Of a stretch of DNA of 64,000 nt, positions 1-64,000 are shown one piece after another (the stretch's first letter is position 1; the number at the start of each line of letters is the position of its first letter). Source of the stretch: Pelagibacterium sp. 26DY04 (lineage in GTDB: Bacteria; Pseudomonadota; Alphaproteobacteria; Rhizobiales; Devosiaceae); contig NZ_CP101731.1 in the NCBI RefSeq assembly GCF_031202305.1, positions 1,488,001 to 1,552,000 of the forward strand. The letters run 5' to 3'. Under the pieces are notes generated by a model that was not told the origin of the DNA, made no database searches, and saw only the letters and a list, made by a program, of their open reading frames with translations. The translations under genes and the position numbers were made by a program.

Positions 1-1223
1 GCGTGCACCACCGGCCTTACGCTGCCCGAAAGGCTCACCTCGCCAAAATAGACGGCGTCAGCGGGAAGCGGAGAGTTGGTGAGCGAGGAGATAAGCGCGG
101 CGGCTACGGCCAGATCGGCAGCCGGTTCGTTGACTTTGAGGCCGCCAGCGACGTTGAGATAGATGTCGTTGGCACCAATCCGCACTCCGCAGCGGGTTTC
201 GAGCACGGCGAGCACCATCGAGAGCCGCGAGGAATCCCATCCTACGACGGCCCGGCGCGGCGTGCCGAGCGGGGAGGGGGCGACAAGGGCCTGGATTTCC
301 ACCAGTACCGGCCGCGTGCCTTCCACGCCGGCGAACACCGCCGAGCCGGCAGCGCCGGAATCGCGCTGGTCGAGGAACAGGGCAGAGGGGTTGGGCACCT
401 CCCGCAGCCCCGAACCGACCATCTCGAACACGCCGATTTCGTCGGTGGCGCCATAGCGGTTCTTGACCCCGCGCAGGATGCGGTAGGTCAGCGACGTATC
501 GCCCTCGAAATAAAGCACTGCATCGACCATGTGCTCGACCACGCGCGGCCCGGCGATCTGCCCGTCCTTGGTGACGTGCCCCACCAGCACCACGGCCGAG
601 CCCGATTTCTTGGCAAAGCGTGTCAGCGCCTGGGCGCTGGTGCGCACCTGCGTCACCGTTCCTGGCGCGCTGTCGATGCGCTCGGTCCAGCAGGTCTGGA
701 TGGAGTCGATGATGACCAGATCGGGCGCCTTGCCTTTTTCGATGGTGGCGAGGATCGTTTCGACATGGGTTTCGCTGGCCAGTTCCACCGGCGCATCGGC
801 GACACCTAGCCTCGTCGCACGCAAGCGGACCTGGGCGATGGCTTCTTCGCCCGAGATGTAGATCACCCGCTTGCCCTGCCGCGCCAGGGCTGCCGCCGCC
901 TGCAGCAACAGGGTGGATTTGCCGATTCCCGGATCCCCGCCCACGAGAATGGCCGATCCCATGACGAAGCCGCCGCCCAGCACGCGATCGAGTTCACTGT
1001 TCCTGGTAACGATGCGGATGGCGTCTTCGCTCTCGCCAGAAAGCGGAACCAGTTCTACGGGGCGGCCCGATGACACCGCGGCTTTTGGACCAGCGCCCAC
1101 GCCCGAGGATGCGATTTCCTCGACAATCGAGTTCCATTCCCCGCATGCTTCGCAGCGTCCGGCCCAGCGCGGCGTGACATTGCCGCAGGACTGGCAGACG
1201 TAGGTGGATTTGAGCTTGGCCAA
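1..1223 (-). CDS. radA: DNA repair protein RadA (C-terminus beyond the window edge)
   Basis: RadA is a RecA-like ATPase that promotes branch migration of recombination intermediates. The first 407 residues are visible; the family is about 455-470 long, so only the end of the Lon-like C-terminal domain is missing. The N-terminus has a four-Cys zinc finger (C10, C13, C24, C27), then a Walker A GGDPGIGKST (about 95-104) and the RadA signature as KNRYG, a Phe-to-Tyr variant of KNRFG. I chose a TTG start at 1223 because it gives the normal M-A-K opening, and an in-frame TAA nine bases upstream excludes anything longer. That TAA is the stop of the DUF1697 gene, so the two are probably co-transcribed. 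Confidence 0.95.
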   Translation of the reverse strand, partial: MAKLKSTYVCQSCGNVTPRWAGRCEACGEWNSIVEEIASSGVGAGPKAAVSSGRPVELVPLSGESEDAIRIVTRNSELDRVLGGGFVMGSAILVGGDPGIGKSTLLLQAAAALARQGKRVIYISGEEAIAQVRLRATRLGVADAPVELASETHVETILATIEKGKAPDLVIIDSIQTCWTERIDSAPGTVTQVRTSAQALTRFAKKSGSAVVLVGHVTKDGQIAGPRVVEHMVDAVLYFEGDTSLTYRILRGVKNRYGATDEIGVFEMVGSGLREVPNPSALFLDQRDSGAAGSAVFAGVEGTRPVLVEIQALVAPSPLGTPRRAVVGWDSSRLSMVLAVLETRCGVRIGANDIYLNVAGGLKVNEPAADLAVAAALISSLTNSPLPADAVYFGEVSLSGSVRPVVH

Positions 1224-1229
1224 GCCGCT

Positions 1230-1781
1230 TTATTCCCTGCTTTTGCGTTCTCGTTCAGTAGCGCGCCGCGCCAGATTCTGCAGCGTGTTCCAATTGCGCG
1301 CAGTGGCCGGGCCGGACCGCTTCTCGATAATCCCCGGCAATCGCTGCGATTGACCTTCGGTATCGCCATGGTCGACGATCAGGTGATTGCCCTCGATGTG
1401 GATTGGTTCGGAACCATCATAGTCTTTGACCCAACCGAAATCGGGACGTGCGCGCGCCATGAAATAGATGCCGACCTGCCCGGGACGCTCGGTCGCCGCG
1501 TCGGGAAAGGGATTGGATTTGACCAGTCTCCGCAAGGTCGCCGGTTTGCGCACGAACACCTTGTTGCCATCGCCGAGCCCGCAGCGCTTCACCACGGCAT
1601 CCATACGTGCGGTCACCTCATGCAACGTACCGCCAGCCTCTACGATCATGTTTCCCGTGGCGACGTACGTTTCAGGTTCCAGGAAGCCTGCATCCTCGCT
1701 CGCGCCGCGCCAATCGGCCATGGACATCACCTTGTGCGTTGCCGGTCCGATGGCCCGCAGCAACACGACATATACGCCCAT
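1230..1781 (-). CDS. DUF1697 family protein
   Basis: A 183-residue protein of the DUF1697 family, whose function is not established. The family pattern is clear: the opening VVLLRAIGPATHKV corresponds to the usual LLRGINVGGxxxV, followed by the conserved YVATGNMIVE (usual YIQSGNVVF) and the C-terminal TARNWNTLQNLA (usual TTRNWNTVxKL). It starts with ATG and ends six bases before the radA start, so it is probably in one transcript with radA. No signal peptide or membrane segment is visible, so it is presumably cytosolic. I assign no reaction. Confidence 0.85.
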   Translation of the reverse strand: MGVYVVLLRAIGPATHKVMSMADWRGASEDAGFLEPETYVATGNMIVEAGGTLHEVTARMDAVVKRCGLGDGNKVFVRKPATLRRLVKSNPFPDAATERPGQVGIYFMARARPDFGWVKDYDGSEPIHIEGNHLIVDHGDTEGQSQRLPGIIEKRSGPATARNWNTLQNLARRATERERKSRE

Positions 1782-1858
1782 GACCAGCTCGCCTCCGGAT
1801 CGTTCGCCGCAAAGCTAGCTCAACTCGGCTGCGACGTAAAGAACAAACAAGGAACAAA

Positions 1859-2992
1859 TTAGTCGAGATCAACGCCGTCCGGGGCATTGACGTAGGAACG
1901 TGGGAAGCGGCCGTTGAGCGTGGTGAGAACTTCGTATCCGATGGTGCGGGCAGCGTCGGCTATATCGTCGATGCTGATGTTGGGCCCCAGAATCTCCACT
2001 GAATCGCCCGGCTGCACCAGCCCCTCGACGTCGGTGATGTCGATCGCCGTCATGTCCATCGAAACGCGCCCGAGCACCGGCACGATCGTGCCGTTGACGG
2101 CCACGCGGCCACCGATCTGCCCGCCGATCCCCGACAGCGAGCGGAAATATCCATCCGCATAACCAAGGGCCATGATGGCGATCCGCGTATCCCGGCGTAG
2201 CCGGTACGCCGCGCCATAGCCAACGGTTTCCCCGATCCGTGCCTCTTTGATCTGCAGAATAGGGACATGCATCGAGATCACCGGCGCCATGGGGTTGGGG
2301 CGTCCGTTGATGGCCCGTCCGCCATACATGGCGATACCGGGGCGCACGAGATGATAATGGTAATCCTTGGATGTCATCACCGCCGCCGAGTTGGCGATCG
2401 AAGCGGGAATGTCGGGGAAGGTGTTCAATAGGCCCTGAAATAGCCCGTTCTGCTTGCGGGTCATCTCATGGCTGGGCTGATCGGCGCAGGCGAAGTGGCT
2501 CATGATCATTTGCGGCTCGAAACCGGACTGGTCCAGCTCGCGCTTGACCAATTCGGCTTCCTTGATGCGGAAGCCGACGCGATTGAAGCCCGTATCGAAA
2601 TGCAGCGCGGCCGGGACGGCCTTGCCGCGATTGAGGCAGAAATCGAGCCATTCGGTCAATTGGCTCATCGAGGCAAGCACCGGCATCAGGCCATGAGCGG
2701 CATAGTCCGCCGCCGCGCGGGGAACGAGCCCGTCGAGCACGAAGATGAAGGCATCCGGCACCGCCTGGCGCAGCATTACCCCTTCGTCCGGTGTCGCAAC
2801 GAAGAAGAACCGGGCGCCTGCCTTGTAGAGCGCGCGGCCGACCACCTTCGCGCCGGTGCCATAGGCGTCAGCTTTGAGGACCGCGCCGGTCAGCGACTTG
2901 CCCGATACCGTATCGAGCGCCTTCCAGTTGCGAACGATCGCTTCGAGGTCGATGGTAATCCCGCCACCGAGGATTGTCGTTGAGCTGGTCAT
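1859..2992 (-). CDS. alr: Alanine racemase
   Basis: Converts L-alanine to D-alanine with PLP, supplying D-Ala for peptidoglycan. At 377 residues it has the normal length. The PLP lysine sits in AVLKADAYGTGA (K40), at the start of the N-terminal TIM barrel. The second catalytic residue is the Tyr of VGYGAAYRL in the C-terminal beta domain, and the conserved RPGIAMYGG and GRVSMDM segments are present. It lies between dnaB and the DUF1697/radA pair in the same direction. The dnaB-alr-radA order is common in Hyphomicrobiales and supports the call. A second, catabolic alanine racemase (DadX) would look similar, but this context favours the biosynthetic enzyme. Confidence 0.96.
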   Translation of the reverse strand: MTSSTTILGGGITIDLEAIVRNWKALDTVSGKSLTGAVLKADAYGTGAKVVGRALYKAGARFFFVATPDEGVMLRQAVPDAFIFVLDGLVPRAAADYAAHGLMPVLASMSQLTEWLDFCLNRGKAVPAALHFDTGFNRVGFRIKEAELVKRELDQSGFEPQMIMSHFACADQPSHEMTRKQNGLFQGLLNTFPDIPASIANSAAVMTSKDYHYHLVRPGIAMYGGRAINGRPNPMAPVISMHVPILQIKEARIGETVGYGAAYRLRRDTRIAIMALGYADGYFRSLSGIGGQIGGRVAVNGTIVPVLGRVSMDMTAIDITDVEGLVQPGDSVEILGPNISIDDIADAARTIGYEVLTTLNGRFPRSYVNAPDGVDLD

Positions 2993-3066
2993 ATCCGTCC
3001 GCCGATTCCCCTTCGCGTCCTTGAGCTAGCGCGGATTTATGTCTCGCGGCAAGGCGTGGGGACTTC

Positions 3067-4557
3067 CTATTCCATGCGGGTCGGAAGATAGTCCTCGCGT
3101 GCCAGATCCGAGAAGCGGGTGAGGTTGGCCTGGAACTGGAGCTGCACGGTGCCCGTGGGGCCGTGGCGCTGCTTGGCGATGATCACTTCGGCCTTGCCAT
3201 GCACCTTTTCCATCTCGGCCTGCCATTCGAGATGTTCCTGCGTGCCCTGCTTGGGCTCCTTGTTGCCCAGATAGTATTCGTCACGATAGACGAACAGCAC
3301 CACGTCGGCGTCCTGCTCGATCGAGCCTGATTCGCGAAGGTCGGCGAGTTGCGGACGTTTGTCTTCACGGTTTTCCACCTGACGGGAGAGCTGGGAAAGC
3401 GCGATGATGGGAACCTCGAGTTCCTTGGCCAGCGCCTTGAGGCCGGTGGTGATTTCCGTCAGCTCTTGTACGCGGTTTTCACCTGCCTTTTTGGAGCCGG
3501 AAAGAAGCTGGAGGTAGTCGACGATCAGCAGGTCCAGTCCCTTCTGGCGCTTCAATCGCCGGGCGCGGGCTGCGAGCTGGGCGATGGAAATGCCGCCCGT
3601 GTCATCGATATAGAGAGGCACTTGCGCCATGATGTTCGATGTATCGACCAGTTTGGTGTACTGGCTCTCGTGGATATTGCCGCGCCGGATGTCGGAAGAG
3701 GAGATCTCGGCTTGTTCGGCAAGAACACGCGTAGCGAGCTGCTCGGCGCTCATTTCGAGCGAGAAAAAGCCGACCACGCCGCCATTGACGGTCTTCATGT
3801 GGCCGTCCGGCATGGGTTCCGCCTTATAGGCCTTGGCGACCGAAAATGCGATATTGGTGGCCAGCGATGTCTTGCCCATGGCGGGACGGGCGGCGAGGAT
3901 GATCAAGTCCGAGCGCTGCAGCCCGCCCATGAGGCGGTCGAGATCGGTCAGCCCCGTTGCGGTGCCGGAAAGCGAGCCATCGCGGCTGTAAGCCTCGCCC
4001 GCCATGTTGATCGCTTCGGCAAGCGCCTGGTTGAAGCCCTGGAAACCGCCGTCGTAGCGGCCTTTTTCGGCCAGATCGAACAGTGACTTTTCAGCTTCTT
4101 CGATCTGCTTTTGCGCCGAGGTGTCGACATCGGCACTATAGGCGCGGTCGTTCATTTCCTCGGAGATGAGGATGATGTTGCGCCGGATGGCGAGGTCGTA
4201 GATCGCCTGCCCGTAGTCGCTGGCGTTGAGCACCGTCGTCGCCTCTGCCGCCAGGCGCGCCAGGTATTGCGCCATGGTGACGCCCTCGAGGAGGTCGTCC
4301 GGCAGGTAGGTTTTGGCCGTAACCGGCGTCGCGGTCTTGCCGGCGCGGATGATCTTGCCGCAGACCTCATAAATCTCGCGGTGGATCGGCTCGTAAAAGT
4401 GGATCGGCTCGAGAAAGTCCGAGACGCGATAGAACGCTTCGTTGTTGACCAGAATCGCGCCCAGCAGGGCCTGCTCCGCCTCGATGTTGTGCGGGGCCGT
4501 TTTGTACTGGGGCTCGGAATCGGAGGGGACAGGCGTCAGCCGCCTCACAGCTTCCAT
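3067..4557 (-). CDS. dnaB: Replicative DNA helicase DnaB
   Basis: The hexameric 5'-3' helicase of the replication fork. The 496-residue product has the N-terminal DnaB domain (about 20-125), a linker, and a RecA-like motor with Walker A ARPAMGKTS (about 223-231), Walker B LLIVDYLQLL, and the DnaB SQLSRQVE and DLRESGSIEQDAD motifs. I start at the ATG at 4557 (MEAVRRLTPV) rather than at a possible start 57 bases upstream, because the extra residues have no family similarity. No intein interrupts the motor domain. It reads away from the rplI operon, which ends in its own terminator upstream, so dnaB probably has its own promoter in 4558-4714. Confidence 0.97.
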   Translation of the reverse strand: MEAVRRLTPVPSDSEPQYKTAPHNIEAEQALLGAILVNNEAFYRVSDFLEPIHFYEPIHREIYEVCGKIIRAGKTATPVTAKTYLPDDLLEGVTMAQYLARLAAEATTVLNASDYGQAIYDLAIRRNIILISEEMNDRAYSADVDTSAQKQIEEAEKSLFDLAEKGRYDGGFQGFNQALAEAINMAGEAYSRDGSLSGTATGLTDLDRLMGGLQRSDLIILAARPAMGKTSLATNIAFSVAKAYKAEPMPDGHMKTVNGGVVGFFSLEMSAEQLATRVLAEQAEISSSDIRRGNIHESQYTKLVDTSNIMAQVPLYIDDTGGISIAQLAARARRLKRQKGLDLLIVDYLQLLSGSKKAGENRVQELTEITTGLKALAKELEVPIIALSQLSRQVENREDKRPQLADLRESGSIEQDADVVLFVYRDEYYLGNKEPKQGTQEHLEWQAEMEKVHGKAEVIIAKQRHGPTGTVQLQFQANLTRFSDLAREDYLPTRME

Positions 4558-4714
4558 GACGATCTCGTGAACTGGGGTAGGGGTCCTTCTTACCCCACAT
4601 GAGACACGGTGCAACGGTGTTTTTGCATTTCCGTCCCCTCCCGCCTCTCATTCACAGCCCCGAAATACATGGTGGCTAATTGCGGGGAAAACTTTGCCCT
4701 GTCTCGACAAAGAG

Positions 4715-4743
4715 AAAGGGCCGAGCCCAAAGGCCCGGCCCTT
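4715..4743 (-). terminator. Rho-independent terminator of the rpsF-rpsR-rplI operon
   Basis: On the minus strand, AGGGCCGGGCC pairs with GGCTCGGCCCT (one G-U pair) across a short TTTG loop and is followed by the U-rich TTTCTCTTTG. It begins about 24 bases after the rplI stop. Confidence 0.85.
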
Positions 4744-4766
4744 CTGATTCTGCCCAGGGAAAACGC

Positions 4767-5381
4767 TTACGCGTCGGCCTGGCGCTCTTCTTCGGTAGCG
4801 GATTCGGCAGCTTCGCCCTGCTGGGAAGCTTCGTATTCCTCGTCGTCCATATCGGCGAGAGAGACGAATTCTTCTTCCTCGTCGTTATAGTCCTTGCGGG
4901 CCAGATCCTCGCCATTGGCCTGGCGCTCGGCTTCGTCGGCCGAGCGAGCCACATTGACGGTGATGCTCACGGCAACTTCGGCGTGCAGGTTGAGTGCAAC
5001 CGAGTGCAGACCCACGGTCTTGATCGGCGCGCCCAGGTCCACCTGGTTGCGTTCGACCTTTTCGCCGTCGGCGACGAGCGCGTCCGCGATGTCGCGGGCC
5101 GAGACCGAGCCGTAGAGCTGGCCGGTTTCACCAGCCTGACGCACCATGACGATGGTCTTGCCGTCGAGGTCGGAAGCGATCTTTTCCGCGTCCGAACGGC
5201 GCTCGGCGTTGCGGGCTTCGATCACCTGGCGCTCGGCTTCGAACTTGGAGCGGTTGGCGTCCGAGGCGCGAAGCGCCTTGCCCTGCGGCAGCAGGAAGTT
5301 GCGGGCGAACCCGTCTTTAACGGTGACTTCGTCGCCGATGGTGCCCAGACGGCCCACGCGCTCGAGAAGGATGACTTTCAT
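4767..5381 (-). CDS. rplI: 50S ribosomal protein L9 with acidic C-terminal extension
   Basis: Binds 23S rRNA at the base of the L1 stalk. The N-terminal L9 signature is intact ([13 protein letters not shown], then [12 protein letters not shown]), followed by the long connecting helix and the C-terminal domain. The protein is 204 residues against about 150 in E. coli. The extra 50 or so residues form a Glu/Asp-rich tail, a type of extension common in alphaproteobacterial L9. It is preceded by GGAG seven bases before the ATG. It is third in the rpsF-rpsR-rplI operon, and the 81 bases between rpsR and rplI contain three hairpins. Confidence 0.97.
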
Positions 5382-5402
5382 TTCATTTCTCCAATGCTGT
5401 CC

Positions 5403-5463
5403 CGCTCATGGCGAGCGGTTAGAAAGCCGGGACCATTCCCGGCCTCCAACGACCCCGAGGGGT
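5403..5463 (-). promoter_or_regulatory. Cluster of hairpins in the rpsR-rplI spacer (possible attenuator or processing site)
   Basis: In transcript order three stems follow one another: ACCCC/GGGGT at the rpsR stop, then GCCGGGA-ATGG-TCCCGGC followed by TTTCT, then CCGCTC-GCCAT-GAGCGG just before the rplI ribosome-binding site. The middle hairpin with its short U-run resembles a weak intrinsic terminator and could lower L9 output relative to S6 and S18. The structure is visible; the function is inference. Confidence 0.45.
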
Positions 5464-5717
5464 TATTTCACCGCGTAGGGCAGAAGGCCCAGGAAGCGGG
5501 CGCGCTTGATGGCGCGGGCGAGCTCGCGCTGCTTCTTGGCCGAAACGGCGGTGATGCGCGAAGGAACGATCTTGCCGCGCTCGGAAACATAGCGCTGCAG
5601 CAGGCGGACATCCTTGTAGTCGATGACCGGTGCATTGGCGCCCGAGAACGGACAGGTCTTGCGGCGGCGCTGAAAGGGGCGGCGGGCCTGCGAAGTGGTA
5701 AGGTCACGAATAGCCAT
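5463..5717 (-). CDS. rpsR: 30S ribosomal protein S18
   Basis: An 84-residue small-subunit protein that binds S6 at the platform of the 30S subunit. The typical S18 segments are present: RRKTCPFSG near the N-terminus, [19 protein letters not shown] in the middle, and the basic [21 protein letters not shown] at the end. It lies 13 bases downstream of rpsF in the standard rpsF-rpsR-rplI order. Length and sequence are ordinary. Confidence 0.98.
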
Positions 5718-5730
5718 ATCTTATCACTCC

Positions 5731-6105
5731 TTAGAAACGACGCGGGCCACGGGGACGGTCGCCACCGGGGCGGTCGTCGCGGTCACGCTTCTGCATCATC
5801 ACCGACGGACCTTCTTCATGCTTGTCCACGCGGATGGTCATGAAGCGGAGCACGTCTTCGTTGATGCGCATCTGGCGCTCCATCTCGGCAACGGCGGCAG
5901 CCGGAGCTTCGATGTTCATAAGCGTGTAGTGCGCCTTGCGGTTCTTGTTGATGCGGTAAGAGAGCGACTTGACGCCCCAGTACTCGCTGTTGGCAACCCT
6001 GCCGCCGTTTTCGGCGAGCAGGTCGGTATAGGTCTTGGTCAGGTCTTCGACCTGCTGCGCGGAGACGTCCTGCCGCGACAGAAAGATGTGTTCGTAAAGG
6101 GGCAT
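5731..6105 (-). CDS. rpsF: 30S ribosomal protein S6
   Basis: A 124-residue ribosomal protein that pairs with S18. The start [13 protein letters not shown] is typical of alphaproteobacterial S6 and is preceded by a good AAGAAAGG ribosome-binding site, so I rejected an in-frame start 78 bases upstream. The C-terminal tail is rich in Arg, Pro, Gly and Asp. It is the first gene of the rpsF-rpsR-rplI operon and diverges from fabD across a 392-base spacer, which leaves a leader of roughly 200 bases upstream of rpsF. Confidence 0.97.
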
Positions 6106-6497
6106 AAAGTGCCTTTCTTGAGAACTTGCTTCAGATAGCATCGCCGGCGCGGAGCCTCTTTGCAGCCAATGGAAAGGCGACAAAGGTTCTACTAAAGAGC
6201 GGGAACACGGGAGGCCGGATCATCCATCTACCGATCCATTGTTCTTGGCGAACAGGCGCAAGGAACAACCCTCCGTTCAGCCCCCGGCCAAACGAATGCA
6301 GCGCGTCTCTATAGCGGAATGGCTTCGATTGCAAGGTTTATCCTGGGCCTCGGACGCCGGCACCTCGAGGCAACGATGAAGGACGCTGAGGACGCTTCGC
6401 ACAGAAATAACGCCACCCGTACGCTGCTCGCCTTGACTTGGCCCGGTTTTGCGGGCACCTCGCCGGCCAATTCAAACCAACATGCGCGAGAGGAACC
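6106..6497. other. Intergenic region between divergent rpsF and fabD (no gene seen)
   Basis: 392 bases with no credible coding sequence. It should carry the promoters of both operons and the rpsF leader. In many bacteria this leader binds the S6:S18 complex through a bulged CCG motif. CCG triplets occur here, but I could not fold a convincing version by eye. Confidence 0.6.
6308..6335 (-). promoter_or_regulatory. Candidate promoter for rpsF-rpsR-rplI
   Basis: On the minus strand CTTGCA and TATAGA are separated by 16 bases, about 200 bases upstream of the rpsF start. The match is moderate and there is no other evidence. Confidence 0.3.
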
Positions 6498-7445
6498 ATG
6501 ACCAAACCGGCATTTACCTTTCCCGGGCAGGGCAGTCAGGCCGTCGGTATGGGCCGGGACCTTGCCGCCGCTTTTCCCGAGGCGCGCGCTGTCTTCGAGG
6601 AGGTCGACAGCGCGCTGGGCGCAGGGCTTTCGAAGATCATGTTCGAAGGTCCCGACGACGCGCTGCGTCTCACGGAAAATGCCCAGCCGGCCTTGATGGC
6701 TGCCTCGATCGCCGTGATCCGGGTGCTCGAAGCCAGGGGCGTTTCCGTTGCCGAAGAGGCCAGCTACGTCGCCGGTCACTCCCTGGGCGAATATTCCGCA
6801 CTCTGCGCCGCCGGCACCTTCTCTTTGGCGGATACGGCGCGGCTGCTCCAGATTCGCGGGCGCGCCATGCAGCAGGCCGTGCCCGTCGGGCAGGGGGCGA
6901 TGGCTGCGATTCTCGGGCTTGAGATGGATGCGGTCAAGGAAATTGCCGCGACTGCGGCCCAGGGTGCGGTTTGCGATGTCGCCAATGACAATTCGCCCGG
7001 CCAGGTGGTGATTTCCGGCGAGGTTGCAGCGATCGAACGCGCCATGGAACTGGCCAAGGAGCGAGGCGCCAAACGAGCGCTGCCGCTGCCGGTCAGCGCG
7101 CCGTTTCACTGCGCGCTCATGGCGCCGGCCGCTGAAGCCATGCAGACCGCGCTGGCCGAGGTCGAGATGAAAGCCCCGGTTGTTCCTCTCGTTTCCAACG
7201 TGCTGGCCGCACCCATCACCGACTCGGACGAAATCCGTCGGCGTCTGGTGGAACAGGTGACCGGCATGGTGCGCTGGACGGAGTCGGTTTCCTGGCTCAC
7301 CGGCGCTGGTGGCGTTACCGAGCTTTACGAACTCGGGACCGGTAAGGTACTGACGGGGCTGGCCAAGCGCATCGACAAGGATGTCTCGGCACAGTCCGTC
7401 GGAACGGCCGACGATATCGAAGCCTTTCTCGCCGCGCGCGGCTGA
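6498..7445 (+). CDS. fabD: Malonyl-CoA:ACP transacylase FabD
   Basis: Moves malonyl from CoA to acyl carrier protein, the feeding step of type II fatty acid synthesis. The 315-residue protein opens MTKPAFTFPGQGSQ, the classic FabD start, after a strong GAGAGGAACC ribosome-binding site. An in-frame start 60 bases upstream was therefore rejected. The nucleophile is S95 in GHSLGEYSA, and the catalytic His lies in the later VSAPFHCALM segment. It begins a fabD-fabG-acpP-fabF run in which each product acts on or carries the same acyl chain. Confidence 0.97.
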   Translation: MTKPAFTFPGQGSQAVGMGRDLAAAFPEARAVFEEVDSALGAGLSKIMFEGPDDALRLTENAQPALMAASIAVIRVLEARGVSVAEEASYVAGHSLGEYSALCAAGTFSLADTARLLQIRGRAMQQAVPVGQGAMAAILGLEMDAVKEIAATAAQGAVCDVANDNSPGQVVISGEVAAIERAMELAKERGAKRALPLPVSAPFHCALMAPAAEAMQTALAEVEMKAPVVPLVSNVLAAPITDSDEIRRRLVEQVTGMVRWTESVSWLTGAGGVTELYELGTGKVLTGLAKRIDKDVSAQSVGTADDIEAFLAARG

Positions 7446-7468
7446 GCACGATCAAAGGAGAGCGGACG

Positions 7469-8206
7469 ATGTTCGATCTTTCGGGAAAACGCGCACTGGT
7501 AACCGGCGCAAGCGGCGGCATCGGATCGGCCATTGCCAAGGCGCTCGCCACTCAGGGTGCTGAAGTTGCGTTGAGCGGCACGCGCGTGGGCGCGCTCGAG
7601 GATGTGGCCAAGGACATCATCGGCAAGAATCACATCCTGCCGTGCAACCTCGCCGACCCCGATTCGGTCGAACGCCTGGTGCCCCAGGCCGAGGAGGCGA
7701 TGGGCGGTATCGATATCCTCGTCAACAATGCCGGCATGACCCGCGACAATCTCTTCATGCGCATGAAGGACGAGGAGTGGGACGATGTTCTCTCGATCAA
7801 TCTGACCGCGCCGTTCCGCCTCACCCGCGCCGCCGTCAAGGGCATGATGAAGCGCCGTTTCGGCCGCATCATCTCGATCACCTCGGTCGTGGGCGTCGTT
7901 GGCAATCCGGGGCAGGGCAACTATGCCGCCTCCAAGGCGGGGCTGGCCGGCATGTCGAAGGCGCTTGCCTATGAGGTTGCGAGCCGGGGCGTTACCGTCA
8001 ATACCATCGCTCCGGGCTTTATCGCCTCGGCAATGACCGACGAGCTCAACGACAAGCAGCAGGAAACCATTCTCGCCAAGGTGCCGACCGGTCGTCTCGG
8101 GACCGCAGAGGAAGTTGCGGCATGCGCTGTATTCCTTGCCAGCGAAGGGGCTGCGTACATCACCGGCCACACCCTCAATGTCAACGGCGGCATGGTGATG
8201 ATCTGA
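7469..8206 (+). CDS. fabG: 3-oxoacyl-ACP reductase FabG
   Basis: An NADPH-dependent short-chain reductase that reduces 3-oxoacyl-ACP in each elongation cycle. The 245-residue sequence has the cofactor motif TGASGGIGSAIA near the N-terminus, NNAGMTRD, and the catalytic Y152-x3-K156 in NYAASKAG. The C-terminus (ITGHTLNVNGGMVM) is characteristic of true FabG rather than a generic SDR. It lies 23 bases after fabD with an AAAGGAG ribosome-binding site. Confidence 0.97.
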   Translation: MFDLSGKRALVTGASGGIGSAIAKALATQGAEVALSGTRVGALEDVAKDIIGKNHILPCNLADPDSVERLVPQAEEAMGGIDILVNNAGMTRDNLFMRMKDEEWDDVLSINLTAPFRLTRAAVKGMMKRRFGRIISITSVVGVVGNPGQGNYAASKAGLAGMSKALAYEVASRGVTVNTIAPGFIASAMTDELNDKQQETILAKVPTGRLGTAEEVAACAVFLASEGAAYITGHTLNVNGGMVMI

Positions 8207-8429
8207 CCGCCGAAAGGGCTTGCGTCCGATTGCGTTGACGATATGGTCATCCTCGAGAAAGTGTGATAGTTGCGCCGGCACGTTGTGGCCGGGAGCTTGA
8301 AACGAAGGCGATTGAAAGCCCCGGAAATTCCCGCCGCTGCGCAATAAGGGAGCCAATAGGCAATTCCATCCTGCCCAGGGGCAGAGCGTTAAACAACGAA
8401 CTCTTTAAGTCTGCAAAAAGGAAGACACT

Positions 8430-8666
8430 ATGAGCGACATCGAAGATCGCGTCCGTAAGATCGTCGTGGAGCACCTGAACGTCGAAGCCGACAAGGTCAC
8501 CGAAAAGGCCAGCTTCATGGATGATCTGGGAGCGGATTCGCTCGATCAGGTCGAACTCGTGATGGCCTTCGAAGAAGAATTCGGCGTGGAAATCCCCGAC
8601 GACGCCGCTGAGTCGATCCAGACCTTCGGTGACGCCGTCGCCTTCCTCTCCAAGGCCACTGCGTAA
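8430..8666 (+). CDS. acpP: Acyl carrier protein
   Basis: A 78-residue acidic protein that carries the growing acyl chain on 4'-phosphopantetheine. The attachment site is S37 in the invariant DSL, within [18 protein letters not shown]. The 223 bases before it contain no gene and probably include a promoter of its own, in keeping with high acpP expression; I could not fix a convincing -35/-10 pair. It is followed 18 bases later by fabF. Confidence 0.98.
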
Positions 8667-8684
8667 CCACCGATCGGTTCGCAC

Positions 8685-9953
8685 ATGGAAATGCGTCGCG
8701 TCGTCGTCACCGGTCTCGGAATCGTCAGTCCTCTGGGCGTCGGTCACGAGACTGTCTGGTCCAATATTCTTGCGTCCAAGAGCGGCGCGCAACGCGTTAC
8801 CGATTTCGAGGTCGGCGATCTGGCTTGCCAGATCGCCTGCCGCATTCCGCTGGGCGATACCGCCGAGGGCAAGTTCAATCCCGATGATTGGATGGAACCC
8901 AAGGAACAGCGCAAGGTCGATCCGTTCATCGTCTTTGCCATGGCTGCCTCGACCCAGGCGCTCCAGGATGCCGGCTACAAGGCGGAAACGCTCGAGCAGC
9001 AGGAACGCACCGGCGTTCTGATCGGTTCGGGCATTGGCGGCATCGGCGGCATCTACGATGCCTCCATCACGCTGGCCGAAAAAGGCCCGCGCCGCATCAG
9101 CCCCTTCTTCATTCCCGGGCGTCTGATCAATCTCGCGTCCGGTTACGTCTCTATCGAACACGGGCTCAAGGGCCCCAATCATTCGGTGGTGACGGCTTGC
9201 TCGACCGGGGCGCACGCCATTGGCGATGCCGCACGGCTTATCATGCTCGGCGATGCCGACGTGATGGTTGCCGGCGGGGCCGAATCGCCGGTCAATCGCC
9301 TCTCCCTGGCCGGATTTGCCGCCTGCCGTGCGCTGTCCACCGGCTTCAACGACGCCCCGGAAAAAGCCTCTCGTCCTTATGACAAGGACCGCGACGGGTT
9401 CGTCATGGGCGAAGGCGCTGGTGTCGTGGTGCTCGAGGAATATGAGCACGCCAAGGCACGTGGCGCCAAGATCTATGGCGAAGTGATCGGCTATGGGCTT
9501 TCGGGTGATGCCCATCACATCACCGCTCCCGCCGATGACGGCAATGGCGGTTTCCGCTCCATGTCGGCGGCCATCAAGCGCGCCGGCATCCAGCCATCCG
9601 ACATCGACTACATCAATGCCCATGGCACATCCACGCCCTTGGGCGATGAAATCGAGCTGGGCGCGGTGACACGCCTGTTGGGCGATGCGACCTCGGACGT
9701 GGTGATGAGCTCGACCAAATCGGCGGTCGGTCATCTGCTTGGTGCCGCCGGCGCGGTGGAGGCGATCTTCTCGCTGCTAGCCATGCGTGACAGCGTTGCC
9801 CCGCCCACCATCAACCTCGACAACCCCTCCGTCGAGACGGTGATAAACCTCGCTCCGCACAAGCCGGTGCAAAAGGAAATCAACGTTGCGCTGTCCAACT
9901 CCTTCGGCTTTGGCGGCACGAACGCGTCTCTCATATTCCGCAAGGTGGCATAG
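8685..9953 (+). CDS. fabF: 3-oxoacyl-ACP synthase II FabF
   Basis: A condensing enzyme that elongates acyl-ACP with malonyl-ACP. At 422 residues it has the usual length. The Cys-His-His triad is visible: C172 in VVTACSTGAHA, the His of NAHGTSTPLGD and the His of SAVGHLLGAAGA, with the C-terminal NSFGFGGTNAS loop. The start used here gives MEMRRVVVTG; a start two codons later (MRRVVVTG) is equally compatible with the family. acpP immediately upstream is the normal neighbour and supports FabF over FabB. Confidence 0.96.
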   Translation: MEMRRVVVTGLGIVSPLGVGHETVWSNILASKSGAQRVTDFEVGDLACQIACRIPLGDTAEGKFNPDDWMEPKEQRKVDPFIVFAMAASTQALQDAGYKAETLEQQERTGVLIGSGIGGIGGIYDASITLAEKGPRRISPFFIPGRLINLASGYVSIEHGLKGPNHSVVTACSTGAHAIGDAARLIMLGDADVMVAGGAESPVNRLSLAGFAACRALSTGFNDAPEKASRPYDKDRDGFVMGEGAGVVVLEEYEHAKARGAKIYGEVIGYGLSGDAHHITAPADDGNGGFRSMSAAIKRAGIQPSDIDYINAHGTSTPLGDEIELGAVTRLLGDATSDVVMSSTKSAVGHLLGAAGAVEAIFSLLAMRDSVAPPTINLDNPSVETVINLAPHKPVQKEINVALSNSFGFGGTNASLIFRKVA

Positions 9954-10100
9954 GGGCTGGCTGCGGCCCTTTTGGCTCTTGTTTTTGCCGGATTTCTTGC
10001 ACCATATGGCCGTGTGACATCAGGGATTCCCCGCTCACGCGACAATTCCACAAGATGACGGGCAGCTCAGCCCGCGACCTACGGGACGGAAATCGACCGC

Positions 10101-11270
10101 ATGGCCGAACGCAAGAAAAAAAACCGCCGCCGTTCCCAGAACGGGTTCTTCGAAGCCCTGAATGGGTTGCTCACCCTGGTTCTTCTCGCTCTGCTTGGCG
10201 TCGCCGGCGTTGCCGTCTACGGTGCCACGGTGTTCAATGCGGACGGGCCGATCAACGAGGACCGCAGCTTCGTTGTCGAGCCGGGCAACGTTCTGGCCAC
10301 GGTTGCCCAGCGGCTCGAGGAGCAGGGGTTCATCTCCAACGCCGATGTCTTCAACTACGGATCGCGCCTCTTGCGCCGCGGCGACGATCTGCGCGCCGGC
10401 GAATTCAACATCGCGGCCAATTCCTCGATGTTCGATATCATCCGCGAGTTGACGGAGGGAACGCCCATCCAGCACCAGGTTGTGGTGCCCGAGGGCTTCA
10501 CGTCATGGCAAGTGGTCGAGCGCGTCAACGCCGATCCTGACTTGACCGGCAATATCGAAGTTCTTCCGCCCGAGGGTAGCCTGCTTCCAGGAGCCTATTC
10601 CTATCAGCGCGGAGATACGCGCCAATCGATCATCGATTCGATGACTACCGCGATGGACGAAGCGTTGGCCGAGATTTGGGAAGGGCGTGACCCGGACCTG
10701 CCGATCGAAACCCCGGCCGAACTGGTAACCCTCGCCTCGATCGTGGAACGTGAAACCGGGCTTGCAGAGGAACGCCCGCGCGTGGCCGGCGTCTTCGTCA
10801 ACCGGCTGAATGTTGGCATGCGGCTGCAGTCCGATCCCACCATCATTTACGGCATCACCCTCGGCCAGGGCTCGCTTGGACGCGGTCTGCGCCGCTCCGA
10901 GATCGAGCAGGTGACGCCATACAACACCTATCAGATCGATGGACTTCCCCCCGGACCCATCGCCAATCCGGGGATCGAGTCACTGCGCGCTGTCGCCAAT
11001 CCCGAAGAGCATGATTATCTCTACTTCGTCGCTGCCGGTGCCGTGCCGACCGACGGGCACGTCTTCGCGGAAAACTATTCGGACCATCAGGTGAACGTCG
11101 CCGCCTATCGCGAGATCGAGCGGGCCGCTGCTGAAGCTGCGGCCGAGGCGGAAGCGCAGGCGGCCATGGACGAGATCGCCGCCGAGGAAGCCGCCGAAGC
11201 CGGCGACGAAACCGCCGAGGATGAGGCTGCGCCCGAAGAGGGCGAAACCGTGCCCACCGAAGGGCAGTAG
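10101..11270 (+). CDS. mltG: Endolytic murein transglycosylase MltG
   Basis: An inner-membrane lytic transglycosylase (YceG family) thought to cut nascent glycan strands and end their polymerisation. The N-terminus is cytosolic and very basic (KKKNRRRS), followed by one membrane helix (about 18-42) and a periplasmic domain. The catalytic Glu is E216 in SIVERETG, followed by the family segment FVNRLNVGMRLQSDPTIIYG. Anomalous is a long Ala/Glu-rich acidic tail (about the last 55 residues) beyond the catalytic domain. fabF-mltG-yicC-gmk is a common order in Hyphomicrobiales. Confidence 0.93.
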   Translation: MAERKKKNRRRSQNGFFEALNGLLTLVLLALLGVAGVAVYGATVFNADGPINEDRSFVVEPGNVLATVAQRLEEQGFISNADVFNYGSRLLRRGDDLRAGEFNIAANSSMFDIIRELTEGTPIQHQVVVPEGFTSWQVVERVNADPDLTGNIEVLPPEGSLLPGAYSYQRGDTRQSIIDSMTTAMDEALAEIWEGRDPDLPIETPAELVTLASIVERETGLAEERPRVAGVFVNRLNVGMRLQSDPTIIYGITLGQGSLGRGLRRSEIEQVTPYNTYQIDGLPPGPIANPGIESLRAVANPEEHDYLYFVAAGAVPTDGHVFAENYSDHQVNVAAYREIERAAAEAAAEAEAQAAMDEIAAEEAAEAGDETAEDEAAPEEGETVPTEGQ

Positions 11271-11274
11271 TTCG

Positions 11275-12168
11275 GTGAGTGAGCCGCTCGCCAGCATGAC
11301 CGGCTTTGGGCGCGCGAGCGCGCAAAGCGACAACTACCTCATTCTCGTCGAGATCAAATCGGTCAATGGCCGGGGCCTTGACGTCCGTTCGCGCCTTACC
11401 CCCGGTTTCGACGTGCTTGAGGCCGACATACGGCGGCTGATCTCGGAACGCGTGGCGCGGGGCTCCGTCTCGGTTTTCCTCAACGTCCAACGCCTCGCCG
11501 CCGAGGACGAACTGGTCGTCAACGAGCGCGCCCTGAACCGCGTCCTTACGGTCATCGAATCGCTGAGCAAGCGGCTTGATGCCCGCAAACCCTCGATCGA
11601 GACCATCCTGGCGCTCAAGGGCGTGATGGAAGCCAAAGAGCCCGAACTCGGGCCGGACGAAGAGGCGCGGTTGCATGCAGCCATCCTCGATTGCGTTCGG
11701 GCCGCCGTCGGCATGCTCTCCGATGCACGTTGCGCCGAAGGGGAGCGCATCGGGGCCATTCTCGCCCAACGTATCGAGGAAATCTCCACCCTCGCCGATG
11801 CCGCCCGCGCGCATCCGGCCCGCTCGCGCGAAGCCATTCTGGCCCGCCTGCGCGAGCAGATCGCCGCATTGACCGATGCCGACAACAGCCTGAGCGAAGA
11901 CCGCCTGCACCAGGAAGCGGCGCTGCTCGCGACCAAGGCCGATATAGCCGAAGAACTCGATCGCTTCACGGCTCACGTCACCGCGGCCCGCGAATTGTTG
12001 CGCAAGGGCGGCCCGGTGGGGCGCAAGCTCGATTTCCTGAGCCAGGAATTCAACCGCGAAGCCAATACGCTGTGCTCCAAGAGCAATGATGTGAGCCTGA
12101 CCGCCATCGGTCTTGACCTCAAGGCGGCGATCGATCAGTTACGAGAGCAGGTTCAAAACCTCGAATAG
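11275..12168 (+). CDS. yicC: YicC/YloC family endoribonuclease
   Basis: A homologue of E. coli YicC, which has been described as an endoribonuclease involved in small-RNA turnover. The family opening SMTGFGRAS is present and the C-terminal DUF1732 end is intact (VGRKLDFLSQEFNREANTLCSKSND). I start at the GTG at 11275 (MSEPLASMTGFG); an ATG at 11296 would leave too little before the conserved motif. That start lies five bases after the mltG stop, so the genes are probably co-transcribed. At 297 residues the length is typical. yicC beside gmk is also the E. coli-like association. Confidence 0.92.
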   Translation: MSEPLASMTGFGRASAQSDNYLILVEIKSVNGRGLDVRSRLTPGFDVLEADIRRLISERVARGSVSVFLNVQRLAAEDELVVNERALNRVLTVIESLSKRLDARKPSIETILALKGVMEAKEPELGPDEEARLHAAILDCVRAAVGMLSDARCAEGERIGAILAQRIEEISTLADAARAHPARSREAILARLREQIAALTDADNSLSEDRLHQEAALLATKADIAEELDRFTAHVTAARELLRKGGPVGRKLDFLSQEFNREANTLCSKSNDVSLTAIGLDLKAAIDQLREQVQNLE

Positions 12169-12211
12169 TCGGCGTAGCCGTCATAAGCCGGGCAGGGCAG
12201 GGACACGATCA

Positions 12212-12856
12212 ATGATGGATTTTACGCGACGCGGCGTCATGCTGGTCATCGCTTCGCCGTCGGGGGCTGGGAAATCCTCGATCTCGCGAGCCCTGTTCGC
12301 CCAGGATCCCAACATCCGCCTTTCGGTCTCGGTGACGACCCGCGCGCGCCGCACTGACGAAATCGACGGAACGCACTATCACTTCATCGATGTCCCGACC
12401 TTCGAGAAGATGCGCGACAATGACGATCTGCTCGAATGGGCCGAAGTGCACGGCAACTACTACGGCACGCCCCGTTCCAAGGTCGAGGAGCGCCTTTCGA
12501 CCGGCAAGGACATCCTCTTCGACATCGACTACCAGGGCACGCTCCAGCTCTATGAGAAATGCCGTGGCGATATGGTCACCGTCTTCATCCTGCCGCCCTC
12601 GATCGCAGAGCTGCGCGCGCGGCTGGAGCGGAGGGCACAGGATAGCATCGGCACCATCGAGAAGCGCTTGCGCAATGCGCGCATCGAGATGGAGCACTAT
12701 TCGGAATACGACTACGTGCTGGTCAATGAGGATCTGGAGCAGTCCGTCCAGATGGTGCGCTCAATTCTCGCCAGCGCCCGCCTGCATCGTTCGCGCCAGA
12801 CGACCCTCGACAGTTTCGTTCAGGAGCTCAAGGGCCAGATAGACGCCCTCGCCTAG
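12212..12856 (+). CDS. gmk: Guanylate kinase
   Basis: Phosphorylates GMP to GDP with ATP. The 214-residue protein has a P-loop SPSGAGKSS (15-23), the GMP-binding segment [20 protein letters not shown], and the [13 protein letters not shown] region. The ATG at 12212 was chosen because upstream in-frame residues are unrelated to the family; a GGCAGGG stretch lies before it. It converges on rsmA: the palindrome CTAG provides both stop codons, so the two coding regions overlap by four bases. Confidence 0.96.
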
Positions 12857-13701
12857 AGCGTGCGCAACCGCGCCACTTCCCGAGCCAGCGTCACATAGGT
12901 AGCGACAGGCAAATTCTCCGCCCGCTCGTCGCCCTGGAGATCCGCCGCCGCGAAGAGGGCCTCGAGCGGCACCGACAACCCCTTAAGACTCTGCCGGATC
13001 ATCTTCCGGCGCTGGCCGAAAGCGTGGCGTGTCACTTCCTCCAGCGCCCGCACGGGCACATCGGCTTCCACGGCCTTCGGTGTCAGATGCACCACCGACG
13101 AGGTCACCTTCGGCGGTGGGGTGAACGCGTTGCGGTCGAGGTTCATGGCGATCCGTGCCTCCGCTCGCCAGCCTGCGAGAACCCCGAGCCGCCCATAGGC
13201 CTTGTCCCCCGGATGCGCCACGATGCGCTCGGCCACCTCGCGCTGAAACATCAGAGTAAGGCTCTCGAACCACGCCGGCCACGGTTCCGCCGACAACCAG
13301 CCGGTCAGCAGCGGCGTGGCGATGTTGTAGGGCAGGTTGGCGACGATCTTGGTTCGGCCATCGGCCAGCGCACGGTAGTCGATCTCGAGCGCATCGGCAG
13401 ACACCACTTCGAGGCGTCCCGGATAAGCCGAAGATATCTGCGCCAGCGCCGGCAGCGTCCGCTCGTCCCGTTCGATGGCGATCACCCGCCTGGCTCCGGC
13501 AGCCAGCAATGCCCGCGTCAGCCCGCCTGGGCCGGGCCCGACCTCGATCACCGTGACATCGGCAAGCTCGCCCGCGCTGCGGGCGATCCGCGCCGTGAGG
13601 TTGAGATCGAGCAGAAAATTCTGGCCCAGCTCCTTTTTCGCGCGCAGCCCATGTTCCGCGATCACCTCGCGCAGCGGAGGCAGGTCATCGATCTGGCTCA
13701 T
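12853..13701 (-). CDS. rsmA: 16S rRNA dimethyladenosine transferase RsmA (KsgA)
   Basis: Dimethylates two adjacent adenines in the 3'-terminal hairpin of 16S rRNA, a late step in 30S assembly. The 282-residue protein has the KsgA N-terminus [11 protein letters not shown], the SAM-binding [16 protein letters not shown] and the catalytic [11 protein letters not shown]. It starts at the ATG at 13701, which overlaps the pdxA stop as ATGA. An upstream in-frame extension of 66 residues lies inside pdxA and was rejected. It is the last gene of the lptF-to-rsmA run; surA-pdxA-rsmA is also the E. coli order. Confidence 0.96.
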
Positions 13702-14684
13702 GAAATGGCGTCCGCCAGCCGGATTGCCGCCAGCATCGAATTGGCCGAGGCGCGGCCCGTGCCGGCCAGCGAAAACGCGGTGCCGTGATCGGGCGAGGTG
13801 CGCACAATCGGCAGGCCGAGCGTGACGTTCACCCCGGCATCGAACGCGATCGTCTTTATGGGGATCAGCGCCTGATCGTGATACATGGCCACGACACAAT
13901 CGTAATTGCGCCAGTGCGGGGGGTAAAAAAGCGTATCGGCCGAAAGCGGACCGAAAACGTCGATGCCCTCGGTGCGAAGCTTGGCCAGAGCCGGCACGAT
14001 GATATCGAGCTCCTCGCTTCCGATCCGTCCCTCTTCCCCGGCGTGAGGATTGAGGCCGGCAACCCCGATCCGCGGCGCGGCAATCCCGAAGCGGCTTGCA
14101 AGGTCACGCGCGATCACGCGGATCGTTGCCGTTATCAACTCGGGCGTGATCTGGCCTGGCACATCGGCCAACGGGATATGAATGGTCAGCGGCACCGCGC
14201 GCAGATCGTCATGGGCCAGCATCATCACCGGCAGCGGTATTTCGCCATCCTCGGCGCAAAGAGCTGCCAGAAACTCGGTATGGCCGGGATATTCGAACCC
14301 AGCGCCATAGAGCGCGGCCTTGTGGATGGGCGCAGTCACCAGCCCTCGGAAAACGCCCGCCTGGATCGCCTCGACCGCCTGCGCGATAGCGCTCACCACC
14401 ACCGGCGCGGTGTTGGGATCGGGCACCCCCGGCGTATCGGCAACGTCGCCCTCGATGGTAATCACGGGAAGCGCGCGCTCATATGTCTCCTCTGCCGCTT
14501 CGGGCGCCACCGTCGCCACGTCCAGGTCCAGGCCCAATCGAGCGGCTCGGGCGGCGAGGAACTCGGCATGCCCGTAAACGGCAAAGACCGGCAGCCCGAG
14601 GGACTGCCGGTCGGCATAAAGCCTGAGGATCAAATCGGGGCCAATGCCCGCCGGCTCGCCCATGGTCAATGCAAGCGGCGGCAC
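13698..14684 (-). CDS. pdxA: 4-hydroxythreonine-4-phosphate dehydrogenase PdxA
   Basis: An NAD-dependent enzyme in the DXP-dependent route to pyridoxal 5'-phosphate. The 328-residue product opens [18 protein letters not shown], the family start. It keeps the metal-binding His residues in GHTEFLA and [11 protein letters not shown], plus [14 protein letters not shown] near the end. The start codon is GTG at 14684, directly preceded by an ideal AGGAGG ribosome-binding site. It begins 11 bases after the surA stop and overlaps rsmA by four bases, so it is translated from the same message. Confidence 0.96.
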
Positions 14685-14695
14685 TGCCCTGCCTC

Positions 14696-15616
14696 CTAGC
14701 GGCGGATGATGGTCGCCTGGGAGCGAAGCTGGGCGAGATATTCCTCGGCCTGTGCCTGCAGCTCGTCGGCGCCGGCTTCCTGGCGCAGATCGTCGGTGAG
14801 GAAGGCGAGGTCTTCGGCCTGGGCCTTCTCGCAGATCGCCAGCATGGAAACGCCACCCGCCACGACGCGGGGGGTGCTGATCTGGCCAACCGTCAGCCCG
14901 GCCAATTCATTGGCGACAGCTTCAGGCAACTGCGTGGCATGACGACGGCCGAGATCGCGAACCGCCGCGTCGGTGAACTGAATGGCGAGATCGACTGCGG
15001 TATCGCACCCCGAATAGCGGCTGCGGTACTGGTTTGCCTCGGCCGTGCGGCGCGATGCGGAAACGCCCGAGCCCTCGGGAATGACGAACAGCACTTCCTT
15101 GAGGATATAGTCGAAGCTCAGGGCAGGCGTCACTTGCTGGGCGGCTTGGGTTTCAAGCTCGAGCTCGGAAATCTGCACGCGGGAGCGCAGCACCTGCTGC
15201 ACCACCTGCTGCCAGGCCAGTGTCGCGCGAAGCCGGTCGCGCAGGGTTTCGGGGTTGACCCCGTTCTGGGTCAGAAGGTTGGTGAGGTTGGAAGCGCTCG
15301 AACGCATATTGGTCGCAACGTTCGCGAACGCCGAATCCACCTGAGCGTCGGAAATCGTGACCCCGATGCGCTGGGCTTCGTTCAGCCGGAGCTGGTCGTC
15401 GATCAGCTGCTCGGTGGCGAGCTGAATGCGGTTGGAATTGCTCGAGCCCTGGCCTTCGATGCGCAACAGGTTGGCGCGGTCGTTGATCTGCTGATCGGTG
15501 ATGGAGCTGCCGTTGACGGTGACCCTTACGCTCTGGGCCTGAACGGCGAACGCCATCAATGCCAACCCAACGGCCAGACAGATGCCGGCGGTTCTCAAAA
15601 CGAGCCATTCTCTCAT
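14696..15616 (-). CDS. surA: SurA-like periplasmic chaperone / peptidylprolyl isomerase
   Basis: A periplasmic chaperone for outer-membrane beta-barrel proteins. It has a Sec signal peptide (cleavage near AVQAQS, about residue 28), a SurA N-terminal chaperone domain (about 30-165, with VNGSSITDQQINDRA typical of the family), and one divergent parvulin-like region with VGQISTPRVVAGGVSMLAI. At 306 residues it is shorter than E. coli SurA (428), which has two parvulin domains. Shorter forms are usual in alphaproteobacteria. It sits directly after lptD, one of its likely clients, in the same order as in E. coli. Confidence 0.85.
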   Translation of the reverse strand: MREWLVLRTAGICLAVGLALMAFAVQAQSVRVTVNGSSITDQQINDRANLLRIEGQGSSNSNRIQLATEQLIDDQLRLNEAQRIGVTISDAQVDSAFANVATNMRSSASNLTNLLTQNGVNPETLRDRLRATLAWQQVVQQVLRSRVQISELELETQAAQQVTPALSFDYILKEVLFVIPEGSGVSASRRTAEANQYRSRYSGCDTAVDLAIQFTDAAVRDLGRRHATQLPEAVANELAGLTVGQISTPRVVAGGVSMLAICEKAQAEDLAFLTDDLRQEAGADELQAQAEEYLAQLRSQATIIRR

Positions 15617-15757
15617 GGTATTCCGCTCCCTAAAGCGCTTTTGGTCTCGTCCTCTAGCACAAATACGGCCAAATTCGGCAGAGGTGGCATGGTTTGGGTC
15701 CCGTGCCTATCACGTTTCCCTCACCTTGGCACGGCCCTTTCGAGGACCTGAGCCACC

Positions 15758-18058
15758 TTAAAACTCGGTGAAGGAATATCCCAGGTCGAGCACATTCTGG
15801 TTCTGAGGACCGCTCAGGCTGAAGTTTACGCCGATGCGAAGGTCGTCGGCGGTGTCGTGGGTCGGCCCGGTGGCTCGGGCCTGAATGCCATAGGCAAGGA
15901 AGTTGTCGTCGTACCGGAGGCCGGCCGTCGTCTCGAGCCACTGGCTGGTCGCCAGATCCCACGCGATGCCAACATTGGCCGTCCAATAATCGGCAAGCGG
16001 GATTCGGGTGCCCACGGAAATTTCGTGCAGGTCCTGGGTCGTGCCCAGAACGGGATTTTCGGCGATATAGACATAGTTGGCCGAAAGCCCGATGTCATGA
16101 AATTCACCGGCCGCAGAGATCTGGCCGCGAGGGATATCGCCGGTCTCAGGGTCGATCTGGGCCTTTGCTCCCGCGCGCAGAACGCCATAGCCCGCCTGCA
16201 CGCCGGCTACGATATAGGATGCGTCGGCGTTCATGCCCGAGCCCACCCCGGCCGTGCTGCCATCGGTGACGTTGAAGGCATTGGTCCCGGCCAGGTGGAA
16301 GGACTGTCCGGCCAGCCCGCCGATCCACGCTCCATTGTCGAAACTCGTCTGGAACTGGCCGCCCACGTTCGCCCTCAGGCCGGTCTCCTGGCGATCGGCG
16401 CCCGAGAAGCGGTTGAAGCTGAAGAGGTTGGAATCTTCGAACACGAAGCTCTGCGCGTCATTGTTGATGATGCCGGGAACGGCAGGGCCTTCGCGATAGA
16501 CGAGCTGTGCTATGGGCTCGATCACATGGCTTGCGCCCGTGGTCCGGGCCAGGAGAGGGTAGCGCACATCCAGCGCGGCGATGGGCGTGGCTGAGAACAG
16601 GGATTGGGCTTCAGGTGCGCCATCGAGATCGCTGGCGCCATCGTAATTGGCTCCGTCCGCGCGAAGCCCCAAATAGGGTGAAACCGCCAGCCCGCCCGGC
16701 ACGATATATTGGTTGGTCCACGCGGCCTGCACCATGGCATGGACGGATTGGCCTTCGTAGCCGCGAACATATCGGTTGCCGCTATACGAGCCTGAAAGAT
16801 GATCGGCCTGCCGCGTCAATCCCAGCAGTTTTCCCGAAAGCTCGATCCGTCCGGCGTCTTCGGCCAATTCGACGATTCGCTCATAGACTGCGTTGGGATG
16901 CGTCAGCGCCTGCCGGTCCAAGAGCCTTTGGTACGCGTCCCAATCAGCAGCATCATCGAACGGCACGAACTGCTGGATGCGGATATCCCCGTAGCTGTCA
17001 TTGTCCAGATAGGTGGCATAGACCTGCTGCGTGGTGCGCGACTGATTGTAGTAATCGTCGAGATAGGCGGGATCGGTGAAAGCCGTATACGACCAGCCCA
17101 GTGTCCACTCGTCGGTTGGCGTGAACTGCCCTGTGGTCTGCATGGCGCCACGGAAATTTCGATCGGCCAGCCCGTCATAGACGCCGGGATTGCCTTGATA
17201 AACGCCAGCCGTCCACACCCTGTAGGAGACGTCGCCCACCGTCTGCCGCCAGTCGAGCTCCACACCGCCACCCTGGTTGGTGTAGATGTTTGGCGTCACC
17301 GCGAGCGTGCCGTTGGCGATGCGATAGCGGAAGAAGGGCAGGGAGATGCCCACCCCGTAGTCCTCGTCGAATGAGAGAACCGGAAAGTCTATCTCTTCGT
17401 CCGACGGCATCGTCAGCCACGGCAGCCAGAGCACCGAGACGCCCAAAAGCTGCAGCGAGGGCTGTTCGAAATGGATAATGCGCTCGGCCTCGTCGGTGAC
17501 GATGCGGGCCGCCTTGACCGACCAGCCGATGCGGTTGCCGTTCTCGTCGATGCAGGTGCCGCAGGGCCTGTAGGTCCCGTCGACATAGACGCGCTCCACG
17601 CCCTCATGGAAATTGGTTTCGGCGGCGGTGAACTGACTGCCATCGGGAAAGGCGACGGTAAGGGCGCGCAGGAAGCCTTCGCGGAAGCCGTCTTCGAGAT
17701 CGACGCGATCGGCCACGTACTCGACCCCATCGGGATCGACGATGGCGACATTGCCCACAAGCTCCACGCGGCCAGTGGTTTGATAATAAATTGCCCGGTC
17801 GGCGGTAGCGCGGAAGCCTTCGAAGCTGATGCCGACATTGCCTTGGGCAACCACGGTATCATTGCGGGAATTGAAGACCATGGTGTCGGCCGCAACGGCC
17901 ATGTCGCCGCCCGAACCGGAAGGAACTTGCGAAAAGAAATCGGCTGGAATGATTTGCTGTGCCGACGCTGCCGGCGCAAACGCCAGCCCCGCAGCCAGAG
18001 CGCATGCGATAAGTGCGCCGTGCCGCACGATATTTTTCCCCTTGGGTGGTTTGACCAT
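15758..18058 (-). CDS. lptD: LPS-assembly outer-membrane protein LptD
   Basis: Inserts lipopolysaccharide into the outer leaflet. The 766-residue protein has a signal peptide (to about residue 34), an OstA-like N-terminal domain (VAADTMVFNSRNDTVVAQGNV is the repeat-like jellyroll signature), and a long C-terminal barrel ending in aromatic Phe. The ATG at 18058 shares one base with the lptG stop (TGATG). Besides the one in the signal peptide, I see only two Cys, in the CGTC motif early in the mature protein. The C-terminal pair used by E. coli LptD for its disulfides is absent. It follows lptF and lptG, which build the matching inner-membrane transporter. Confidence 0.93.
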   Translation of the reverse strand: MVKPPKGKNIVRHGALIACALAAGLAFAPAASAQQIIPADFFSQVPSGSGGDMAVAADTMVFNSRNDTVVAQGNVGISFEGFRATADRAIYYQTTGRVELVGNVAIVDPDGVEYVADRVDLEDGFREGFLRALTVAFPDGSQFTAAETNFHEGVERVYVDGTYRPCGTCIDENGNRIGWSVKAARIVTDEAERIIHFEQPSLQLLGVSVLWLPWLTMPSDEEIDFPVLSFDEDYGVGISLPFFRYRIANGTLAVTPNIYTNQGGGVELDWRQTVGDVSYRVWTAGVYQGNPGVYDGLADRNFRGAMQTTGQFTPTDEWTLGWSYTAFTDPAYLDDYYNQSRTTQQVYATYLDNDSYGDIRIQQFVPFDDAADWDAYQRLLDRQALTHPNAVYERIVELAEDAGRIELSGKLLGLTRQADHLSGSYSGNRYVRGYEGQSVHAMVQAAWTNQYIVPGGLAVSPYLGLRADGANYDGASDLDGAPEAQSLFSATPIAALDVRYPLLARTTGASHVIEPIAQLVYREGPAVPGIINNDAQSFVFEDSNLFSFNRFSGADRQETGLRANVGGQFQTSFDNGAWIGGLAGQSFHLAGTNAFNVTDGSTAGVGSGMNADASYIVAGVQAGYGVLRAGAKAQIDPETGDIPRGQISAAGEFHDIGLSANYVYIAENPVLGTTQDLHEISVGTRIPLADYWTANVGIAWDLATSQWLETTAGLRYDDNFLAYGIQARATGPTHDTADDLRIGVNFSLSGPQNQNVLDLGYSFTEF

Positions 18059-19137
18059 CAAACGCGCCCGTCTTCTCTACGCAGGATCACGGTCAATCCG
18101 ATGACAATGGCGGTGAGCGCTGGACCCCACGCCGCTGCAATCGGGTTGAGAACGCCTGCCGAGCCAGCCCGGTCAGCCATCTCCGTGATTACAAAAACCA
18201 CCAGCCCGAGGACGATGCCATAGACGATGGTCCACCCATAATGCCCTGCTCTTCGATAACCGGCGGTAAAGGCAAACGCAATCAGCAAAGAACCGACAAG
18301 AACGAAAGGAATGGCATTGAGTTTATGGAATCGCGTTTCCGCCGCGGCCAGCGCGAAAGGATCGGCGATTCCGACCCCAAGCGCCTCGCGCAGGTCGAAC
18401 CAGCTCATGTCCTCGGCCGTGCCCAGCTTGAGACTGAGTTCGGACGGGGTGGCGATGGTTGCCAGCGTCATCTCGGAAAAGGGACGGGGAGGGCTGTCGA
18501 CATCGAGAACCACCCCATCGCGAATGTGCCAGGCGCCCGGCTCCAGCGTGGCGTTCTGGGCATGTATGCGTGTGCCCGTGCCGCCCTCAGGCAGGTAGCG
18601 CAGGATGGTGATGTCCCGCAATTCGGTCCCCCCGCGCAGCACGCTGCGCGCGTAGAGCATGTAATCGCCGTCGGTGCCGGTCTGGTTGAACCACGTCTCG
18701 CGATTCTGCACGCCATAGGCCCGGCCCCAGCCGATCTGGGCAGCGTCGAGCTGCTGATAGACCCGGATCGCAAAGCTGTCGACGACGGTGGTGACCACAA
18801 CGCCGGAAATAAGGATCATCAGGATCGGCCATCGCATCGCCGACCAGATCGAGCGTCCCGATGCGCTGATGATCACCATCTCGCGGTGCGAATGAAGGTC
18901 GATCAATCCCACGATCGCGCCGATCAGTACCGTGACCGGCAGGCCGAGAAGGCTCCATCGCAGGGCGCTCAGGAAAGCAAGGCCGGTGGACGTCCACGGG
19001 CCGGCGATCTCGGCTGTCTGATTGAAGCGCCCGGTATCGAGAAATTCGACCAGCAGAATGATGCCGAAGAAAATCCCGACCACCAGCCCGATACGGGCCG
19101 CCAGCCGCACGCATATGACGCGACCGACCCTGTTCAT
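18058..19137 (-). CDS. lptG: LPS export ABC transporter permease LptG
   Basis: An inner-membrane permease of the LptB2FG transporter that extracts LPS. The 359-residue sequence has three N-terminal membrane helices, a periplasmic jellyroll-like domain in the middle and three C-terminal helices, the YjgP/YjgQ layout. I start at the ATG at 19137, which overlaps the lptF stop as ATGA; a longer in-frame version would run into lptF and lacks family similarity. The ATPase LptB and the periplasmic LptA/LptC are not in this window. Confidence 0.92.
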   Translation of the reverse strand: MNRVGRVICVRLAARIGLVVGIFFGIILLVEFLDTGRFNQTAEIAGPWTSTGLAFLSALRWSLLGLPVTVLIGAIVGLIDLHSHREMVIISASGRSIWSAMRWPILMILISGVVVTTVVDSFAIRVYQQLDAAQIGWGRAYGVQNRETWFNQTGTDGDYMLYARSVLRGGTELRDITILRYLPEGGTGTRIHAQNATLEPGAWHIRDGVVLDVDSPPRPFSEMTLATIATPSELSLKLGTAEDMSWFDLREALGVGIADPFALAAAETRFHKLNAIPFVLVGSLLIAFAFTAGYRRAGHYGWTIVYGIVLGLVVFVITEMADRAGSAGVLNPIAAAWGPALTAIVIGLTVILRREDGRV

Positions 19138-20213
19138 GGCGCCAGCCTCCATCGCGGCAGGATGAAGGCACGCCGGCTGCGGACCCAAAGCAGCACGAGC
19201 GCTCCGGCCAGAATGAGCGTTGGAGCGATGTACTGCCGGGCGCCGCCGCCCGAAAAGGCGCCGATAGCCTGCTCGGCAAAGGCGATCAGCAAAATGACGA
19301 GCTCGACGGGTATCCGCCGCCGGCCGCGCCCGCCATCGGGATAGGCGCAGAGGGCGGCGGCGAGCGCACAGATGGCCAGCGCGCGCAGCGTATCGGCAAG
19401 CCGGGCGTGAACGATCCTCATGGCCCGCTCGCCTTCGTCTCCAGCCGCTACGGCCATGAGCAGCGAGATGCTGTCGGTCTGGTCGAGCCCCTGTGTCGCC
19501 GACGCCGCATCGAGCAGGCTCGCAAGGCTGATATGGTATTGTGAAAACTGGATCTGGCTCAGGCCGGACTGGCCGGCGCTTTCATATTGAATGGCGCCGT
19601 TGTTGAGGATGAGCTGGTAACCGGTCTCGTCCTGAAACACCGAAGCGGTTTCAGCGAAATAGGTGCGGCGGGTCTCGTTTGTCGTATCATCGAAAAAGAA
19701 GTCGACAAGCGTGCCGTCGCGCTCTCGGGCCGCGATCGAAAACACCAGCCCCTCTTCGACTTCCGTGAACCGTCCCGGCACAAGGGCGCGCCCGACGATG
19801 TCGGCGGCGATCTGAGCGGACCAATCGGCGGAAATCCGCCGTGCATTGGGCTCGATCCAATTGGCCACCAATGTCACGGCAGCCGCGCCGACAAGCGTGA
19901 ACGAAACAATGGCTTGCCACAAGGATCCGGTCCGCTGCGCGGCATGGATGGTGTGCAGTTCCCGCGACGATTGGAGCGCCCGCAGCCCGCGTACCAGCCC
20001 GATGGCGAAGCAGACATAGAGAATCGAGCGCGCGAAGGTGGGCGTGGTAAGGGCGCTCTGGCCCATGAGCGTGAGAAAATTCTGCCCCTGGGCCGAAACC
20101 AGGTCGAACAGGCGCAAAAGCTGCATGAGCCAGATCAGCGCGCCGCCCGCCGCAAAGATGGTGAGCGCCTGCGCGAAAAATTGGCTCTGCAGGTAACGCG
20201 ACAGCCTGTCCAT
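19134..20213 (-). CDS. lptF: LPS export ABC transporter permease LptF
   Basis: The second permease of LptB2FG. The 359-residue product opens MDRLSRYLQSQFF, typical of LptF, with membrane segments near both ends (about 15-35, 55-75, 95-115, then three near the C-terminus) and a periplasmic middle. The ATG at 20213 is preceded by AAAGGATTCC. A longer in-frame start 102 bases upstream was rejected. It heads the minus-strand run lptF-lptG-lptD-surA-pdxA-rsmA and diverges from pepA, the usual alphaproteobacterial arrangement. Confidence 0.93.
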   Translation of the reverse strand: MDRLSRYLQSQFFAQALTIFAAGGALIWLMQLLRLFDLVSAQGQNFLTLMGQSALTTPTFARSILYVCFAIGLVRGLRALQSSRELHTIHAAQRTGSLWQAIVSFTLVGAAAVTLVANWIEPNARRISADWSAQIAADIVGRALVPGRFTEVEEGLVFSIAARERDGTLVDFFFDDTTNETRRTYFAETASVFQDETGYQLILNNGAIQYESAGQSGLSQIQFSQYHISLASLLDAASATQGLDQTDSISLLMAVAAGDEGERAMRIVHARLADTLRALAICALAAALCAYPDGGRGRRRIPVELVILLIAFAEQAIGAFSGGGARQYIAPTLILAGALVLLWVRSRRAFILPRWRLAP

Positions 20214-20314
20214 GGAATCCTTTGCCGGTCGGTGCGTTGGTCTTCTAGCCTGTTCATCCGCCGGGCAAAAGCGCACGAGAGCAACACGCGGCGTGCAAAC
20301 ATCTCCTTCGCGCA

Positions 20315-20342
20315 TTGACGCGGCGCTGGCGGGCGATAATGC
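20315..20342 (+). promoter_or_regulatory. Candidate pepA promoter
   Basis: TTGACG and TAATGC are separated by 16 bases in the spacer between divergent lptF and pepA, about 60 bases before the pepA ATG. Plausible by sequence only. Confidence 0.35.
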
Positions 20343-20400
20343 TCAGCGGCGTGCTGCCGGCGAATCCGCCGGATGGTGCTTCTCTTGCCCAGGTTCTTCC

Positions 20401-21891
20401 ATGCCCGAATTCCTTTCCATCAGCCTTTCCGAACAACCGCCGCAGACAGCGCAAGCTCTCGTTTTCTACGCCGATGAAAGCGGGCCATTGGGGCCGGTTG
20501 GAGGCGCAATCTGGGCGCGGACAGGGCTCGATTTCGCGAGGATCGCCAAAGCCACCGGTTTTTCCGGCCGGCCGGGGCATATGATCGATATCGCCGCGCC
20601 TGCCGGGCTCGACTGCGAACGCCTCGTCGTGCTCGGGCGCGGCGAAGATGGCCAGGCACAAACCGAAGCGGCCTGGGCCGACCGCGGTGGATCGCTTTTC
20701 GCCAAGCTCGATGGCGCCAGGATTCGCGATGCGGCCGTCATTCTGGACGAGCCCGGTATCGCGCCCCGGCAGGTCGCCGCTCTCGCCGCCGGCGCCACGC
20801 TCCGCTCATACCGCTTCGACAAATACATCAAGCGCGGCAATGGCCGCGTCCATGACCGGCTCTCGCTCACCATTGCCGCCGGCGCGCCCAAGGATATCGG
20901 GGCAGAGCTGGATCAGGCGCTTGCCGTGGCCACCGGAACCATTCTCGCCCGCGATCTCGTCAACGAACCAGCCAACCTTCTGGGCCCCGAGGAGATGGCG
21001 CAAGTCGCGCAGGGCCTTTCGGAAATCGGGGTTTCCGTCGAAGTCCTGACCGAAAAGGAAATGCAAAAGCTCGGCATGGGAGCGTTGCTGGCTGTCGGCC
21101 GGGGCTCGGTCCGCCCACCCCGGCTGGTGGTCATGCAGTGGAACGGCGGCAAAAAGCAGCAGGACCCGGTGGCCTTTGTCGGCAAGGGCATTGTTTTCGA
21201 CACCGGCGGCATTTCCATCAAGGGCGCCGCGTCGATGGAAAATATGAAGGGCGACATGGCCGGCGCCGCCGCAATTATCGGCGTCATGCAAGCCCTTGCC
21301 AGCCGAAAGGCAAAGGTCAACGCGATCGGCATCCTCGCACTCGCCGAGAACATGCCCGACGGCAATGCCTTCCGCCCGGGCGACATCATCACCGCGATGT
21401 CGGGCGAAACGATCGAGATCATCTCGACCGACGCCGAAGGCCGGCTGGTCCTTGCCGATGCCCTCTGGTACTGCCGCGAAAGATTCAAGCCCCAGGCCAT
21501 GGTGGACATCGCAACCCTCACTGGCGCTATCCTCGTCGCGCTCGGCAACGACTATGCCGGGGTTTTCACCAACACCGACTCCCTTGCCGCGGGTTTGCAG
21601 CAGGCCGGCCTCGCCACCGGCGAAAAAGTCTGGCATCTGCCCATCGGCCACGCTTACGACAAGCTCATCGAAAGCCGGTTCGCCGACATCAAGAACCAGG
21701 GTGGCCGCAATGGCGGAGCGTCCATCGCCGCCCAGTTCCTTTCCCATTTCGTCGGCGACGTGCCCTGGGCCCATGTGGATATCGCCGGCACGGGCTTTGG
21801 CGTTCCGTCCTCGGAAACCAACTCCTCCTGGGGCACCGGCTTCGGGGTGGCGCTTTTCGACAGGTTCGTCCGAGACAATTATGAAGGGTAG
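20401..21891 (+). CDS. pepA: Leucyl aminopeptidase PepA (family M17)
   Basis: A cytosolic di-zinc aminopeptidase that removes N-terminal residues from peptides. In E. coli it also binds DNA in Xer recombination; that role is not evident here. The 496-residue protein has a variable N-terminal domain and a C-terminal M17 catalytic domain with GKGIVFDTGGISIKGA and STDAEGRLVLADAL (the family motif is NTDAEGRL, with Ser replacing Asn here). The ATG at 20401 gives MPEFLSISL and follows the divergent spacer to lptF. It is followed by holC after 12 bases, a common alphaproteobacterial pair. Confidence 0.95.
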   Translation: MPEFLSISLSEQPPQTAQALVFYADESGPLGPVGGAIWARTGLDFARIAKATGFSGRPGHMIDIAAPAGLDCERLVVLGRGEDGQAQTEAAWADRGGSLFAKLDGARIRDAAVILDEPGIAPRQVAALAAGATLRSYRFDKYIKRGNGRVHDRLSLTIAAGAPKDIGAELDQALAVATGTILARDLVNEPANLLGPEEMAQVAQGLSEIGVSVEVLTEKEMQKLGMGALLAVGRGSVRPPRLVVMQWNGGKKQQDPVAFVGKGIVFDTGGISIKGAASMENMKGDMAGAAAIIGVMQALASRKAKVNAIGILALAENMPDGNAFRPGDIITAMSGETIEIISTDAEGRLVLADALWYCRERFKPQAMVDIATLTGAILVALGNDYAGVFTNTDSLAAGLQQAGLATGEKVWHLPIGHAYDKLIESRFADIKNQGGRNGGASIAAQFLSHFVGDVPWAHVDIAGTGFGVPSSETNSSWGTGFGVALFDRFVRDNYEG

Positions 21892-21903
21892 GCAGGAACC
21901 GCA

Positions 21904-22353
21904 ATGACCGACCTCTTGTTCTACCACCTCGAAACCCGTCCGCTGGAATCGGTGCTGCCCGCGCTGCTCGAAAAAACGCTCGATCGCGGCTGGCGCGCGG
22001 TGGTGGAAGTCGGAAGCGGCGAGCGCCTCGAAGCGCTCGACAGTGCGCTCTGGACCTATACCGACGACGGTTTCCTCCCGCACGGCATCGCGCGGGGGAA
22101 CGAGCATGACGCCGATCAGCCCGTGATCCTGACGGCAGGCGACGAAAACCCGAACCACGCGGCGATCCGCTTTTTTGTCGATCGCGCCACCCCGCGCGAG
22201 CTCCATGGCTATGAGCGGCTGGTCTATATCTTCAACGGCCACGACCCGGACGCCGTGACCGAAGCGCGAGACGTCTGGCGCAATCTCCGATCAACCTACG
22301 ATCTTACCTACTGGCAGCAGGACGCCGGCGGGCGGTGGAGCAAGAAGGCCTGA
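21904..22353 (+). CDS. holC: DNA polymerase III subunit chi
   Basis: A clamp-loader accessory subunit that binds SSB. The 149-residue sequence shows the HolC pattern: an opening like FYHLETRPLE, then LPALLEKTLDRGWRAVV, LDSALWTYTDDGFLPHG and a C-terminal YERLVYIFNGHD segment. It starts after an AGGAACC ribosome-binding site, 12 bases downstream of pepA. Its stop shares one base with the next gene (TGATG). Confidence 0.92.
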   Translation: MTDLLFYHLETRPLESVLPALLEKTLDRGWRAVVEVGSGERLEALDSALWTYTDDGFLPHGIARGNEHDADQPVILTAGDENPNHAAIRFFVDRATPRELHGYERLVYIFNGHDPDAVTEARDVWRNLRSTYDLTYWQQDAGGRWSKKA

Positions 22354-22970
22354 TGGACGCCCCGTTCGACACCAAGGTCCGCCACACTCCGCTCGAGGAT
22401 ATCCTTGCCATCCTGCTCGGCACCTTGTTCGTGGGCCTTGGCGTCACGTTCTACTCCGAAGCCCAGATCACCACGGGCAGCACGGCGGGATTGGCGCTTC
22501 TGGTGCAATACGCCACCGGCCTGCCGTTCGGCGCCGTGTTTTTCGTGGTCAACCTGCCGTTCTACATCCTGGCGTTCCTGCGCATGGGCTGGCGGTTTAC
22601 GCTCAAGACCTTCATCGCCGTCGGCCTGGTTTCGATCTATCCGGCACTCATGCCCGGCTGGCTCAATATCGGAGGCATCGATCCGCTCTTTGCCGCCATT
22701 GCCGGCGGCGCCATGATGGGCATGGGCATTCTGGCCCTGTTCCGCCACCGCGCCAGCCTGGGCGGGGTCAACATCCTGGCGCTCTATCTCCAGGACAATC
22801 ACAATATTCCCGCCGGCTATGTGCAGTTGGGCATCGATTTCCTGATCCTGGTCGCCGCCCTGTTCATCCTGCCTCTGGACCGCGTCGCGCTCTCGCTGGT
22901 CGGGGCGGCGTTCATGAGCCTCGTGATCATTCTCAACCACAAGCCCGGCCGCTATATGGGGGTGAGTTAG
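22353..22970 (+). CDS. YitT family membrane protein
   Basis: A 205-residue integral membrane protein of the YitT/DUF161 type, with about five hydrophobic segments and the family-like phrase TTGSTAGLALLVQYATGLPFG. Its biochemical role is not established. The ATG at 22353 overlaps the holC stop by one base, so it is probably expressed with pepA-holC. It lacks the soluble C-terminal domain (DUF2179) of the longer Bacillus YitT proteins. It ends one base before the convergent DUF4344 gene, and I saw no terminator between them. Confidence 0.85.
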   Translation: MDAPFDTKVRHTPLEDILAILLGTLFVGLGVTFYSEAQITTGSTAGLALLVQYATGLPFGAVFFVVNLPFYILAFLRMGWRFTLKTFIAVGLVSIYPALMPGWLNIGGIDPLFAAIAGGAMMGMGILALFRHRASLGGVNILALYLQDNHNIPAGYVQLGIDFLILVAALFILPLDRVALSLVGAAFMSLVIILNHKPGRYMGVS

Positions 22971-22971
22971 A

Positions 22972-23835
22972 TTATTCCGGTCGTCCGAGCTTTTCGAGCT
23001 TGAGCTTGCGCACCAGCGCGAAGTGCTCACGCACCGGCATGACTTCGGTCACGAACAGATCGTAGAAGAAGTCGACCCATTCGTAGCACAGGATCACTTC
23101 GCGCGTTTCGAGGTCGTAGAACGCATTGACCTCGCCGCAACTCTCGGCAGTCATCCGCACGGGGTTGGGCAGAACGAAGTTCTTGGCTACCCAGTCCGCA
23201 TAGAATTCAAGCACGCGTTCTTGCCGGAGCAGGGCTTCGACGTCCGGATATTCCCCGCGGCTGTCGCGATACTGAATATCGATCGCCGCATCGATCGCGC
23301 CCACCCGGCGATAAGGTTCGAGAACGGTGTTCCAGCCCTGTTCGGCGATGCGATAATCTTCGGCGCAACTGTTCTGCCGATCGATGGGCAGCGAAATGCG
23401 CGTCGCATAATGGGTGTGCTTGTCGTAGTCGCTTCCCACCATAAGGCAGGCGATGGCGTAGGAACGCTGGATATCCAGGCTGTGGGCGCCGTAAAAATCG
23501 GCGTTCACATAGCCGCGCGTCGGCCGGGTCGCTTCCGAATAGAGCCAGCCGTCCACGGTGTCCTGCAGGGCTGCGACATCGGCCTGCGTGCCGGTTTCGA
23601 GCATCATGACCGTTGCCATCGTATCGACGGCATCTTCCTCGCGCCCCAATACGGGAAGGTTGAGTTGGTCGACCAGAAGGTGGCCGATCTCATGAAGCAT
23701 GGTGTGCCGCACATTGCCCATGACGAACTGGACCGCAGCCTCGTGCTGCTCGTTGGTCAGCCGGGGCTGCTGGGCGCTGCTTGGTGCGACGCTCGCCAGC
23801 AGCACCATTGCGGCAGCGATCAAACGTTTGGCCAT
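22972..23835 (-). CDS. Exported DUF4344 putative metallopeptidase
   Basis: A 287-residue protein with a signal peptide (cleavage near PSSAQQ, about residue 22) and a zinc-protease motif H48-E49-I50-G51-H52 followed by Glu residues in GREEDAVD, which could supply the third metal ligand. Four further Cys (in IACLM, NSCAED, ESCGEV and ILCYEW) may form disulfides in the periplasm. The layout matches the DUF4344 family, which is annotated as a putative metallopeptidase; no substrate is known. I chose the ATG at 23835 because it opens the signal peptide; an in-frame extension of 16 residues is unlikely. It stands alone between yitT and the ABC-F gene. Confidence 0.78.
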   Translation of the reverse strand: MAKRLIAAAMVLLASVAPSSAQQPRLTNEQHEAAVQFVMGNVRHTMLHEIGHLLVDQLNLPVLGREEDAVDTMATVMMLETGTQADVAALQDTVDGWLYSEATRPTRGYVNADFYGAHSLDIQRSYAIACLMVGSDYDKHTHYATRISLPIDRQNSCAEDYRIAEQGWNTVLEPYRRVGAIDAAIDIQYRDSRGEYPDVEALLRQERVLEFYADWVAKNFVLPNPVRMTAESCGEVNAFYDLETREVILCYEWVDFFYDLFVTEVMPVREHFALVRKLKLEKLGRPE

Positions 23836-23932
23836 TGGTCCCTCGTCCGGCACTGATGGGCGTGGCAGCACTTTAGCCTGCACCTTTTCGAGAGGCTAGA
23901 TCGTGCGGCCGGAGCAGTAAATAACTGGTCCA

Positions 23933-25813
23933 CTATTGCGCATCAGCCTGCGCCGCTTCCAGTTCGGCGCTCTTTTCCAGCCAGCTATCTTCCAGTGCGG
24001 CGATATCGTCTTCGAAGCGCGATTTCTCGATGCCCAGCTTTATGGCCTTGTCCGGATCGCCGGTATAGAGCGCGGGGTCGTCGAGCTGCTTGTCGATCTT
24101 GGCGAGGTCCTTGCGCTTCCATTCGAGCTTCTGCTCGATCGATTTGATCTCCTTGCGCAGCGGCGCCAGCTCTGCCCGCCTTGCCGCCGCTTCCTGGCGC
24201 TCCCGCTTGCGGTCGGATGCCGAAGCGCCGGCTCCGTTGCCATTGCCGGAACCGCCGGAGGTCAGGTTGCGCTGGTAGCCGTCGAGATCGTCTTCAAAGA
24301 GCGAGACGGTGCCGTTCTCGGCGATCCAAAGCGTGTCGCATGTCGCCTCGATCAGGTGCCGGTCGTGCGAGATGATCAGCACCGCGCCCTTGTAGTCGTT
24401 GAGCGCGTGGACCAGCGCATCCCGGCTGTCGATGTCCAGGTGGTTGGTCGGTTCGTCGAGCACCAGCATTCCCGGGCCGTTGAATGTAATCAGCCCCATC
24501 AGAAGCCGTGCCCGTTCCCCGCCCGAGAGGTTCTTGGCCTTGGTGTCCATCCGCGTGGTGGACAGGCCCATCTGGGCCACGCGCGCGCGGCGCTTGGCTT
24601 CGCTCTCCATGGGCATCAGATCGATGACATGCTCGTAGGGCGTCTGCTCGGGCTTGAGGTGGTCGAGCTGGTGCTGCGCGAAATAGGCGACCTCCAGCGT
24701 CTTGGCCTTGAGCATCTGGCCGCCCATGGGCTTGAGCTCGCCCGAGAGCAGCTTGGCGAACGTCGATTTGCCGTTGCCGTTCGGGCCGATTAGCGCGATC
24801 CGGTCGTCGGGATCGATGCGGTTGGTGATGCGTGAGAGGATAACCTTGTCGCCATAACCCACCGAAACGTTGTCGAAGGTGATCATCGGCGTCGCCGGCG
24901 CCTTTTTCGGCTGTTGGAAGCTGAACGGCGCCGCATATTCGTCAAACAGCGCTTCGGGCGGCCTGAGCTTCTGGATCGCCTTCAAGCGGCTCTGCGCCTG
25001 CTTGGCCTTGGTGGCCTTGGCGCGGAAGCGGTCGACGAATTTCTGCATGTGCTCGATCTGGGCGAGCGTCTTTTCCCGCGCCTTGTTCTGCAGCTCCATC
25101 TGCATGCGGCGCGTTTCCTCGAACGTGTCGTAATTGCCCTTGTAGAAGGTCAGCTTGCCCCGTTCGAGATGGATGATCGAATTGACCGCCTTGTTGAGCA
25201 GGTCGCGGTCGTGGGAGATCATGAAGACGGTGTAGGGATAGGTCGCCAGATAGCGCTCCAGCCACAGCGTGCCTTCGAGGTCGAGATAGTTGGTGGGTTC
25301 GTCGAGCAGCAGCAGGTCGGGCTGGCTGAACAGCACACCGGCCAGGGCAACGCGCATGCGCCAGCCGCCCGACAGTTCGCTGCACGGTCCGCTCTGGCGC
25401 TCGAGCGAAAAACCGAGACCCTTGAGGATGGCGCTTGCCCGTGCCTCGGCGGTGTGCGCGTCGATGTCGGCCAGCCGCGTATGGATTTCCGCGATCCGGT
25501 GCGGGTCCTCGGCCGTCTCGGCCTCGGCAAGCAGCGCCGTCCGCTCCTTGTCGGCGGTGAGCACCATGTCGAGCACGCTCATCTCGCTCGCCGGAGCTTC
25601 CTGCGCCACGGCCCCGATCCGGGCGCGCTTGGCAAGCTCGATCGATCCCTGCTCGGGAGCGAGAAAACCCTGGATCAACTGGAACAGCGTGGTCTTGCCC
25701 GACCCGTTCTTGCCCACAAAGCCGGTCTTGGACCCGGTCGGCAACGTCACCGACGCCCCTTCGAACAGCGGCCGTCCGGCGATCTTGTAATGGAGATTGG
25801 TGATGGTGAGCAT
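23933..25813 (-). CDS. ABC-F family ATP-binding protein (YheS/Uup-like)
   Basis: A soluble protein with two ABC ATPase domains and no membrane segment, 626 residues. Known ABC-F proteins act on the ribosome. Domain 1 has Walker A GKNGSGKTT and signature LSGGWRMR; domain 2 has GPNGNGKST and LSGGERAR. Both have LDEPTN Walker B extensions. Between them is the ABC-F linker, rich in Lys and Arg (LQNKAREKTLAQIEHMQ). After domain 2 comes a Lys/Glu-rich coiled coil (about 540-620), possibly binding nucleic acid. The ATG at 25813 gives MLTITNLHYK; a 13-residue upstream extension was rejected. I cannot separate the YheS, Uup and EttA subgroups by eye; overall it is nearest YheS. Confidence 0.9.
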   Translation of the reverse strand: MLTITNLHYKIAGRPLFEGASVTLPTGSKTGFVGKNGSGKTTLFQLIQGFLAPEQGSIELAKRARIGAVAQEAPASEMSVLDMVLTADKERTALLAEAETAEDPHRIAEIHTRLADIDAHTAEARASAILKGLGFSLERQSGPCSELSGGWRMRVALAGVLFSQPDLLLLDEPTNYLDLEGTLWLERYLATYPYTVFMISHDRDLLNKAVNSIIHLERGKLTFYKGNYDTFEETRRMQMELQNKAREKTLAQIEHMQKFVDRFRAKATKAKQAQSRLKAIQKLRPPEALFDEYAAPFSFQQPKKAPATPMITFDNVSVGYGDKVILSRITNRIDPDDRIALIGPNGNGKSTFAKLLSGELKPMGGQMLKAKTLEVAYFAQHQLDHLKPEQTPYEHVIDLMPMESEAKRRARVAQMGLSTTRMDTKAKNLSGGERARLLMGLITFNGPGMLVLDEPTNHLDIDSRDALVHALNDYKGAVLIISHDRHLIEATCDTLWIAENGTVSLFEDDLDGYQRNLTSGGSGNGNGAGASASDRKRERQEAAARRAELAPLRKEIKSIEQKLEWKRKDLAKIDKQLDDPALYTGDPDKAIKLGIEKSRFEDDIAALEDSWLEKSAELEAAQADAQ

Positions 25814-25880
25814 GATGGCGCGGTGAGTATAGGCGGAAAGGGCAGGGCGCAAGCCTTGTGATTGGTTCCGGTATGCCTAT

Positions 25881-25895
25881 GTGTTACAGTGTCAC
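25881..25895. promoter_or_regulatory. Candidate operator of the toxin-antitoxin operon
   Basis: The imperfect palindrome GTGTTACAGTGTCAC lies 25 bases before the antitoxin start, overlapping where a promoter (TTGTGA, 16 bases, TATGTG) would fall. Antitoxins of this class usually repress their own operon. Confidence 0.3.
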
Positions 25896-25919
25896 TACCT
25901 TGCAATGCGGAGAGCGCAC

Positions 25920-26207
25920 ATGGCTGAGTCCACTTTCACCTTTCGCGTCGACGAAGATCTGAAACGCCAATTCGCCGACATCGCCAAGTCCAAGGATCGC
26001 ACCGGAGCCCAACTCATCCGTGACTTCATGCGTGAGACGATCGCAAAACAGCAGGAAGAGGCCGAGTATGATGCCTGGTTTCGGGCCAAGGTACAGCAAG
26101 GGCTGGATGAAGCCGATGCCGGATTGGGTATACCGCACGAGGAAGTCGAAGAATATTTCGCCAAACTCAAAGCCGAGATGTCGCGTAAGATTGAGACAGC
26201 CTCGTGA
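25920..26207 (+). CDS. RHH antitoxin (RelB/ParD-like)
   Basis: A 95-residue protein opening with a ribbon-helix-helix domain (TFTFRVDEDLKRQFADIAK, then an RTGAQLIRDFMR helix), as in RelB/ParD/DinJ antitoxins. The acidic C-terminal half would wrap the toxin. It starts at the ATG at 25920, and its stop overlaps the toxin start as GTGA. RHH antitoxins neutralise their partner and repress their own promoter; the palindrome just upstream is a candidate site. Confidence 0.85.
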   Translation: MAESTFTFRVDEDLKRQFADIAKSKDRTGAQLIRDFMRETIAKQQEEAEYDAWFRAKVQQGLDEADAGLGIPHEEVEEYFAKLKAEMSRKIETAS

Positions 26208-26476
26208 AGCTGGTCTGGCAGCCGAGTGCTCGACAAGATCGCGAACGCATCTATCGCTATATATATGCAAACGCGCCGAAGTCTGCGCAGCAGCTTGATC
26301 TGATATTCAAGCAGGCTGCGCTTGGGCTCATCGACTATCCGGAGCGAGGCCGTAGCGGCCGGATAGCCGGCACGCGGGAATTGGTTGTCCACCCCAATTA
26401 TATTCTTGTCTATCGGCTAAAGCCCGATCTCATTGAAATCCTCACCGTCATCCACGCCGCCCAGCGCTGGCCGTAA
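26204..26476 (+). CDS. RelE/ParE-superfamily toxin
   Basis: A 90-residue basic protein with the RelE/ParE fold pattern: a helical start ([22 protein letters not shown]), [22 protein letters not shown], and the end [22 protein letters not shown]. The PERGR...GTREL phrase and the HAAQRW end fit ParE-type toxins, which act on gyrase, better than RelE ribonucleases, but this is not decisive. It starts at GTG (26204) inside the antitoxin stop and so depends on translational coupling. Confidence 0.85.
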
Positions 26477-26564
26477 CCTCTCTCGCGCCGTCTTGCCACT
26501 GCCATTGAGGGACGCTAAAAGGCGCCACCTTTCCGATCCCATTCCTAAACAGGACATCGACCAC

Positions 26565-26987
26565 ATGGCCATTCAGCGCACCTTTTCGATCATCAAGCCG
26601 GACGCCACGGCTCGCAACCTCACCGGCAAGATCATCTCCAAGTTCGAGGACGCCGGTCTTCGCGTCGTTGCTTCCAAGCGCATCCGCATGACCCGCGAGC
26701 AGGCCGAAGGCTTCTACGCCGTCCACAAGGACCGCCCGTTCTTCGGCGAACTGGTGGATTTCATGATCTCCGGCCCGGTCGTCGTTCAGGTGCTCGAAGG
26801 TGAAGACGCCATCGCCAAGAACCGCGAAGTGATGGGCGCCACCAACCCGGAAAACGCTGCCGAAGGCACCATCCGCAAGGAATTCGCCCTCTCGGTCGGC
26901 GAAAACTCGGTTCACGGTTCGGATGCCCCGGAAACCGCAGCAGAAGAAATCAAATTCTTCTTCAAAGACGAAGAAATCGTGGGGTGA
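26565..26987 (+). CDS. ndk: Nucleoside diphosphate kinase
   Basis: Transfers the terminal phosphate between nucleoside triphosphates and diphosphates through a phosphohistidine. The 140-residue protein has the family opening [17 protein letters not shown] and the catalytic H117 in [13 protein letters not shown] start at the ATG at 26565 and reject a 44-residue in-frame extension. It stands alone on the plus strand, followed by a cluster of palindromic repeats and then a terminator. Confidence 0.97.
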
Positions 26988-27004
26988 GGCGCGACCCGAA
27001 GGGG

Positions 27005-27171
27005 CAAATCATGCCGGTGGCATGATTTGAGCGCCGAACGCCCGGAGCATAGGCGACGGGCCGGGATAGGCACGACCTCACGCATGTGAGGTCAAATCGC
27101 TCCGGTGGAGCGATTTGAGTGCCGAATGCGCGAGGCTACGCCGAACGCCCCGAGCATAGGCGACGGGCCGG
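27005..27171. repeat. Composite palindromic repeat after ndk
   Basis: Two 25-base palindromes (27005-27029 and 27093-27117) share their outer arms CAAATC/GATTTG and the central CCGGTGG. Their three inner pairs differ and remain complementary: ATG/CAT in the first, GCT/AGC in the second. A third palindrome, ACCTCACG-CA-TGTGAGGT, occupies 27075-27092. A direct repeat of about 31 bases containing AGCATAGGCGACGGGCCGG lies at 27034-27064 and 27141-27171 with one mismatch. Dispersed elements of this style are common in Hyphomicrobiales genomes; no coding sequence is involved. Confidence 0.8.
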
Positions 27172-27196
27172 AAGGCACAACGCCGCCAAAATCATC

Positions 27197-27225
27197 AAGG
27201 CCGCTCCCCACGGAGCGGCCTTTTT
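27197..27225 (+). terminator. Terminator downstream of ndk
   Basis: AAGGCCGCTCC pairs with GGAGCGGCCTT across a short loop, followed by TTTTT on the plus strand. It touches the DUF1127 stop on the minus strand and may also stop that transcript, although no U-run follows in that direction. Confidence 0.88.
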
Positions 27226-27476
27226 CAATGCGGCTGCACGGGCTCGACAAGATCACGCCCGATGTGGTTGCGGGCCAGCGCGCGTTCCACGTCGACGCGC
27301 GTCAGCCCGATATCGCGCAATTGCCATTCTTCCATATCGGCGAGCCGGATCAGTGAACGCCTTCTGCCCGCGCTCGTCCGGTGCGCAACCCACAGGTTGA
27401 CGACATATCCCCTGAGTTCGTCCCAGAAATTAGGCCGGCTGCCTACGTGCTTGCTGCTTTCGAACATGAGATGCAT
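27225..27476 (-). CDS. DUF1127 small protein (YjiS-like)
   Basis: An 83-residue protein with the DUF1127 signature near its C-terminus (IRLADMEEWQLRDIGLTRVDVERAL). DUF1127 proteins are short, Arg-rich and widespread in alphaproteobacteria; some have been linked to RNA binding and phosphate or stress responses. I start at the ATG at 27476, where AAAGGACGG gives a good ribosome-binding site; an upstream in-frame ATG at 27578 would overlap the promoter region of the divergent LysR gene. Divergence from LysR over 107 bases suggests regulation by that protein. Confidence 0.85.
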   Translation of the reverse strand: MHLMFESSKHVGSRPNFWDELRGYVVNLWVAHRTSAGRRRSLIRLADMEEWQLRDIGLTRVDVERALARNHIGRDLVEPVQPH

Positions 27477-27583
27477 GGTTCCGTCCTTTCTCCTGACGAA
27501 ATCATCCTGCGCCTCTCGCATCGATTGATCTAACGAATGTTTTTGGCTATAAAGATCGATAAATCCGATGTGAGGCAAAGGCC

Positions 27584-28450
27584 ATGTTCTCTCTCGATCC
27601 TGATTTCCTCCGCACCTTTCTCGCCATCTCCGAAACCGGCAGCTTCGGCGGGGCCGGGGAGAAGGTGAACAAGACGCAGTCCACGGTCTCGGCCCAGATG
27701 AAGCGGCTCGAAGAGATCGTCGGCGTGCCGCTGTTCGAAAAGGAGGGGCGGCGCAACGTTCTCACCGCCGATGGCCTCAAGCTCCTCGAATATGCCGCGT
27801 CCATGGTCCGGCTCAACGATGAGGCCATCCGTGCCTTCCGTCCACCCGAGGTCAGCGGGCGCGTGCGCCTGGGTGCCATCGATGAATATGCCCAGGCGTT
27901 CCTCCCGGCGATCCTGCGTGCCTTCAATCTTGCCCATCCGGCAGTGCAGGTGGAAGTCGCGACCGGCAACACCGGCCACCTGCTCGATCTTCTGGCGGAC
28001 CGCCAGCTCGACGCGGCCATCCTGTCCTGCCGGGCAGGGGATACCGAGATCGAGGTGCTGCGCTCCGATCGCCTTCATTGGTTCGGTAGCGATGTGGGCT
28101 CACCTCATTTCGACGATCCACTGCCGTTCTGCGCCTGGTCTTCCGGCTGCTCCTGGCGCGAGATGGCGTCGGCGGCCTTGGCGCGCGATGGCCGCAGGTC
28201 GCGCCTCGTGGTCACCACCTCCAATGCAGCGCTCATTACGCTCACCGTCCGGGACGGTCTTGGCGTGGCGGTGGCGCCGGCGTGGTTTGTCAGCCCCGGT
28301 TTGCGGATTTTGGAGGAAATGGATGCGCGCTATCCCCTCGGCGTTGCCGAGATCGGCATAAAGCGCGCTGCCGGAGCGGAAAATCCCGTGCGCGAACTCT
28401 TCCTGTCCTACGCAAAGGCCCAATTGGGCTCACCCGCTCTGGCTGCTTGA
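27584..28450 (+). CDS. LysR family transcriptional regulator
   Basis: A 288-residue regulator with an N-terminal winged helix-turn-helix (about 3-62: FLRTFLAISETGSFGGAGEKVNKTQSTVS split over helix and turn) and a C-terminal periplasmic-binding-like effector domain starting near VRLGAIDEYA. The effector is unknown. It diverges from a DUF1127 gene. In Brucella and Agrobacterium the LysR protein VtlR activates DUF1127 genes, so control of its neighbour is plausible but inferred. Its 3' end overlaps the MarR gene tail-to-tail by 21 bases. Confidence 0.92.
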   Translation: MFSLDPDFLRTFLAISETGSFGGAGEKVNKTQSTVSAQMKRLEEIVGVPLFEKEGRRNVLTADGLKLLEYAASMVRLNDEAIRAFRPPEVSGRVRLGAIDEYAQAFLPAILRAFNLAHPAVQVEVATGNTGHLLDLLADRQLDAAILSCRAGDTEIEVLRSDRLHWFGSDVGSPHFDDPLPFCAWSSGCSWREMASAALARDGRRSRLVVTTSNAALITLTVRDGLGVAVAPAWFVSPGLRILEEMDARYPLGVAEIGIKRAAGAENPVRELFLSYAKAQLGSPALAA

Positions 28451-29053
28451 GGGAACGTCGCTTTTGGCCCTTGCGATCGAGCGGGACAATTGCGCGATGT
28501 CGTCGGCAAATTTTTCCTCAGCGTTCTCGCTCGTCCGCATCCAGGTCGAATAGCGTTCGAGCAGGGGGACGAATGCTGCGATGTCGTCCTTGGACCATCC
28601 GCTGAAAAACTCGCCCAACAGCAGCCATTTGAATTTGAGCACCGCATCGACCACGGCCTGCCCGGCCGGGGTCAGCTTGAGAATCGCGCGGCGGGCATCG
28701 CGCTGGGAGACGGCGCGGCGCGCATAGCCTGCATTGACCATCTCGGCCACCAGGCGGCTGGCGCGCGATGGATCGATGGCAAGGCGCTCGGCCACCGTTG
28801 AAACCATCGTCTCGTCTTCGTCGTTGGACCCCATGGCAAAGGACGGCGGAGCGATGGCAAACAGCACATCCACCTGAGCGAGATCGATGTCGAGCCCAAG
28901 CGCCCGCAAGGCGCGATGACCCAATTCGCGCTTGTGCATCTGGCGACGCCAGTTCTGCGCCACGGCATCTATCCGCAGCAGCGCCTCGGCAAGGTCGGGG
29001 TCCTTGCGGCGCTGGGCGAGGATCTCGCGTATCGTTTCCTGTCGCGATGGCAT
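28430..29053 (-). CDS. MarR family transcriptional regulator
   Basis: A 207-residue winged-helix regulator with the MarR pattern VSTVAERLAIDPSRASRLVAEMVNAGYARR (helix-turn-helix, about 82-112) and a wing containing DARRAILKLTPAG. It is longer than typical MarR proteins (about 140-160), with extra helices at both ends. It diverges from a DHA2 efflux gene across 99 bases that contain repeated AAATGCATG sites. Repression of both genes, relieved by a transported compound, is the usual logic of such pairs and is inferred here. Confidence 0.9.
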   Translation of the reverse strand: MPSRQETIREILAQRRKDPDLAEALLRIDAVAQNWRRQMHKRELGHRALRALGLDIDLAQVDVLFAIAPPSFAMGSNDEDETMVSTVAERLAIDPSRASRLVAEMVNAGYARRAVSQRDARRAILKLTPAGQAVVDAVLKFKWLLLGEFFSGWSKDDIAAFVPLLERYSTWMRTSENAEEKFADDIAQLSRSIARAKSDVPSSSQSG

Positions 29054-29066
29054 AGGCGATGCTCCT

Positions 29067-29094
29067 TAAATGCATGCCGAAAGCAAATGCATGC
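29067..29094. promoter_or_regulatory. Candidate MarR operator: two AAATGCATGC repeats
   Basis: TAAATGCATGC (29067-29077) and CAAATGCATGC (29084-29094) are direct repeats spaced 17 bases apart, each containing the palindrome GCATGC. A third partial copy, TAAATGCC, follows inside the presumed efflux promoter. Confidence 0.5.
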
Positions 29095-29096
29095 TA

Positions 29097-29126
29097 TTGA
29101 CATGTAAATGCCATAGGCAGATATCT
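29097..29126 (+). promoter_or_regulatory. Candidate promoter of the DHA2 efflux gene
   Basis: A perfect TTGACA lies three bases after the second operator repeat, with ATATCT 18 bases further on and the ATG 27 bases beyond. A regulator bound at the repeats would cover the -35 element. Confidence 0.45.
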
Positions 29127-29152
29127 CAAGCACGTTATTCCCGGAGTTTAAT

Positions 29153-30688
29153 ATGTCGCAATCCATTCCACCCGCACCGGAGGAAAAGCCCGCCAACGTC
29201 AGGTTGGTGATCGGTGCGGTCATCGCGACCCTGCTCGTAGCCTCGCTGGGCCAGACGATCATAACCACCGCTCTGCCCATCATCGTAGGCGAATTGGGTG
29301 GGATCGAACACATCTCATGGGCCATCACGGCCTATCTTCTCGCCGCCACCGTCGCCGCGCCGGTCTTCGGCAAGCTGGGCGATATGTACGGCCGCAAGCT
29401 GATGCTCCAGGTCGGCTTGGGACTGTTCATGGTCGCCTCGGTGATCGCGGCGCTGTCGGTCGATCTGACCATGCTGGTCGCCTGTCGCTTCCTGCAAGGG
29501 TTCGGCGGCGGCGGGCTGATCGTCACCGCCATGGCCGCGGTCGGCGACGTGCTGCCCGCCCGCGAGCGCGGCAAGGCGCAGGGCTTCATCGGCGCGTCCT
29601 TCGGCGTATCGACGGCCATCGGGCCGCTGATCGGCGGGCTGATCGTCCAGACTCTCTCCTGGCGCTGGCTGTTCCTGGTCAACCTGCCCATCGGCCTCAT
29701 CGCCTTCGCCGTCATCGCCGTGGCCTTCCAGCCGCACGCCACCAGCGTAAAGCGCAAGATCGACTATGCCGGCGCCATCCTGCTCACCGTCTCGCTCTCA
29801 TCGCTGGTGATCTACACCAGCATCGGCGGCACGGTCATGCCATGGCTCGACCCCCTGGCGCTGTCGCTACCGGTCGTCGGCATAGTGTCGCTCATCGCCT
29901 TCGTTCTGGTCGAGCGCAAGGCCGCCGAGCCGATTCTGCCCCTCTACCTCTTCCGCAACAACGCGTTTCTGGTTTCCAACGGCGTCGGCTTCATCGTCGG
30001 CACGGTCATGTTCGGCACCATCACATACATGCCCTCATACCTGCTGATCGTTCAGGGCTTTGCCCCCACCCAGGCCGGGCTGGCGCTCCTGCCGCTGATG
30101 ATCGGCCTGATCGGCACGTCCACGCTTTCGGGCATGTATATGTCGCGCACCGGACGCTACAAGCTATTGCCCATCGTGTCCTCGGCCGTCCTCGCCGTTG
30201 GCGCGCTGCTGCTGGGCACGCTCGGCACCGATACGCCGTTCCCGCTGGTCATGCTCTACGTCCTGCTGGTCGGCATCGGCATCGGGCCGGTGATGAGCGT
30301 GGGCGTCGCCGCGATCCAGAACGCGGTCCCCCATTCGGTGCTGGGTGTCGCGACGGCCAGCGCGCAGATGTTCCGCCAGATCGGCGGCTCGCTGGGCGTG
30401 GCCGTGCTCGGCGCCATCTTCGCCAATCGGCTGGCTTATGAAACGGCCGCAATCGGGCACCCGGAAGGAACCGCGGGCTTTAATGCCGACATTCTCGCCA
30501 CGATGCCGGCGGCCGAGCAGGCCGCCATGCTGCAGGCCTATGTCTCGGCGCTCCATCCGATCTTCTGGATCGCCGCCATCGCTGCCGTCGTCGCCTTCGT
30601 CATCGGCTGGCTCCTGGTCGAAATCCCGCTTTCCGACCGGCGGCCCGAGCGCATGGATCTCGAACCGGAAGCACAGGCGGCGGAATAG
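29153..30688 (+). CDS. MFS efflux transporter, DHA2 family (14 membrane segments)
   Basis: A 511-residue drug:proton antiporter-type transporter. Hydrophobic segments run throughout, consistent with the 14 helices of DHA2. The loop motif GKLGDMYGRKLML lies between helices 2 and 3, and the antiporter motif C region reads GPLIGGLIV. GGGLIVTAMAAVGDVLPARERGKAQG is similar to EmrB/SMR relatives. The ATG follows CCGGAG. It diverges from a MarR regulator that probably represses it. No membrane fusion partner (EmrA-like) is adjacent, so it probably works alone. The substrate is not predictable. Confidence 0.92.
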   Translation: MSQSIPPAPEEKPANVRLVIGAVIATLLVASLGQTIITTALPIIVGELGGIEHISWAITAYLLAATVAAPVFGKLGDMYGRKLMLQVGLGLFMVASVIAALSVDLTMLVACRFLQGFGGGGLIVTAMAAVGDVLPARERGKAQGFIGASFGVSTAIGPLIGGLIVQTLSWRWLFLVNLPIGLIAFAVIAVAFQPHATSVKRKIDYAGAILLTVSLSSLVIYTSIGGTVMPWLDPLALSLPVVGIVSLIAFVLVERKAAEPILPLYLFRNNAFLVSNGVGFIVGTVMFGTITYMPSYLLIVQGFAPTQAGLALLPLMIGLIGTSTLSGMYMSRTGRYKLLPIVSSAVLAVGALLLGTLGTDTPFPLVMLYVLLVGIGIGPVMSVGVAAIQNAVPHSVLGVATASAQMFRQIGGSLGVAVLGAIFANRLAYETAAIGHPEGTAGFNADILATMPAAEQAAMLQAYVSALHPIFWIAAIAAVVAFVIGWLLVEIPLSDRRPERMDLEPEAQAAE

Positions 30689-30755
30689 CTGCATCGGATC
30701 AACGGCTTAACGGCCTTCCCGGAATCAAGTCGATAGACGCCTGAATCAAACTATC

Positions 30756-30790
30756 AACGCCCCTGGGATTTCCCCAGGGGCGTTGCTTTT
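30756..30790. terminator. Terminator between convergent DHA2 and Slam-like genes
   Basis: AACGCCCCTGGG pairs with CCCAGGGGCGTT over a short loop, followed by GCTTTT on the plus strand. On the minus strand the stem comes right after the Slam-like stop codon and is followed by GATAGTTTG, so it may work weakly in that direction too. Confidence 0.75.
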
Positions 30791-32093
30791 AGAAGCTGGC
30801 CCGCAGCGAAAGCCCGATATCGTGGCTCTCATAGTCGTAGAACACGTTGTCCGACCAGCTATTGGTGTACTCGTAATAGATCGAGGGCATCAGCGGCCCG
30901 AACGTGATGTCGCGATGGCTGGCATCGATGCGGCCGGTGACGAACGTATCGACCTGATCTTTTTCGGTCTGGAACGGGGCAGGGCGCCAGTGCCAGCGCT
31001 GGCCGACGGTGCCTTCCAGACCCAGCAGCAATCCGCCTTCGAGCAGCGTATCGAGCCGCGCTTCGAGCGTGCCTTCCAGCGTGCGGAAACTCTCGTCATC
31101 GGTGTGGTGGTAGATGGCCCGGGCGGTCGTGGTGAGATTGATGTTCGGCGCCAGTGTGTTCGATAGCGACACCGCGCCGTCGGCCAGATAGCCGCTCCGT
31201 TGCGGAAAATGCGGGCGCTCGATCGCCGCGACCTTGAGGTTGACGGCCAGCCGCTGCTGCGCCGTGATCGGCAGGGTGAACGTACCCCGCGCGCCGGCTT
31301 CGATCCGTGTCAGCCGCTCCTCGTCGAGCCCGAAGGTCAGATAGGGGGCAACCACGGCACGCGCGGTATCGGTCACGCTGAATGAAACGGGGGTTTCCAC
31401 GGTAAAACTCGGCTCGAACCGCTCGTCGTCTGTCGTAAACCGCACGTCCGAACGCAGCACGCCCGAAACGGTCAGCGCCTCGGTCCGCGCCAATTCGACG
31501 GCCACCGAGCCGCCGAACTCAAACAGCACCCCGCGCTGCTCGCGCGCCTCGTCGGGAATCGTCCCAGGTCCCCAGAGACCGCCATCGATGGTCCGCTCGG
31601 ACGTGGCCCGGTTGACGTTGGTGGAAGGCGCGGCGGTGAAGTAACCACTCAGGGAGGGCTGGCCCCGCGACTGTTCGTTTTGGAGAAGCTGAGTAACGAG
31701 GTCGCGTTCCGGGCCGTCGGGCAGGATCGCCTGTAACGAACCGAGCCGGGCGGCAGCAACGTCGTACCGCCCCAATTGGCTATGGCAGCGATAAGCGACG
31801 AGATAGGGCGGCATGAAAAACGGTATCGCCTCGATCACGAGATCGGCAAGGATCACCGCATCGGAACATTGCCCGCTCTCGGCGTGACGCACCGAGGCGG
31901 CGTAGGCAGCCATGATATCGCCTTGCCCCGCCTGCGCATCGAGTTGCGCGGCAATCGCGTCGGCCCGTTGCCAATCCCTAACCGTCAGGGCCTGATCGAG
32001 CGAAACGAGGGAAAACTCTTGCGCCTGGACCGTGCCAACCGTCAGCCCGCTCAAAAGCACCCCCACAATCAAGCGTCCAATTCGGTGCATCAT
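30789..32093 (-). CDS. Slam-type outer-membrane lipoprotein translocator (type XI secretion)
   Basis: Slam proteins sit in the outer membrane and help move lipoproteins to the cell surface. The 434-residue product has a signal peptide (cleavage near VQAQE, about residue 27), an alpha-helical TPR-like N-terminal region (about 28-160), then a beta-barrel region. The barrel opens with YFTAAPSTNVNRAT, very close to the PSxNxNxAT signature of the Slam (DUF560) barrel, and ends in aromatic Phe. I start at the paired ATGs at 32093/32090; the open frame upstream is Arg/His-rich, matches nothing and overlaps the lipoprotein gene. The gene lies 104 bases downstream of a TbpB-like lipoprotein, the expected substrate. 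Confidence 0.8.
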   Translation of the reverse strand: MMHRIGRLIVGVLLSGLTVGTVQAQEFSLVSLDQALTVRDWQRADAIAAQLDAQAGQGDIMAAYAASVRHAESGQCSDAVILADLVIEAIPFFMPPYLVAYRCHSQLGRYDVAAARLGSLQAILPDGPERDLVTQLLQNEQSRGQPSLSGYFTAAPSTNVNRATSERTIDGGLWGPGTIPDEAREQRGVLFEFGGSVAVELARTEALTVSGVLRSDVRFTTDDERFEPSFTVETPVSFSVTDTARAVVAPYLTFGLDEERLTRIEAGARGTFTLPITAQQRLAVNLKVAAIERPHFPQRSGYLADGAVSLSNTLAPNINLTTTARAIYHHTDDESFRTLEGTLEARLDTLLEGGLLLGLEGTVGQRWHWRPAPFQTEKDQVDTFVTGRIDASHRDITFGPLMPSIYYEYTNSWSDNVFYDYESHDIGLSLRASF

Positions 32094-32197
32094 TCCCAAG
32101 CAAACCCATACGCCAACTAACGAAAGCGCGCTTGCGCGCCGTGCAAGGTGAATGCAATGAGGGATGGACTCCTCGAAAGTCCACCCCACGTCGATCA

Positions 32198-32938
32198 CTA
32201 ACGTTTGCTTCCGACGAGCGCGCCGGCGGTTGCGGCGTTGCCTGACTGCCCTCTGATCAAGCCGCCCATTTCCGCCGCTCCCGGGCCGTAGAACTGGCCG
32301 TCCACACGGTTTGTGGACTGAAGCGCGCCTTGCGTGGTCATGTTTCCGGTGAAACCGGTGCCTCTGATCACACCCGAGCCAGTACCAATCGGAATGTTTC
32401 CGTCGTTGAAATCCATCGAATACGTCCGTGCATCGAAATCGACACCGGCGATGAATTGACCGGCAGTGCCTGTCCCAGTAGAGGACGAAAGAGACCACAA
32501 CCCATCATAGATAGCGGTCTGATTAGGCATACTGCCGGGAGCAGTTCTGTTGCCGTTGAGCACTACCACTGCCTGCTGGTTGACGGTGTTATCCGCGATC
32601 AGCGCCGCCCTTGTGTAGTCTCCGACATAGAGAATTGCACCGTCATGATTGGTGCTCGTGGGATAAGCGTAGGCATCGATCCCGCTGTAGGTGTCGTCAG
32701 GTCCGGTTGAACGCGTGAAATTGTAGGTCGCACCCGCCACTTGAACTGATGTGTTTTGTGGCGAACCGCTGATGGTTCCCGTTCCCGTTTGAGTCGTGGA
32801 CGAGCCATTTTGCATCCGCAGAGCTGAATAGGTTAGCGGAGACTGTTCAGGAGGAGGCGGATTGGACCCCGAACTAGAACACCCGGCTAGGGCGAGTGTC
32901 GCGAGAGTGGTGGAAAGTACTGCGAATCGGGTGGTCAT
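32198..32938 (-). CDS. TbpB-like surface lipoprotein (predicted Slam substrate)
   Basis: A 246-residue lipoprotein with lipobox L17-A18-G19-C20. Residue +2 is Ser, so no Lol-avoidance Asp keeps it in the inner membrane. A Ser/Gly/Pro-rich linker follows, then a small beta-rich domain rich in Thr, Gly and Asn. The end (DGQFYGPGAAEMGGLIRG) matches the FYGPxAxExGG handle of TbpB/factor-H-binding-type beta barrels. A strong AAGGAGG ribosome-binding site precedes the ATG. No TonB receptor or other iron genes are nearby, so its ligand is unknown. It is expressed ahead of the Slam-like gene, the usual cassette arrangement. Confidence 0.8.
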   Translation of the reverse strand: MTTRFAVLSTTLATLALAGCSSSGSNPPPPEQSPLTYSALRMQNGSSTTQTGTGTISGSPQNTSVQVAGATYNFTRSTGPDDTYSGIDAYAYPTSTNHDGAILYVGDYTRAALIADNTVNQQAVVVLNGNRTAPGSMPNQTAIYDGLWSLSSSTGTGTAGQFIAGVDFDARTYSMDFNDGNIPIGTGSGVIRGTGFTGNMTTQGALQSTNRVDGQFYGPGAAEMGGLIRGQSGNAATAGALVGSKR

Positions 32939-33124
32939 GAGTTGTCCTCCTTGAGTGGTCGGGTCGAGTAGACCTTCACTGTCCGGGCAACAATGCGGCC
33001 CGAATGTGGAAGTTCCGAGTCATGGACGTTTGAAAGCAGCGGTGTTGCAATCTGGCCCCAACAGGCTGACACATCCGTTCGAACGCCATAGTATGGTCAC
33101 CAAACCAGCATGAACTGCACCTGA

Positions 33125-35221
33125 ATGAACAAGCCCCTCGTCGTTCGCACTGCCCGCACCGTCTGCCCTCACGATTGCCCGTCAACCTGCGCTCTCGATG
33201 TCGAAGTGCTCGATACCGGCACCATCGGCCGTGTGCGCGGCGCCAAGGACGATCCCTATACGGCCGGGGTGATCTGCGAGAAGGTCGCCCGCTATGCGGA
33301 GCGCGCGCATCACCCCGACAGGCTGCTCTATCCCATGCGCCGCACCGGCCCGAAGGGATCGGGGCGGTTCGAGCGGATCACCTGGGACGAAGCGCTTGAC
33401 GAGATCGGCCGCCGGTTTCTGGAGATCGAGAACGAGTTCGGCGCCGATTCCATCTGGCCTTATTACTATGCGGGCACCATGGGCCATGTGCAGCGCGACG
33501 GCATAAATCGGCTGCGCCACGCCAAGGGCTATGCCGGCCAGTACGACACCATTTGCGTCATGATCTCCTGGACCGGCTACATCGCCGGCACCGGGCTTCT
33601 GGCCGGGCCCAATCCCGAGCAGATGGCCGAGAGCGACTGCGTGGTCATTTGGGGCACCAATCCGGTCAACACCCAGATCAACGTCATGACCCATGCCATC
33701 CGCGCCCGGCGCGAGAGGGGCGCCAGGCTCGTCGTCGTCGATATCTACCGCACCGCGACCATGGAGCAGGCGGATATGCCGCTGCTCATCCGTCCGGGCA
33801 CCGATGGCGCCCTGGCTTTGGCGGTGATGCATGTGCTGTTCCGCGATGGATTGGCGGACCGCGAATTTCTCTTGAGCCACACCGATTTCGACGCCGAAGT
33901 TGAATCGCACCTTGCGGATAAGACCCCGGAATGGGCAGCGTCCATCACCGGCCTGTCGGTCGAGGAAATCGAGGCTTTCGCCCAAGTGCTCGGCGAAAAC
34001 CCGCGCGCCTATTTCCGCCTCGGCTATGGCTTTTCCCGCCAGCGTAATGGCGCGACCAACATGCACGCCGCGCTTTGTGTCCCCACAATGCTGGGCGCAT
34101 GGAAGCATCGCGGCGGCGGCGCCTTTCATTCCAATTCCGGCACCTGGGGGCTCGACAAATCCCAGATCACCGGCGCTTCGCTCAAAAAACCCGATGTGCG
34201 CGAATTGGACATGTGCCGCATCGGCCCGATCCTCACCGGCGATGTCGAAGCGCTCAAGGGCGGCGGGCCGGTCAAGGCGCTGCTGATCCAGAACACCAAT
34301 CCCATGGTGGTGACGCCCGATCACAGCCTCACCCGCCGGGGCTTTGAGCGCGAAGATCTTTTCACCGTCGTCCACGAGCAGTTCACGACCGAAACGGCCC
34401 AGATGGCCGATATCGTCCTGCCCGCGACCATGTTCGTCGAGCACAACGACTATTACACTCGCGGCGGTCACACCCGCGTACTCTATGGTCCCAAGCTGAT
34501 CGACGCTCCGGGCGAAGCCATGCCGAACCACTTCGTCATCAACGAAATCGCCAGGCGCGTCGGCGCCCCTCACGCCGCAACCGAAAAGACCGACCGCGAG
34601 ATGGTCGCGGAAACCTTTGCCAAATCAGGTTATGGCGACCTCGAAGAGATCGAAAAATCCGGCTTCGTCGACCGCGCCTTGCCCGATGACAGGGCCCGCT
34701 ATGCCGCTGGCTTTGCCTGGCCGGATGGCAAGTTCCGCTTCAAGCCCGATTGGGAGGCCACGCGGATCAAGCGCGGCGTGGAATGGGTCTGCGATCCATC
34801 CGAGATGCCAAAACTTGTCGATTTCACCGATTGGAACGAACCGACTTCCGCCGAGGTCCCGTTCCGCCTCACCACCTCTCCGGCGCGGACGTTCCTCAAC
34901 TCCACCTTCATCGAAACCCCCGGCAGCCAGAAGCGGGAGGGGGCACCATCGCTCCTTATGCACCCTGACGATGCCTCCCGCCTCGACCTCTCCGATGGCG
35001 CACCCGTCACCGTCGGCAATCACCGTGGAAGCGTTGAACTGACCTTGCGCGTCTTCGATGGCCTGCGTCCCGGCGTCGTCGTTGCCGAGGGCCTGCATCC
35101 GCACAAGGCGCATCGCAAGGGCAGGGGGATCAACACCTTGATCGGCTCCGATCCCGTCAAGCCGTTCGGTGGAGCGGCTTTCCACGATGCCGCCGTTTGG
35201 GTCAGGGCATCGGCCGCATGA
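33125..35221 (+). CDS. Molybdopterin-dependent oxidoreductase (DMSO reductase / formate dehydrogenase-like)
   Basis: A 698-residue catalytic protein of the molybdopterin oxidoreductase family. An N-terminal [4Fe-4S] site is formed by C14, C18, C22 and C51, followed by the central Mo-bis-MGD domains (VVIWGTNPVNT, FRLGYGFSRQRNGATNMHA, LIQNTNPMVVTPD) and a C-terminal dinucleotide-binding domain (ETPGSQKREGAPSLLMHPDD). No Tat or Sec signal is present, so it appears cytosolic. The substrate cannot be told from sequence; relatives are often annotated vaguely as formate dehydrogenase or BisC-like. No electron-transfer subunits are adjacent. It overlaps the next gene by four bases (ATGA). Confidence 0.88.
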   Translation: MNKPLVVRTARTVCPHDCPSTCALDVEVLDTGTIGRVRGAKDDPYTAGVICEKVARYAERAHHPDRLLYPMRRTGPKGSGRFERITWDEALDEIGRRFLEIENEFGADSIWPYYYAGTMGHVQRDGINRLRHAKGYAGQYDTICVMISWTGYIAGTGLLAGPNPEQMAESDCVVIWGTNPVNTQINVMTHAIRARRERGARLVVVDIYRTATMEQADMPLLIRPGTDGALALAVMHVLFRDGLADREFLLSHTDFDAEVESHLADKTPEWAASITGLSVEEIEAFAQVLGENPRAYFRLGYGFSRQRNGATNMHAALCVPTMLGAWKHRGGGAFHSNSGTWGLDKSQITGASLKKPDVRELDMCRIGPILTGDVEALKGGGPVKALLIQNTNPMVVTPDHSLTRRGFEREDLFTVVHEQFTTETAQMADIVLPATMFVEHNDYYTRGGHTRVLYGPKLIDAPGEAMPNHFVINEIARRVGAPHAATEKTDREMVAETFAKSGYGDLEEIEKSGFVDRALPDDRARYAAGFAWPDGKFRFKPDWEATRIKRGVEWVCDPSEMPKLVDFTDWNEPTSAEVPFRLTTSPARTFLNSTFIETPGSQKREGAPSLLMHPDDASRLDLSDGAPVTVGNHRGSVELTLRVFDGLRPGVVVAEGLHPHKAHRKGRGINTLIGSDPVKPFGGAAFHDAAVWVRASAA

Positions 35222-36201
35222 CCGAGATCGCTCCCGCCTCCCGCCCGCGTATCGCGGCAGTCGATATCGCGCGCGGCATCGCCATCGTCGCGATGGTCAT
35301 CTATCACTTCTCCTGGGACCTGGCTTTCCTCGGCTTCGTGGATTTCGACCCCACCCAGTCGCTCCCCTGGATCGTTTTCCAGAAATCGATCGTGGGCACC
35401 TTCATCTTTTTGACCGGCGTTTCGCTCGTGCTCGGCCATGGCGCCGGCATCCGCTGGCCCGCGTTCTGGCGGCGCTTCGCCATAATCCTTGGCGCCGCGC
35501 TGCTGGTCACGGCCGGCACCTATACGTTCTACGCCGAAACCTTCGTCTATTTCGGCGTCCTGCACGCCATCGCGCTTTTCAGCCTTTTAGGGCTCGTTTT
35601 CCTGCGCGCGCCGCTGGCGTTGGTCATCGTTCCGGCGATCGCGATCAGCCTATTGCCGCTGTTCGTGCAAGACCCGCTGTTCGGCGAAAAGCTCTGGTCC
35701 TGGATCGGCCTGTGGGACGTTCCCCCGCCCACCGAGGATCTCGTTCCCATCTTCCCATGGTTCGGCGTCGCGCTCGCCGGCATTGCCGCCGCCCGCTTGG
35801 CTCTGGCCAGCGGCTTTGCCACCCGCCTCGCTGAAATCCAGGGCACCACGTCCCCGGCGCGCTTTCTTGCGCGAATGGGCCGCTGGAGTCTGGTCATCTA
35901 CGTCTTGCATCAACCGATCATGATCGGCGTCCTGATGGGCATTTCCTCGCTCACCGGCGTGAGCGAAGCCAACCGCGCCAACAATTTCCTCGCAAGCTGC
36001 GAAGCCACCTGCGGCCAGTCGGCGCCCGACCAGAGCTATTGCACCGCCTATTGCGCCTGCACGCTCGACCGCATTGAAGGCGATAGCCTGTGGGCCATGC
36101 TCGAAGCACCCGAGCGCACACCCGACCAGGACGCGACGCTCCAGACGCTCGCCAACCAATGCGCGACTCAGGTGCTCGACGAAAGGCTGCTGGCGCCTTA
36201 G
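35218..36201 (+). CDS. DUF1624 membrane protein with Cys-rich C-terminal tail
   Basis: A 327-residue membrane protein like the heparan-alpha-glucosaminide N-acetyltransferase catalytic domain family (DUF1624), with about seven or eight hydrophobic segments. The opening AAVDIARGIAIVAMVIYHFSWDL carries the family Asp and His, and WSLVIYVLHQPI closes the core. After the last membrane helix comes a soluble tail of about 70 residues with six Cys close together (CEATC, then YCTAYCAC). This tail is not part of the acyltransferase core I know. The ATG overlaps the oxidoreductase stop, so the two are co-translated, although no functional link is obvious. Confidence 0.8.
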   Translation: MTEIAPASRPRIAAVDIARGIAIVAMVIYHFSWDLAFLGFVDFDPTQSLPWIVFQKSIVGTFIFLTGVSLVLGHGAGIRWPAFWRRFAIILGAALLVTAGTYTFYAETFVYFGVLHAIALFSLLGLVFLRAPLALVIVPAIAISLLPLFVQDPLFGEKLWSWIGLWDVPPPTEDLVPIFPWFGVALAGIAAARLALASGFATRLAEIQGTTSPARFLARMGRWSLVIYVLHQPIMIGVLMGISSLTGVSEANRANNFLASCEATCGQSAPDQSYCTAYCACTLDRIEGDSLWAMLEAPERTPDQDATLQTLANQCATQVLDERLLAP

Positions 36202-36230
36202 GGCCACCTGCGCCGGCCCACCGCACCACC

Positions 36231-36260
36231 GTCATCCCGGCCTTGAGCCGGGATCCAGTA
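36231..36260. repeat. REP-like palindrome
   Basis: ATCCCGGC-CTTGA-GCCGGGAT (36234-36254), embedded in GTCATCCCGG...CAG, is a short extragenic palindrome of a kind scattered widely in alphaproteobacterial genomes. It lies between the convergent DUF1624 and TSUP genes. Confidence 0.7.
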
Positions 36261-36294
36261 GCCGGCAGCGCCGGCGGTTCCTCCCGCGCACCGG

Positions 36295-37059
36295 CTACCC
36301 ATAAGTCGTCCAGAAAAAATAGAGCGTCAGCCCGATCCCATAGACGATCACGAACCCCCTGATCGCCTTGGCCGGCACCAGATGCGAGAAATAGGCCGCC
36401 GCAAAGCCCCCGACCACTGCTCCCGCCAGCGCCACCGAACCGTCCACCCAGGCAATCGACCCCGTCGCGGCAAACCGCACCACGGCCACCACCGAGATCA
36501 CCGAGGACAGCAAAAGCTTGAGCCCGTTCATCACGTGAACGTCCTCGAATCCGGCCAGCGCCAGCCAGGCCAGCAGCACGATGCCCAGGCCCGCATTGAA
36601 GAACCCGCCATAAAAGCTCGTCGCCAGCAGAAGCGCCGAAAGCCCGATCGCCCCCGCCCGCGCCGCATGCCGGCTGCCGCTCGACCGCGACGCGAGGAAG
36701 CGGTTGATCCGCTGCCCGAAGATATAGATCGCCACAGCGAACGCCATCAGCCACGGGATGATCCCGGAGAACTGCTCGTCCGAAATCCGCATCAGCGCCT
36801 CGGCGCCCAGATAGCCACCCACCAGCCCGATCGCGCAATAGAGCACCATCCGGTCGCGATAGGGCGCGATGTGCTTCCAGTACCCGACAGTGCCGCTCAC
36901 ATAGCCGGGCAAACACGCATAGGTATTTGACGCATTGGCGAGCACCGGCGGAACGCCGGCGAACAACAGCGCCGGAAAGATCACGAACGAGCCGCCACCG
37001 GCGAGCGAGTTGATCATCCCGCCGATCAGACCGGCGGCGAAAAGCAGTAAAAATGTCAC
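36295..37059 (-). CDS. Sulfite exporter TauE/SafE (TSUP) family protein
   Basis: A 254-residue membrane protein with about seven hydrophobic helices. The N-terminal signature LIGGMINSLAGGGSFVIFPALLF is typical of TSUP anion transporters, repeated in weaker form in the second half (FYGGFFNAGLGIVLLA). TSUP proteins are predicted to move sulfur-containing or organic anions; which one is unknown. The start is GTG at 37059 with only a weak GGAA upstream. The gene is monocistronic. The sulfur genes at the right end of the window are 25 kb away, so a shared role is not implied. Confidence 0.87.
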   Translation of the reverse strand: MTFLLLFAAGLIGGMINSLAGGGSFVIFPALLFAGVPPVLANASNTYACLPGYVSGTVGYWKHIAPYRDRMVLYCAIGLVGGYLGAEALMRISDEQFSGIIPWLMAFAVAIYIFGQRINRFLASRSSGSRHAARAGAIGLSALLLATSFYGGFFNAGLGIVLLAWLALAGFEDVHVMNGLKLLLSSVISVVAVVRFAATGSIAWVDGSVALAGAVVGGFAAAYFSHLVPAKAIRGFVIVYGIGLTLYFFWTTYG

Positions 37060-37350
37060 GAAAACAGTTCCGGGAAACGTTGGAAATCAACATCTAGCCA
37101 ACACTGGCATCAATGCTCAATTCAATACCATGAATTTTCCGCATGGCGGACATGAGGTTGACACGGGCGGCGGTCGCTCCTATCTCCCGTCTCGGTCGAA
37201 GAGCCAGCCGTCCGCGAGGCAAGAGCCTTGAGGTGAAGTCTTCCACGCCATGCCGTTTTCCGGCCCGCGTGAATTCTGCAAACATCGTCCTAACTCATTG
37301 GCGGTGCTTGGCAATGCGGACGCCCAAGACAAGAAATCCGCCGTGGAGAC

Positions 37351-37800
37351 ATGACGATGCGCAAACCTGCATCCCATCTGACCACGACCGACCTCAAGAC
37401 CGAGGCGCGTCAGTATCGTGCCGCCCAGCTCGAAGCTGGCCGCACCGTTTCTCATGCCCAAGCCCTTGAAATGGTTGCGCGTTTTCACGGCTTCCGCGAT
37501 TGGAACACCGCCTCCGGCGTGCTCCCCATGACCCGCGCGCCCGCCTTTGCCCTGAGCCAGCGGATCAGCGGAACCTATCTGAAACAACCCTTTAGCGGCA
37601 CCATCATCGGCCTCGCCGCCCTGGGGGCAGGGGACATGTTCCGCCTCACCGTCCAGTTCGATGAACCCGTCGACGTCGTCTCGTTCGAAAGCTTTTCCGC
37701 TTTCCGTCAACGGGTTGAAGCCACCGTCACCCGCGAGGGCGTCTCGCCCAGCCGCACCAGCGACGGTGAACCGCACATGGTGATTACCTCGAGAGGCTGA
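37351..37800 (+). CDS. Glyoxalase_8-type small protein
   Basis: A 149-residue protein whose first 55 residues match the short domain Pfam calls Glyoxalase_8 (LKTEARQYRAAQLEAGRTVSHAQ, then ALEMVARFHGFRDWNTAS, with the conserved HGFRDWN). The remainder (about 60-149) is a small beta-rich region that I do not recognise. Despite the name, no glyoxalase activity can be assigned. GGAG lies seven bases before the ATG, and a terminator follows right after the stop. The 291 bases upstream, to the divergent TSUP gene, hold no gene that I can see. Confidence 0.7.
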   Translation: MTMRKPASHLTTTDLKTEARQYRAAQLEAGRTVSHAQALEMVARFHGFRDWNTASGVLPMTRAPAFALSQRISGTYLKQPFSGTIIGLAALGAGDMFRLTVQFDEPVDVVSFESFSAFRQRVEATVTREGVSPSRTSDGEPHMVITSRG

Positions 37801-37806
37801 ATATCG

Positions 37807-37839
37807 AAGCCGGCGCATCGAAAGCTGCGCCGGCTTTTT
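37807..37839 (+). terminator. Terminator after the Glyoxalase_8-type gene
   Basis: AAGCCGGCGCA pairs with TGCGCCGGCTT around an eight-base spacer, followed by TTTTT. It starts six bases after the stop codon. Confidence 0.88.
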
Positions 37840-37909
37840 CGAACAGGGTTGCGTTCATCGGCAACATACGATGAATTGAGGCGAGTTGTCCGGTGTCCAA
37901 GGAGTCGTC

Positions 37910-38617
37910 ATGACTGAACAAACCAAGCCGATCGATCTTTATTATTTCCCCACGCCCAACGGGCACAAGATCTCGATCATGCTCGAAGAGCTTGGCGTGC
38001 CCTATACCGTCCATGCCATTCATATCGGCAAGGGTGATCAGTTCAAGCCAGAGTTTCTGGCCATCTCACCCAACAACAAGATCCCGGCAATCGTCGATCC
38101 GGAAGGCCCCGGCGGCGAGCCGATCTCGGTTTTTGAATCCGGCGCCATCCTAAAATACCTCGCCGAGAAGTTCGGCAGATTCTATCCGACCGATCCGCGG
38201 GCTCGCGTCAAAGTTGATGAGTGGCTGTTCTGGCAGATGGGCGGATTTGGCCCGATGCTCGGCCAGAACCATCATTTCAAGCAATACGCGCCGGAAAAGA
38301 TCCAGTACGCCATCGATCGTTACGTCAATGAAACTCACCGCCTCTACGGCGTGCTGAACAAGCAGCTCGAGGGCAAGGATTATATTGCCGGCGACTACTC
38401 GATTGCCGACATGGCGACGCTGAGTTGGTCGCTCGGCTGGGAAAAGCAGGGCATGGATATTGCCGAATTTCCCAATGTTGCCGCTTGGCAGGAGCGCCTC
38501 AAGGCCCGTCCGGGCGTCCAACGCGGTCTCGCGGTGAAGTTGCCCGAAGATCAGACCATGAACCTGGCTGAAGACAAGGAAGCGCAGAAAGTGATGTTCA
38601 ACCAGCGCGCTCGCTGA
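37910..38617 (+). CDS. Glutathione S-transferase (YfcG/Ure2p-like)
   Basis: A 235-residue cytosolic protein. The thioredoxin-like N-terminal domain has IDLYYFPTPNGHKISIMLEE, where TPNGxK is typical of the nu-class YfcG/YghU-like enzymes, then NKIPAIVD and the glutathione-binding FESGAILKYLAE. A helical C-terminal domain follows (YIAGDYSIADMATLSW). Such enzymes often have disulfide reductase activity with glutathione. It starts at the ATG at 37910 after AAGGAG. It is flanked by terminators on both sides, so it is transcribed alone. Confidence 0.92.
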   Translation: MTEQTKPIDLYYFPTPNGHKISIMLEELGVPYTVHAIHIGKGDQFKPEFLAISPNNKIPAIVDPEGPGGEPISVFESGAILKYLAEKFGRFYPTDPRARVKVDEWLFWQMGGFGPMLGQNHHFKQYAPEKIQYAIDRYVNETHRLYGVLNKQLEGKDYIAGDYSIADMATLSWSLGWEKQGMDIAEFPNVAAWQERLKARPGVQRGLAVKLPEDQTMNLAEDKEAQKVMFNQRAR

Positions 38618-38627
38618 TTCTGAACAT

Positions 38628-38658
38628 AAAAAACGGCACCCGCGAGGGTGCCGTTTTT
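38628..38658. terminator. Bidirectional terminator between GST and CsbD genes
   Basis: AAAAACGGCACCC pairs with GGGTGCCGTTTTT over a GCGA loop. The A-run on one side and T-run on the other give a U-tract in both directions, fitting its place between convergent genes. Confidence 0.93.
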
Positions 38659-38673
38659 ATCAGGAGGACCGGC

Positions 38674-38877
38674 TTACCAGCCGTTGCGATCGAACCACGA
38701 GTCGACGTCGCGGCGTGCATCTTCCTTGGATTTGCCGTAGCGTTCCTGGATCTTGCCTTCAAGTTGTTCGCGCTTGCCACCGATCTGATCGAGATCGTCG
38801 TCAGTGAGCTTGCCCCACTGCTCTTTCACCTTGCCGGTAAACTGCTTCCAGTTGCCTTCCATCTGATCGCGGTTCAT
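38674..38877 (-). CDS. CsbD family stress protein
   Basis: A 67-residue hydrophilic protein of the CsbD type (MNRDQMEGNWKQFTGKVKE, then WGKLTDDDLDQIGGKREQL). In Bacillus, CsbD is part of the general stress response; in alphaproteobacteria CsbD genes are often under the general stress sigma factor EcfG. I did not find a clear EcfG promoter by eye. The ATG at 38877 was preferred over a start 45 bases upstream, since MNRDxxEGxWKQ is the family opening. Confidence 0.92.
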   Translation of the reverse strand: MNRDQMEGNWKQFTGKVKEQWGKLTDDDLDQIGGKREQLEGKIQERYGKSKEDARRDVDSWFDRNGW

Positions 38878-39027
38878 CGTGTTTCTCCTTTTGATACCGT
38901 TACCGTGGAAACGGCTGAGCACTGTTGGAAGTTCCCGGCGGAGCTTTCTGCATCGTCCCCGGCATTTTCGTCGCGCTGGGCAAAAAGCCCTTGCACTCCC
39001 GTGACGTTCCGGGCTACCACCCGCCTC

Positions 39028-39117
39028 GGAGAGGTGGCCGAGTGGTCGAAGGCGCGCCCCTGCTAAGGGCGTAGGCGGGTAACTGTCTCGAGGGTTCGAA
39101 TCCCTTCCTCTCCGCCA
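39028..39117 (+). tRNA. tRNA-Ser (anticodon GCT)
   Basis: A 90-base class II tRNA. The acceptor stem GGAGAGG pairs with CCTCTCC, followed by discriminator G and an encoded CCA. The anticodon loop CTGCTAA reads GCT (codons AGC/AGU). A long variable arm and the T-loop GGTTCGAATCCC are present. No copy of its 3' end that would mark an integrated element was seen elsewhere in the window. Confidence 0.97.
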
Positions 39118-39241
39118 TTGCCCTTTTCATCATTCCCATCCTAGGCGCTTGCAGCGCCGAAAGACGCTTCACCTTGACAGTGAGGTCGACTACCAGTGCC
39201 CATAAGCTGGGCCGGGCGGCCGATTCTGTGGGGAGGGTGCG

Positions 39242-40231
39242 TTGAAATCTGCGACAGCGAACGACGTTGCGCGATTGGCGGGTGTTTCCCGGTCTGCCGT
39301 GTCCCGCACATTTTCCGGCAACGGGTTCGTCTCAAGCGAAAAGCGCGAAAAAATCCTCAAGGCGGCCCAGCAACTCGACTATCGCCCCAACGCTATCGCC
39401 AGCAGCCTTGCCAGCCGGCAGAGCAATATGGTCGCGGTGATCATCAATAAACTCCCCGATGGTCGCTCGCCCTATTTCTACAATGCACTGATGAATGCGA
39501 TTCAGGAGCAAGGCCTCTTGCCGCTCATGGTGATGGTCGAGCCGGGCGAGGATGGCATTCGTACGCTCAACAGGGCGGCGGCTTATCCTGTGCGGGGCAT
39601 GGTGGTGATGGGTGACAGCGTACATCCCGCTGCAACCGGTAGTATTGTCTCCATGACGCGCCCAATCATTCTCAACGGTCAATGGACAGGTGACGACGAA
39701 GTCGACGCTGTCGTGATCGATCAGCGTCAGGGAATATCCGACATGGTTGCCGATCTCGCCGCCACCGGCCACCGCACCGTTGCTTTCATGGGGGGGCGTT
39801 CCACCGCCCTCATCGCCCGTGATCGGCGGAGCGCGCTGATCGATGCCATGGTGGCGCACGGATTGACGCTGGTTGCCGAGGGCAACGGCGATTTCAAATA
39901 TGACCAGGCCCATGAAGAAGCCATAAGGATGTTCTCGGCCGGGAAATTGCCCGATGCGCTATTCTGCGCCAACGACATCATGGCTTTCGCGGCCATGGAT
40001 GCGCTGCGTTACAAACTCGGGCGCAACGTGCCCGACGACATCAGTGTTATCGGCTATGATGACAACATCTCGGCGCGCTGGGGCGCCTATCAACTCTCCA
40101 CGATCCGCCAAAGCTCCGACGATGTGATCGGTCAGATCCTCTCGCTGTTGACCGAACCACGCCAGCAGCCCGGTCAATTCCGGGTGCGGACCGAATACAT
40201 ACGTCGCACGACCGTAGCATTGCGGCGGTAA
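39242..40231 (+). CDS. LacI family transcriptional regulator
   Basis: A 329-residue repressor with an N-terminal LacI helix-turn-helix (TANDVARLAGVSRSAVSRTF, about 5-24), a hinge helix (NAIASSLASRQ) and a sugar-binding-type effector domain. The start codon is TTG at 39242, chosen because GGGAGGG lies seven bases upstream and no in-frame ATG or GTG fits better. It precedes, in the same direction, the ABC importer and hydrolase genes up to 53701. The 211 bases between it and the binding-protein gene contain LacI-like palindromes with a central CG. I infer that it represses the locus until a mannose-containing inducer is present. Confidence 0.92.
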   Translation: MKSATANDVARLAGVSRSAVSRTFSGNGFVSSEKREKILKAAQQLDYRPNAIASSLASRQSNMVAVIINKLPDGRSPYFYNALMNAIQEQGLLPLMVMVEPGEDGIRTLNRAAAYPVRGMVVMGDSVHPAATGSIVSMTRPIILNGQWTGDDEVDAVVIDQRQGISDMVADLAATGHRTVAFMGGRSTALIARDRRSALIDAMVAHGLTLVAEGNGDFKYDQAHEEAIRMFSAGKLPDALFCANDIMAFAAMDALRYKLGRNVPDDISVIGYDDNISARWGAYQLSTIRQSSDDVIGQILSLLTEPRQQPGQFRVRTEYIRRTTVALRR

Positions 40232-40275
40232 AACACGGCAAGACCTCCATAAATGGCCTCCACCAGCTCGCGTCA

Positions 40276-40381
40276 CACGCGTGAGCAAGTGGACGCGCGT
40301 GCAGTTTTCAAAACGCTATCATACGAGCGTAATGAAGTTGTCATGGGGGAGATACAAAACGCACATATGCAAGCGCGTGCA
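40276..40381. promoter_or_regulatory. Candidate LacI operators and promoter of the importer/hydrolase operon
   Basis: Two near-palindromes have the central CG typical of LacI operators: TGGACGCGCGTGCA (40290-40303) and TGCAAGCGCGTGCA (40368-40381), each with one mismatched pair. A shorter CACGCGTG core lies at 40276-40283. A possible promoter TTGTCA (40338-40343) with ACATAT 19 bases later would place the last site at the transcription start. The sites are visible; their binding is inference. Confidence 0.5.
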
Positions 40382-40442
40382 CAATGATTGGCGCGCCGAT
40401 CATCGTTTCCGCCCTCCATGGCAATAAAAGTGGGATGCCATC

Positions 40443-42410
40443 ATGAACCTTCTCAACAAGCGCCTGAACGCTCTGGCGGGTACCGTGGCTTTGGTCATGG
40501 CCGCTTCGCCCGCGCTCGCGCAAACCTGCAACGCGTATTCGGAAGCCCCGCAGCTCGCAGAAGCCGTGGCAGCGGGCGAACTGCCGCCGGTCGAAGAGCG
40601 TTTGCCGCTCGAGCCGCTCGTCCTCACCCCGGCCGAACAGATCGGCGTTTATGGCGGCGATCTCATCGACACCAACGGCGGCAGCCGCCTGGCGGAGTTC
40701 CGCCACTATGGCTATGAGCCGCTGGTGCGCTGGTCGGTGGACGGTTCGGAAGTAGTCCCCAACGTTGCCAAGGGCTGGGACGTCTCCGAGGATGCGACCA
40801 CATACACGTTCCACCTGCGTGAGGGCATGAAGTGGTCCGATGGGGAAGACTTCACGGCTGACGACATCGTCTTCTGGTGGGAGCGGGTCGAAACCAACAC
40901 CGACATCAACGAATCTCCGCGTGGGATGTTCGTCGTCGATGGCGAACTCGCGACCGTCACTGCCATCGACGACTATACGGTCGAATTCAAATGGTCCAAC
41001 CCCAACGGTCTGTTCCTCAACGACCTGGCGACTTCCTATGGCCAGCGCGTCGTTCAGTTCGCCGAGCACTACGTTTCCCAGTTCGATCGCGATCTCAACC
41101 CCGAGGGCGTGGCCCAGATGATGGAAGAGGCCGGCGCGACCGACTACACCACCTGGTGGCGCGATACCGTGGGTACGTACGGCATGCAGTCCGAATACAA
41201 CAATCCGGACCGTCCCCATATCCATGCGTGGCTCCCCACCGAGCCGTTCCTGGGCAAGGAGCGCTTCACCTTCGAGCGCAATCCGTATTTCTTCAAGGTC
41301 GATACCGAGTGCAACCAGCTCCCCTACATCGACACGCGCACCTGGGTACTGGTTCAGGATTCAGAGGTTCAGCTTGCCATGTCGCTCTCGGGCCAGGTCG
41401 ACATCAGCCAGGTCAATATCTCCAATCCTTCAAACCGGGCGATCTTCTTCGAGAACCAGGAGCAGGGTGATTATCGCCTGATCTCGGCGGAAAGCGCCGA
41501 CATGAACACCGCATACTTCATGTTTGCGCTGAACCATCCCGATCCGTTCAAGGCTTCGGTCTATCAGAACAAGGATTTCCGCATCGGCCTGTCGCTGGCC
41601 ATCAATCGGCCGGAGATTATCGACGTCGTCTATCTCGGCCAGGGACGTCCTTATCAGGTCGCTCCCCGCCCGAACTCGCCTTTTTACGACGAGCAGTTGG
41701 CAACGCAGTACACCGAGTACGACGTCGCACTTGCGAACGAACATCTCGACGAGGTGCTGCCGGAAAAGAACGCCGAGGGCATGCGCCTCGATGAGAATGG
41801 AGAGCCTTTCCAGATCGTGATTTCAGTCAATGAAGGCTTCCGTTCCGATTGGGTCGATATGGCTCTCCTGGTGGAAAGCTATTGGGAAGCGGTGGGTATC
41901 GACGTGGTGGTCGATGTCGTTGCCGACGAGGTCTATGAACAGCGTAGCACCGCTCCGAACCGCGACCTTAATCTCTGGATCGCCGAAAACGGTTCGGGCA
42001 GCCTCCCGCTGATGGCCACGCACGTTTTCCTCGGTGGCCCCGGCATGGCAGGCAATTGGGATGCCTGGGAGCTCTGGTACAACCAGGAGCGCGGGCTGGT
42101 TAACCGCGGATCCGACGTTGCCGGCGATGTCGAGCCCATCGAGCCTCCGACCGAGGTGATCGAGCTTCTCGATGCTGCCAATTCCATCGCCACGACGGCG
42201 GGCGAAGAACAGGCCGAGCGCATGCACGAATATCTCGACATGGTCGCCGAGTTCTTCCCCACCGTCGGTATAGCGCTGCCCGAAGGCAACTACCGCGCCG
42301 TCAAGAATAATCTGCGCAATCTGCCCGAACCGCTGATCGAGGGGTGGCTCTATCCGGGCATCGCTCCGGCCAATTTCTCGACCTTCTATTTCGAGCCCGA
42401 CCAGCAGTAG
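40443..42410 (+). CDS. ABC importer substrate-binding protein, family 5 (DppA/OppA/AgpA-like)
   Basis: A 655-residue periplasmic binding protein with a Sec signal peptide (cleavage near SPALAQT, about residue 26) and the SBP family-5 pattern: VPNVAKGWDVSEDATTYTF, the LREGMKWSDGEDFTADDI signature (about 120-140), and NPYFFKVD. It is longer than peptide-binding DppA (about 535), and in length nearer to AgpA of Sinorhizobium, a family-5 protein that binds alpha-galactosides. Family 5 thus includes oligosaccharide binders. With a GH38 mannosidase in the same operon, a mannose-containing ligand is more likely here than a peptide. It is first in the operon after the LacI sites. Confidence 0.9.
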   Translation: MNLLNKRLNALAGTVALVMAASPALAQTCNAYSEAPQLAEAVAAGELPPVEERLPLEPLVLTPAEQIGVYGGDLIDTNGGSRLAEFRHYGYEPLVRWSVDGSEVVPNVAKGWDVSEDATTYTFHLREGMKWSDGEDFTADDIVFWWERVETNTDINESPRGMFVVDGELATVTAIDDYTVEFKWSNPNGLFLNDLATSYGQRVVQFAEHYVSQFDRDLNPEGVAQMMEEAGATDYTTWWRDTVGTYGMQSEYNNPDRPHIHAWLPTEPFLGKERFTFERNPYFFKVDTECNQLPYIDTRTWVLVQDSEVQLAMSLSGQVDISQVNISNPSNRAIFFENQEQGDYRLISAESADMNTAYFMFALNHPDPFKASVYQNKDFRIGLSLAINRPEIIDVVYLGQGRPYQVAPRPNSPFYDEQLATQYTEYDVALANEHLDEVLPEKNAEGMRLDENGEPFQIVISVNEGFRSDWVDMALLVESYWEAVGIDVVVDVVADEVYEQRSTAPNRDLNLWIAENGSGSLPLMATHVFLGGPGMAGNWDAWELWYNQERGLVNRGSDVAGDVEPIEPPTEVIELLDAANSIATTAGEEQAERMHEYLDMVAEFFPTVGIALPEGNYRAVKNNLRNLPEPLIEGWLYPGIAPANFSTFYFEPDQQ

Positions 42411-42482
42411 GCACCAGCCTCCAATCCAAACGGGAGCGGGCCTTGATTTCGGGGCCCGCTCGGCACTGCAAGAACCGGTATC

Positions 42483-43490
42483 ATGGCTGAATTCTTCCTC
42501 CGGCGGCTGGTGCTGATGATCTTTACGGTCATCGCGATCAGCATCGTCTCATACGCGATTATCGCCCTGCCGCCGGGGGACTATGTGGACAAGGTGGTTG
42601 CCGACGCGCGCAAGGTCGGTGACGTGATGACCGCCAGCGAGATCGACGCGCTGCGCACGCAATTGGGTCTCGATCGCAGCCTGCCCGAGCAATACCTCTC
42701 CTGGATATGGGGGATCGTGACCCGGGGCGATTTCGGGCGCTCCTTCTTCTGGGAAGTGCCGGTCTCCGAAATCATCTGGCAGCGCTTGGGTATGACGACG
42801 CTGCTTTCGGTGTTGACCTTGGTGTTTATCTGGGTCGTCGCCATTCCGATCGGCATTTATTCGGCCGTCAAGAAGTACTCGCTGGGCGATTATGTGTTCA
42901 CGACCGCGGGCTTCATCGGCCTCGCCATTCCCAATTTTCTCCTGGCACTGATCCTGCTCTACATCTCATTTCGATATATGGGGCAAAGTGTTGGCGGCCT
43001 TTTTTCACCCGAATATGTCAATGCGCCCTGGTCGCTGGGCAAGGTGCTCGACCTCATCAGCCACCTTTGGATACCCATGGTGGTTCTGGGCACCGCCGGT
43101 ACAGCGAGCGTGATCCGGACAATTCGCGCTAATCTGCTCGACGAGTTGCACAAGCCCTACGTGCTCACCGCCCGCGCCAAGGGTTTGGAGGAGCGTCGCC
43201 TGACGCTCAAATACCCCGTGCGCTATTCGCTCAACCCCTTCGTGAGCGGCCTCAACGATATCTTCGTCACCATCATTTCGGGCGAAACCATCGTCGCCGT
43301 GGTCCTGGGCCTGCAAACGACAGGCCCGCTGCTGCTCGACGCGTTGCGCGGTCAGGACATGTACCTGGCGGCCACCCTCATCATGTTTCTAAGCTTTCTC
43401 GCTGTTCTGGGCACGCTGTTCTCCGACGTGCTGCTTATGGCGCTTGATCCTCGCATTCGTCGCCAGGCTCGAGAGGGAGAAGTGCTATGA
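42483..43490 (+). CDS. ABC importer permease, DppB-like
   Basis: A 335-residue inner-membrane permease of the binding-protein-dependent type. It opens with the DppB-like FFLRRLVLMIFTVIAISIVSY and contains six hydrophobic helices plus the cytoplasmic EAA-type loop LHKPYVLTARAKGLEERR that contacts the ATPase. DppB proteins typically have a GDFGRSF segment after the first helix, and that is present. Its stop overlaps the next permease start as ATGA, so the two are translationally coupled. Confidence 0.92.
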   Translation: MAEFFLRRLVLMIFTVIAISIVSYAIIALPPGDYVDKVVADARKVGDVMTASEIDALRTQLGLDRSLPEQYLSWIWGIVTRGDFGRSFFWEVPVSEIIWQRLGMTTLLSVLTLVFIWVVAIPIGIYSAVKKYSLGDYVFTTAGFIGLAIPNFLLALILLYISFRYMGQSVGGLFSPEYVNAPWSLGKVLDLISHLWIPMVVLGTAGTASVIRTIRANLLDELHKPYVLTARAKGLEERRLTLKYPVRYSLNPFVSGLNDIFVTIISGETIVAVVLGLQTTGPLLLDALRGQDMYLAATLIMFLSFLAVLGTLFSDVLLMALDPRIRRQAREGEVL

Positions 43491-44659
43491 CCGCGTCACA
43501 CCCTCAGATGCCCTCTGCGCCGCAAGCCGTGCGGACGATACCCGAAACACGGACCGCAACGGCCGATGCGATCGATCGCGCCAGCTACGGCGCCCTCGTC
43601 TGGCGTCGGTTCAAACGCCACAAGCTGGGCGTGTTCGGCGCTGCCCTGACGATACTGATCTATCTGGTGGCACTGTTCTGCGAATTCATCGCCACGGGTG
43701 ATCCGGAGCAGTTCTCGCCCACAGCGCTCTATACGCCGCCACAGATGGTCCGCCTTTTCGTCGAGAATCCCGAGGGCGGCATGCGGTTCCAGCCCCATGT
43801 TCTGGGCTATTCCTCTACGGTCGATTACAACACCGGCCAGCGCATCTACGAAGCGGATCCCGAAAAGATCATAGAGATCGGCTTCTTCGTACAGGGCGAT
43901 CCTTACCGGCTCTGGGGCCTTTTCGAGATGGATCGGCACCTGCTGGGCGCAGTCGATCCCAACCAAACCGTGTACTTTTTCGGTTCCGACCGGTTGGGGC
44001 GCGATGTTTTCAGCCGCACTGTCTATGCAACGCGTGTTTCGATGACCATCGGGCTGATCGGGGTCGGTCTGAGCCTGTTCCTCGGCATCATCATCGGCGG
44101 TGCTTCGGGCTATTTCGGCGGCTGGGCCGATGTGGGCATTCAGCGCGTCATCGAGTTTCTACAGTCGCTTCCGGCCATTCCGCTCTGGATCGGCCTGGCC
44201 GCGGCGATTCCGCCCACGGTGCCCCCGATGCAGACCTATTTCATGATCACCGTGATCCTTTCGGTGCTCGGCTGGACAGGTCTGGCTCGCATCGTGCGCG
44301 GTAAATTCATGCAGCTCAAGAACGAGGAGTTCGTGATCGCCGCCCGTGTCGATGGCTGCAAGCCCTCGCGCATCATCATGCGGCACATGGTGCCCAATTT
44401 TCTAAGTCACATCATCGCTGCGGTGACCCTCGCCATACCGGGGATGATCATTGCCGAAACCGCGCTGAGTTTTTTGGGCATTGGCCTGCGCCAGCCGGTG
44501 GTGAGTTGGGGCGTGCTGCTGCAGGAAGCACAGAACCTGCGTTCGATCGCCGCTGCGCCATGGTTGTTCGCGCCGGGCGGAGCGGTAGTCGTCGCCGTGC
44601 TGGCCCTCAATTTCTTCGGCGACGGCCTGCGCGATGCAGGAGATCCCCATGCAAACTGA
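43487..44659 (+). CDS. ABC importer permease, DppC-like with enlarged periplasmic loop
   Basis: A 390-residue permease, against about 300 for ordinary DppC. It has the DppC-type N-terminus with a soluble leader and first helix (about 48-68). An enlarged periplasmic loop of about 95 residues follows, before the family motif FGSDRLGRDVFSR. The remaining helices and the EAA-type loop (NEEFVIAARVDGCKPSRII) are normal. The large insert is seen in saccharide-type members of this transporter class and may help dock the large binding protein. It overlaps the ATPase gene by 11 bases. Confidence 0.9.
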   Translation: MTASHPQMPSAPQAVRTIPETRTATADAIDRASYGALVWRRFKRHKLGVFGAALTILIYLVALFCEFIATGDPEQFSPTALYTPPQMVRLFVENPEGGMRFQPHVLGYSSTVDYNTGQRIYEADPEKIIEIGFFVQGDPYRLWGLFEMDRHLLGAVDPNQTVYFFGSDRLGRDVFSRTVYATRVSMTIGLIGVGLSLFLGIIIGGASGYFGGWADVGIQRVIEFLQSLPAIPLWIGLAAAIPPTVPPMQTYFMITVILSVLGWTGLARIVRGKFMQLKNEEFVIAARVDGCKPSRIIMRHMVPNFLSHIIAAVTLAIPGMIIAETALSFLGIGLRQPVVSWGVLLQEAQNLRSIAAAPWLFAPGGAVVVAVLALNFFGDGLRDAGDPHAN

Positions 44660-46727
44660 CCTGCTCATGTCCTTAAAGGACGTTTCAATTTCTTTCGTTC
44701 AGGACGGCCGGCAGACCCAGGCGCTCAACAAGGTGAGCTTCGATATTCCGCGCGGCAAGACGGTTTGCCTCGTTGGGGAGTCCGGGTGTGGGAAATCGCT
44801 GACGGCGCGCTCCATCCTGCGCATCCTTGACAACAACGCCCGCATCGATGGGGGCGCGATCACATTCGAAAGCGCCAACGGCGTCGTCGATCTCGCCTCT
44901 CTTCCCGATAAGGGCCAGCAATTGCGGGCCATTCGCGGCAACGAGATCACCATGATTTTCCAGGAGCCGATGTCGGCCATGTCGGTCTACCACACGATCG
45001 GCGATCAGATCATCGAGGGCATCTGCCAGCACTCGTCGATGAGCAAGGGCCAGGCGCGGGCGCGTGCCCTCGAAGTGCTGGAGGCTGTCGGCATGCCTGA
45101 CGCCGAGGCTCGGCTCGATGCCTATACGTTTGAACTCTCCGGCGGACAACGCCAGCGTGCCATGATCGCCATGGCGCTCGCCAACAATCCGCAATTGCTG
45201 ATCGCCGACGAGCCGACCACCGCGCTCGACGTCACGACCCAGGCCGTAACTCTCGAATTGATGCGCGACCTGCAGGACCGGTTCGGCATGTCCATTTTGT
45301 TCATTACCCATGATCTGGGTGTTGTTGCCGACATCGCCGACGAAGTCGTCGTCATGTATTTGGGCGAGGTGGTCGAACGCGGCCCGGTCGAGCAGATATT
45401 CAATCGCCCACGGCATCCTTACACGCGCGCACTGCTCAAGGCCGCCCCGCATTATGATCAGCGTCACGGCGAGCGGCTGCCGGTGATTCCGGGCACGGTG
45501 CCGGCCCTTTGGCAGCGCCCCGCAGGATGCGTATTCTCCACCCGCTGCGCCTATTTCGAGCCCGGCAGTTGCGATGCGATCCGCCCGCCCATGATGCCAG
45601 GGGAAACGCAATCGCGGTGCGTCTTCACCGCTGACGAACTCGATGCGCGCAAGCCGTTGCCGGTGGCGGTGGAGGCTGAGATCGTTCCTTTCGCGCGCCC
45701 GCCGGTCGACGGCACGGTCTTCGAAGCCGAAGCGATCACCAAGCATTTCGTCAAGAAATCGGGGCTGTTCAAGCGCAAGACCAAAACCATCGAGGCTGTT
45801 TCGGACGTTTCGCTCACCTTGCGCGGTGGCGAAACGCTGGGGCTGGTCGGGGAGTCCGGTTGCGGCAAGTCCACGCTGGGCTTCACCCTGGCTGGCTTGC
45901 ACGAGCCGACGGGCGGTTCCATCCGCCTCAAGCGGGATGGCAGCCTGGTTGACGTGACCGACATTTCCGAAGCCGAGCGGCGGTCGGTCTGGCGAGATCT
46001 GCGGATCGTGTTCCAGGATCCGTTCGCATCCCTCAACCCCCGCATGAGCGTTTTCGACATCGTTGCCGAACCGCTCAGGGCAGGTCCGCAACCGGTGACG
46101 GATCGCCATGAACTGGCCCGGCGCGTCAACGAAACCTTGGCGCGGGTAGGGCTCGATCCCGCATTGGGAGATCGCTACCCGCATGCCTTTTCCGGTGGCC
46201 AGCGCCAGCGGATCGGCATTGCGCGAGCCCTCGTGCCCAACCCCAGGATCATCATTGCCGACGAGCCGGTTTCAGCGCTTGACGTCTCGGTCCAGGCCCA
46301 GATCCTCAACCTGTTCCGCGATCTGCAGCGCGAGTTTTCGCTCACTTATCTTTTCGTTTCCCACGATCTCAACGTCGTCTCCAACATCGCCGATCGGGTG
46401 GCGGTGATGTATGCCGGCCGCATCGTGGAACTGGCCGATACGACCGATATCTACAATCGGCCGCAACATCCCTACACGGCGGCTCTGCTCAGCGCGGTGC
46501 TGACTCCCGAATACGGGCACAAGCGTTCCGGCCGGCAGCGTCTACGCGGGCATCCGCCCAATCCGGCCGACCTGCCACCCGGTTGCGCCTTCGCCGCCCG
46601 TTGTCCTTTCGCCACCGACCTTTGCCGCTCGGTTGCGCCGGAGTTGACCACCGATCCGCAGGGCCGGCTGGCAGCCTGTCACCGCAAGGACGAGTTGAAC
46701 CTCGAAGGCCTGCAGGAAACCGCCTGA
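44649..46727 (+). CDS. ABC importer ATPase, fused DppD-DppF type
   Basis: A 692-residue cytosolic protein carrying both ATPase domains of an oligopeptide-type importer in one chain. Domain 1 has Walker A GESGCGKS and signature [12 protein letters not shown]; domain 2 repeats GESGCGKS with [12 protein letters not shown]. Each domain ends in the oligopeptide/dipeptide C-terminal extension with paired Cys (CVFSTRC; CAFAARC), which in related importers can hold an iron-sulfur cluster. I start at the ATG at 44649 because AGGAG lies eight bases upstream; a start at 44634 is possible. The stop shares one base with the next gene (TGATG). Confidence 0.93.
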
Positions 46728-48106
46728 TGCGTATCAGCCAGACTGGACTATCGCTGCTCACCGGCAGCGAGGACATCGCGCATGTCCGCATCACGCGCTC
46801 CGACCAGGAGGCGAGCGCCTATTTCTATGTGCCGCTCGACTTGGGCGAAGCGGTGGAGGCGATCACTGTCGACCTGCAGTATCCAAAGGGCCCCGGCTGC
46901 ATCATTGATCTGGGCGCATTCGACCCTCGCGTAACCGAATATCCCACCACGGCAGGGTTTCGCGGCTGGAGCGGGGGCGCACGATCGCAATTTTCCATTG
47001 CAGCGGATGCGGCAACTCCCGGCTATGTGGCTGGTCCGCTTCAAGCCGGACGCTGGCTGATCGTCCTGGGGCTCTACAAAATCCCCTCCGAGACCGTCGA
47101 GGTCACCCTTGCGGCACGCGCGCTGAGGACCGGCCCGCTCGCCAGGCCTCAACCGGCGCCCACCGCGTCTACCCCGCGCGGCATCGGCTGGTATCGCGGC
47201 GATTGCCATAGCCACACCTTCCACAGCGACGCCAAGGGAAGTCCCGAACTGCTGCACCGGACGGCGCGGAAAGCGGGTCTCGATTTCCTCTTCATCACCG
47301 ACCACAACACCACAACGGCCTGGACGGCTTATTTCGAGACCGCCTCCAGCCCCGATCTTGTCTTCATTCCCGGCGTGGAGATCACGACGGCGGACGGGCA
47401 CGCCAATGTCCTGGGCGCCGACGAGTGGATCGATTTCCGGCTTGAAGGCGATGCCGATATCGCGGCCCTGGAGGACGCGGCTCGGGCGCGCGGCGCGCTG
47501 CTGACGGTCAACCACGACAAGCCGCCGATCCCCTGGCGCTATCGCTGGCCGGCAGTCGACTGCATGGAGGTTTGGCACCAGGAATGGGCCGACGGCAACA
47601 GCGGTCTCGGTGCCCGCTATGATGCTCTTTTGCGTCAGGGCCTGAAGATCACGGCGATCGGAGGCAGTGACTATCATCAAGCCGCCGAAGTTCGCCTGGG
47701 CGGCCCCCGCAGTCTTGGCTCGCCCACGACCGTCATTCATGCCGAACGGCTCGACCGCCAGGGCGTGATCGCCGCCCTGCGGTCCGGACTGGCCTACATC
47801 ACCGAGACGCCCGACGGCCCCCATCTGGAAATTTCGTCCAATGGTACGCCGATGGGAGGAACCTGCGCCCAATCGGACGGCGCCGACCTCCGGATCGTCG
47901 CGCGCGGGGCAGGGGGCGACCTCCTGCAGCTCATCGGCGATCACGGCGTTTTCGTACAGCTGCCGATCGATGCCGACGATTGGGACTACCAGATACCTCT
48001 CCCCTCGGGTCTGCGCTTCGTCCGTGCCCAGATCATGTCCGGCGCTCCAGATCCTCGCTGCCGCGCACTCTCCAACCCCCTCTATTTTCAAGCAGCTTCA
48101 CGATGA
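46727..48106 (+). CDS. CehA/McbA-like PHP-domain metallohydrolase (copy 1)
   Basis: A 459-residue cytosolic protein with no signal peptide. An N-terminal beta-rich domain (about 1-145) precedes a PHP metallohydrolase domain with GDCHSHTFHSD (H161, H163), FITDHNTTTAW, the metal-binding VEITTADGH and GGSDYHQ. CehA/McbA enzymes hydrolyse esters such as carbaryl; most PHP relatives are phosphoesterases. As the next genes encode an importer and a mannosidase, I infer hydrolysis of a phosphodiester or ester in an imported glycoside. It is translationally coupled on both sides (TGATG, ATGA). Copy 2 has the same two-domain design. Confidence 0.85.
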   Translation: MRISQTGLSLLTGSEDIAHVRITRSDQEASAYFYVPLDLGEAVEAITVDLQYPKGPGCIIDLGAFDPRVTEYPTTAGFRGWSGGARSQFSIAADAATPGYVAGPLQAGRWLIVLGLYKIPSETVEVTLAARALRTGPLARPQPAPTASTPRGIGWYRGDCHSHTFHSDAKGSPELLHRTARKAGLDFLFITDHNTTTAWTAYFETASSPDLVFIPGVEITTADGHANVLGADEWIDFRLEGDADIAALEDAARARGALLTVNHDKPPIPWRYRWPAVDCMEVWHQEWADGNSGLGARYDALLRQGLKITAIGGSDYHQAAEVRLGGPRSLGSPTTVIHAERLDRQGVIAALRSGLAYITETPDGPHLEISSNGTPMGGTCAQSDGADLRIVARGAGGDLLQLIGDHGVFVQLPIDADDWDYQIPLPSGLRFVRAQIMSGAPDPRCRALSNPLYFQAASR

Positions 48107-49470
48107 GCATCGTCTTCGAAGGGCTCCTCACGCTCGATACTATGTCGTCCCATGTGCCCCACACGTTTACCCTGCCGCCGGGTGTCGAAACGCTCCGGGC
48201 AAGGTTCACCCACAGCCCGACCCATCCGGGCGTCGGCGATATTCCCCATCAGATATCGGTGTCCCTCTATGGACCGGCCGGGCCGCGTGGAACACGCCAC
48301 AACAATGTGGACCAGAGTGTCTGGATTTCGACCCGCCAAGCCTCTCCCGGCATTGTTCCAGGCGCGCCCGAACCGGGAACATGGCAGATCGAGATCGATG
48401 TGCATCGCATTCTTCCCCCGGGCCATGTCAGCTATCGGCTTGAGATCGACTGGGCGCAAACGGAGACCTTCCAGCCAGTCGATCCCCTCGTTCCGCTCAC
48501 TGGCCAACGTCGGCGCGGACCCGGCTGGTATCGCGGTGACCTTCACGGCCATACCATCCACTCCGACGGCCAGCTCAGCGTCGCTGAATATCTCCAATAC
48601 GCGGTCGAACGCGGATATGATTTCGTCGCTCTAACCGACCACAACACGGTTACAGGGCTCCCCGAGCTCGACAGGCGTGCCGGCGAGGCGATCACCATCA
48701 TCGGCGGCACCGAACTCACCACCTATAACGGTCACGCACTCGTTTTGGGCACGCGCGAACTCGTCGATTGGCGCGTGCGTGATGGCGAAACCATGAGCGG
48801 GCGTGCCGAAGCTCTCACCGATGAGGGAAAACTCTTCGTCATCGCTCATCCAAAAGCCGAAGGTCATCCGTTCTGCACCGGCTGCCGCTGGGCGTTTTCC
48901 GACCTGATGCCGGGACCGGCCCGGCATATCGAGGTATGGAACCGTTTTTGGTCCGAGCGGACCCACAATGAAGAGAGCGTCTACCTCTTCTACCGCTGGC
49001 TCAACGCCGGTTATCGGATGGTGGCAACCGCCGGCACCGACACCCATCGCCGCGCCGCCACTGGCGGGCGCATTGCGGCCAATGTGGTTTATGCGCTCGA
49101 CAATACCCAGGACGAAATTCTCGCCGGAATCCGCGCCGGCCGCAGCTTTATTTCCAGCGGTCCCGAGCTCAAGCTTTCGGCGCAGGGCGCCGATGGCGGC
49201 AAGGCGGGAATGGGGCAGGCCATGGCCGCGGGGCGGCTAACGCTGCGCTGCGATTGGGCCGGCGCCGGAGAGGACGGCCTTGTCGCCGGACTGATCCGGC
49301 GCGGACGGCGCATCGAGAGTTGGACTTGCGGAGAAGCCGGGGCGGGTACTTTCGAGGTCGAGGCCGAAGATGGCGATTGGTTCGTATGCGAGCTGCGCGA
49401 CCGGACAGCTGGGCTCCACGCCATCACCAATCCCATACATGTCGGCACGGTCCCCGATATCTGGCGCTAG
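48103..49470 (+). CDS. CehA/McbA-like PHP-domain metallohydrolase (copy 2)
   Basis: A 455-residue protein with the same plan as copy 1: a beta-rich N-terminal domain (about 1-135), then a PHP domain with GDLHGHTIHSDG (H148, H150), LTDHNTVTG, GTELTTYNGH and ATAGTDTHR. The phrase RGxGWYRGD before the first metal motif occurs in both copies, so they arose by duplication or are close subfamilies. No signal peptide. It overlaps copy 1 by four bases. Substrate-loop residues differ from copy 1, which hints at sequential steps or different linkages. Confidence 0.85.
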   Translation: MSIVFEGLLTLDTMSSHVPHTFTLPPGVETLRARFTHSPTHPGVGDIPHQISVSLYGPAGPRGTRHNNVDQSVWISTRQASPGIVPGAPEPGTWQIEIDVHRILPPGHVSYRLEIDWAQTETFQPVDPLVPLTGQRRRGPGWYRGDLHGHTIHSDGQLSVAEYLQYAVERGYDFVALTDHNTVTGLPELDRRAGEAITIIGGTELTTYNGHALVLGTRELVDWRVRDGETMSGRAEALTDEGKLFVIAHPKAEGHPFCTGCRWAFSDLMPGPARHIEVWNRFWSERTHNEESVYLFYRWLNAGYRMVATAGTDTHRRAATGGRIAANVVYALDNTQDEILAGIRAGRSFISSGPELKLSAQGADGGKAGMGQAMAAGRLTLRCDWAGAGEDGLVAGLIRRGRRIESWTCGEAGAGTFEVEAEDGDWFVCELRDRTAGLHAITNPIHVGTVPDIWR

Positions 49471-49480
49471 GAGGGTCACA

Positions 49481-52400
49481 ATGCTGCGTATCAACAAGAT
49501 CGACCACACACTGGCGACGCTTCGTAGCCGGATTTTCACCCCGCTCGATACGCCGGTTGCGCTAAAGTTCCTCGCCGGCACCGCCGATGATCGCCCCCGC
49601 GCTCTCAGTGGCGACACTGAGGATTGGCGCCAGGTCACGGGCGATCTCGCCTGGGGCGAGCCCGACGCCTATTTCTGGTTTGCCGGCAGCGTCACCATTC
49701 CAGAGGAGGCACAAGGCAGGCGGGTGTTCCTCCACGTGGACGCCCAGTTCGGCTCGATGATGGGCCGTTCGGATCCGCAATGCCTCGTCAGGGTCGACGG
49801 CAAGCTGGCCCAGGGCGTCGACGGCAACCATCGCGAACTGCTGCTCACCGAACACGCGACCACCGGCACCCGCTACGAGATCATGATCGAGGCTGGAACC
49901 ATCGAAGATCGCCGTCAGGTGGGGTTCGGCTGTCGGCTGATGGTGCACGACGCGCTGTCCGAGCAGGTCTACTACGACCTGCGCGCGCCCATGGATGTTG
50001 CGCGCCTCCTGGCCGATGACGATCCCCGAAAGCCGTTTCTGATAAACACCATCGACGCCGCTTTGGCCGTGATCGATTTCCGGCCCGGCCCCGAGCGCTT
50101 CGCCCGATCGCTCGAGGCGGCACGGGACATGGCGCGCACGATCTACGAGGCCGCCGATTTCGAGGACAAGCCGGTCATTACCGTCACCGGCCATACCCAC
50201 ATCGACGTTGCCTGGCTGTGGCGGATGCGCGAAACGCGTCAGAAGATGGCGCGCTCCATGTCCACGGCGCTGGCCCTGATGGAGCAGTATCCGGACTACC
50301 GCTTCATGTACAATCAGGGAGTGCTGCTCGATCACCTGAAGGCTGATTACCCCGAACTGTTCGAGCGTCTTTCCGGCGCCGTGGCGAGAGGACAGTTCGA
50401 GATTGAGGGCGCGTTGTGGCTCGAGCCTGACGCGAATATCACCAGCGGCGAGTCCTTCGTGCGCCACATCATGCACGGCGTAAACTATCACGAGCAGACC
50501 TTCGGGGTGCGCCCGCGCATCATGTGGCTGCCCGACACCTTCGGCTATTCCGCCGCATTGCCGCAAATCATGCGCCTCTCCGGCCTCGATGTGTTCGTCA
50601 CTCATAAGATGAGCTGGAACGACACCAACAAGATGCCCAGCGATACCTTCTTCTGGCAGGGCATCGACGGGTCCAGCGTCGCGGCATATTTCCTCACCGC
50701 CCAGCCCTATGACGCCAAATCCATCAACACGACCTACGGCCCCGATCTCAAGCCGTCCCACGTGATGGGCACATGGCGGCGTTATGGACAAAAGGACGCC
50801 ATTTCCGAGCTGTTCCTCGTCTATGGCCATGGCGATGGCGGAGGTGGCCCAACCCGCGAGATGCTTGAAAACATACGCCGCATGGAGCGCGGCATTCCGG
50901 GGCTGCCGACGGTGCGGCATGGGCATATGCGCCCATTCTTCGAGCGCCTTCTGGCGCGCATGGAAAAAGAACCGGAGCGCTTCCCCCATTGGGTGGGTGA
51001 ACTCTATCTCGAATTCCACCGCGGCACGCTCACATCCATCGCCAAGAACAAGCGCAGCAACCGGCTTGCCGAAACCGCGATGCGCGAGATCGAGGCGCTG
51101 GCAACGCTCGCCACCGTCGCCAAGGGAAATCCCTATCCGCAGCAGCGGCTGCACGCACTCTGGCGTGTCGTGCTGCTCAACCAGTTCCACGACATTCTGC
51201 CCGGCTCTTCCATCGGCCCGGTCTACGACGATAGCGACGTGGACTATGCCTGGTTCTTCGACGAGATCGAAAGCCTCAGGACTGAACTCGCCGCCCAGTT
51301 GAGCGGGGAGGGCGCCATGGTGTTCAACGTCCTGCCGCGTCCACGTTCAGGCCTGCTCACCTGGTCCGGCGATCGGTCGGCCACAGCTACCATTGGCGAA
51401 TATAGCGCCGCCAGCCAGACGCTCGTCCGCGCCGACGGATCGTATGAGCAGGCAGTCCCGGTCCGTGACCTGCCGCCCACCGGCGTGGTTCCGGTCTCCC
51501 TGAACCCAGGGGAGGCCGGGCAAGTCAGTGATGAACTCTCCGTTTCTACCGGCCATCTCGAAAACGCCTTTCTCAAGGTACTCTTCGACACGCGCGGTCG
51601 GATCACCTCGATTCTCGACAAACGCTCGGGCCGTGAAGTCGTAAAGCCCGGCCAGCTTGCCAATCGGCTTCAGGCTTTCCGGGATATGCCGCCGCAATAC
51701 GACGCCTGGGATATCGATCCGGGGTTCGAGGACCAGAGTTGGGATATCGACGAGTTGGTCTCCGCCGAGGTGGTCGAGACCGGACCCTATCGGGCCGCCG
51801 TGCGGTTTGAGTGGGCTTATGAAGCCTCGCGCATCGTGCAGGTGGTGGCGCTGGAAGCCGGCGCGGACCAGATCGACATCGACGGGTTCATCGATTGGCG
51901 CGAGCACCACACTCTGGTCAAAGCGGCGTTCCCCCTCGATGTGGTGGCTGACGCTACGACCGCGGAAATCCAGTTCGGCCATGTGCGCCGCCCGACACAC
52001 CGCAATACGTCCTGGGATCAGGCGCGGTTTGAAACACTGATGCATCGTTGGGTGGATATTGCCGAACCCGGCTTCGGTGTCGCGCTCCTCAACGATTGCA
52101 AATATGGCTATGACGCCAAGGGCACGACGCTGCGTCTGACCCTGCTTCGCTCACCCACCTTTCCGTGGGCCGAGGCCGACCAGGGCGAGCACCGCTTCCG
52201 CTATGCCATCCTCGTTCATCGCGGCACCCTCGCCGGAGAGGGGGTTCCGGCTAAAGCCGAAGAGTTCAACCTTCCGCTTCGGCTGATCGGCACTCCGGGC
52301 GAAATAGCCGTCTCCGGCGAAAGTCTTCTGGCGCTGGAGGGTACCGGCTGCACCGTCGAAAGCATCAAGATCGCCGAGACAGGTACGGACGTCATAGCGA

Positions 52401-52582
52401 GAGTCTGGGAAACGCACGGCGCCTACACGCACGCCCGGCTCACCTTGCCTCGGGGTTTCATGGCCGCTGTCGAAACCGACCTTCTCGAGCGCAATCCTGT
52501 CCCCTTGCCGATGACCAACGGCATCCTCGAACTCGACCTCTCTCCCTTCCAGATCCGCACGATCCGGCTCTCCCGCATCTGA
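49481..52582 (+). CDS. Alpha-mannosidase, glycoside hydrolase family 38
   Basis: A 1033-residue cytosolic enzyme that removes alpha-linked mannose. An N-terminal beta-sandwich region (about 1-225) precedes the GH38 catalytic domain. This contains the zinc-binding GHTHIDVAWLW (H238, H240, D242), the nucleophile D352 in WLPDTFGYSAALPQ, and further His in YGHGDGGGGP. The family middle domain and C-terminal beta domains follow. Related bacterial GH38 enzymes are often cytoplasmic and act on small alpha-mannosides. It starts at the ATG at 49481 after GGAGG, 10 bases behind PHP copy 2. No signal peptide, so the substrate must be imported first. Confidence 0.93.
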   Translation: MLRINKIDHTLATLRSRIFTPLDTPVALKFLAGTADDRPRALSGDTEDWRQVTGDLAWGEPDAYFWFAGSVTIPEEAQGRRVFLHVDAQFGSMMGRSDPQCLVRVDGKLAQGVDGNHRELLLTEHATTGTRYEIMIEAGTIEDRRQVGFGCRLMVHDALSEQVYYDLRAPMDVARLLADDDPRKPFLINTIDAALAVIDFRPGPERFARSLEAARDMARTIYEAADFEDKPVITVTGHTHIDVAWLWRMRETRQKMARSMSTALALMEQYPDYRFMYNQGVLLDHLKADYPELFERLSGAVARGQFEIEGALWLEPDANITSGESFVRHIMHGVNYHEQTFGVRPRIMWLPDTFGYSAALPQIMRLSGLDVFVTHKMSWNDTNKMPSDTFFWQGIDGSSVAAYFLTAQPYDAKSINTTYGPDLKPSHVMGTWRRYGQKDAISELFLVYGHGDGGGGPTREMLENIRRMERGIPGLPTVRHGHMRPFFERLLARMEKEPERFPHWVGELYLEFHRGTLTSIAKNKRSNRLAETAMREIEALATLATVAKGNPYPQQRLHALWRVVLLNQFHDILPGSSIGPVYDDSDVDYAWFFDEIESLRTELAAQLSGEGAMVFNVLPRPRSGLLTWSGDRSATATIGEYSAASQTLVRADGSYEQAVPVRDLPPTGVVPVSLNPGEAGQVSDELSVSTGHLENAFLKVLFDTRGRITSILDKRSGREVVKPGQLANRLQAFRDMPPQYDAWDIDPGFEDQSWDIDELVSAEVVETGPYRAAVRFEWAYEASRIVQVVALEAGADQIDIDGFIDWREHHTLVKAAFPLDVVADATTAEIQFGHVRRPTHRNTSWDQARFETLMHRWVDIAEPGFGVALLNDCKYGYDAKGTTLRLTLLRSPTFPWAEADQGEHRFRYAILVHRGTLAGEGVPAKAEEFNLPLRLIGTPGEIAVSGESLLALEGTGCTVESIKIAETGTDVIARVWETHGAYTHARLTLPRGFMAAVETDLLERNPVPLPMTNGILELDLSPFQIRTIRLSRI

Positions 52583-52600
52583 ACCGCCCAAGAGACTTCC

Positions 52601-53701
52601 ATGACCGAACCACTCCAGTCCTCAGCACGCCCCGATACATCCAACGCCGGTGGGGTCTGGCTCAAGGGCGATTGGCATATGCACTCCCATCACAGCCTCG
52701 ATTCCTCGAACAACCCGCCGGCAAAGATCATCGCCTTCGCTGAACGGATGGGGTTCGACTATCTCGCCATCACCGATCATGACGTGCATGTCCTGGGCAA
52801 CGTCGCGGCCAATACATGGGCCGATCCGGGCTTCAAATCCGATCGTCTGATGCTGTTTTATGGCGCCGAACTCACCGCGGCGCGCGGGCATATCAACATC
52901 TTCTCGCCCGAACCTTATGACCACCAGCGCCTGTTCGATGCCCGCGACGCGCGCGACTGGGATCTGCGGGAGGTAAAGCGCGCGTTGGGGGTTCACATGT
53001 CGGCCAACCATCCCAGCACCAAGAACCATTACGGCTTTTCCTTCGACCTCGCGGATTCGATCGAGGTTTGGAATACCAGCGTCTGGCCCAAGAACGTTCC
53101 GGCTCTGCGGATCTGGGACGACATGCTGAAATCGGGCCGCATGCTGGGCGCGAGAGGCGGCAGCGATTCCCATCACGGCACGCCCGTGGGCGAAGAAGTG
53201 GAGACGCCGCTTACCATCGAAGCGAGCTACAACTATGTGGGCACGCCGACCACCTGGATATATGCGCGCGAGCGCAGCAAATCGGCCATCCTCGAAGCGT
53301 TGGTAGCCGGGCGCGCGTCAATCAGCGCCAATCCCTTCAACCCTCGTGTCGAACTTCACGCTTGTTCCGAGGATGGCCGGCTGATGATGGGTGACAACGC
53401 CCCTTCGGACGGCCGGCCGGTCGAGTTTGAAATCGCCCTCGCCGGCGAGCCGATGGCGGGAGTGCAATACCGGGCCCATGTCATCAAGAACCGTGAGCCG
53501 CTATGCACCGTCCTCACCGACCCGCAAACCGGCCTTGCGCGTTTCATCGATATCCCCGAGGTCGGCATGCGGAGCTATTACCGCGTGGAAATCTACGGCC
53601 CGCAGACGCCCTATCCGCAAGTCCCGTTCTCCATGGCGCAAAGCGGCGATACGGTCGCGCTCTCCAACCCCATCTATTTCAATTACGACCCGCAGTTCTG
53701 A
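52601..53701 (+). CDS. CehA/McbA-like PHP-domain metallohydrolase (copy 3, short form)
   Basis: A 366-residue PHP protein that lacks the long N-terminal beta domain of copies 1 and 2. The metal motif comes early (GDWHMHSHHSLD; D24, H26, H28), followed by AITDHDVHV, GAELTAARGH, HPSTKNHYG and GGSDSHHG. A C-terminal beta-rich domain (about 250-366) replaces the missing N-terminal one. It is 18 bases after the mannosidase and the last gene of the operon. It ends three bases before the convergent iorB-like gene, with no clear terminator between. I infer a related but distinct ester or phosphodiester substrate. Confidence 0.85.
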   Translation: MTEPLQSSARPDTSNAGGVWLKGDWHMHSHHSLDSSNNPPAKIIAFAERMGFDYLAITDHDVHVLGNVAANTWADPGFKSDRLMLFYGAELTAARGHINIFSPEPYDHQRLFDARDARDWDLREVKRALGVHMSANHPSTKNHYGFSFDLADSIEVWNTSVWPKNVPALRIWDDMLKSGRMLGARGGSDSHHGTPVGEEVETPLTIEASYNYVGTPTTWIYARERSKSAILEALVAGRASISANPFNPRVELHACSEDGRLMMGDNAPSDGRPVEFEIALAGEPMAGVQYRAHVIKNREPLCTVLTDPQTGLARFIDIPEVGMRSYYRVEIYGPQTPYPQVPFSMAQSGDTVALSNPIYFNYDPQF

Positions 53702-53704
53702 GCC

Positions 53705-56038
53705 TCAGACCGCCTGCGCCGGCTCCTGCCGCAGCATCGTGCGCGTTCGCCCTGCGCTGGTCGTCTCAGTGACCGCCAGCGGCAGCGAGCGCAATCGTCT
53801 GCCGGTGGCGGCATAAATCGCATTGGCAACGGCGGGGGCGACCGGGATGACACCAGGCTCCCCGGCGCCGCCCGGAGGAAGATCGCTCGGCATGATTTCA
53901 ACGACAATTTCCGGTGCGTTTGCAATTCGCAGCATCGGGAAATCGTGGAAGTTCGATTGAACCACTGCGCCGCCCTCGATCGTGATGGTGTTCATCAAGG
54001 TCGCCGAAAGGCCATAGATAATGCTGCCTTCCATCTGCGCCGCCACCGCGTCCGGATTAACCACGGTGCCCGCATCGACCGCGCAGAATATGCGGTCGAC
54101 AGTGATCTCGCCGTCATCGGCAACCGTCACTTCGGCCACCTGGGCCACAACGCTCTGATAGGCTTCTTCAATGGCGATACCGCGCCCGCGACCCGGCTCC
54201 ATGGCCTCACCCCAACCCGAGAGCGCTGCCACGCGGTCGAGCATGGCAAGGTGACGCGGGCTTTCGCGCAGGAGCGCGCGCCGGTACTCGAGTGGATCGG
54301 TTCCCGCGGCGAACGCGCATTCGTCCACAAAGGACTCGGCAAAGAAAGTCCCGAACGAGTACCCGTTCGAACGCCAGAACATCAGTGGCATATGGCTGGG
54401 CACATGCACGCTGCGCACGCGCCGGTTCGGAAAGCTGTAATAGGCCTTGTCCAACCCTTCCGCCGAGAACCGGTCTCCATGCGGACTCGCTCCATTACCG
54501 ATAGGCATGTTGCGGCTGGAAAACGATTGCATCAGCGACTGCGCGGCGACCAGCGCATCGTACGCGACCGGTAGGCCATCCGTCCCCAGAAATGCCCGCA
54601 TACGACCACTAGCGTGGCTGCGGAACATGCCGCGGCTGATATCCTGCTCGCGTGGCCACAACAGTTTCACCGGCCGTCCCCGGTGCCGCGCCGCAAGAAA
54701 GGCGGCCTGGCAGATGACGTCCATGTCGCTGCGGCGCCCGAAGGCACCTCCGTTCATGGTGATATGAGGAGCAACCGAAGAAACGCTGATCCCCGCCCAT
54801 CCGGCTCCTCGTTCCACACCCCAGCTTATGGTCGTGGGCGATTGCGATGGAACCCAGCCTTCGGCCGAGCCGTCCTCGCGGATGAGGACAGTGGCGTTCA
54901 TCGATTCCATGCAAGCATGGGTTACGAACGGAACGCTGTATTCGGCCTCCACGATGCGCTCTCCTCCATCGGTGAGAGCCCCCTCAACGTCTCCTTCAGC
55001 AAGGTGCTGGTGCGGATCTTCGGCATCGAGCCCCGATTGCAGGGCGTCGCTGAGTTGCGCGCTATCCACGCCGTCGGCTTGGGTGGTCGTCCATTCGATC
55101 TCCAGGCTGCGCGCTGCCGACTCGGCCTGCCACCAGGAGTCCGCGACGACGCCAACGCTTTCTTCGTTGATTATAGCCACGTCGCGAATGCCTTCTCGGG
55201 CGCGGATGTCGGCTTCATTGACCACGCGCACGACATGTGCGCCGGGCACCGGAGCCTGCCGGAGAGAGGCGTGGAGCATGTCGGACAGCACAACATCCAT
55301 GCCGAACACCGGTTCGCCTCTGACCTTGGCGGGTATGTCGACACGCTGCTGACGCCTGCCGATCACTCTCCAGGCGGAAGCTGGCTTGAGTTCTGGATTA
55401 TCTGGAGGCGTCAGCAATGCGGCCGCGCTGGCGAGTTCGCCATAGGGGACGATGCGCCCCGACGCCTCGTGCCGTACGGTGCCATCGGCAGTCGAGAGCT
55501 CTTCCGCGGGCACGCCCAGCCGATCGGCGGCGGCAGCGATCAGCATGTGCCGCGCCGATGCTCCGGCCAGCCGCATGGGAACCCAAAGCCCCATGGTGGA
55601 GTTCGAGCCGCTCGTGTTGTTGAGCCCGATCAAGCCGATGACACGTTGAGCAACCCATTGCACGGGATTGGGCGGATCTTCGGGCCGCATCTGAAGCGGG
55701 CCGGTATAGTTGGAATAAACCGGCAGGTTCTCGACAGCGTGCTCGACGGTGATCCGTTCGTCGAACGGGATATCCAGTTCCTCGGCAACCAGCATGGCGA
55801 GCCCGGTATGGATGCCTTGCCCCATTTCGGTTCGCGGCGATTGGACCGTCACCCGCCCGTCATTGTGGATGGTGACGAAGGCGTTGAAGACGGCGCGCTC
55901 GCCATCCACGAACCCATCGGGGCCGTTCAGATCGACACTGGCGAGGAGACCTGTTCCACCCACCGCTGCGACCAGCGCGGTGCCGCCAAGGGCGGCGCCG
56001 GTAAAGAGAAAGGCGCGCCGGGACAAAAGACGAGGCAT
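53705..56038 (-). CDS. Molybdenum hydroxylase large subunit (isoquinoline 1-oxidoreductase beta-like), Tat-exported
   Basis: A 777-residue molybdopterin-binding subunit of the xanthine oxidase family, nearest the IorB/aldehyde dehydrogenase type. The N-terminus is a twin-arginine signal (SRRAFLFTGAALGG). Two aldehyde-oxidase-type domains follow, with EMGQGIHTGLAMLVAEEL, MNGGAFGRRSDMD and the catalytic Glu in GGAGEPGVIP near the C-terminus. Family members hydroxylate N-heterocycles or oxidise aldehydes; the substrate here is unknown. It lies 12 bases after the iorA-like gene, its [2Fe-2S] partner. XdhC and MocA genes five kilobases away could insert and modify its cofactor. Confidence 0.9.
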   Translation of the reverse strand: MPRLLSRRAFLFTGAALGGTALVAAVGGTGLLASVDLNGPDGFVDGERAVFNAFVTIHNDGRVTVQSPRTEMGQGIHTGLAMLVAEELDIPFDERITVEHAVENLPVYSNYTGPLQMRPEDPPNPVQWVAQRVIGLIGLNNTSGSNSTMGLWVPMRLAGASARHMLIAAAADRLGVPAEELSTADGTVRHEASGRIVPYGELASAAALLTPPDNPELKPASAWRVIGRRQQRVDIPAKVRGEPVFGMDVVLSDMLHASLRQAPVPGAHVVRVVNEADIRAREGIRDVAIINEESVGVVADSWWQAESAARSLEIEWTTTQADGVDSAQLSDALQSGLDAEDPHQHLAEGDVEGALTDGGERIVEAEYSVPFVTHACMESMNATVLIREDGSAEGWVPSQSPTTISWGVERGAGWAGISVSSVAPHITMNGGAFGRRSDMDVICQAAFLAARHRGRPVKLLWPREQDISRGMFRSHASGRMRAFLGTDGLPVAYDALVAAQSLMQSFSSRNMPIGNGASPHGDRFSAEGLDKAYYSFPNRRVRSVHVPSHMPLMFWRSNGYSFGTFFAESFVDECAFAAGTDPLEYRRALLRESPRHLAMLDRVAALSGWGEAMEPGRGRGIAIEEAYQSVVAQVAEVTVADDGEITVDRIFCAVDAGTVVNPDAVAAQMEGSIIYGLSATLMNTITIEGGAVVQSNFHDFPMLRIANAPEIVVEIMPSDLPPGGAGEPGVIPVAPAVANAIYAATGRRLRSLPLAVTETTSAGRTRTMLRQEPAQAV

Positions 56039-56050
56039 GGATCGTACTCC

Positions 56051-56515
56051 TCAGGCCTGAGCCCGCGCGGCCGCGGCGCGATGGATGGCGCGGCGAATGC
56101 GGGGATAGGTGCCGCAGCGGCAGATATTGGAAATCGCCTCGTCGATATCGGCGTCGGTGGGCTGTGGTATGCTATCGAGAAGAGCCGTGGCGGCAATGAT
56201 GAAGCCGGGTTGGCAGAAGCCGCATTGCGGAACCTGCTCGTCGATCCAGGCCTGCTGCACATCCGAGAGCGTCCCGTCCGGGCGGGTGAGCCCTTCGATC
56301 GTGACCACGCTCGCTCCGGTAACAGCGCCGAGCGGGGTCACGCAGGAGGGGGTGGATTCACCGTCGATGAGCACGCGACAAGCGCCGCATTGAGCAATGC
56401 CGCAGCCGTATTTCGGGCCAAGCAGCCCGAGGTCCTCGCGAAGCACCCATAAAAGTGGCTTGTTCTCATCGGCATCGATGTCCATGCGAGAGCCGTTGAC
56501 AGTGAGCGATACCAT
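56051..56515 (-). CDS. Molybdenum hydroxylase [2Fe-2S] subunit (isoquinoline 1-oxidoreductase alpha-like)
   Basis: A 154-residue electron-transfer subunit with two [2Fe-2S] clusters: a plant-type cluster (C38, C43, C46, C58) and a second one using C98, C101 and the CRC motif near residue 133. It has no export signal of its own and would travel through Tat with the large subunit. It comes first in this two-gene operon, diverging from an AraC regulator across 254 AT-rich bases. A cytochrome c domain, fused to some IorB-type enzymes as electron acceptor, is not seen here. Confidence 0.93.
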
Positions 56516-56769
56516 GCAACCTCGCTAAATTTGCATTACATAAGGGCGCGTCTAATCGCCCCGCGAAACGATCACGGGAATTAGGGCGTGAGAGTATTTG
56601 GAAAATAGAGGGGTATTTCGGGATAAATTCGCAACATAATGATATGTTGCTTACTTTCGTGTGATATTATTTGATGAATACTGTAAGTCTCTTGACTTGC
56701 GATCGTATTCTGTCATTCTGATTGTCGGCTTGGTTCGGTTTGACATCATCAAGCTACAGGGAAAGCCGC

Positions 56770-57765
56770 ATGTTCAGAATGCCCGAAACGTCAAGAAACT
56801 TGCCTGATCCTGCAAACGACGTTGTAGATGATCGTGGTCCCTTCGCGGCCCCCGTGGATCGCGCGCATTCTGCGCTCATGACGGCGGCGAATGCCTTTGT
56901 TGACGCTCGCGGCGGCGATCAGGGCCATTTTCAAACAGCGATCGACGGTGTGATCATTCTCCGCTCCTTCCAGGAAATGGAGCGCCGCTACCGGCTCTAT
57001 AATCCCGCGCTGTGCGTCGTCCTCCAGGGCGCCAAGCAGATTCAGTTCGGGGACGAGGTCCTCGACTACAAGACGATGCAGTGCCTGGTCGTCAGCGTGC
57101 AGCTTCCGGCCGGTGGCCGCATCGTCCAGGCGAGCAGGGACGTACCCTTTCTCAGCATCACCATTGATTTCGACGTTGCGATGCTGCGTGAGGTCATGGC
57201 GCAGATGGATCTGCCGCAGGTCAAACCCAGTGATGCCGGGCCACGTCCCTTCGTTGCCGATGTCGATGAGCCGTTGGCCGACTGCATCCTGCGTCTGATC
57301 CGGATGCTCGATACGCCGAAGGCGATTCCGATCCTCTATCCGTCTGTGATGCGAGAGATCTGTTATTGGCTGTTGAGCGGTTCGCATGGCGCCCAATTGC
57401 GCCAATTGGCCTTGCCGGAAACCCATACCGAGCGGCTGGTGAACGCCATCTATTTCCTGCGTGCCAACTTTACCCAGACGCTGCGCATCGAGCAGTTGGC
57501 CGAAACTGCGCGGATGAGCGTTTCATCGTTTCATCAGCACTTCAAGGCGCTGACCTCGATGACCCCGCTTCAATATCAAAAGCAGCTTCGCCTGCTCGAA
57601 GCGAGACGCCTGATGGTGGCCGCTGGGGCCAATGTCGCGGACGCCGCCTATCAGGTCGGCTATGAGAGCGCCTCCCAGTTCAGCCGGGAATATTCGCGCA
57701 TGTTCGGCGTTGCCCCCAAGCGCGATGCAATGAGCCTGAAGGCCTTGTCGGCCTATATGCGGTAG
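56770..57765 (+). CDS. AraC family transcriptional regulator
   Basis: A 332-residue regulator with an AraC_N-type N-terminal domain (YNPALCVVLQGAKQIQFGDEVLDY is the recognisable core, about 90-115) and two C-terminal helix-turn-helix motifs (LRIEQLAETARMSVSSFHQHF; ANVADAAYQVGYESASQFSREY). It starts at the ATG at 56770 after CAGGGAAAG; the ATG at 56779 is an alternative. It diverges from the iorA-iorB-like operon, so regulation of that operon is likely. A TTGACT at 56692 with CATTCT 16 bases later may be its promoter. Confidence 0.9.
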   Translation: MFRMPETSRNLPDPANDVVDDRGPFAAPVDRAHSALMTAANAFVDARGGDQGHFQTAIDGVIILRSFQEMERRYRLYNPALCVVLQGAKQIQFGDEVLDYKTMQCLVVSVQLPAGGRIVQASRDVPFLSITIDFDVAMLREVMAQMDLPQVKPSDAGPRPFVADVDEPLADCILRLIRMLDTPKAIPILYPSVMREICYWLLSGSHGAQLRQLALPETHTERLVNAIYFLRANFTQTLRIEQLAETARMSVSSFHQHFKALTSMTPLQYQKQLRLLEARRLMVAAGANVADAAYQVGYESASQFSREYSRMFGVAPKRDAMSLKALSAYMR

Positions 57766-57789
57766 GAGCGTCCCGAGGGACGCTCCTTT
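57765..57789 (+). terminator. Terminator after the AraC gene
   Basis: GGAGCGTCCC pairs with GGGACGCTCC over a two-base loop directly after the stop codon, followed by TTTCC. It lies between convergent araC-like and permease genes; the U-run exists only on the plus strand. Confidence 0.7.
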
Positions 57790-57794
57790 CCGGT

Positions 57795-59117
57795 TCAGAT
57801 AATCGCCAGCATGACGGCGAACACCAGCGCCAGTCCCCAGACGGCGGGGGTGAGTTCGGAGAGCCGTCCCGCCAGTGCCTTGACGAGGACATAGGTGATA
57901 AAGCCGATACCGATGCCCGTCGCGATCGAATAGGTGAGGGGCATGCTGATCGCTACCGCCGCCGCCGGAGCCGCTTCGGTGAGGTCGTCCCAATTGATTT
58001 CGGAAAGACCGCGCGCCATGACGACCGCAACGAAGAACAACGCCGCTGCCGTCGCATAGGTCGGTATCGAGCCGGCGAGCGGCGAAAAGAACAGCGCGAG
58101 CGCGAAACAGATCGCCGTCACCACCGAAGCCAGCCCGGTCCTGCCGCCGGCCGCGACGCCCGCCGCGCTTTCCACATAGCTGGTCGTATTGGAGGTGCCC
58201 ACCAGCGCGCCCAGCGTGGTTGCCGTCGAGTCTGCCAAAAGCGCCTGACGCATGCGCGGCAGTTTGCCGTCCTTGTCGAGAAGTCCGCCGCGATGGGCGA
58301 CCCCCACCAGGGTTCCGGCCGTGTCGAAAAGGTCGACAAACAGCATCGACAGCACGACGATCCAGAACGTGCCTTCCGCGATGCGTCCGAAATCCATGGC
58401 GAAAATGGTTTCGGAGGGATTGGGCGGCATGGAAACCACGCCCGAGAACTGGGCCACGCCGAACGGAATGCCCAGCACGGCAACAATGAGAATGCCGATG
58501 ATGGTCGCGCCCGGCACGTTGCGGAAGTTCAGCGCCGCGATCAGCGCAAAACCCAGGATCGCCAGGATCACCGCCGGCGACATGAAGTCACCCGACGTAA
58601 GCAGCGTTGAGGGGTGGTCGACGATCACGCCCGCATTGGAGAGCGCGATAATGCCCAGGAAGAAGCCGATACCGGCGGATATCGCCAGCTTGAGCGTCAT
58701 CGGAATGGAGTTGATGACGTATTCGCGGATCGGCAGCAAGCTCAAGATCATGAACAGCACGCCCGAAAGGAAGACGCATGCCAGCGCTTCCTGCCAGCTA
58801 TAGCCGTAGGTGATCACCACCGTGAAAGCGAAAAACGCATTGAGCCCCATGCCGGGGGCCTGTGCTATGGGCAGATTGGCGTAGAGCCCCATGATCAGCG
58901 TGCCGATGACAGCGGCGACGCAGGTCGCAACGAAGACCGGCCCGAACGGCATACCGGCTTCTGAAAGCACAGCGGGATTGACGAAGACGATGTAGGCCAT
59001 GGTCAGGAACGTGGTGAGGCCCGCCAGCACCTCCGTCCGCACCGTTGTGCCGTGCTCGGCCAGTTTGAAATACGATTCCAGGACACCACCGCCCCGGCTT
59101 GCAGCTTGATCGCTCAT
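57795..59117 (-). CDS. AzgA-type purine permease (NCS2 family)
   Basis: A 440-residue membrane transporter with about 12-14 hydrophobic segments. The family pattern is clear: EVLAGLTTFLTMAYIVFVNP near the start, APGMGLNAFFAFTVV, a VDLFDTAGTLVGVA motif in the middle and GTSNTTSYVESAAGVAAGGRTGL, all typical of adenine/guanine/hypoxanthine permeases. Proton-coupled uptake of purine bases is the likely role. It is next to the IorAB-type enzyme and its regulator, which may hint that the enzyme acts on a purine or other N-heterocycle; that is inference. It faces AraC tail to tail. Confidence 0.92.
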   Translation of the reverse strand: MSDQAASRGGGVLESYFKLAEHGTTVRTEVLAGLTTFLTMAYIVFVNPAVLSEAGMPFGPVFVATCVAAVIGTLIMGLYANLPIAQAPGMGLNAFFAFTVVITYGYSWQEALACVFLSGVLFMILSLLPIREYVINSIPMTLKLAISAGIGFFLGIIALSNAGVIVDHPSTLLTSGDFMSPAVILAILGFALIAALNFRNVPGATIIGILIVAVLGIPFGVAQFSGVVSMPPNPSETIFAMDFGRIAEGTFWIVVLSMLFVDLFDTAGTLVGVAHRGGLLDKDGKLPRMRQALLADSTATTLGALVGTSNTTSYVESAAGVAAGGRTGLASVVTAICFALALFFSPLAGSIPTYATAAALFFVAVVMARGLSEINWDDLTEAAPAAAVAISMPLTYSIATGIGIGFITYVLVKALAGRLSELTPAVWGLALVFAVMLAII

Positions 59118-59214
59118 AATGACAGCCCCTTACCCTTAGGATAGCGAATTGCATCCATCAGAACGAACGAGGGAGCCGTTCAAGTCAATAGAAGCGCTCG
59201 CTTGCCCACAGGCC

Positions 59215-59961
59215 TTACGGCGCTGAGGCTTGTCCGGTGCTCAGTTCACTCAATATGGCCTTTAGCGCAGCGACAGCTTGGGTATCGGTGGTTTTGAATG
59301 TCGCAGGCATGAAACCGAGCTCGGCGAGACGCTGGTCATCGGCCATGCGCTGCGTGCTGCCCGAAGCATGAATCTCGCATATGCCCAGCCGCGTTACGAT
59401 CTCCGCCGCGTTGGTGGCCGTGATCCCCGAGCCCGGCATGATGGCGATGCGTTGCCCGGCATGGGAAACGATCTGCTTTAACGCGTCGAGCCCGGCAATG
59501 ACCGTTCCCGCCCCGCCCGAAGTCAATATTCGTTCAAAGCCCAATGAAGCAGCCAGATCCACAGCCTGGGCGAAATCGGGCACGAGATCGAAGGCACGGT
59601 GCAATGTGAGCCCCAGCCCGTCAGCATGGCGGACCAGCCTTTCGAGCACCAGGGCGTCAAGGCGCCCATCGGTGTCGCTCGCCCCCAAAACCACTCCCGC
59701 AAGCCCGGCGGATCGCGCGTAGTCGATCTCCACGAGCATCTGGTCGACCTCGGCAGGAGAAAAGACGAAGCTGCCGGCGCGCGGGCGGATCATGACGTAG
59801 GCTGGGACGGCGCGTTGCGCCGCAGCCGCCATGAGCCCTGCGGAGGGCGTGAGGCCACCGACGGCCAGCGCCGAACACAATTCGATCCGATCGGCTCCCC
59901 CCGCAATGGCCCGATCGAGCCCCCCAACATCATCGACGCAAATTTCAAGAGTGATGGTCAT
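59215..59961 (-). CDS. cutC: CutC family protein
   Basis: A 248-residue TIM-barrel protein of the CutC family, named for copper homeostasis in E. coli, although its enzymatic role there is disputed. Conserved segments are ITLEICVDD, GADRIELCSALAVGGLTPS, VMIRPRAGSFVFS, LTLHRAFD and RILTSGG. It starts at the ATG at 59961; the open frame upstream is not family-like. It stands alone between the purine permease (97 bases) and a divergent SDR gene (250 bases). Confidence 0.92.
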   Translation of the reverse strand: MTITLEICVDDVGGLDRAIAGGADRIELCSALAVGGLTPSAGLMAAAAQRAVPAYVMIRPRAGSFVFSPAEVDQMLVEIDYARSAGLAGVVLGASDTDGRLDALVLERLVRHADGLGLTLHRAFDLVPDFAQAVDLAASLGFERILTSGGAGTVIAGLDALKQIVSHAGQRIAIMPGSGITATNAAEIVTRLGICEIHASGSTQRMADDQRLAELGFMPATFKTTDTQAVAALKAILSELSTGQASAP

Positions 59962-60211
59962 GGGGTGCCTGGGCTGCAATTCCGCGTAAAGACCTGAACC
60001 ATAGTGGTGGCGCAGGGAAAAAGCGACAGGCCGAGATATCGCCGCCACTCTTCGCGGATCGAGCAAAAACAGGCCGGAAAACCCAGGTAGGCGGGATGAG
60101 CTTGCGAACAGAATTGTAGGATCAGGCAAGTTTTCTGCGAGTTCCGGCATGTCCTGCAATCCTGCCATATGGTTCGTTGCACCAACCGGACGTTCGGAAA
60201 GGACAGCGTTG

Positions 60212-61138
60212 ATGGCAAGGTGGACAGGATCGGATATTCCCTCTCAGACGGGGCGCACGGCGGTTGTAACGGGGACGGGCGGCCTGGGCTTTGAGGATGC
60301 GCTGGCATTGGCGCGTGCCGGAGGTGAGGTTATCATCGCCGGGCGCAATCCGCAGAAGGGAGCTCAGGCGGTCGAGCAAATTCGCGCTCAGGTGCCTTCG
60401 GCCAATGTGAGATTCGAGCAGCTCGACCTGGCCAGCCTCAAATCAGTGCAAGATTTCGCAGCAAGATTGTCCCGGCAGCGCGACAGTCTGGATCTGCTGA
60501 TCAACAATGCCGGCGTGATGGTGCCGCCCACCAGGCAGGAAACATCCGACCGGTTCGAACTGCAGCTCGGCACCAACTATCTCGGCCACTTCGCGCTCAC
60601 GGCGCGCCTGCTGCCGCTGCTGCGCAAGGGCAGCGCGCCTCGCGTGGTCACGCTTTCGAGCGTCGCCGCCCGTCAGGGTCAGATTGATTTCGACGATCTG
60701 CAGAGCGCCAAGGGCTACAATCCGATGCGCGCCTACAGCCAATCCAAACTCGCCTGCCTGATGTTCGCATTCGAACTCCAGCGGCGCAGCGATGCGGGCC
60801 AATGGGGTATCACCAGCGTTGCCGCCCACCCCGGCATCTCGCGCACCGAACTCCTCTACAACGCGCCCGGACGCTGGAGTTTGACGGGCCTTACGCGCTC
60901 CCTTCTCTGGTTCCTGTTCCAGCCGCCCGCCCAGGGAGCGCTGCCCACGCTCTATGCCGCCACGGCTCCCGATGCCGAAGGCGGTGCTTATTACGGTCCC
61001 AACGGCATAGGCGAGACGCGCGGCTACCCCGCACCGTCCCGAGTTCCCCAGCAAGCCACCGACCGGTCCGTCGCCGCCCGCCTTTGGGACGTTTCCGAGA
61101 AGATCACCGATACCGCGTTCCAGGCGGAACGGACCTAA
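60212..61138 (+). CDS. Short-chain dehydrogenase/reductase (retinol dehydrogenase-like)
   Basis: A 308-residue NAD(P)-dependent oxidoreductase. The cofactor motif reads TGTGGLGFEDALALA; in relatives it is TGxNxGLGFETA, so the Asn position is altered. Downstream are LLINNAGVM, the serine strand VTLSSVAA and the catalytic Y-S-Q-S-K. The layout resembles the retinol-dehydrogenase-like SDR group, with a long substrate loop and PGISRTEL. The substrate is unknown. I chose the ATG at 60212 after AAAGGACAG. No partner gene suggests a pathway. Confidence 0.88.
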   Translation: MARWTGSDIPSQTGRTAVVTGTGGLGFEDALALARAGGEVIIAGRNPQKGAQAVEQIRAQVPSANVRFEQLDLASLKSVQDFAARLSRQRDSLDLLINNAGVMVPPTRQETSDRFELQLGTNYLGHFALTARLLPLLRKGSAPRVVTLSSVAARQGQIDFDDLQSAKGYNPMRAYSQSKLACLMFAFELQRRSDAGQWGITSVAAHPGISRTELLYNAPGRWSLTGLTRSLLWFLFQPPAQGALPTLYAATAPDAEGGAYYGPNGIGETRGYPAPSRVPQQATDRSVAARLWDVSEKITDTAFQAERT

Positions 61139-61207
61139 TAGGGCAGGGCGCCAGCCTTGACGAACGGCGCCATAAACCTACTAATCGAGCGAGCACTGGA
61201 GGAATCT

Positions 61208-62194
61208 GTGACCGCATCGGTAGAATTGCCACTGACCCCGCTTCGCATGGGCCTGGCCGATCTGGAGGAAGCGCCACTCGCCTGGCTGCTCGATCACGCC
61301 CGCACTGGCATGGCTGGCGCTCTGGTCACCATCGTGGGCATCGATGGCGGCGCCCCGCGTCCCGTGGGCACGCAAATGGCTGTGCTGGCCGATGGCCGGT
61401 TTGAAGGTCAGATTTCCGGCGGCTGTGTTGAACCCGCCATCGCGGCCGAGGTCATGGCGGTGATCGCCGCCGGCAGGGACGCGATCCTCAGATTTGGCCG
61501 TGGCGCCAAGGCCATCGATATCCAGTTCCCCTGCGGCGGTGGGGTCGATGTGCTCGTCCACACCGCGCCGGACCCGGCAATTCTCCAGCGCGCGCTCACC
61601 CTCATTGCGGAACGCCGCCCGTTCGCATTGGTCCAGCATCCCAATGGCGGCCGCACCGATATCGCCGCTGATCCTAACGCGATGACAGGCTGGCACGAAG
61701 GCGCATTCCGGCGCCGGTTTGCCCCAAAAACCCGCGCCCTGCTGATCGGTCGCGGCCAGGAGCTCGAAGCGACGGCCCGCACGGCCCACGCCGCCGGTCT
61801 CGATCTTCACGTCGCCAGCCCCGCGCCCGAGAGCCTGGCCGCGCTGGCGCCGTTGGGCGTCCCCATGACGGCCCTTACCAGCCCCGAGCAGAACTGGTTG
61901 CCCCCCATCGATCCTTGGACCGCAACCGTCCTTCTCTTCCACGATCACGATTGGGAGCTCCGCGTGCTGCAAAAGGCGCTGGCCGCCGACGGCTTCTATA
62001 TCGGTGCCCTCGGCAGTCCCAAGACCCATCGCCAGCGCCGCGAAAAGCTCCTGGCTCACGGCGTCGCGGAAGCTGAGTTGGAGAGGATCAAAGGCCCCGT
62101 AGGGCTCATCTCGCCGGCCCGCGATCCGGGCACGCTCGCCATTTCCATCCTCGCGGAAATCGCGCAGGAGCGCGCCCTCCGGCCCGCCCTCTGA
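61208..62194 (+). CDS. XdhC-type molybdenum enzyme maturation factor
   Basis: A 328-residue protein of the XdhC/CoxI family. Such proteins bind molybdenum cofactor, help its sulfuration and insert it into xanthine-dehydrogenase-type enzymes. The N-terminal XdhC_CoxI domain has GGAPRPVGTQMAVLADG and QISGGCVEPAIA; the C-terminal Rossmann domain has FYIGALGSPKTHRQRR. I start at the GTG at 61208 because GGAGG lies seven bases before it; a TTG at 61157 is possible. It is coupled to the MocA-like gene by TGATG. The IorAB-type enzyme in this window is the obvious client. Confidence 0.9.
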   Translation: MTASVELPLTPLRMGLADLEEAPLAWLLDHARTGMAGALVTIVGIDGGAPRPVGTQMAVLADGRFEGQISGGCVEPAIAAEVMAVIAAGRDAILRFGRGAKAIDIQFPCGGGVDVLVHTAPDPAILQRALTLIAERRPFALVQHPNGGRTDIAADPNAMTGWHEGAFRRRFAPKTRALLIGRGQELEATARTAHAAGLDLHVASPAPESLAALAPLGVPMTALTSPEQNWLPPIDPWTATVLLFHDHDWELRVLQKALAADGFYIGALGSPKTHRQRREKLLAHGVAEAELERIKGPVGLISPARDPGTLAISILAEIAQERALRPAL

Positions 62195-62781
62195 TGCCCC
62201 CCAGGATCGGGTTGGCCATCCTTGCCGCCGGCTTGTCGCGGCGATTTGGCCCCCAGGACAAGCTGATGGCCCCCCTGGATGGCCGCCCTTTATGCGATCA
62301 CATCGCGCAAACCACGGCCGCGTTTGCTGCGGCGTCCAGGCTGGCGGTCTGCGCCCCCGGCAGTGCCGCCAGCACGGTCTTCACTGCCCACGGATTTGGG
62401 ATCATCGAAAATCCTCGCCCCGAGGAAGGTCTCTCCGGCTCCCTCAAGCTCGCCGCCAGCCACGCACATGATACCGGCCTGGATGCCCTCATCATCTGCC
62501 TCGCCGACATGCCCTTCGTGCCGCTCAGCCATCTCCAGCGTCTCCGCGCCAGATGGCTCGAAACCGGTCGGCCCAAAGCCATCGCGTCGCGCGCCGCCGC
62601 TTCCGAGAGCTGGATAACACCACCTGCCATCTTCAGCGCGGCAGCCTTCCCTGATCTCCTCGCCACGTCCGGCGATACGGGCGCACGCGCGCTCCTAAAA
62701 GGTGCAGCGACAGTTGAAGTGGATGCAGCAAGCCTCTCCGATTTCGACACTATCGACGATTTCGGCCGCGCCAAACGCTAA
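62194..62781 (+). CDS. MocA/MobA-like nucleotidyltransferase
   Basis: A 195-residue NTP transferase. The N-terminal nucleotide loop reads LAAGLSRRFG (10-19, family LAAGxSxRxG), followed by DKLMAPLDGRPL and LADMPFV. Among molybdenum genes it is nearest to MocA, which makes the cytosine dinucleotide form of the cofactor used by IorAB-type enzymes. A MobA (guanine) role is possible. It is joined to xdhC by TGATG. Its TAA stop overlaps the soxZ stop on the other strand. Confidence 0.85.
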   Translation: MPPRIGLAILAAGLSRRFGPQDKLMAPLDGRPLCDHIAQTTAAFAAASRLAVCAPGSAASTVFTAHGFGIIENPRPEEGLSGSLKLAASHAHDTGLDALIICLADMPFVPLSHLQRLRARWLETGRPKAIASRAAASESWITPPAIFSAAAFPDLLATSGDTGARALLKGAATVEVDAASLSDFDTIDDFGRAKR

Positions 62782-63104
62782 GCGTCCGTCACCTCGATTT
62801 CGGCCGTCTCCTCATAGACGCTGCCGTCGTCGTCATGCCAACGAAAGGTCAGTGTTCCGGATTCGGTTGCCTCGGTAAAAAAGGTGATCAGCGGATTGGA
62901 GGCCACGCCGGTGTTGAGGTCGATGGTGATCACTTCTTCCCCATTATAGAAGCACTCGAAAGTGTGGATGATCCGCTTGGGATAGCGCGTGCCCATGGAA
63001 TCGTAGCGGAAGCCGCTCTCCATGGGATGCATGATGATGGTCTTGATCTCGACCATCTCGCCGCGCGCAACAGGTGAGGGGACATTGATGCGGGTCGTTG
63101 CCAT
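62778..63104 (-). CDS. soxZ: Sulfur carrier complex subunit SoxZ
   Basis: A 108-residue immunoglobulin-like protein that pairs with SoxY. Recognisable parts are the basic opening RINVPSPVARGEMVEIKTIIMHPMESGFRYDS (split across two strands), a second half with IHTFECFYNGEEVI, and FRWHDDDGSVYEE. It follows soxY after nine bases. SoxYZ holds sulfur intermediates on the SoxY arm during thiosulfate or sulfide oxidation. With fccB-like upstream this looks like a partial Sox locus; SoxA, SoxX, SoxB and SoxCD are not in this window. Confidence 0.93.
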   Translation of the reverse strand: MATTRINVPSPVARGEMVEIKTIIMHPMESGFRYDSMGTRYPKRIIHTFECFYNGEEVITIDLNTGVASNPLITFFTEATESGTLTFRWHDDDGSVYEETAEIEVTDA

Positions 63105-63113
63105 GGCCGGGCC

Positions 63114-63593
63114 TCAATACCTGAAATCGAGAATCTGACAGGCGCCGATCGTCACCTCGATATCGCTTTGGGCCTCCCACACTGTCCCGGACTCGAGCTG
63201 CGCCAGCGCGCGGATCGTCTGCGTCTCGGCCAGCCTCACATTCGTAGTGAGCTGGGGCAGGGCCGAGCGCGGGCCGAAATGGGCGTCGAGCACCATGGGC
63301 CGTGGATTGCGCGTTGCAATGACGAGAATGCGCCGCACCCGATCGCCATCGAGTTGGCCCTGATCCACGCTCACGCTCATCGGCACCGAATTGCCGCTCT
63401 CGGCCAAAGCGGGAAGGTCCAGGGTTAGCGCCCCGGAAACGGGCGATACATCCCCCAGCCGCTCGGCAATCAGTTCGGCAATCCCGTCGGCGTCGAGCGG
63501 CGCGATAGCGGCTAAGCCAAGCCCCGGCGTCGTCGCCGTGAGTGCAAGGGCGCCACCGGTCGCCAGAAAATGCCGTCGCGTGAACGGGCTCAT
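63114..63593 (-). CDS. soxY: SoxY-like sulfur carrier with altered C-terminus
   Basis: A 159-residue protein with a twin-arginine signal (SPFTRRHFLATGG) and the SoxY Ig-like domain. Canonical SoxY ends in GGCGG, whose Cys carries the sulfur substrate on a swinging arm. Here the same strand reads VTIGAC followed by seven more residues (QILDFRY), so the Cys (C152) is kept but the flexible glycines are lost and the end is extended. No nearby frameshift restores GGCGG. I start at the ATG at 63593. It lies between the fccB-like gene and soxZ on one transcript. Confidence 0.85.
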   Translation of the reverse strand: MSPFTRRHFLATGGALALTATTPGLGLAAIAPLDADGIAELIAERLGDVSPVSGALTLDLPALAESGNSVPMSVSVDQGQLDGDRVRRILVIATRNPRPMVLDAHFGPRSALPQLTTNVRLAETQTIRALAQLESGTVWEAQSDIEVTIGACQILDFRY

Positions 63594-63613
63594 GATCGGA
63601 CCTCGTTTTCCTG

Positions 63614-64000
63614 TCAAACGCCTCGTGCCCCGAACATTTCCCTGGTTATGTTTGCATACCAGCTCATGGCGTCCCGTGCCTCCTGCTGGCGAACCCCGGT
63701 CTCCGCCCCGACCGGGCTCGCCCCGCCCGTGCCTTCGATTTCCGCAAGCCCGCGATAAGCGCCCGAAACCGATATCCCGTATTCGGGTGCCACCAGCGAA
63801 TAGCAGGTGTTGAGCAGTACCGGGTCGGCAACCTCTTCACCCCGGATCAGCGCCACGAGCGCATGGGCGCAGGCCTTGGCCTGGCTGTTGGCGCTGAACC
63901 CCGATTTGGGCATCGCGCCCATGATGGCCGCATCACCCAGGATATGGATGCCCGGCACCACGGCGGATTCGAACGTCAGCGGATCCACCGTGCAATAGCC
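63614..64000 (-). CDS. Flavocytochrome c sulfide dehydrogenase flavoprotein (FccB/SoxF-like), N-terminus beyond the window
   Basis: Only the last 128 residues are visible, in an open frame that runs off the right edge. They match the C-terminal part of the FAD subunit that oxidises sulfide: DPLTFES, then VPGIHILGDAAIMGAMPKSG, FSANSQAKACA, NTCYSLVAPEYGISV and AMSWYANITREMFG. In family members a Cys in the NTCYS segment takes part in the redox-active disulfide near the flavin. It leads soxY and soxZ on the minus strand, 20 bases before soxY. The haem subunit (FccA/SoxE) would be expected outside the window. Confidence 0.88.
   Translation of the reverse strand, partial: GYCTVDPLTFESAVVPGIHILGDAAIMGAMPKSGFSANSQAKACAHALVALIRGEEVADPVLLNTCYSLVAPEYGISVSGAYRGLAEIEGTGGASPVGAETGVRQQEARDAMSWYANITREMFGARGV

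What the first reader, a model, noticed from the sequence alone, without database searches (positions are those of the whole stretch)
39242..53701. A LacI-controlled importer with three PHP hydrolases and a GH38 mannosidase: candidate undescribed catabolic pathway
Seen: LacI, family-5 binding protein, two permeases, a fused ATPase, PHP copy 1, PHP copy 2, GH38, PHP copy 3, all in one direction, mostly with 1-11 base overlaps or gaps below 20 bases. Known: family 5 includes saccharide binders (AgpA), GH38 releases alpha-mannose, and PHP proteins are often phosphoesterases. Inferred: none of the four hydrolases has a signal peptide, so a mannose-containing compound with several ester or phosphodiester bonds is imported whole and taken apart inside, for example a fragment of yeast phosphomannan or a mannosylated phospholipid head group. 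I know of no characterised pathway with this exact set.
Basis: partly seen in the sequence, partly recalled or inferred. Interest (0 to 1): 0.8.

Follow-up and report, generated by a model that had tools for sequence, protein, structure and literature searches.

The report
Importer operon for mannosylated phospho-glycans
A bacterium carries one switchable gene set that appears to import a charged, mannose-bearing sugar compound and break it down inside the cell with three related metal-dependent hydrolases and a mannosidase; neighbouring genes in some other microbes hint that the compound could be the sugar-phosphate head of plant membrane lipids, but no substrate has been shown.

Summary
In detail: LacI, family-5 binding protein (SBP5), two permeases, fused ATPase, CehA/McbA PHP1 and PHP2, Ams1-type GH38 and PHP3 lie on one strand in 39242-53701. 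All three PHPs keep the metal motifs. A LacI-type operator motif occurs twice in the 3.89 Mb genome, both just upstream of SBP5. The exact set was not seen elsewhere; it is a mosaic. LacI-SBP5-B-C-ATPase-PHP1-PHP2 recurs, without GH38, in two Rhodobacterales MAGs. GH38 with an adjacent CehA/McbA gene recurs in 10 of 14 close-GH38 loci examined, 11 of 14 with another SBP5 importer branch, often with GH88 and sometimes GH28 or KduI/KduD. In 297 genomes of the order, 10 pairs lie within 5 kb (0.13 expected), three of them the window's own. The binding protein groups with pectin-binding SPH1118 but keeps only 4 of 16 mapped ligand residues. Best reading: import and intracellular hydrolysis of an anionic mannosylated glycan, probably phosphorylated. 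Boldest: the Man-GlcA-inositol-phosphate head of plant GIPC sphingolipids, suggested by PI-PLC, GDPD, GH92+iol and HGSNAT/GH89/GH115 beside some related PHPs. Against it: 65 actinobacterial PHP loci show no GDPD or PI-PLC.

The parts
39028..39117 (+). tRNA-Ser(GCT) immediately upstream of the operon (possible insertion boundary; not tested)
   Evidence: ARAGORN
39242..40231 (+). LacI-family regulator
   Evidence: Pfam LacI 5e-15 and Peripla_BP_3 6e-21; 41-44% identical to LacI of the L055/L056 operons
40290..40303 (+). LacI-type operator candidate 1 (TGGACGCGCGTGCA)
   Evidence: one of two genome matches to TGSAMGCGYGTGCA
40368..40381 (+). LacI-type operator candidate 2 (TGCAAGCGCGTGCA)
   Evidence: same motif upstream of SBP5 and of PhyH in L055/L056
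40443..42410 (+). family-5 solute-binding protein (SBP5), saccharide-type branch
   Evidence: Pfam SBP_bac_5 1e-59; PDB relatives 5ipw, SPH1118
42483..43490 (+). permease B
   Evidence: Pfam BPD_transp_1 and BPD_transp_1_N
43487..44659 (+). permease C
   Evidence: Pfam BPD_transp_1 and OppC_N
44634..46727 (+). fused double ATPase
   Evidence: Pfam ABC_tran two stretches, oligo_HPY two stretches
46727..48106 (+). PHP1, CehA/McbA metallohydrolase with N-terminal domain (459 aa)
   Evidence: NF038032 231 bits; conserved metal motifs
48103..49470 (+). PHP2, CehA/McbA metallohydrolase with N-terminal domain (455 aa)
   Evidence: NF038032 214 bits; weak match to the phosphoribosyl 1,2-cyclic phosphate hydrolase model, 1.7e-6 and far below its cut-off
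49481..52582 (+). GH38 alpha-mannosidase, Ams1/cytosolic type (1033 aa)
   Evidence: Pfam PF01074 1e-80, PF07748, PF09261, PF17677; alignment to Ams1 structures
52601..53701 (+). PHP3, CehA/McbA metallohydrolase without the N-terminal domain (366 aa)
   Evidence: NF038032 137 bits; 62-69% identical to PHPs in related genomes' GH38 loci

Best explanation
This is a LacI-controlled catabolic operon. An ABC importer with a saccharide-type family-5 binding protein brings an anionic, alpha-mannosylated glycan into the cell (inferred from families). Inside, the GH38 removes alpha-mannose and the three CehA/McbA PHP enzymes hydrolyse ester bonds on the remainder, most likely phosphate mono- or diesters (inferred). 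LacI is expected to leave its two operators in front of the SBP5 gene when an inducer is present (inferred from site position and conservation). The operon is a mosaic: an SBP5-importer + PHP1-PHP2 core joined to a GH38-PHP3 pair of the kind found in uronate-glycan loci of the window's family and of rhizobia (shown by comparison).
For: Gene content. Operator motif only twice in the genome, both in the SBP5 promoter, and in the orthologous promoters of L055/L056. SBP5 groups with pectin-binding SPH1118 and keeps Arg57, Ser298, Arg438 and Trp594 (PMC9314435 abstract and section 8). GH38 aligns with Ams1 from residue 229 to 1030. PHP-GH38 pairs 10 against 0.13 expected. Core without GH38 in L055/L056. 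GH38 + PHP beside an SBP5 importer with GH88 and GH28 in L040/L134 and L148-L150, and with GH88, KduI and KduD in L133. CUT1 operon with PHP and GH38 in Martelella mediterranea. For phosphate: PHP2-like genes with GDPD in Roseinatronobacter and Deinococcus aetherius, a PHP1-like gene beside PI-PLC in Hymenobacter, and characterised PHP phosphodiesterases (abstract and passages of PMC5460133).
Against: The namesake CehA is described as a carbaryl and oxamyl (carbamate) hydrolase (search listings), so the bond need not be a phosphoester. None of 65 actinobacterial PHP1 relatives had a GDPD or PI-PLC neighbour by my reference set and one had GH38. Of 19 further CehA/McbA regions fetched from the order (of 73 hits), GDPD was near one and PI-PLC near none. 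Of 11 SPH1118 residues that hydrogen-bond its trisaccharide only 3 are identical in the window protein; Arg466 is Asp and Arg496 is Ala. No uronate enzyme lies in this operon.
Confidence: 0.5

Rival explanations
1. A special case of the best explanation: the substrate is an inositol-phosphate glycan, such as the Man-GlcA-inositol-phosphate head of plant GIPC sphingolipids or a fungal mannosyl-inositol-phosphate. GH38 removes mannose, PHPs remove phosphate (or open a cyclic phosphate), and the genome's own inositol genes consume the inositol.
For: Neighbourhoods of some related PHPs match pieces of that molecule: Sphingomonas parapaucimobilis from Chinese cabbage, PHP + GH92 + iolG/iolC/iolD, with a PI-PLC gene on another plasmid of the same strain; Novosphingobium humi, PHP3 relative (55%) beside GH115, HGSNAT, GH89, a TonB receptor and nag-like genes; Hymenobacter volaticus, alkaline phosphatase-SusC-SusD-PI-PLC-PHP, then GH28. 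PMC11496612 section 8 (read whole) gives mannosyltransferase-dependent GlcA-inositol-phosphate heads in Arabidopsis and GlcNAc in place of mannose in tomato. The genome holds an IolB-family gene, an iolE-like gene, iolD, iolC and iolG together at 646-666 kb.
Against: The neighbourhoods were looked up one by one and chosen from hit lists, so they are not a controlled enrichment. Of 17 plasmid CehA/McbA neighbourhoods viewed, 7 had a mannose-, glucosamine-, inositol- or phospholipid-type partner, 5 had none of these (two Streptomyces, Haladaptatus caseinilyticus, Croceicoccus, Novosphingobium MBES04) and 5 had only DUF5054, isomerase or xylan-type partners nearby. 65 actinobacterial loci gave no GDPD or PI-PLC. 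Inositol genes are common in the order (recalled). No enzyme for the GlcA-inositol bond lies in the window's operon.
Confidence: 0.25
2. The substrate is a pectin- or glucuronomannan-like acidic oligosaccharide carrying carboxylic esters (acetyl, methyl or acyl). The PHPs are sugar-ester hydrolases and phosphate is not involved.
For: SPH1118 relation; GH28, GH88, KduI and KduD in loci of the nearest GH38 relatives; CehA is a carbamate-ester hydrolase (listings); a PHP3 relative near xylan-type and alpha-glucuronidase genes in Hymenobacter.
Against: The window's operon has no GH28, GH88 or KduI; these lie elsewhere in the genome. PHP2 relatives with GDPD and a PHP1 relative with PI-PLC point to phosphate.
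Confidence: 0.3
3. Peptide or other non-carbohydrate uptake operon with unrelated passenger hydrolases, assembled next to a tRNA gene.
For: Family-5 importers often carry peptides (recalled); tRNA-Ser at the left edge; exact set not seen elsewhere in the genomes searched.
Against: Tight spacing through the operon; the core recurs with 41-73% identity in two Rhodobacterales MAGs; GH38+PHP recurs; the binding protein is nearer to saccharide than to peptide binders.
Confidence: 0.07

Closest known systems
SPH1118 pectin-binding protein of Sphingomonas sp. A1 (PMC9314435)
   Same: Family-5 binding protein alignable over residues 31-638 at E 4.6e-80; Arg57, Ser298, Arg438 and Trp594 kept
   Different: Arg47, Asn53, Glu216, Asn324, Arg466, Asp483, Arg496, Glu505 and Phe592 are replaced and Arg294 is gapped; the abstract and section read mention no PHP or GH38 partner
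Ams1 / cytosolic GH38 alpha-mannosidase
   Same: All four Pfam GH38 modules; E 2e-148 to an Ams1 chain with the HID, PDTFGYSA and GDGGGGPT stretches aligned
   Different: Bacterial and operonic; the first 228 residues do not align; a His stands where the Ams1 chains shown have Lys or Ile before GDGGGG
CehA/McbA family PHP hydrolases
   Same: All three PHPs pass the NCBIfam cut-off
   Different: Three in one import operon, 25-30% identical to one another; substrate unknown
GH38-(PHP)-LacI-SBP5 importer-(HAD-like)-836 aa protein-GH88 loci of Allorhizobium, Ciceribacter, Rhizobium and relatives of the window (compared here)
   Same: GH38 54-66% identical to the window's; a CehA/McbA gene directly downstream in many
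   Different: SBP5 only 28-35% identical, two separate ATPases, uronate enzymes added in most; no PHP1-PHP2 pair
DUF5054-LacI-CUT1-PHP(-GH38) operons, e.g. Martelella mediterranea pMM170
   Same: LacI, sugar importer, CehA/McbA and GH38 in one unit
   Different: CUT1 importer instead of family 5; DUF5054 protein added; one PHP

Membership tests
CehA/McbA family metallohydrolase (NF038032) | score above the curated cut-off of 80 bits | tested here: met
   231, 214 and 137 bits
CehA/McbA family metallohydrolase (NF038032) | PHP metal motifs (HxH, Asp, TDH, Glu, NH/AH, DxH) | tested here: met
   present in all three by alignment; in 25 aligned PHP1-type sequences the first His of HxH is replaced in one, the others are invariant; motif list partly recalled
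CehA/McbA family metallohydrolase (NF038032) | carbamate or ester hydrolase activity | not testable with these tools
   needs assay
GH38 alpha-mannosidase | N-terminal, middle and C-terminal GH38 domains | tested here: met
   PF01074, PF09261, PF07748, PF17677
GH38 alpha-mannosidase | catalytic Asp and metal residues | tested here: met
   GHTHID and WLPDTFGYSA align with Ams1; residue roles recalled; the fourth metal ligand was not settled
GH38 alpha-mannosidase | hydrolysis of alpha-mannosides | not testable with these tools
   needs assay
SPH1118-type uronate-binding SBP5 | overall homology | tested here: met
   E 4.6e-80 over residues 31-638
SPH1118-type uronate-binding SBP5 | ligand-contact residues of the solved complexes | tested here: not met
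   of 16 mapped positions 4 identical, 2 conservative, 9 changed, 1 gapped; 2 of the 4 named pocket arginines kept
LacI-regulated operon | LacI-type regulator and central-CG palindromic operator next to the operon | tested here: met
   the two window sites are imperfect palindromes (12 of 14)
LacI-regulated operon | binding of LacI to the operator and release by a ligand | not tested
   needs gel shift or reporter

The most novel reading that the evidence does not exclude
CehA/McbA PHP enzymes paired with a head-sugar glycosidase (GH38 or GH92 for mannose, GH89 for N-acetylglucosamine) are the phosphate-removing step of bacterial pathways that eat the glycosyl-inositol-phosphate heads of plant GIPC sphingolipids, and the window's operon is an import-whole version of such a pathway.
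Probability: 0.22. Interest if true: 0.88.

Novelty: new variant of a known kind. Interest (0 to 1): 0.58.

Why it matters
I know of no natural substrate for the CehA/McbA family and my searches showed none; the papers listed concern pesticide breakdown. A repeated partnership with a GH38 mannosidase and sugar importers gives the family a testable natural role. If the GIPC reading is right, it would name genes by which plant-associated bacteria use what an abstract in the listing (PMC7980081) calls the predominant lipid of the outer leaflet of the plant plasma membrane.

Tried and rejected
Yeast phosphomannan: considered; nothing in the comparisons favours it. Peptide uptake: rejected as main reading because the full-length PDB matches are 5ipw and SPH1118, while dipeptide-, oligopeptide- and nickel-type proteins match in parts at 9e-20 or weaker. 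5ipw is only named an oligopeptide-binding protein and its ligand was not checked. Exact-set conservation: looked for with SBP5 (2 of 297 genomes at E 1e-150, the own genome and one other) and PHP2 (5 of 297 at 1e-30 including the own genome; one other at 44%, three at 33-34%; 1 of 385, the own genome, at 1e-80 at class level); not found. These searches score only the best few candidates per genome, and each set is a sample of a larger group. PHP2 is not rare in the protein collection: the 40 best rows besides the own one are 51-85% identical, but their contexts cannot be seen with that tool. Actinobacterial PHP1 relatives as a test of the phosphate idea: negative (one or a few reference sequences per family, so divergent partners could be missed, and some loci have short flanks). 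Own-genome search for the 836-aa partner protein: none. DUF5054 as a GH38-like enzyme: only a motif resemblance (THLDIGFTD) seen by eye; Pfam gave DUF5054 alone. PHP1-PHP2 pairing from homologue lists: contig lengths compared for a typed subset, 20 of 120 PHP1 rows and 46 of 120 PHP2 rows, with six equal lengths; equal length is only an indication, and the named case is Martelella endophytica. PMC9246714 (passages only) gave nothing used here.
Full report
What is there. The window is G000:C1:1488001-1552000 of a 3.89 Mb single-contig genome. Genome G259 is of the window's family; its contig of 217062 bases has the length given for a Devosia elaeis protein, and many PHP1 relatives there are named Devosia. 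I infer Devosiaceae or a near relative. Nine genes run in one direction from 39242 to 53701: LacI, SBP5, permease B, permease C, a fused double ATPase, PHP1, PHP2, GH38, PHP3. The listed open frames of PHP1, PHP2 and GH38 start too early; the sensible starts are 46727, 48103 and 49481, which give a 1-base overlap, a 4-base overlap and a 10-base gap. A tRNA-Ser gene ends at 39117, just before LacI.

The hydrolases. All three PHPs pass the CehA/McbA model and keep the PHP metal motifs. PHP1 and PHP2 have about 140-155 residues before the modelled domain, PHP3 only about 20. The three are 25-30% identical to one another, so they are not recent copies; three different specificities are plausible. 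In the 25 aligned PHP1-type sequences the N-terminal FRGWSGGAR stretch is nearly invariant, which suggests it takes part in function. The GH38 has all four family modules and aligns with Ams1 from residue 229 to 1030, the HID, PDTFGYSA and GDGGGGPT stretches included.

The importer. The binding protein matches 5ipw and SPH1118 over nearly its whole length at E about 1e-80. Next comes an alpha-galactoside-binding protein at 8e-27; dipeptide-, oligopeptide- and nickel-type proteins match in parts at 9e-20 or weaker. SPH1118 binds pectin and oligogalacturonides (PMC9314435: abstract and section 8 read). Sixteen residues named there map as follows: Arg57, Ser298, Arg438 and Trp594 identical; Leu295 to Val and Val484 to Ile; nine changed, among them Asn53 to Leu, Glu216 to Gly, Arg466 to Asp and Arg496 to Ala; Arg294 gapped. 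I read this as a related, anion-tolerant saccharide site with a different ligand. The mapping rests on one low-identity pairwise alignment.

Regulation. TGSAMGCGYGTGCA was derived from the two window sites and the sites upstream of SBP5 in L055 and L056. It occurs exactly twice in the whole genome, at window positions 40290 and 40368. Its presence there is circular, its absence elsewhere is not. In L055 and L056 it also occurs, as a perfect palindrome, upstream of a PhyH gene that was not used to derive it, so a PhyH-family oxygenase probably belongs to the same regulon there. Five of 185 loci then held have the motif: L055, L056, L122 (a piece of the window), L035 and L131. The L035 and L131 sites lie about 38 bases before frames that look like binding-protein genes of CUT1 importers, so in other genomes the motif is not confined to this kind of operon.

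Conservation, module one: LacI-SBP5-B-C-fused ATPase-PHP1-PHP2. In the MAG loci L055 (Rhodobacteraceae) and L056 (Albidovulum) the proteins are 41-73% identical and no GH38 was recognised in the 20 kb held. PHP1 and PHP2 relatives also occur on one contig in Martelella endophytica, named in both homologue lists. Among sampled genomes PHP2 is scarce: one other at 44% among 297 of the order, none among 384 others of the class at E 1e-80. In the protein collection 40 rows at 51-85% follow the own one; their contexts are unknown and may include the full set.

Conservation, module two: GH38-PHP. A CehA/McbA gene is next to GH38 in 10 of 14 (L036, L038, L039, L040, L042, L044, L144, L148-L150). It is PHP3-like at 62-69% in four of them, and about 29-33% identical to PHP1 or to its CUT1-linked relative in the five others outside L144. 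Not adjacent: L035 (a PHP3-like gene lies on another contig), L037/L133 (16.7 kb away), L041/L136 and L043 (none near in the stretch held). Eleven of 14 have an SBP5 importer; L041, L042 and L144 do not. GH88 was seen in eight (L132, L133, L134, L043, L044, L148-L150), KduI/KduD in two (L132, L133), and a GH28 gene in six, in two of these on the opposite strand (L035, L037, L040, L148-L150). An 820-880-aa protein family without Pfam match recurs in twelve of the 14, all but L042 and L144.

A third arrangement uses a CUT1 importer: DUF5054-LacI-SBP-MalF-MalG-MalK-PHP, with GH38 added in Martelella mediterranea pMM170 and in G202 (L141; that GH38 is only 38% identical), and without GH38 in the stretches held from Sinorhizobium meliloti pB and Agrobacterium tumefaciens pAtA47a_a, L139, L140 and five of 20 regions fetched (L166, L167, L169-L171).

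Statistics. In 297 genomes of the order there are 73 CehA/McbA hits in 59 genomes and 69 GH38 hits in 43 genomes; 19 genomes have both (hypergeometric P 6.6e-5, not corrected for relatedness). Ten pairs lie within 5 kb, in 8 genomes, against 0.13 expected for random placement. Three pairs are the window's own, six of the eight genomes are of the window's family and one each of two others, and only 8 of 69 GH38 genes take part. The partnership is real but has few independent origins in this sample.

What bond do the PHPs cut? Characterised PHP relatives include phosphatases and phosphodiesterases; abstract and passages of PMC5460133 describe a PHP phosphodiesterase and cite a cyclic-phosphodiester hydrolase from Eggerthella lenta. 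CehA itself is listed for carbamates (search listings only). I viewed 17 plasmid neighbourhoods of CehA/McbA genes, picked from lists of 54, 50, 73 and 20 overlapping records. Seven have a mannose-, glucosamine-, inositol- or phospholipid-type partner: GH38 in Martelella; HGSNAT, GH89, GH115 and nag-like genes in Novosphingobium humi; GDPD in Roseinatronobacter sp. S2 and Deinococcus aetherius pDAETH-2; GH92 and iolG/iolC/iolD in Sphingomonas parapaucimobilis; PI-PLC, an alkaline phosphatase-family gene, SusC/SusD and GH28 in Hymenobacter volaticus; GH76 in Haladaptatus salinisoli. Five have other partners: DUF5054, sugar phosphate isomerase in Deinococcus deserti and D. aetherius pDAETH-1, and xylan-type genes in Hymenobacter, with a GH92 gene 13 kb away. 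Five have none of these: two Streptomyces, Haladaptatus caseinilyticus, and Croceicoccus and Novosphingobium MBES04, where the adjacent genes scanned are TonB receptors.

Less selected samples are mostly negative. In the 67 loci my reference set found no GDPD and no PI-PLC; GH38 in one, and single hits to iolG-like, iolC-like, metallophosphoesterase and IMPase references. In 19 CehA/McbA regions of the order, of 73 hits, GDPD was near one (L167, at the end of a neighbouring importer operon), PI-PLC and GH92 near none, and isomerase genes next to PHP in three (L167, L169, L170).

The GIPC idea. The gmt1 mannosyltransferase mutant of Arabidopsis accumulates GlcA-inositol-phosphate in place of the normal heads, and tomato heads carry GlcNAc in place of mannose (PMC11496612: abstract, passages and section 8). 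The partners above would each take one piece of such a head: GH38 or GH92 mannose; HGSNAT and GH89 glucosamine; GH115 or another uronide enzyme GlcA; PI-PLC the lipid bond; PHP the phosphate; iol genes the inositol. Granulicella tundricola has GH92-LacI-receptor-like gene-PI-PLC without a listed CehA/McbA gene. The window's genome has an IolB-family gene, an iolE-like TIM-barrel gene, iolD, iolC and iolG in one stretch, and KduI/KduD and GH28/GH88-type genes elsewhere. The story is coherent but assembled after the fact from selected neighbourhoods, without a control set and with no enzyme for the GlcA-inositol bond in the operon. I give it 0.22.

Literature. My searches returned no paper with two of GH38, PHP domain and CehA, none naming DUF5054, and no listed title or abstract start describing bacterial use of GIPC heads. 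Lists were capped (15 of 75, 12 of 21, 8 of 24), and the library lacks most subscription papers, so this is weak evidence of absence.

Verdict. The mechanism I favour is LacI-controlled import of an anionic mannosylated glycan followed by intracellular GH38 and PHP hydrolysis. The importer and enzyme families are shown; the substrate and the bond are inferred. The GIPC rival is a special case of this, so the confidences overlap.

Noticed in passing
L132:8774-11281 and relatives (L036, L041, L043, L133, L134, L148-L150): An 820-880-aa protein family without a Pfam match (three members scanned) or NCBIfam match (one scanned) that accompanies GH38 and SBP5 importers; possibly a new lyase or glycosidase family.
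   Followed up: partly
L133:8753-10018, L130:14438-15724: HAD-like protein of about 420 aa with a conserved N-terminal domain (LEHVWVHVD, PGKHA) that travels with SBP5 importers. In the window's own genome it lies beside LacI and a second SBP5 importer (SBP5 59% identical); a metallophosphoesterase and a Y_phosphatase3 gene lie further along on the importer's strand.
   Followed up: partly
L055:280-293 and 478-1455; L056:1359-1372 and 1557-2534: PhyH-family oxygenase gene preceded by a perfect LacI-type operator of the kind found in the SBP5 promoter, so probably a regulon member in these Rhodobacterales.
   Followed up: partly
L131:18879-18892; L035:2830-2843: The same perfect palindrome lies about 38 bases before probable CUT1 binding-protein genes; in L131 that stretch also holds LacI, GDPD and an inositol monophosphatase-family gene.
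   Followed up: no
L144:844-2793 and relatives: DUF5054 proteins sit divergently beside LacI-CUT1-PHP operons and carry a THLDIGFTD motif like the GH38 metal motif; possible distant GH38 relatives.
   Followed up: no
window 39028-39117: tRNA-Ser gene directly upstream of the operon; the operon may be an island inserted there. Empty sites in relatives were not examined.
   Followed up: no
L146:13725-26529: Novosphingobium humi plasmid cluster with a PHP3 relative, GH115, HGSNAT, GH89, TonB receptor and nag-like genes, a striking set for an alpha-glucosaminyl-alpha-glucuronide.
   Followed up: partly
L190: Granulicella tundricola plasmid: GH92, LacI, receptor-like protein and PI-PLC in a row.
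   Followed up: no
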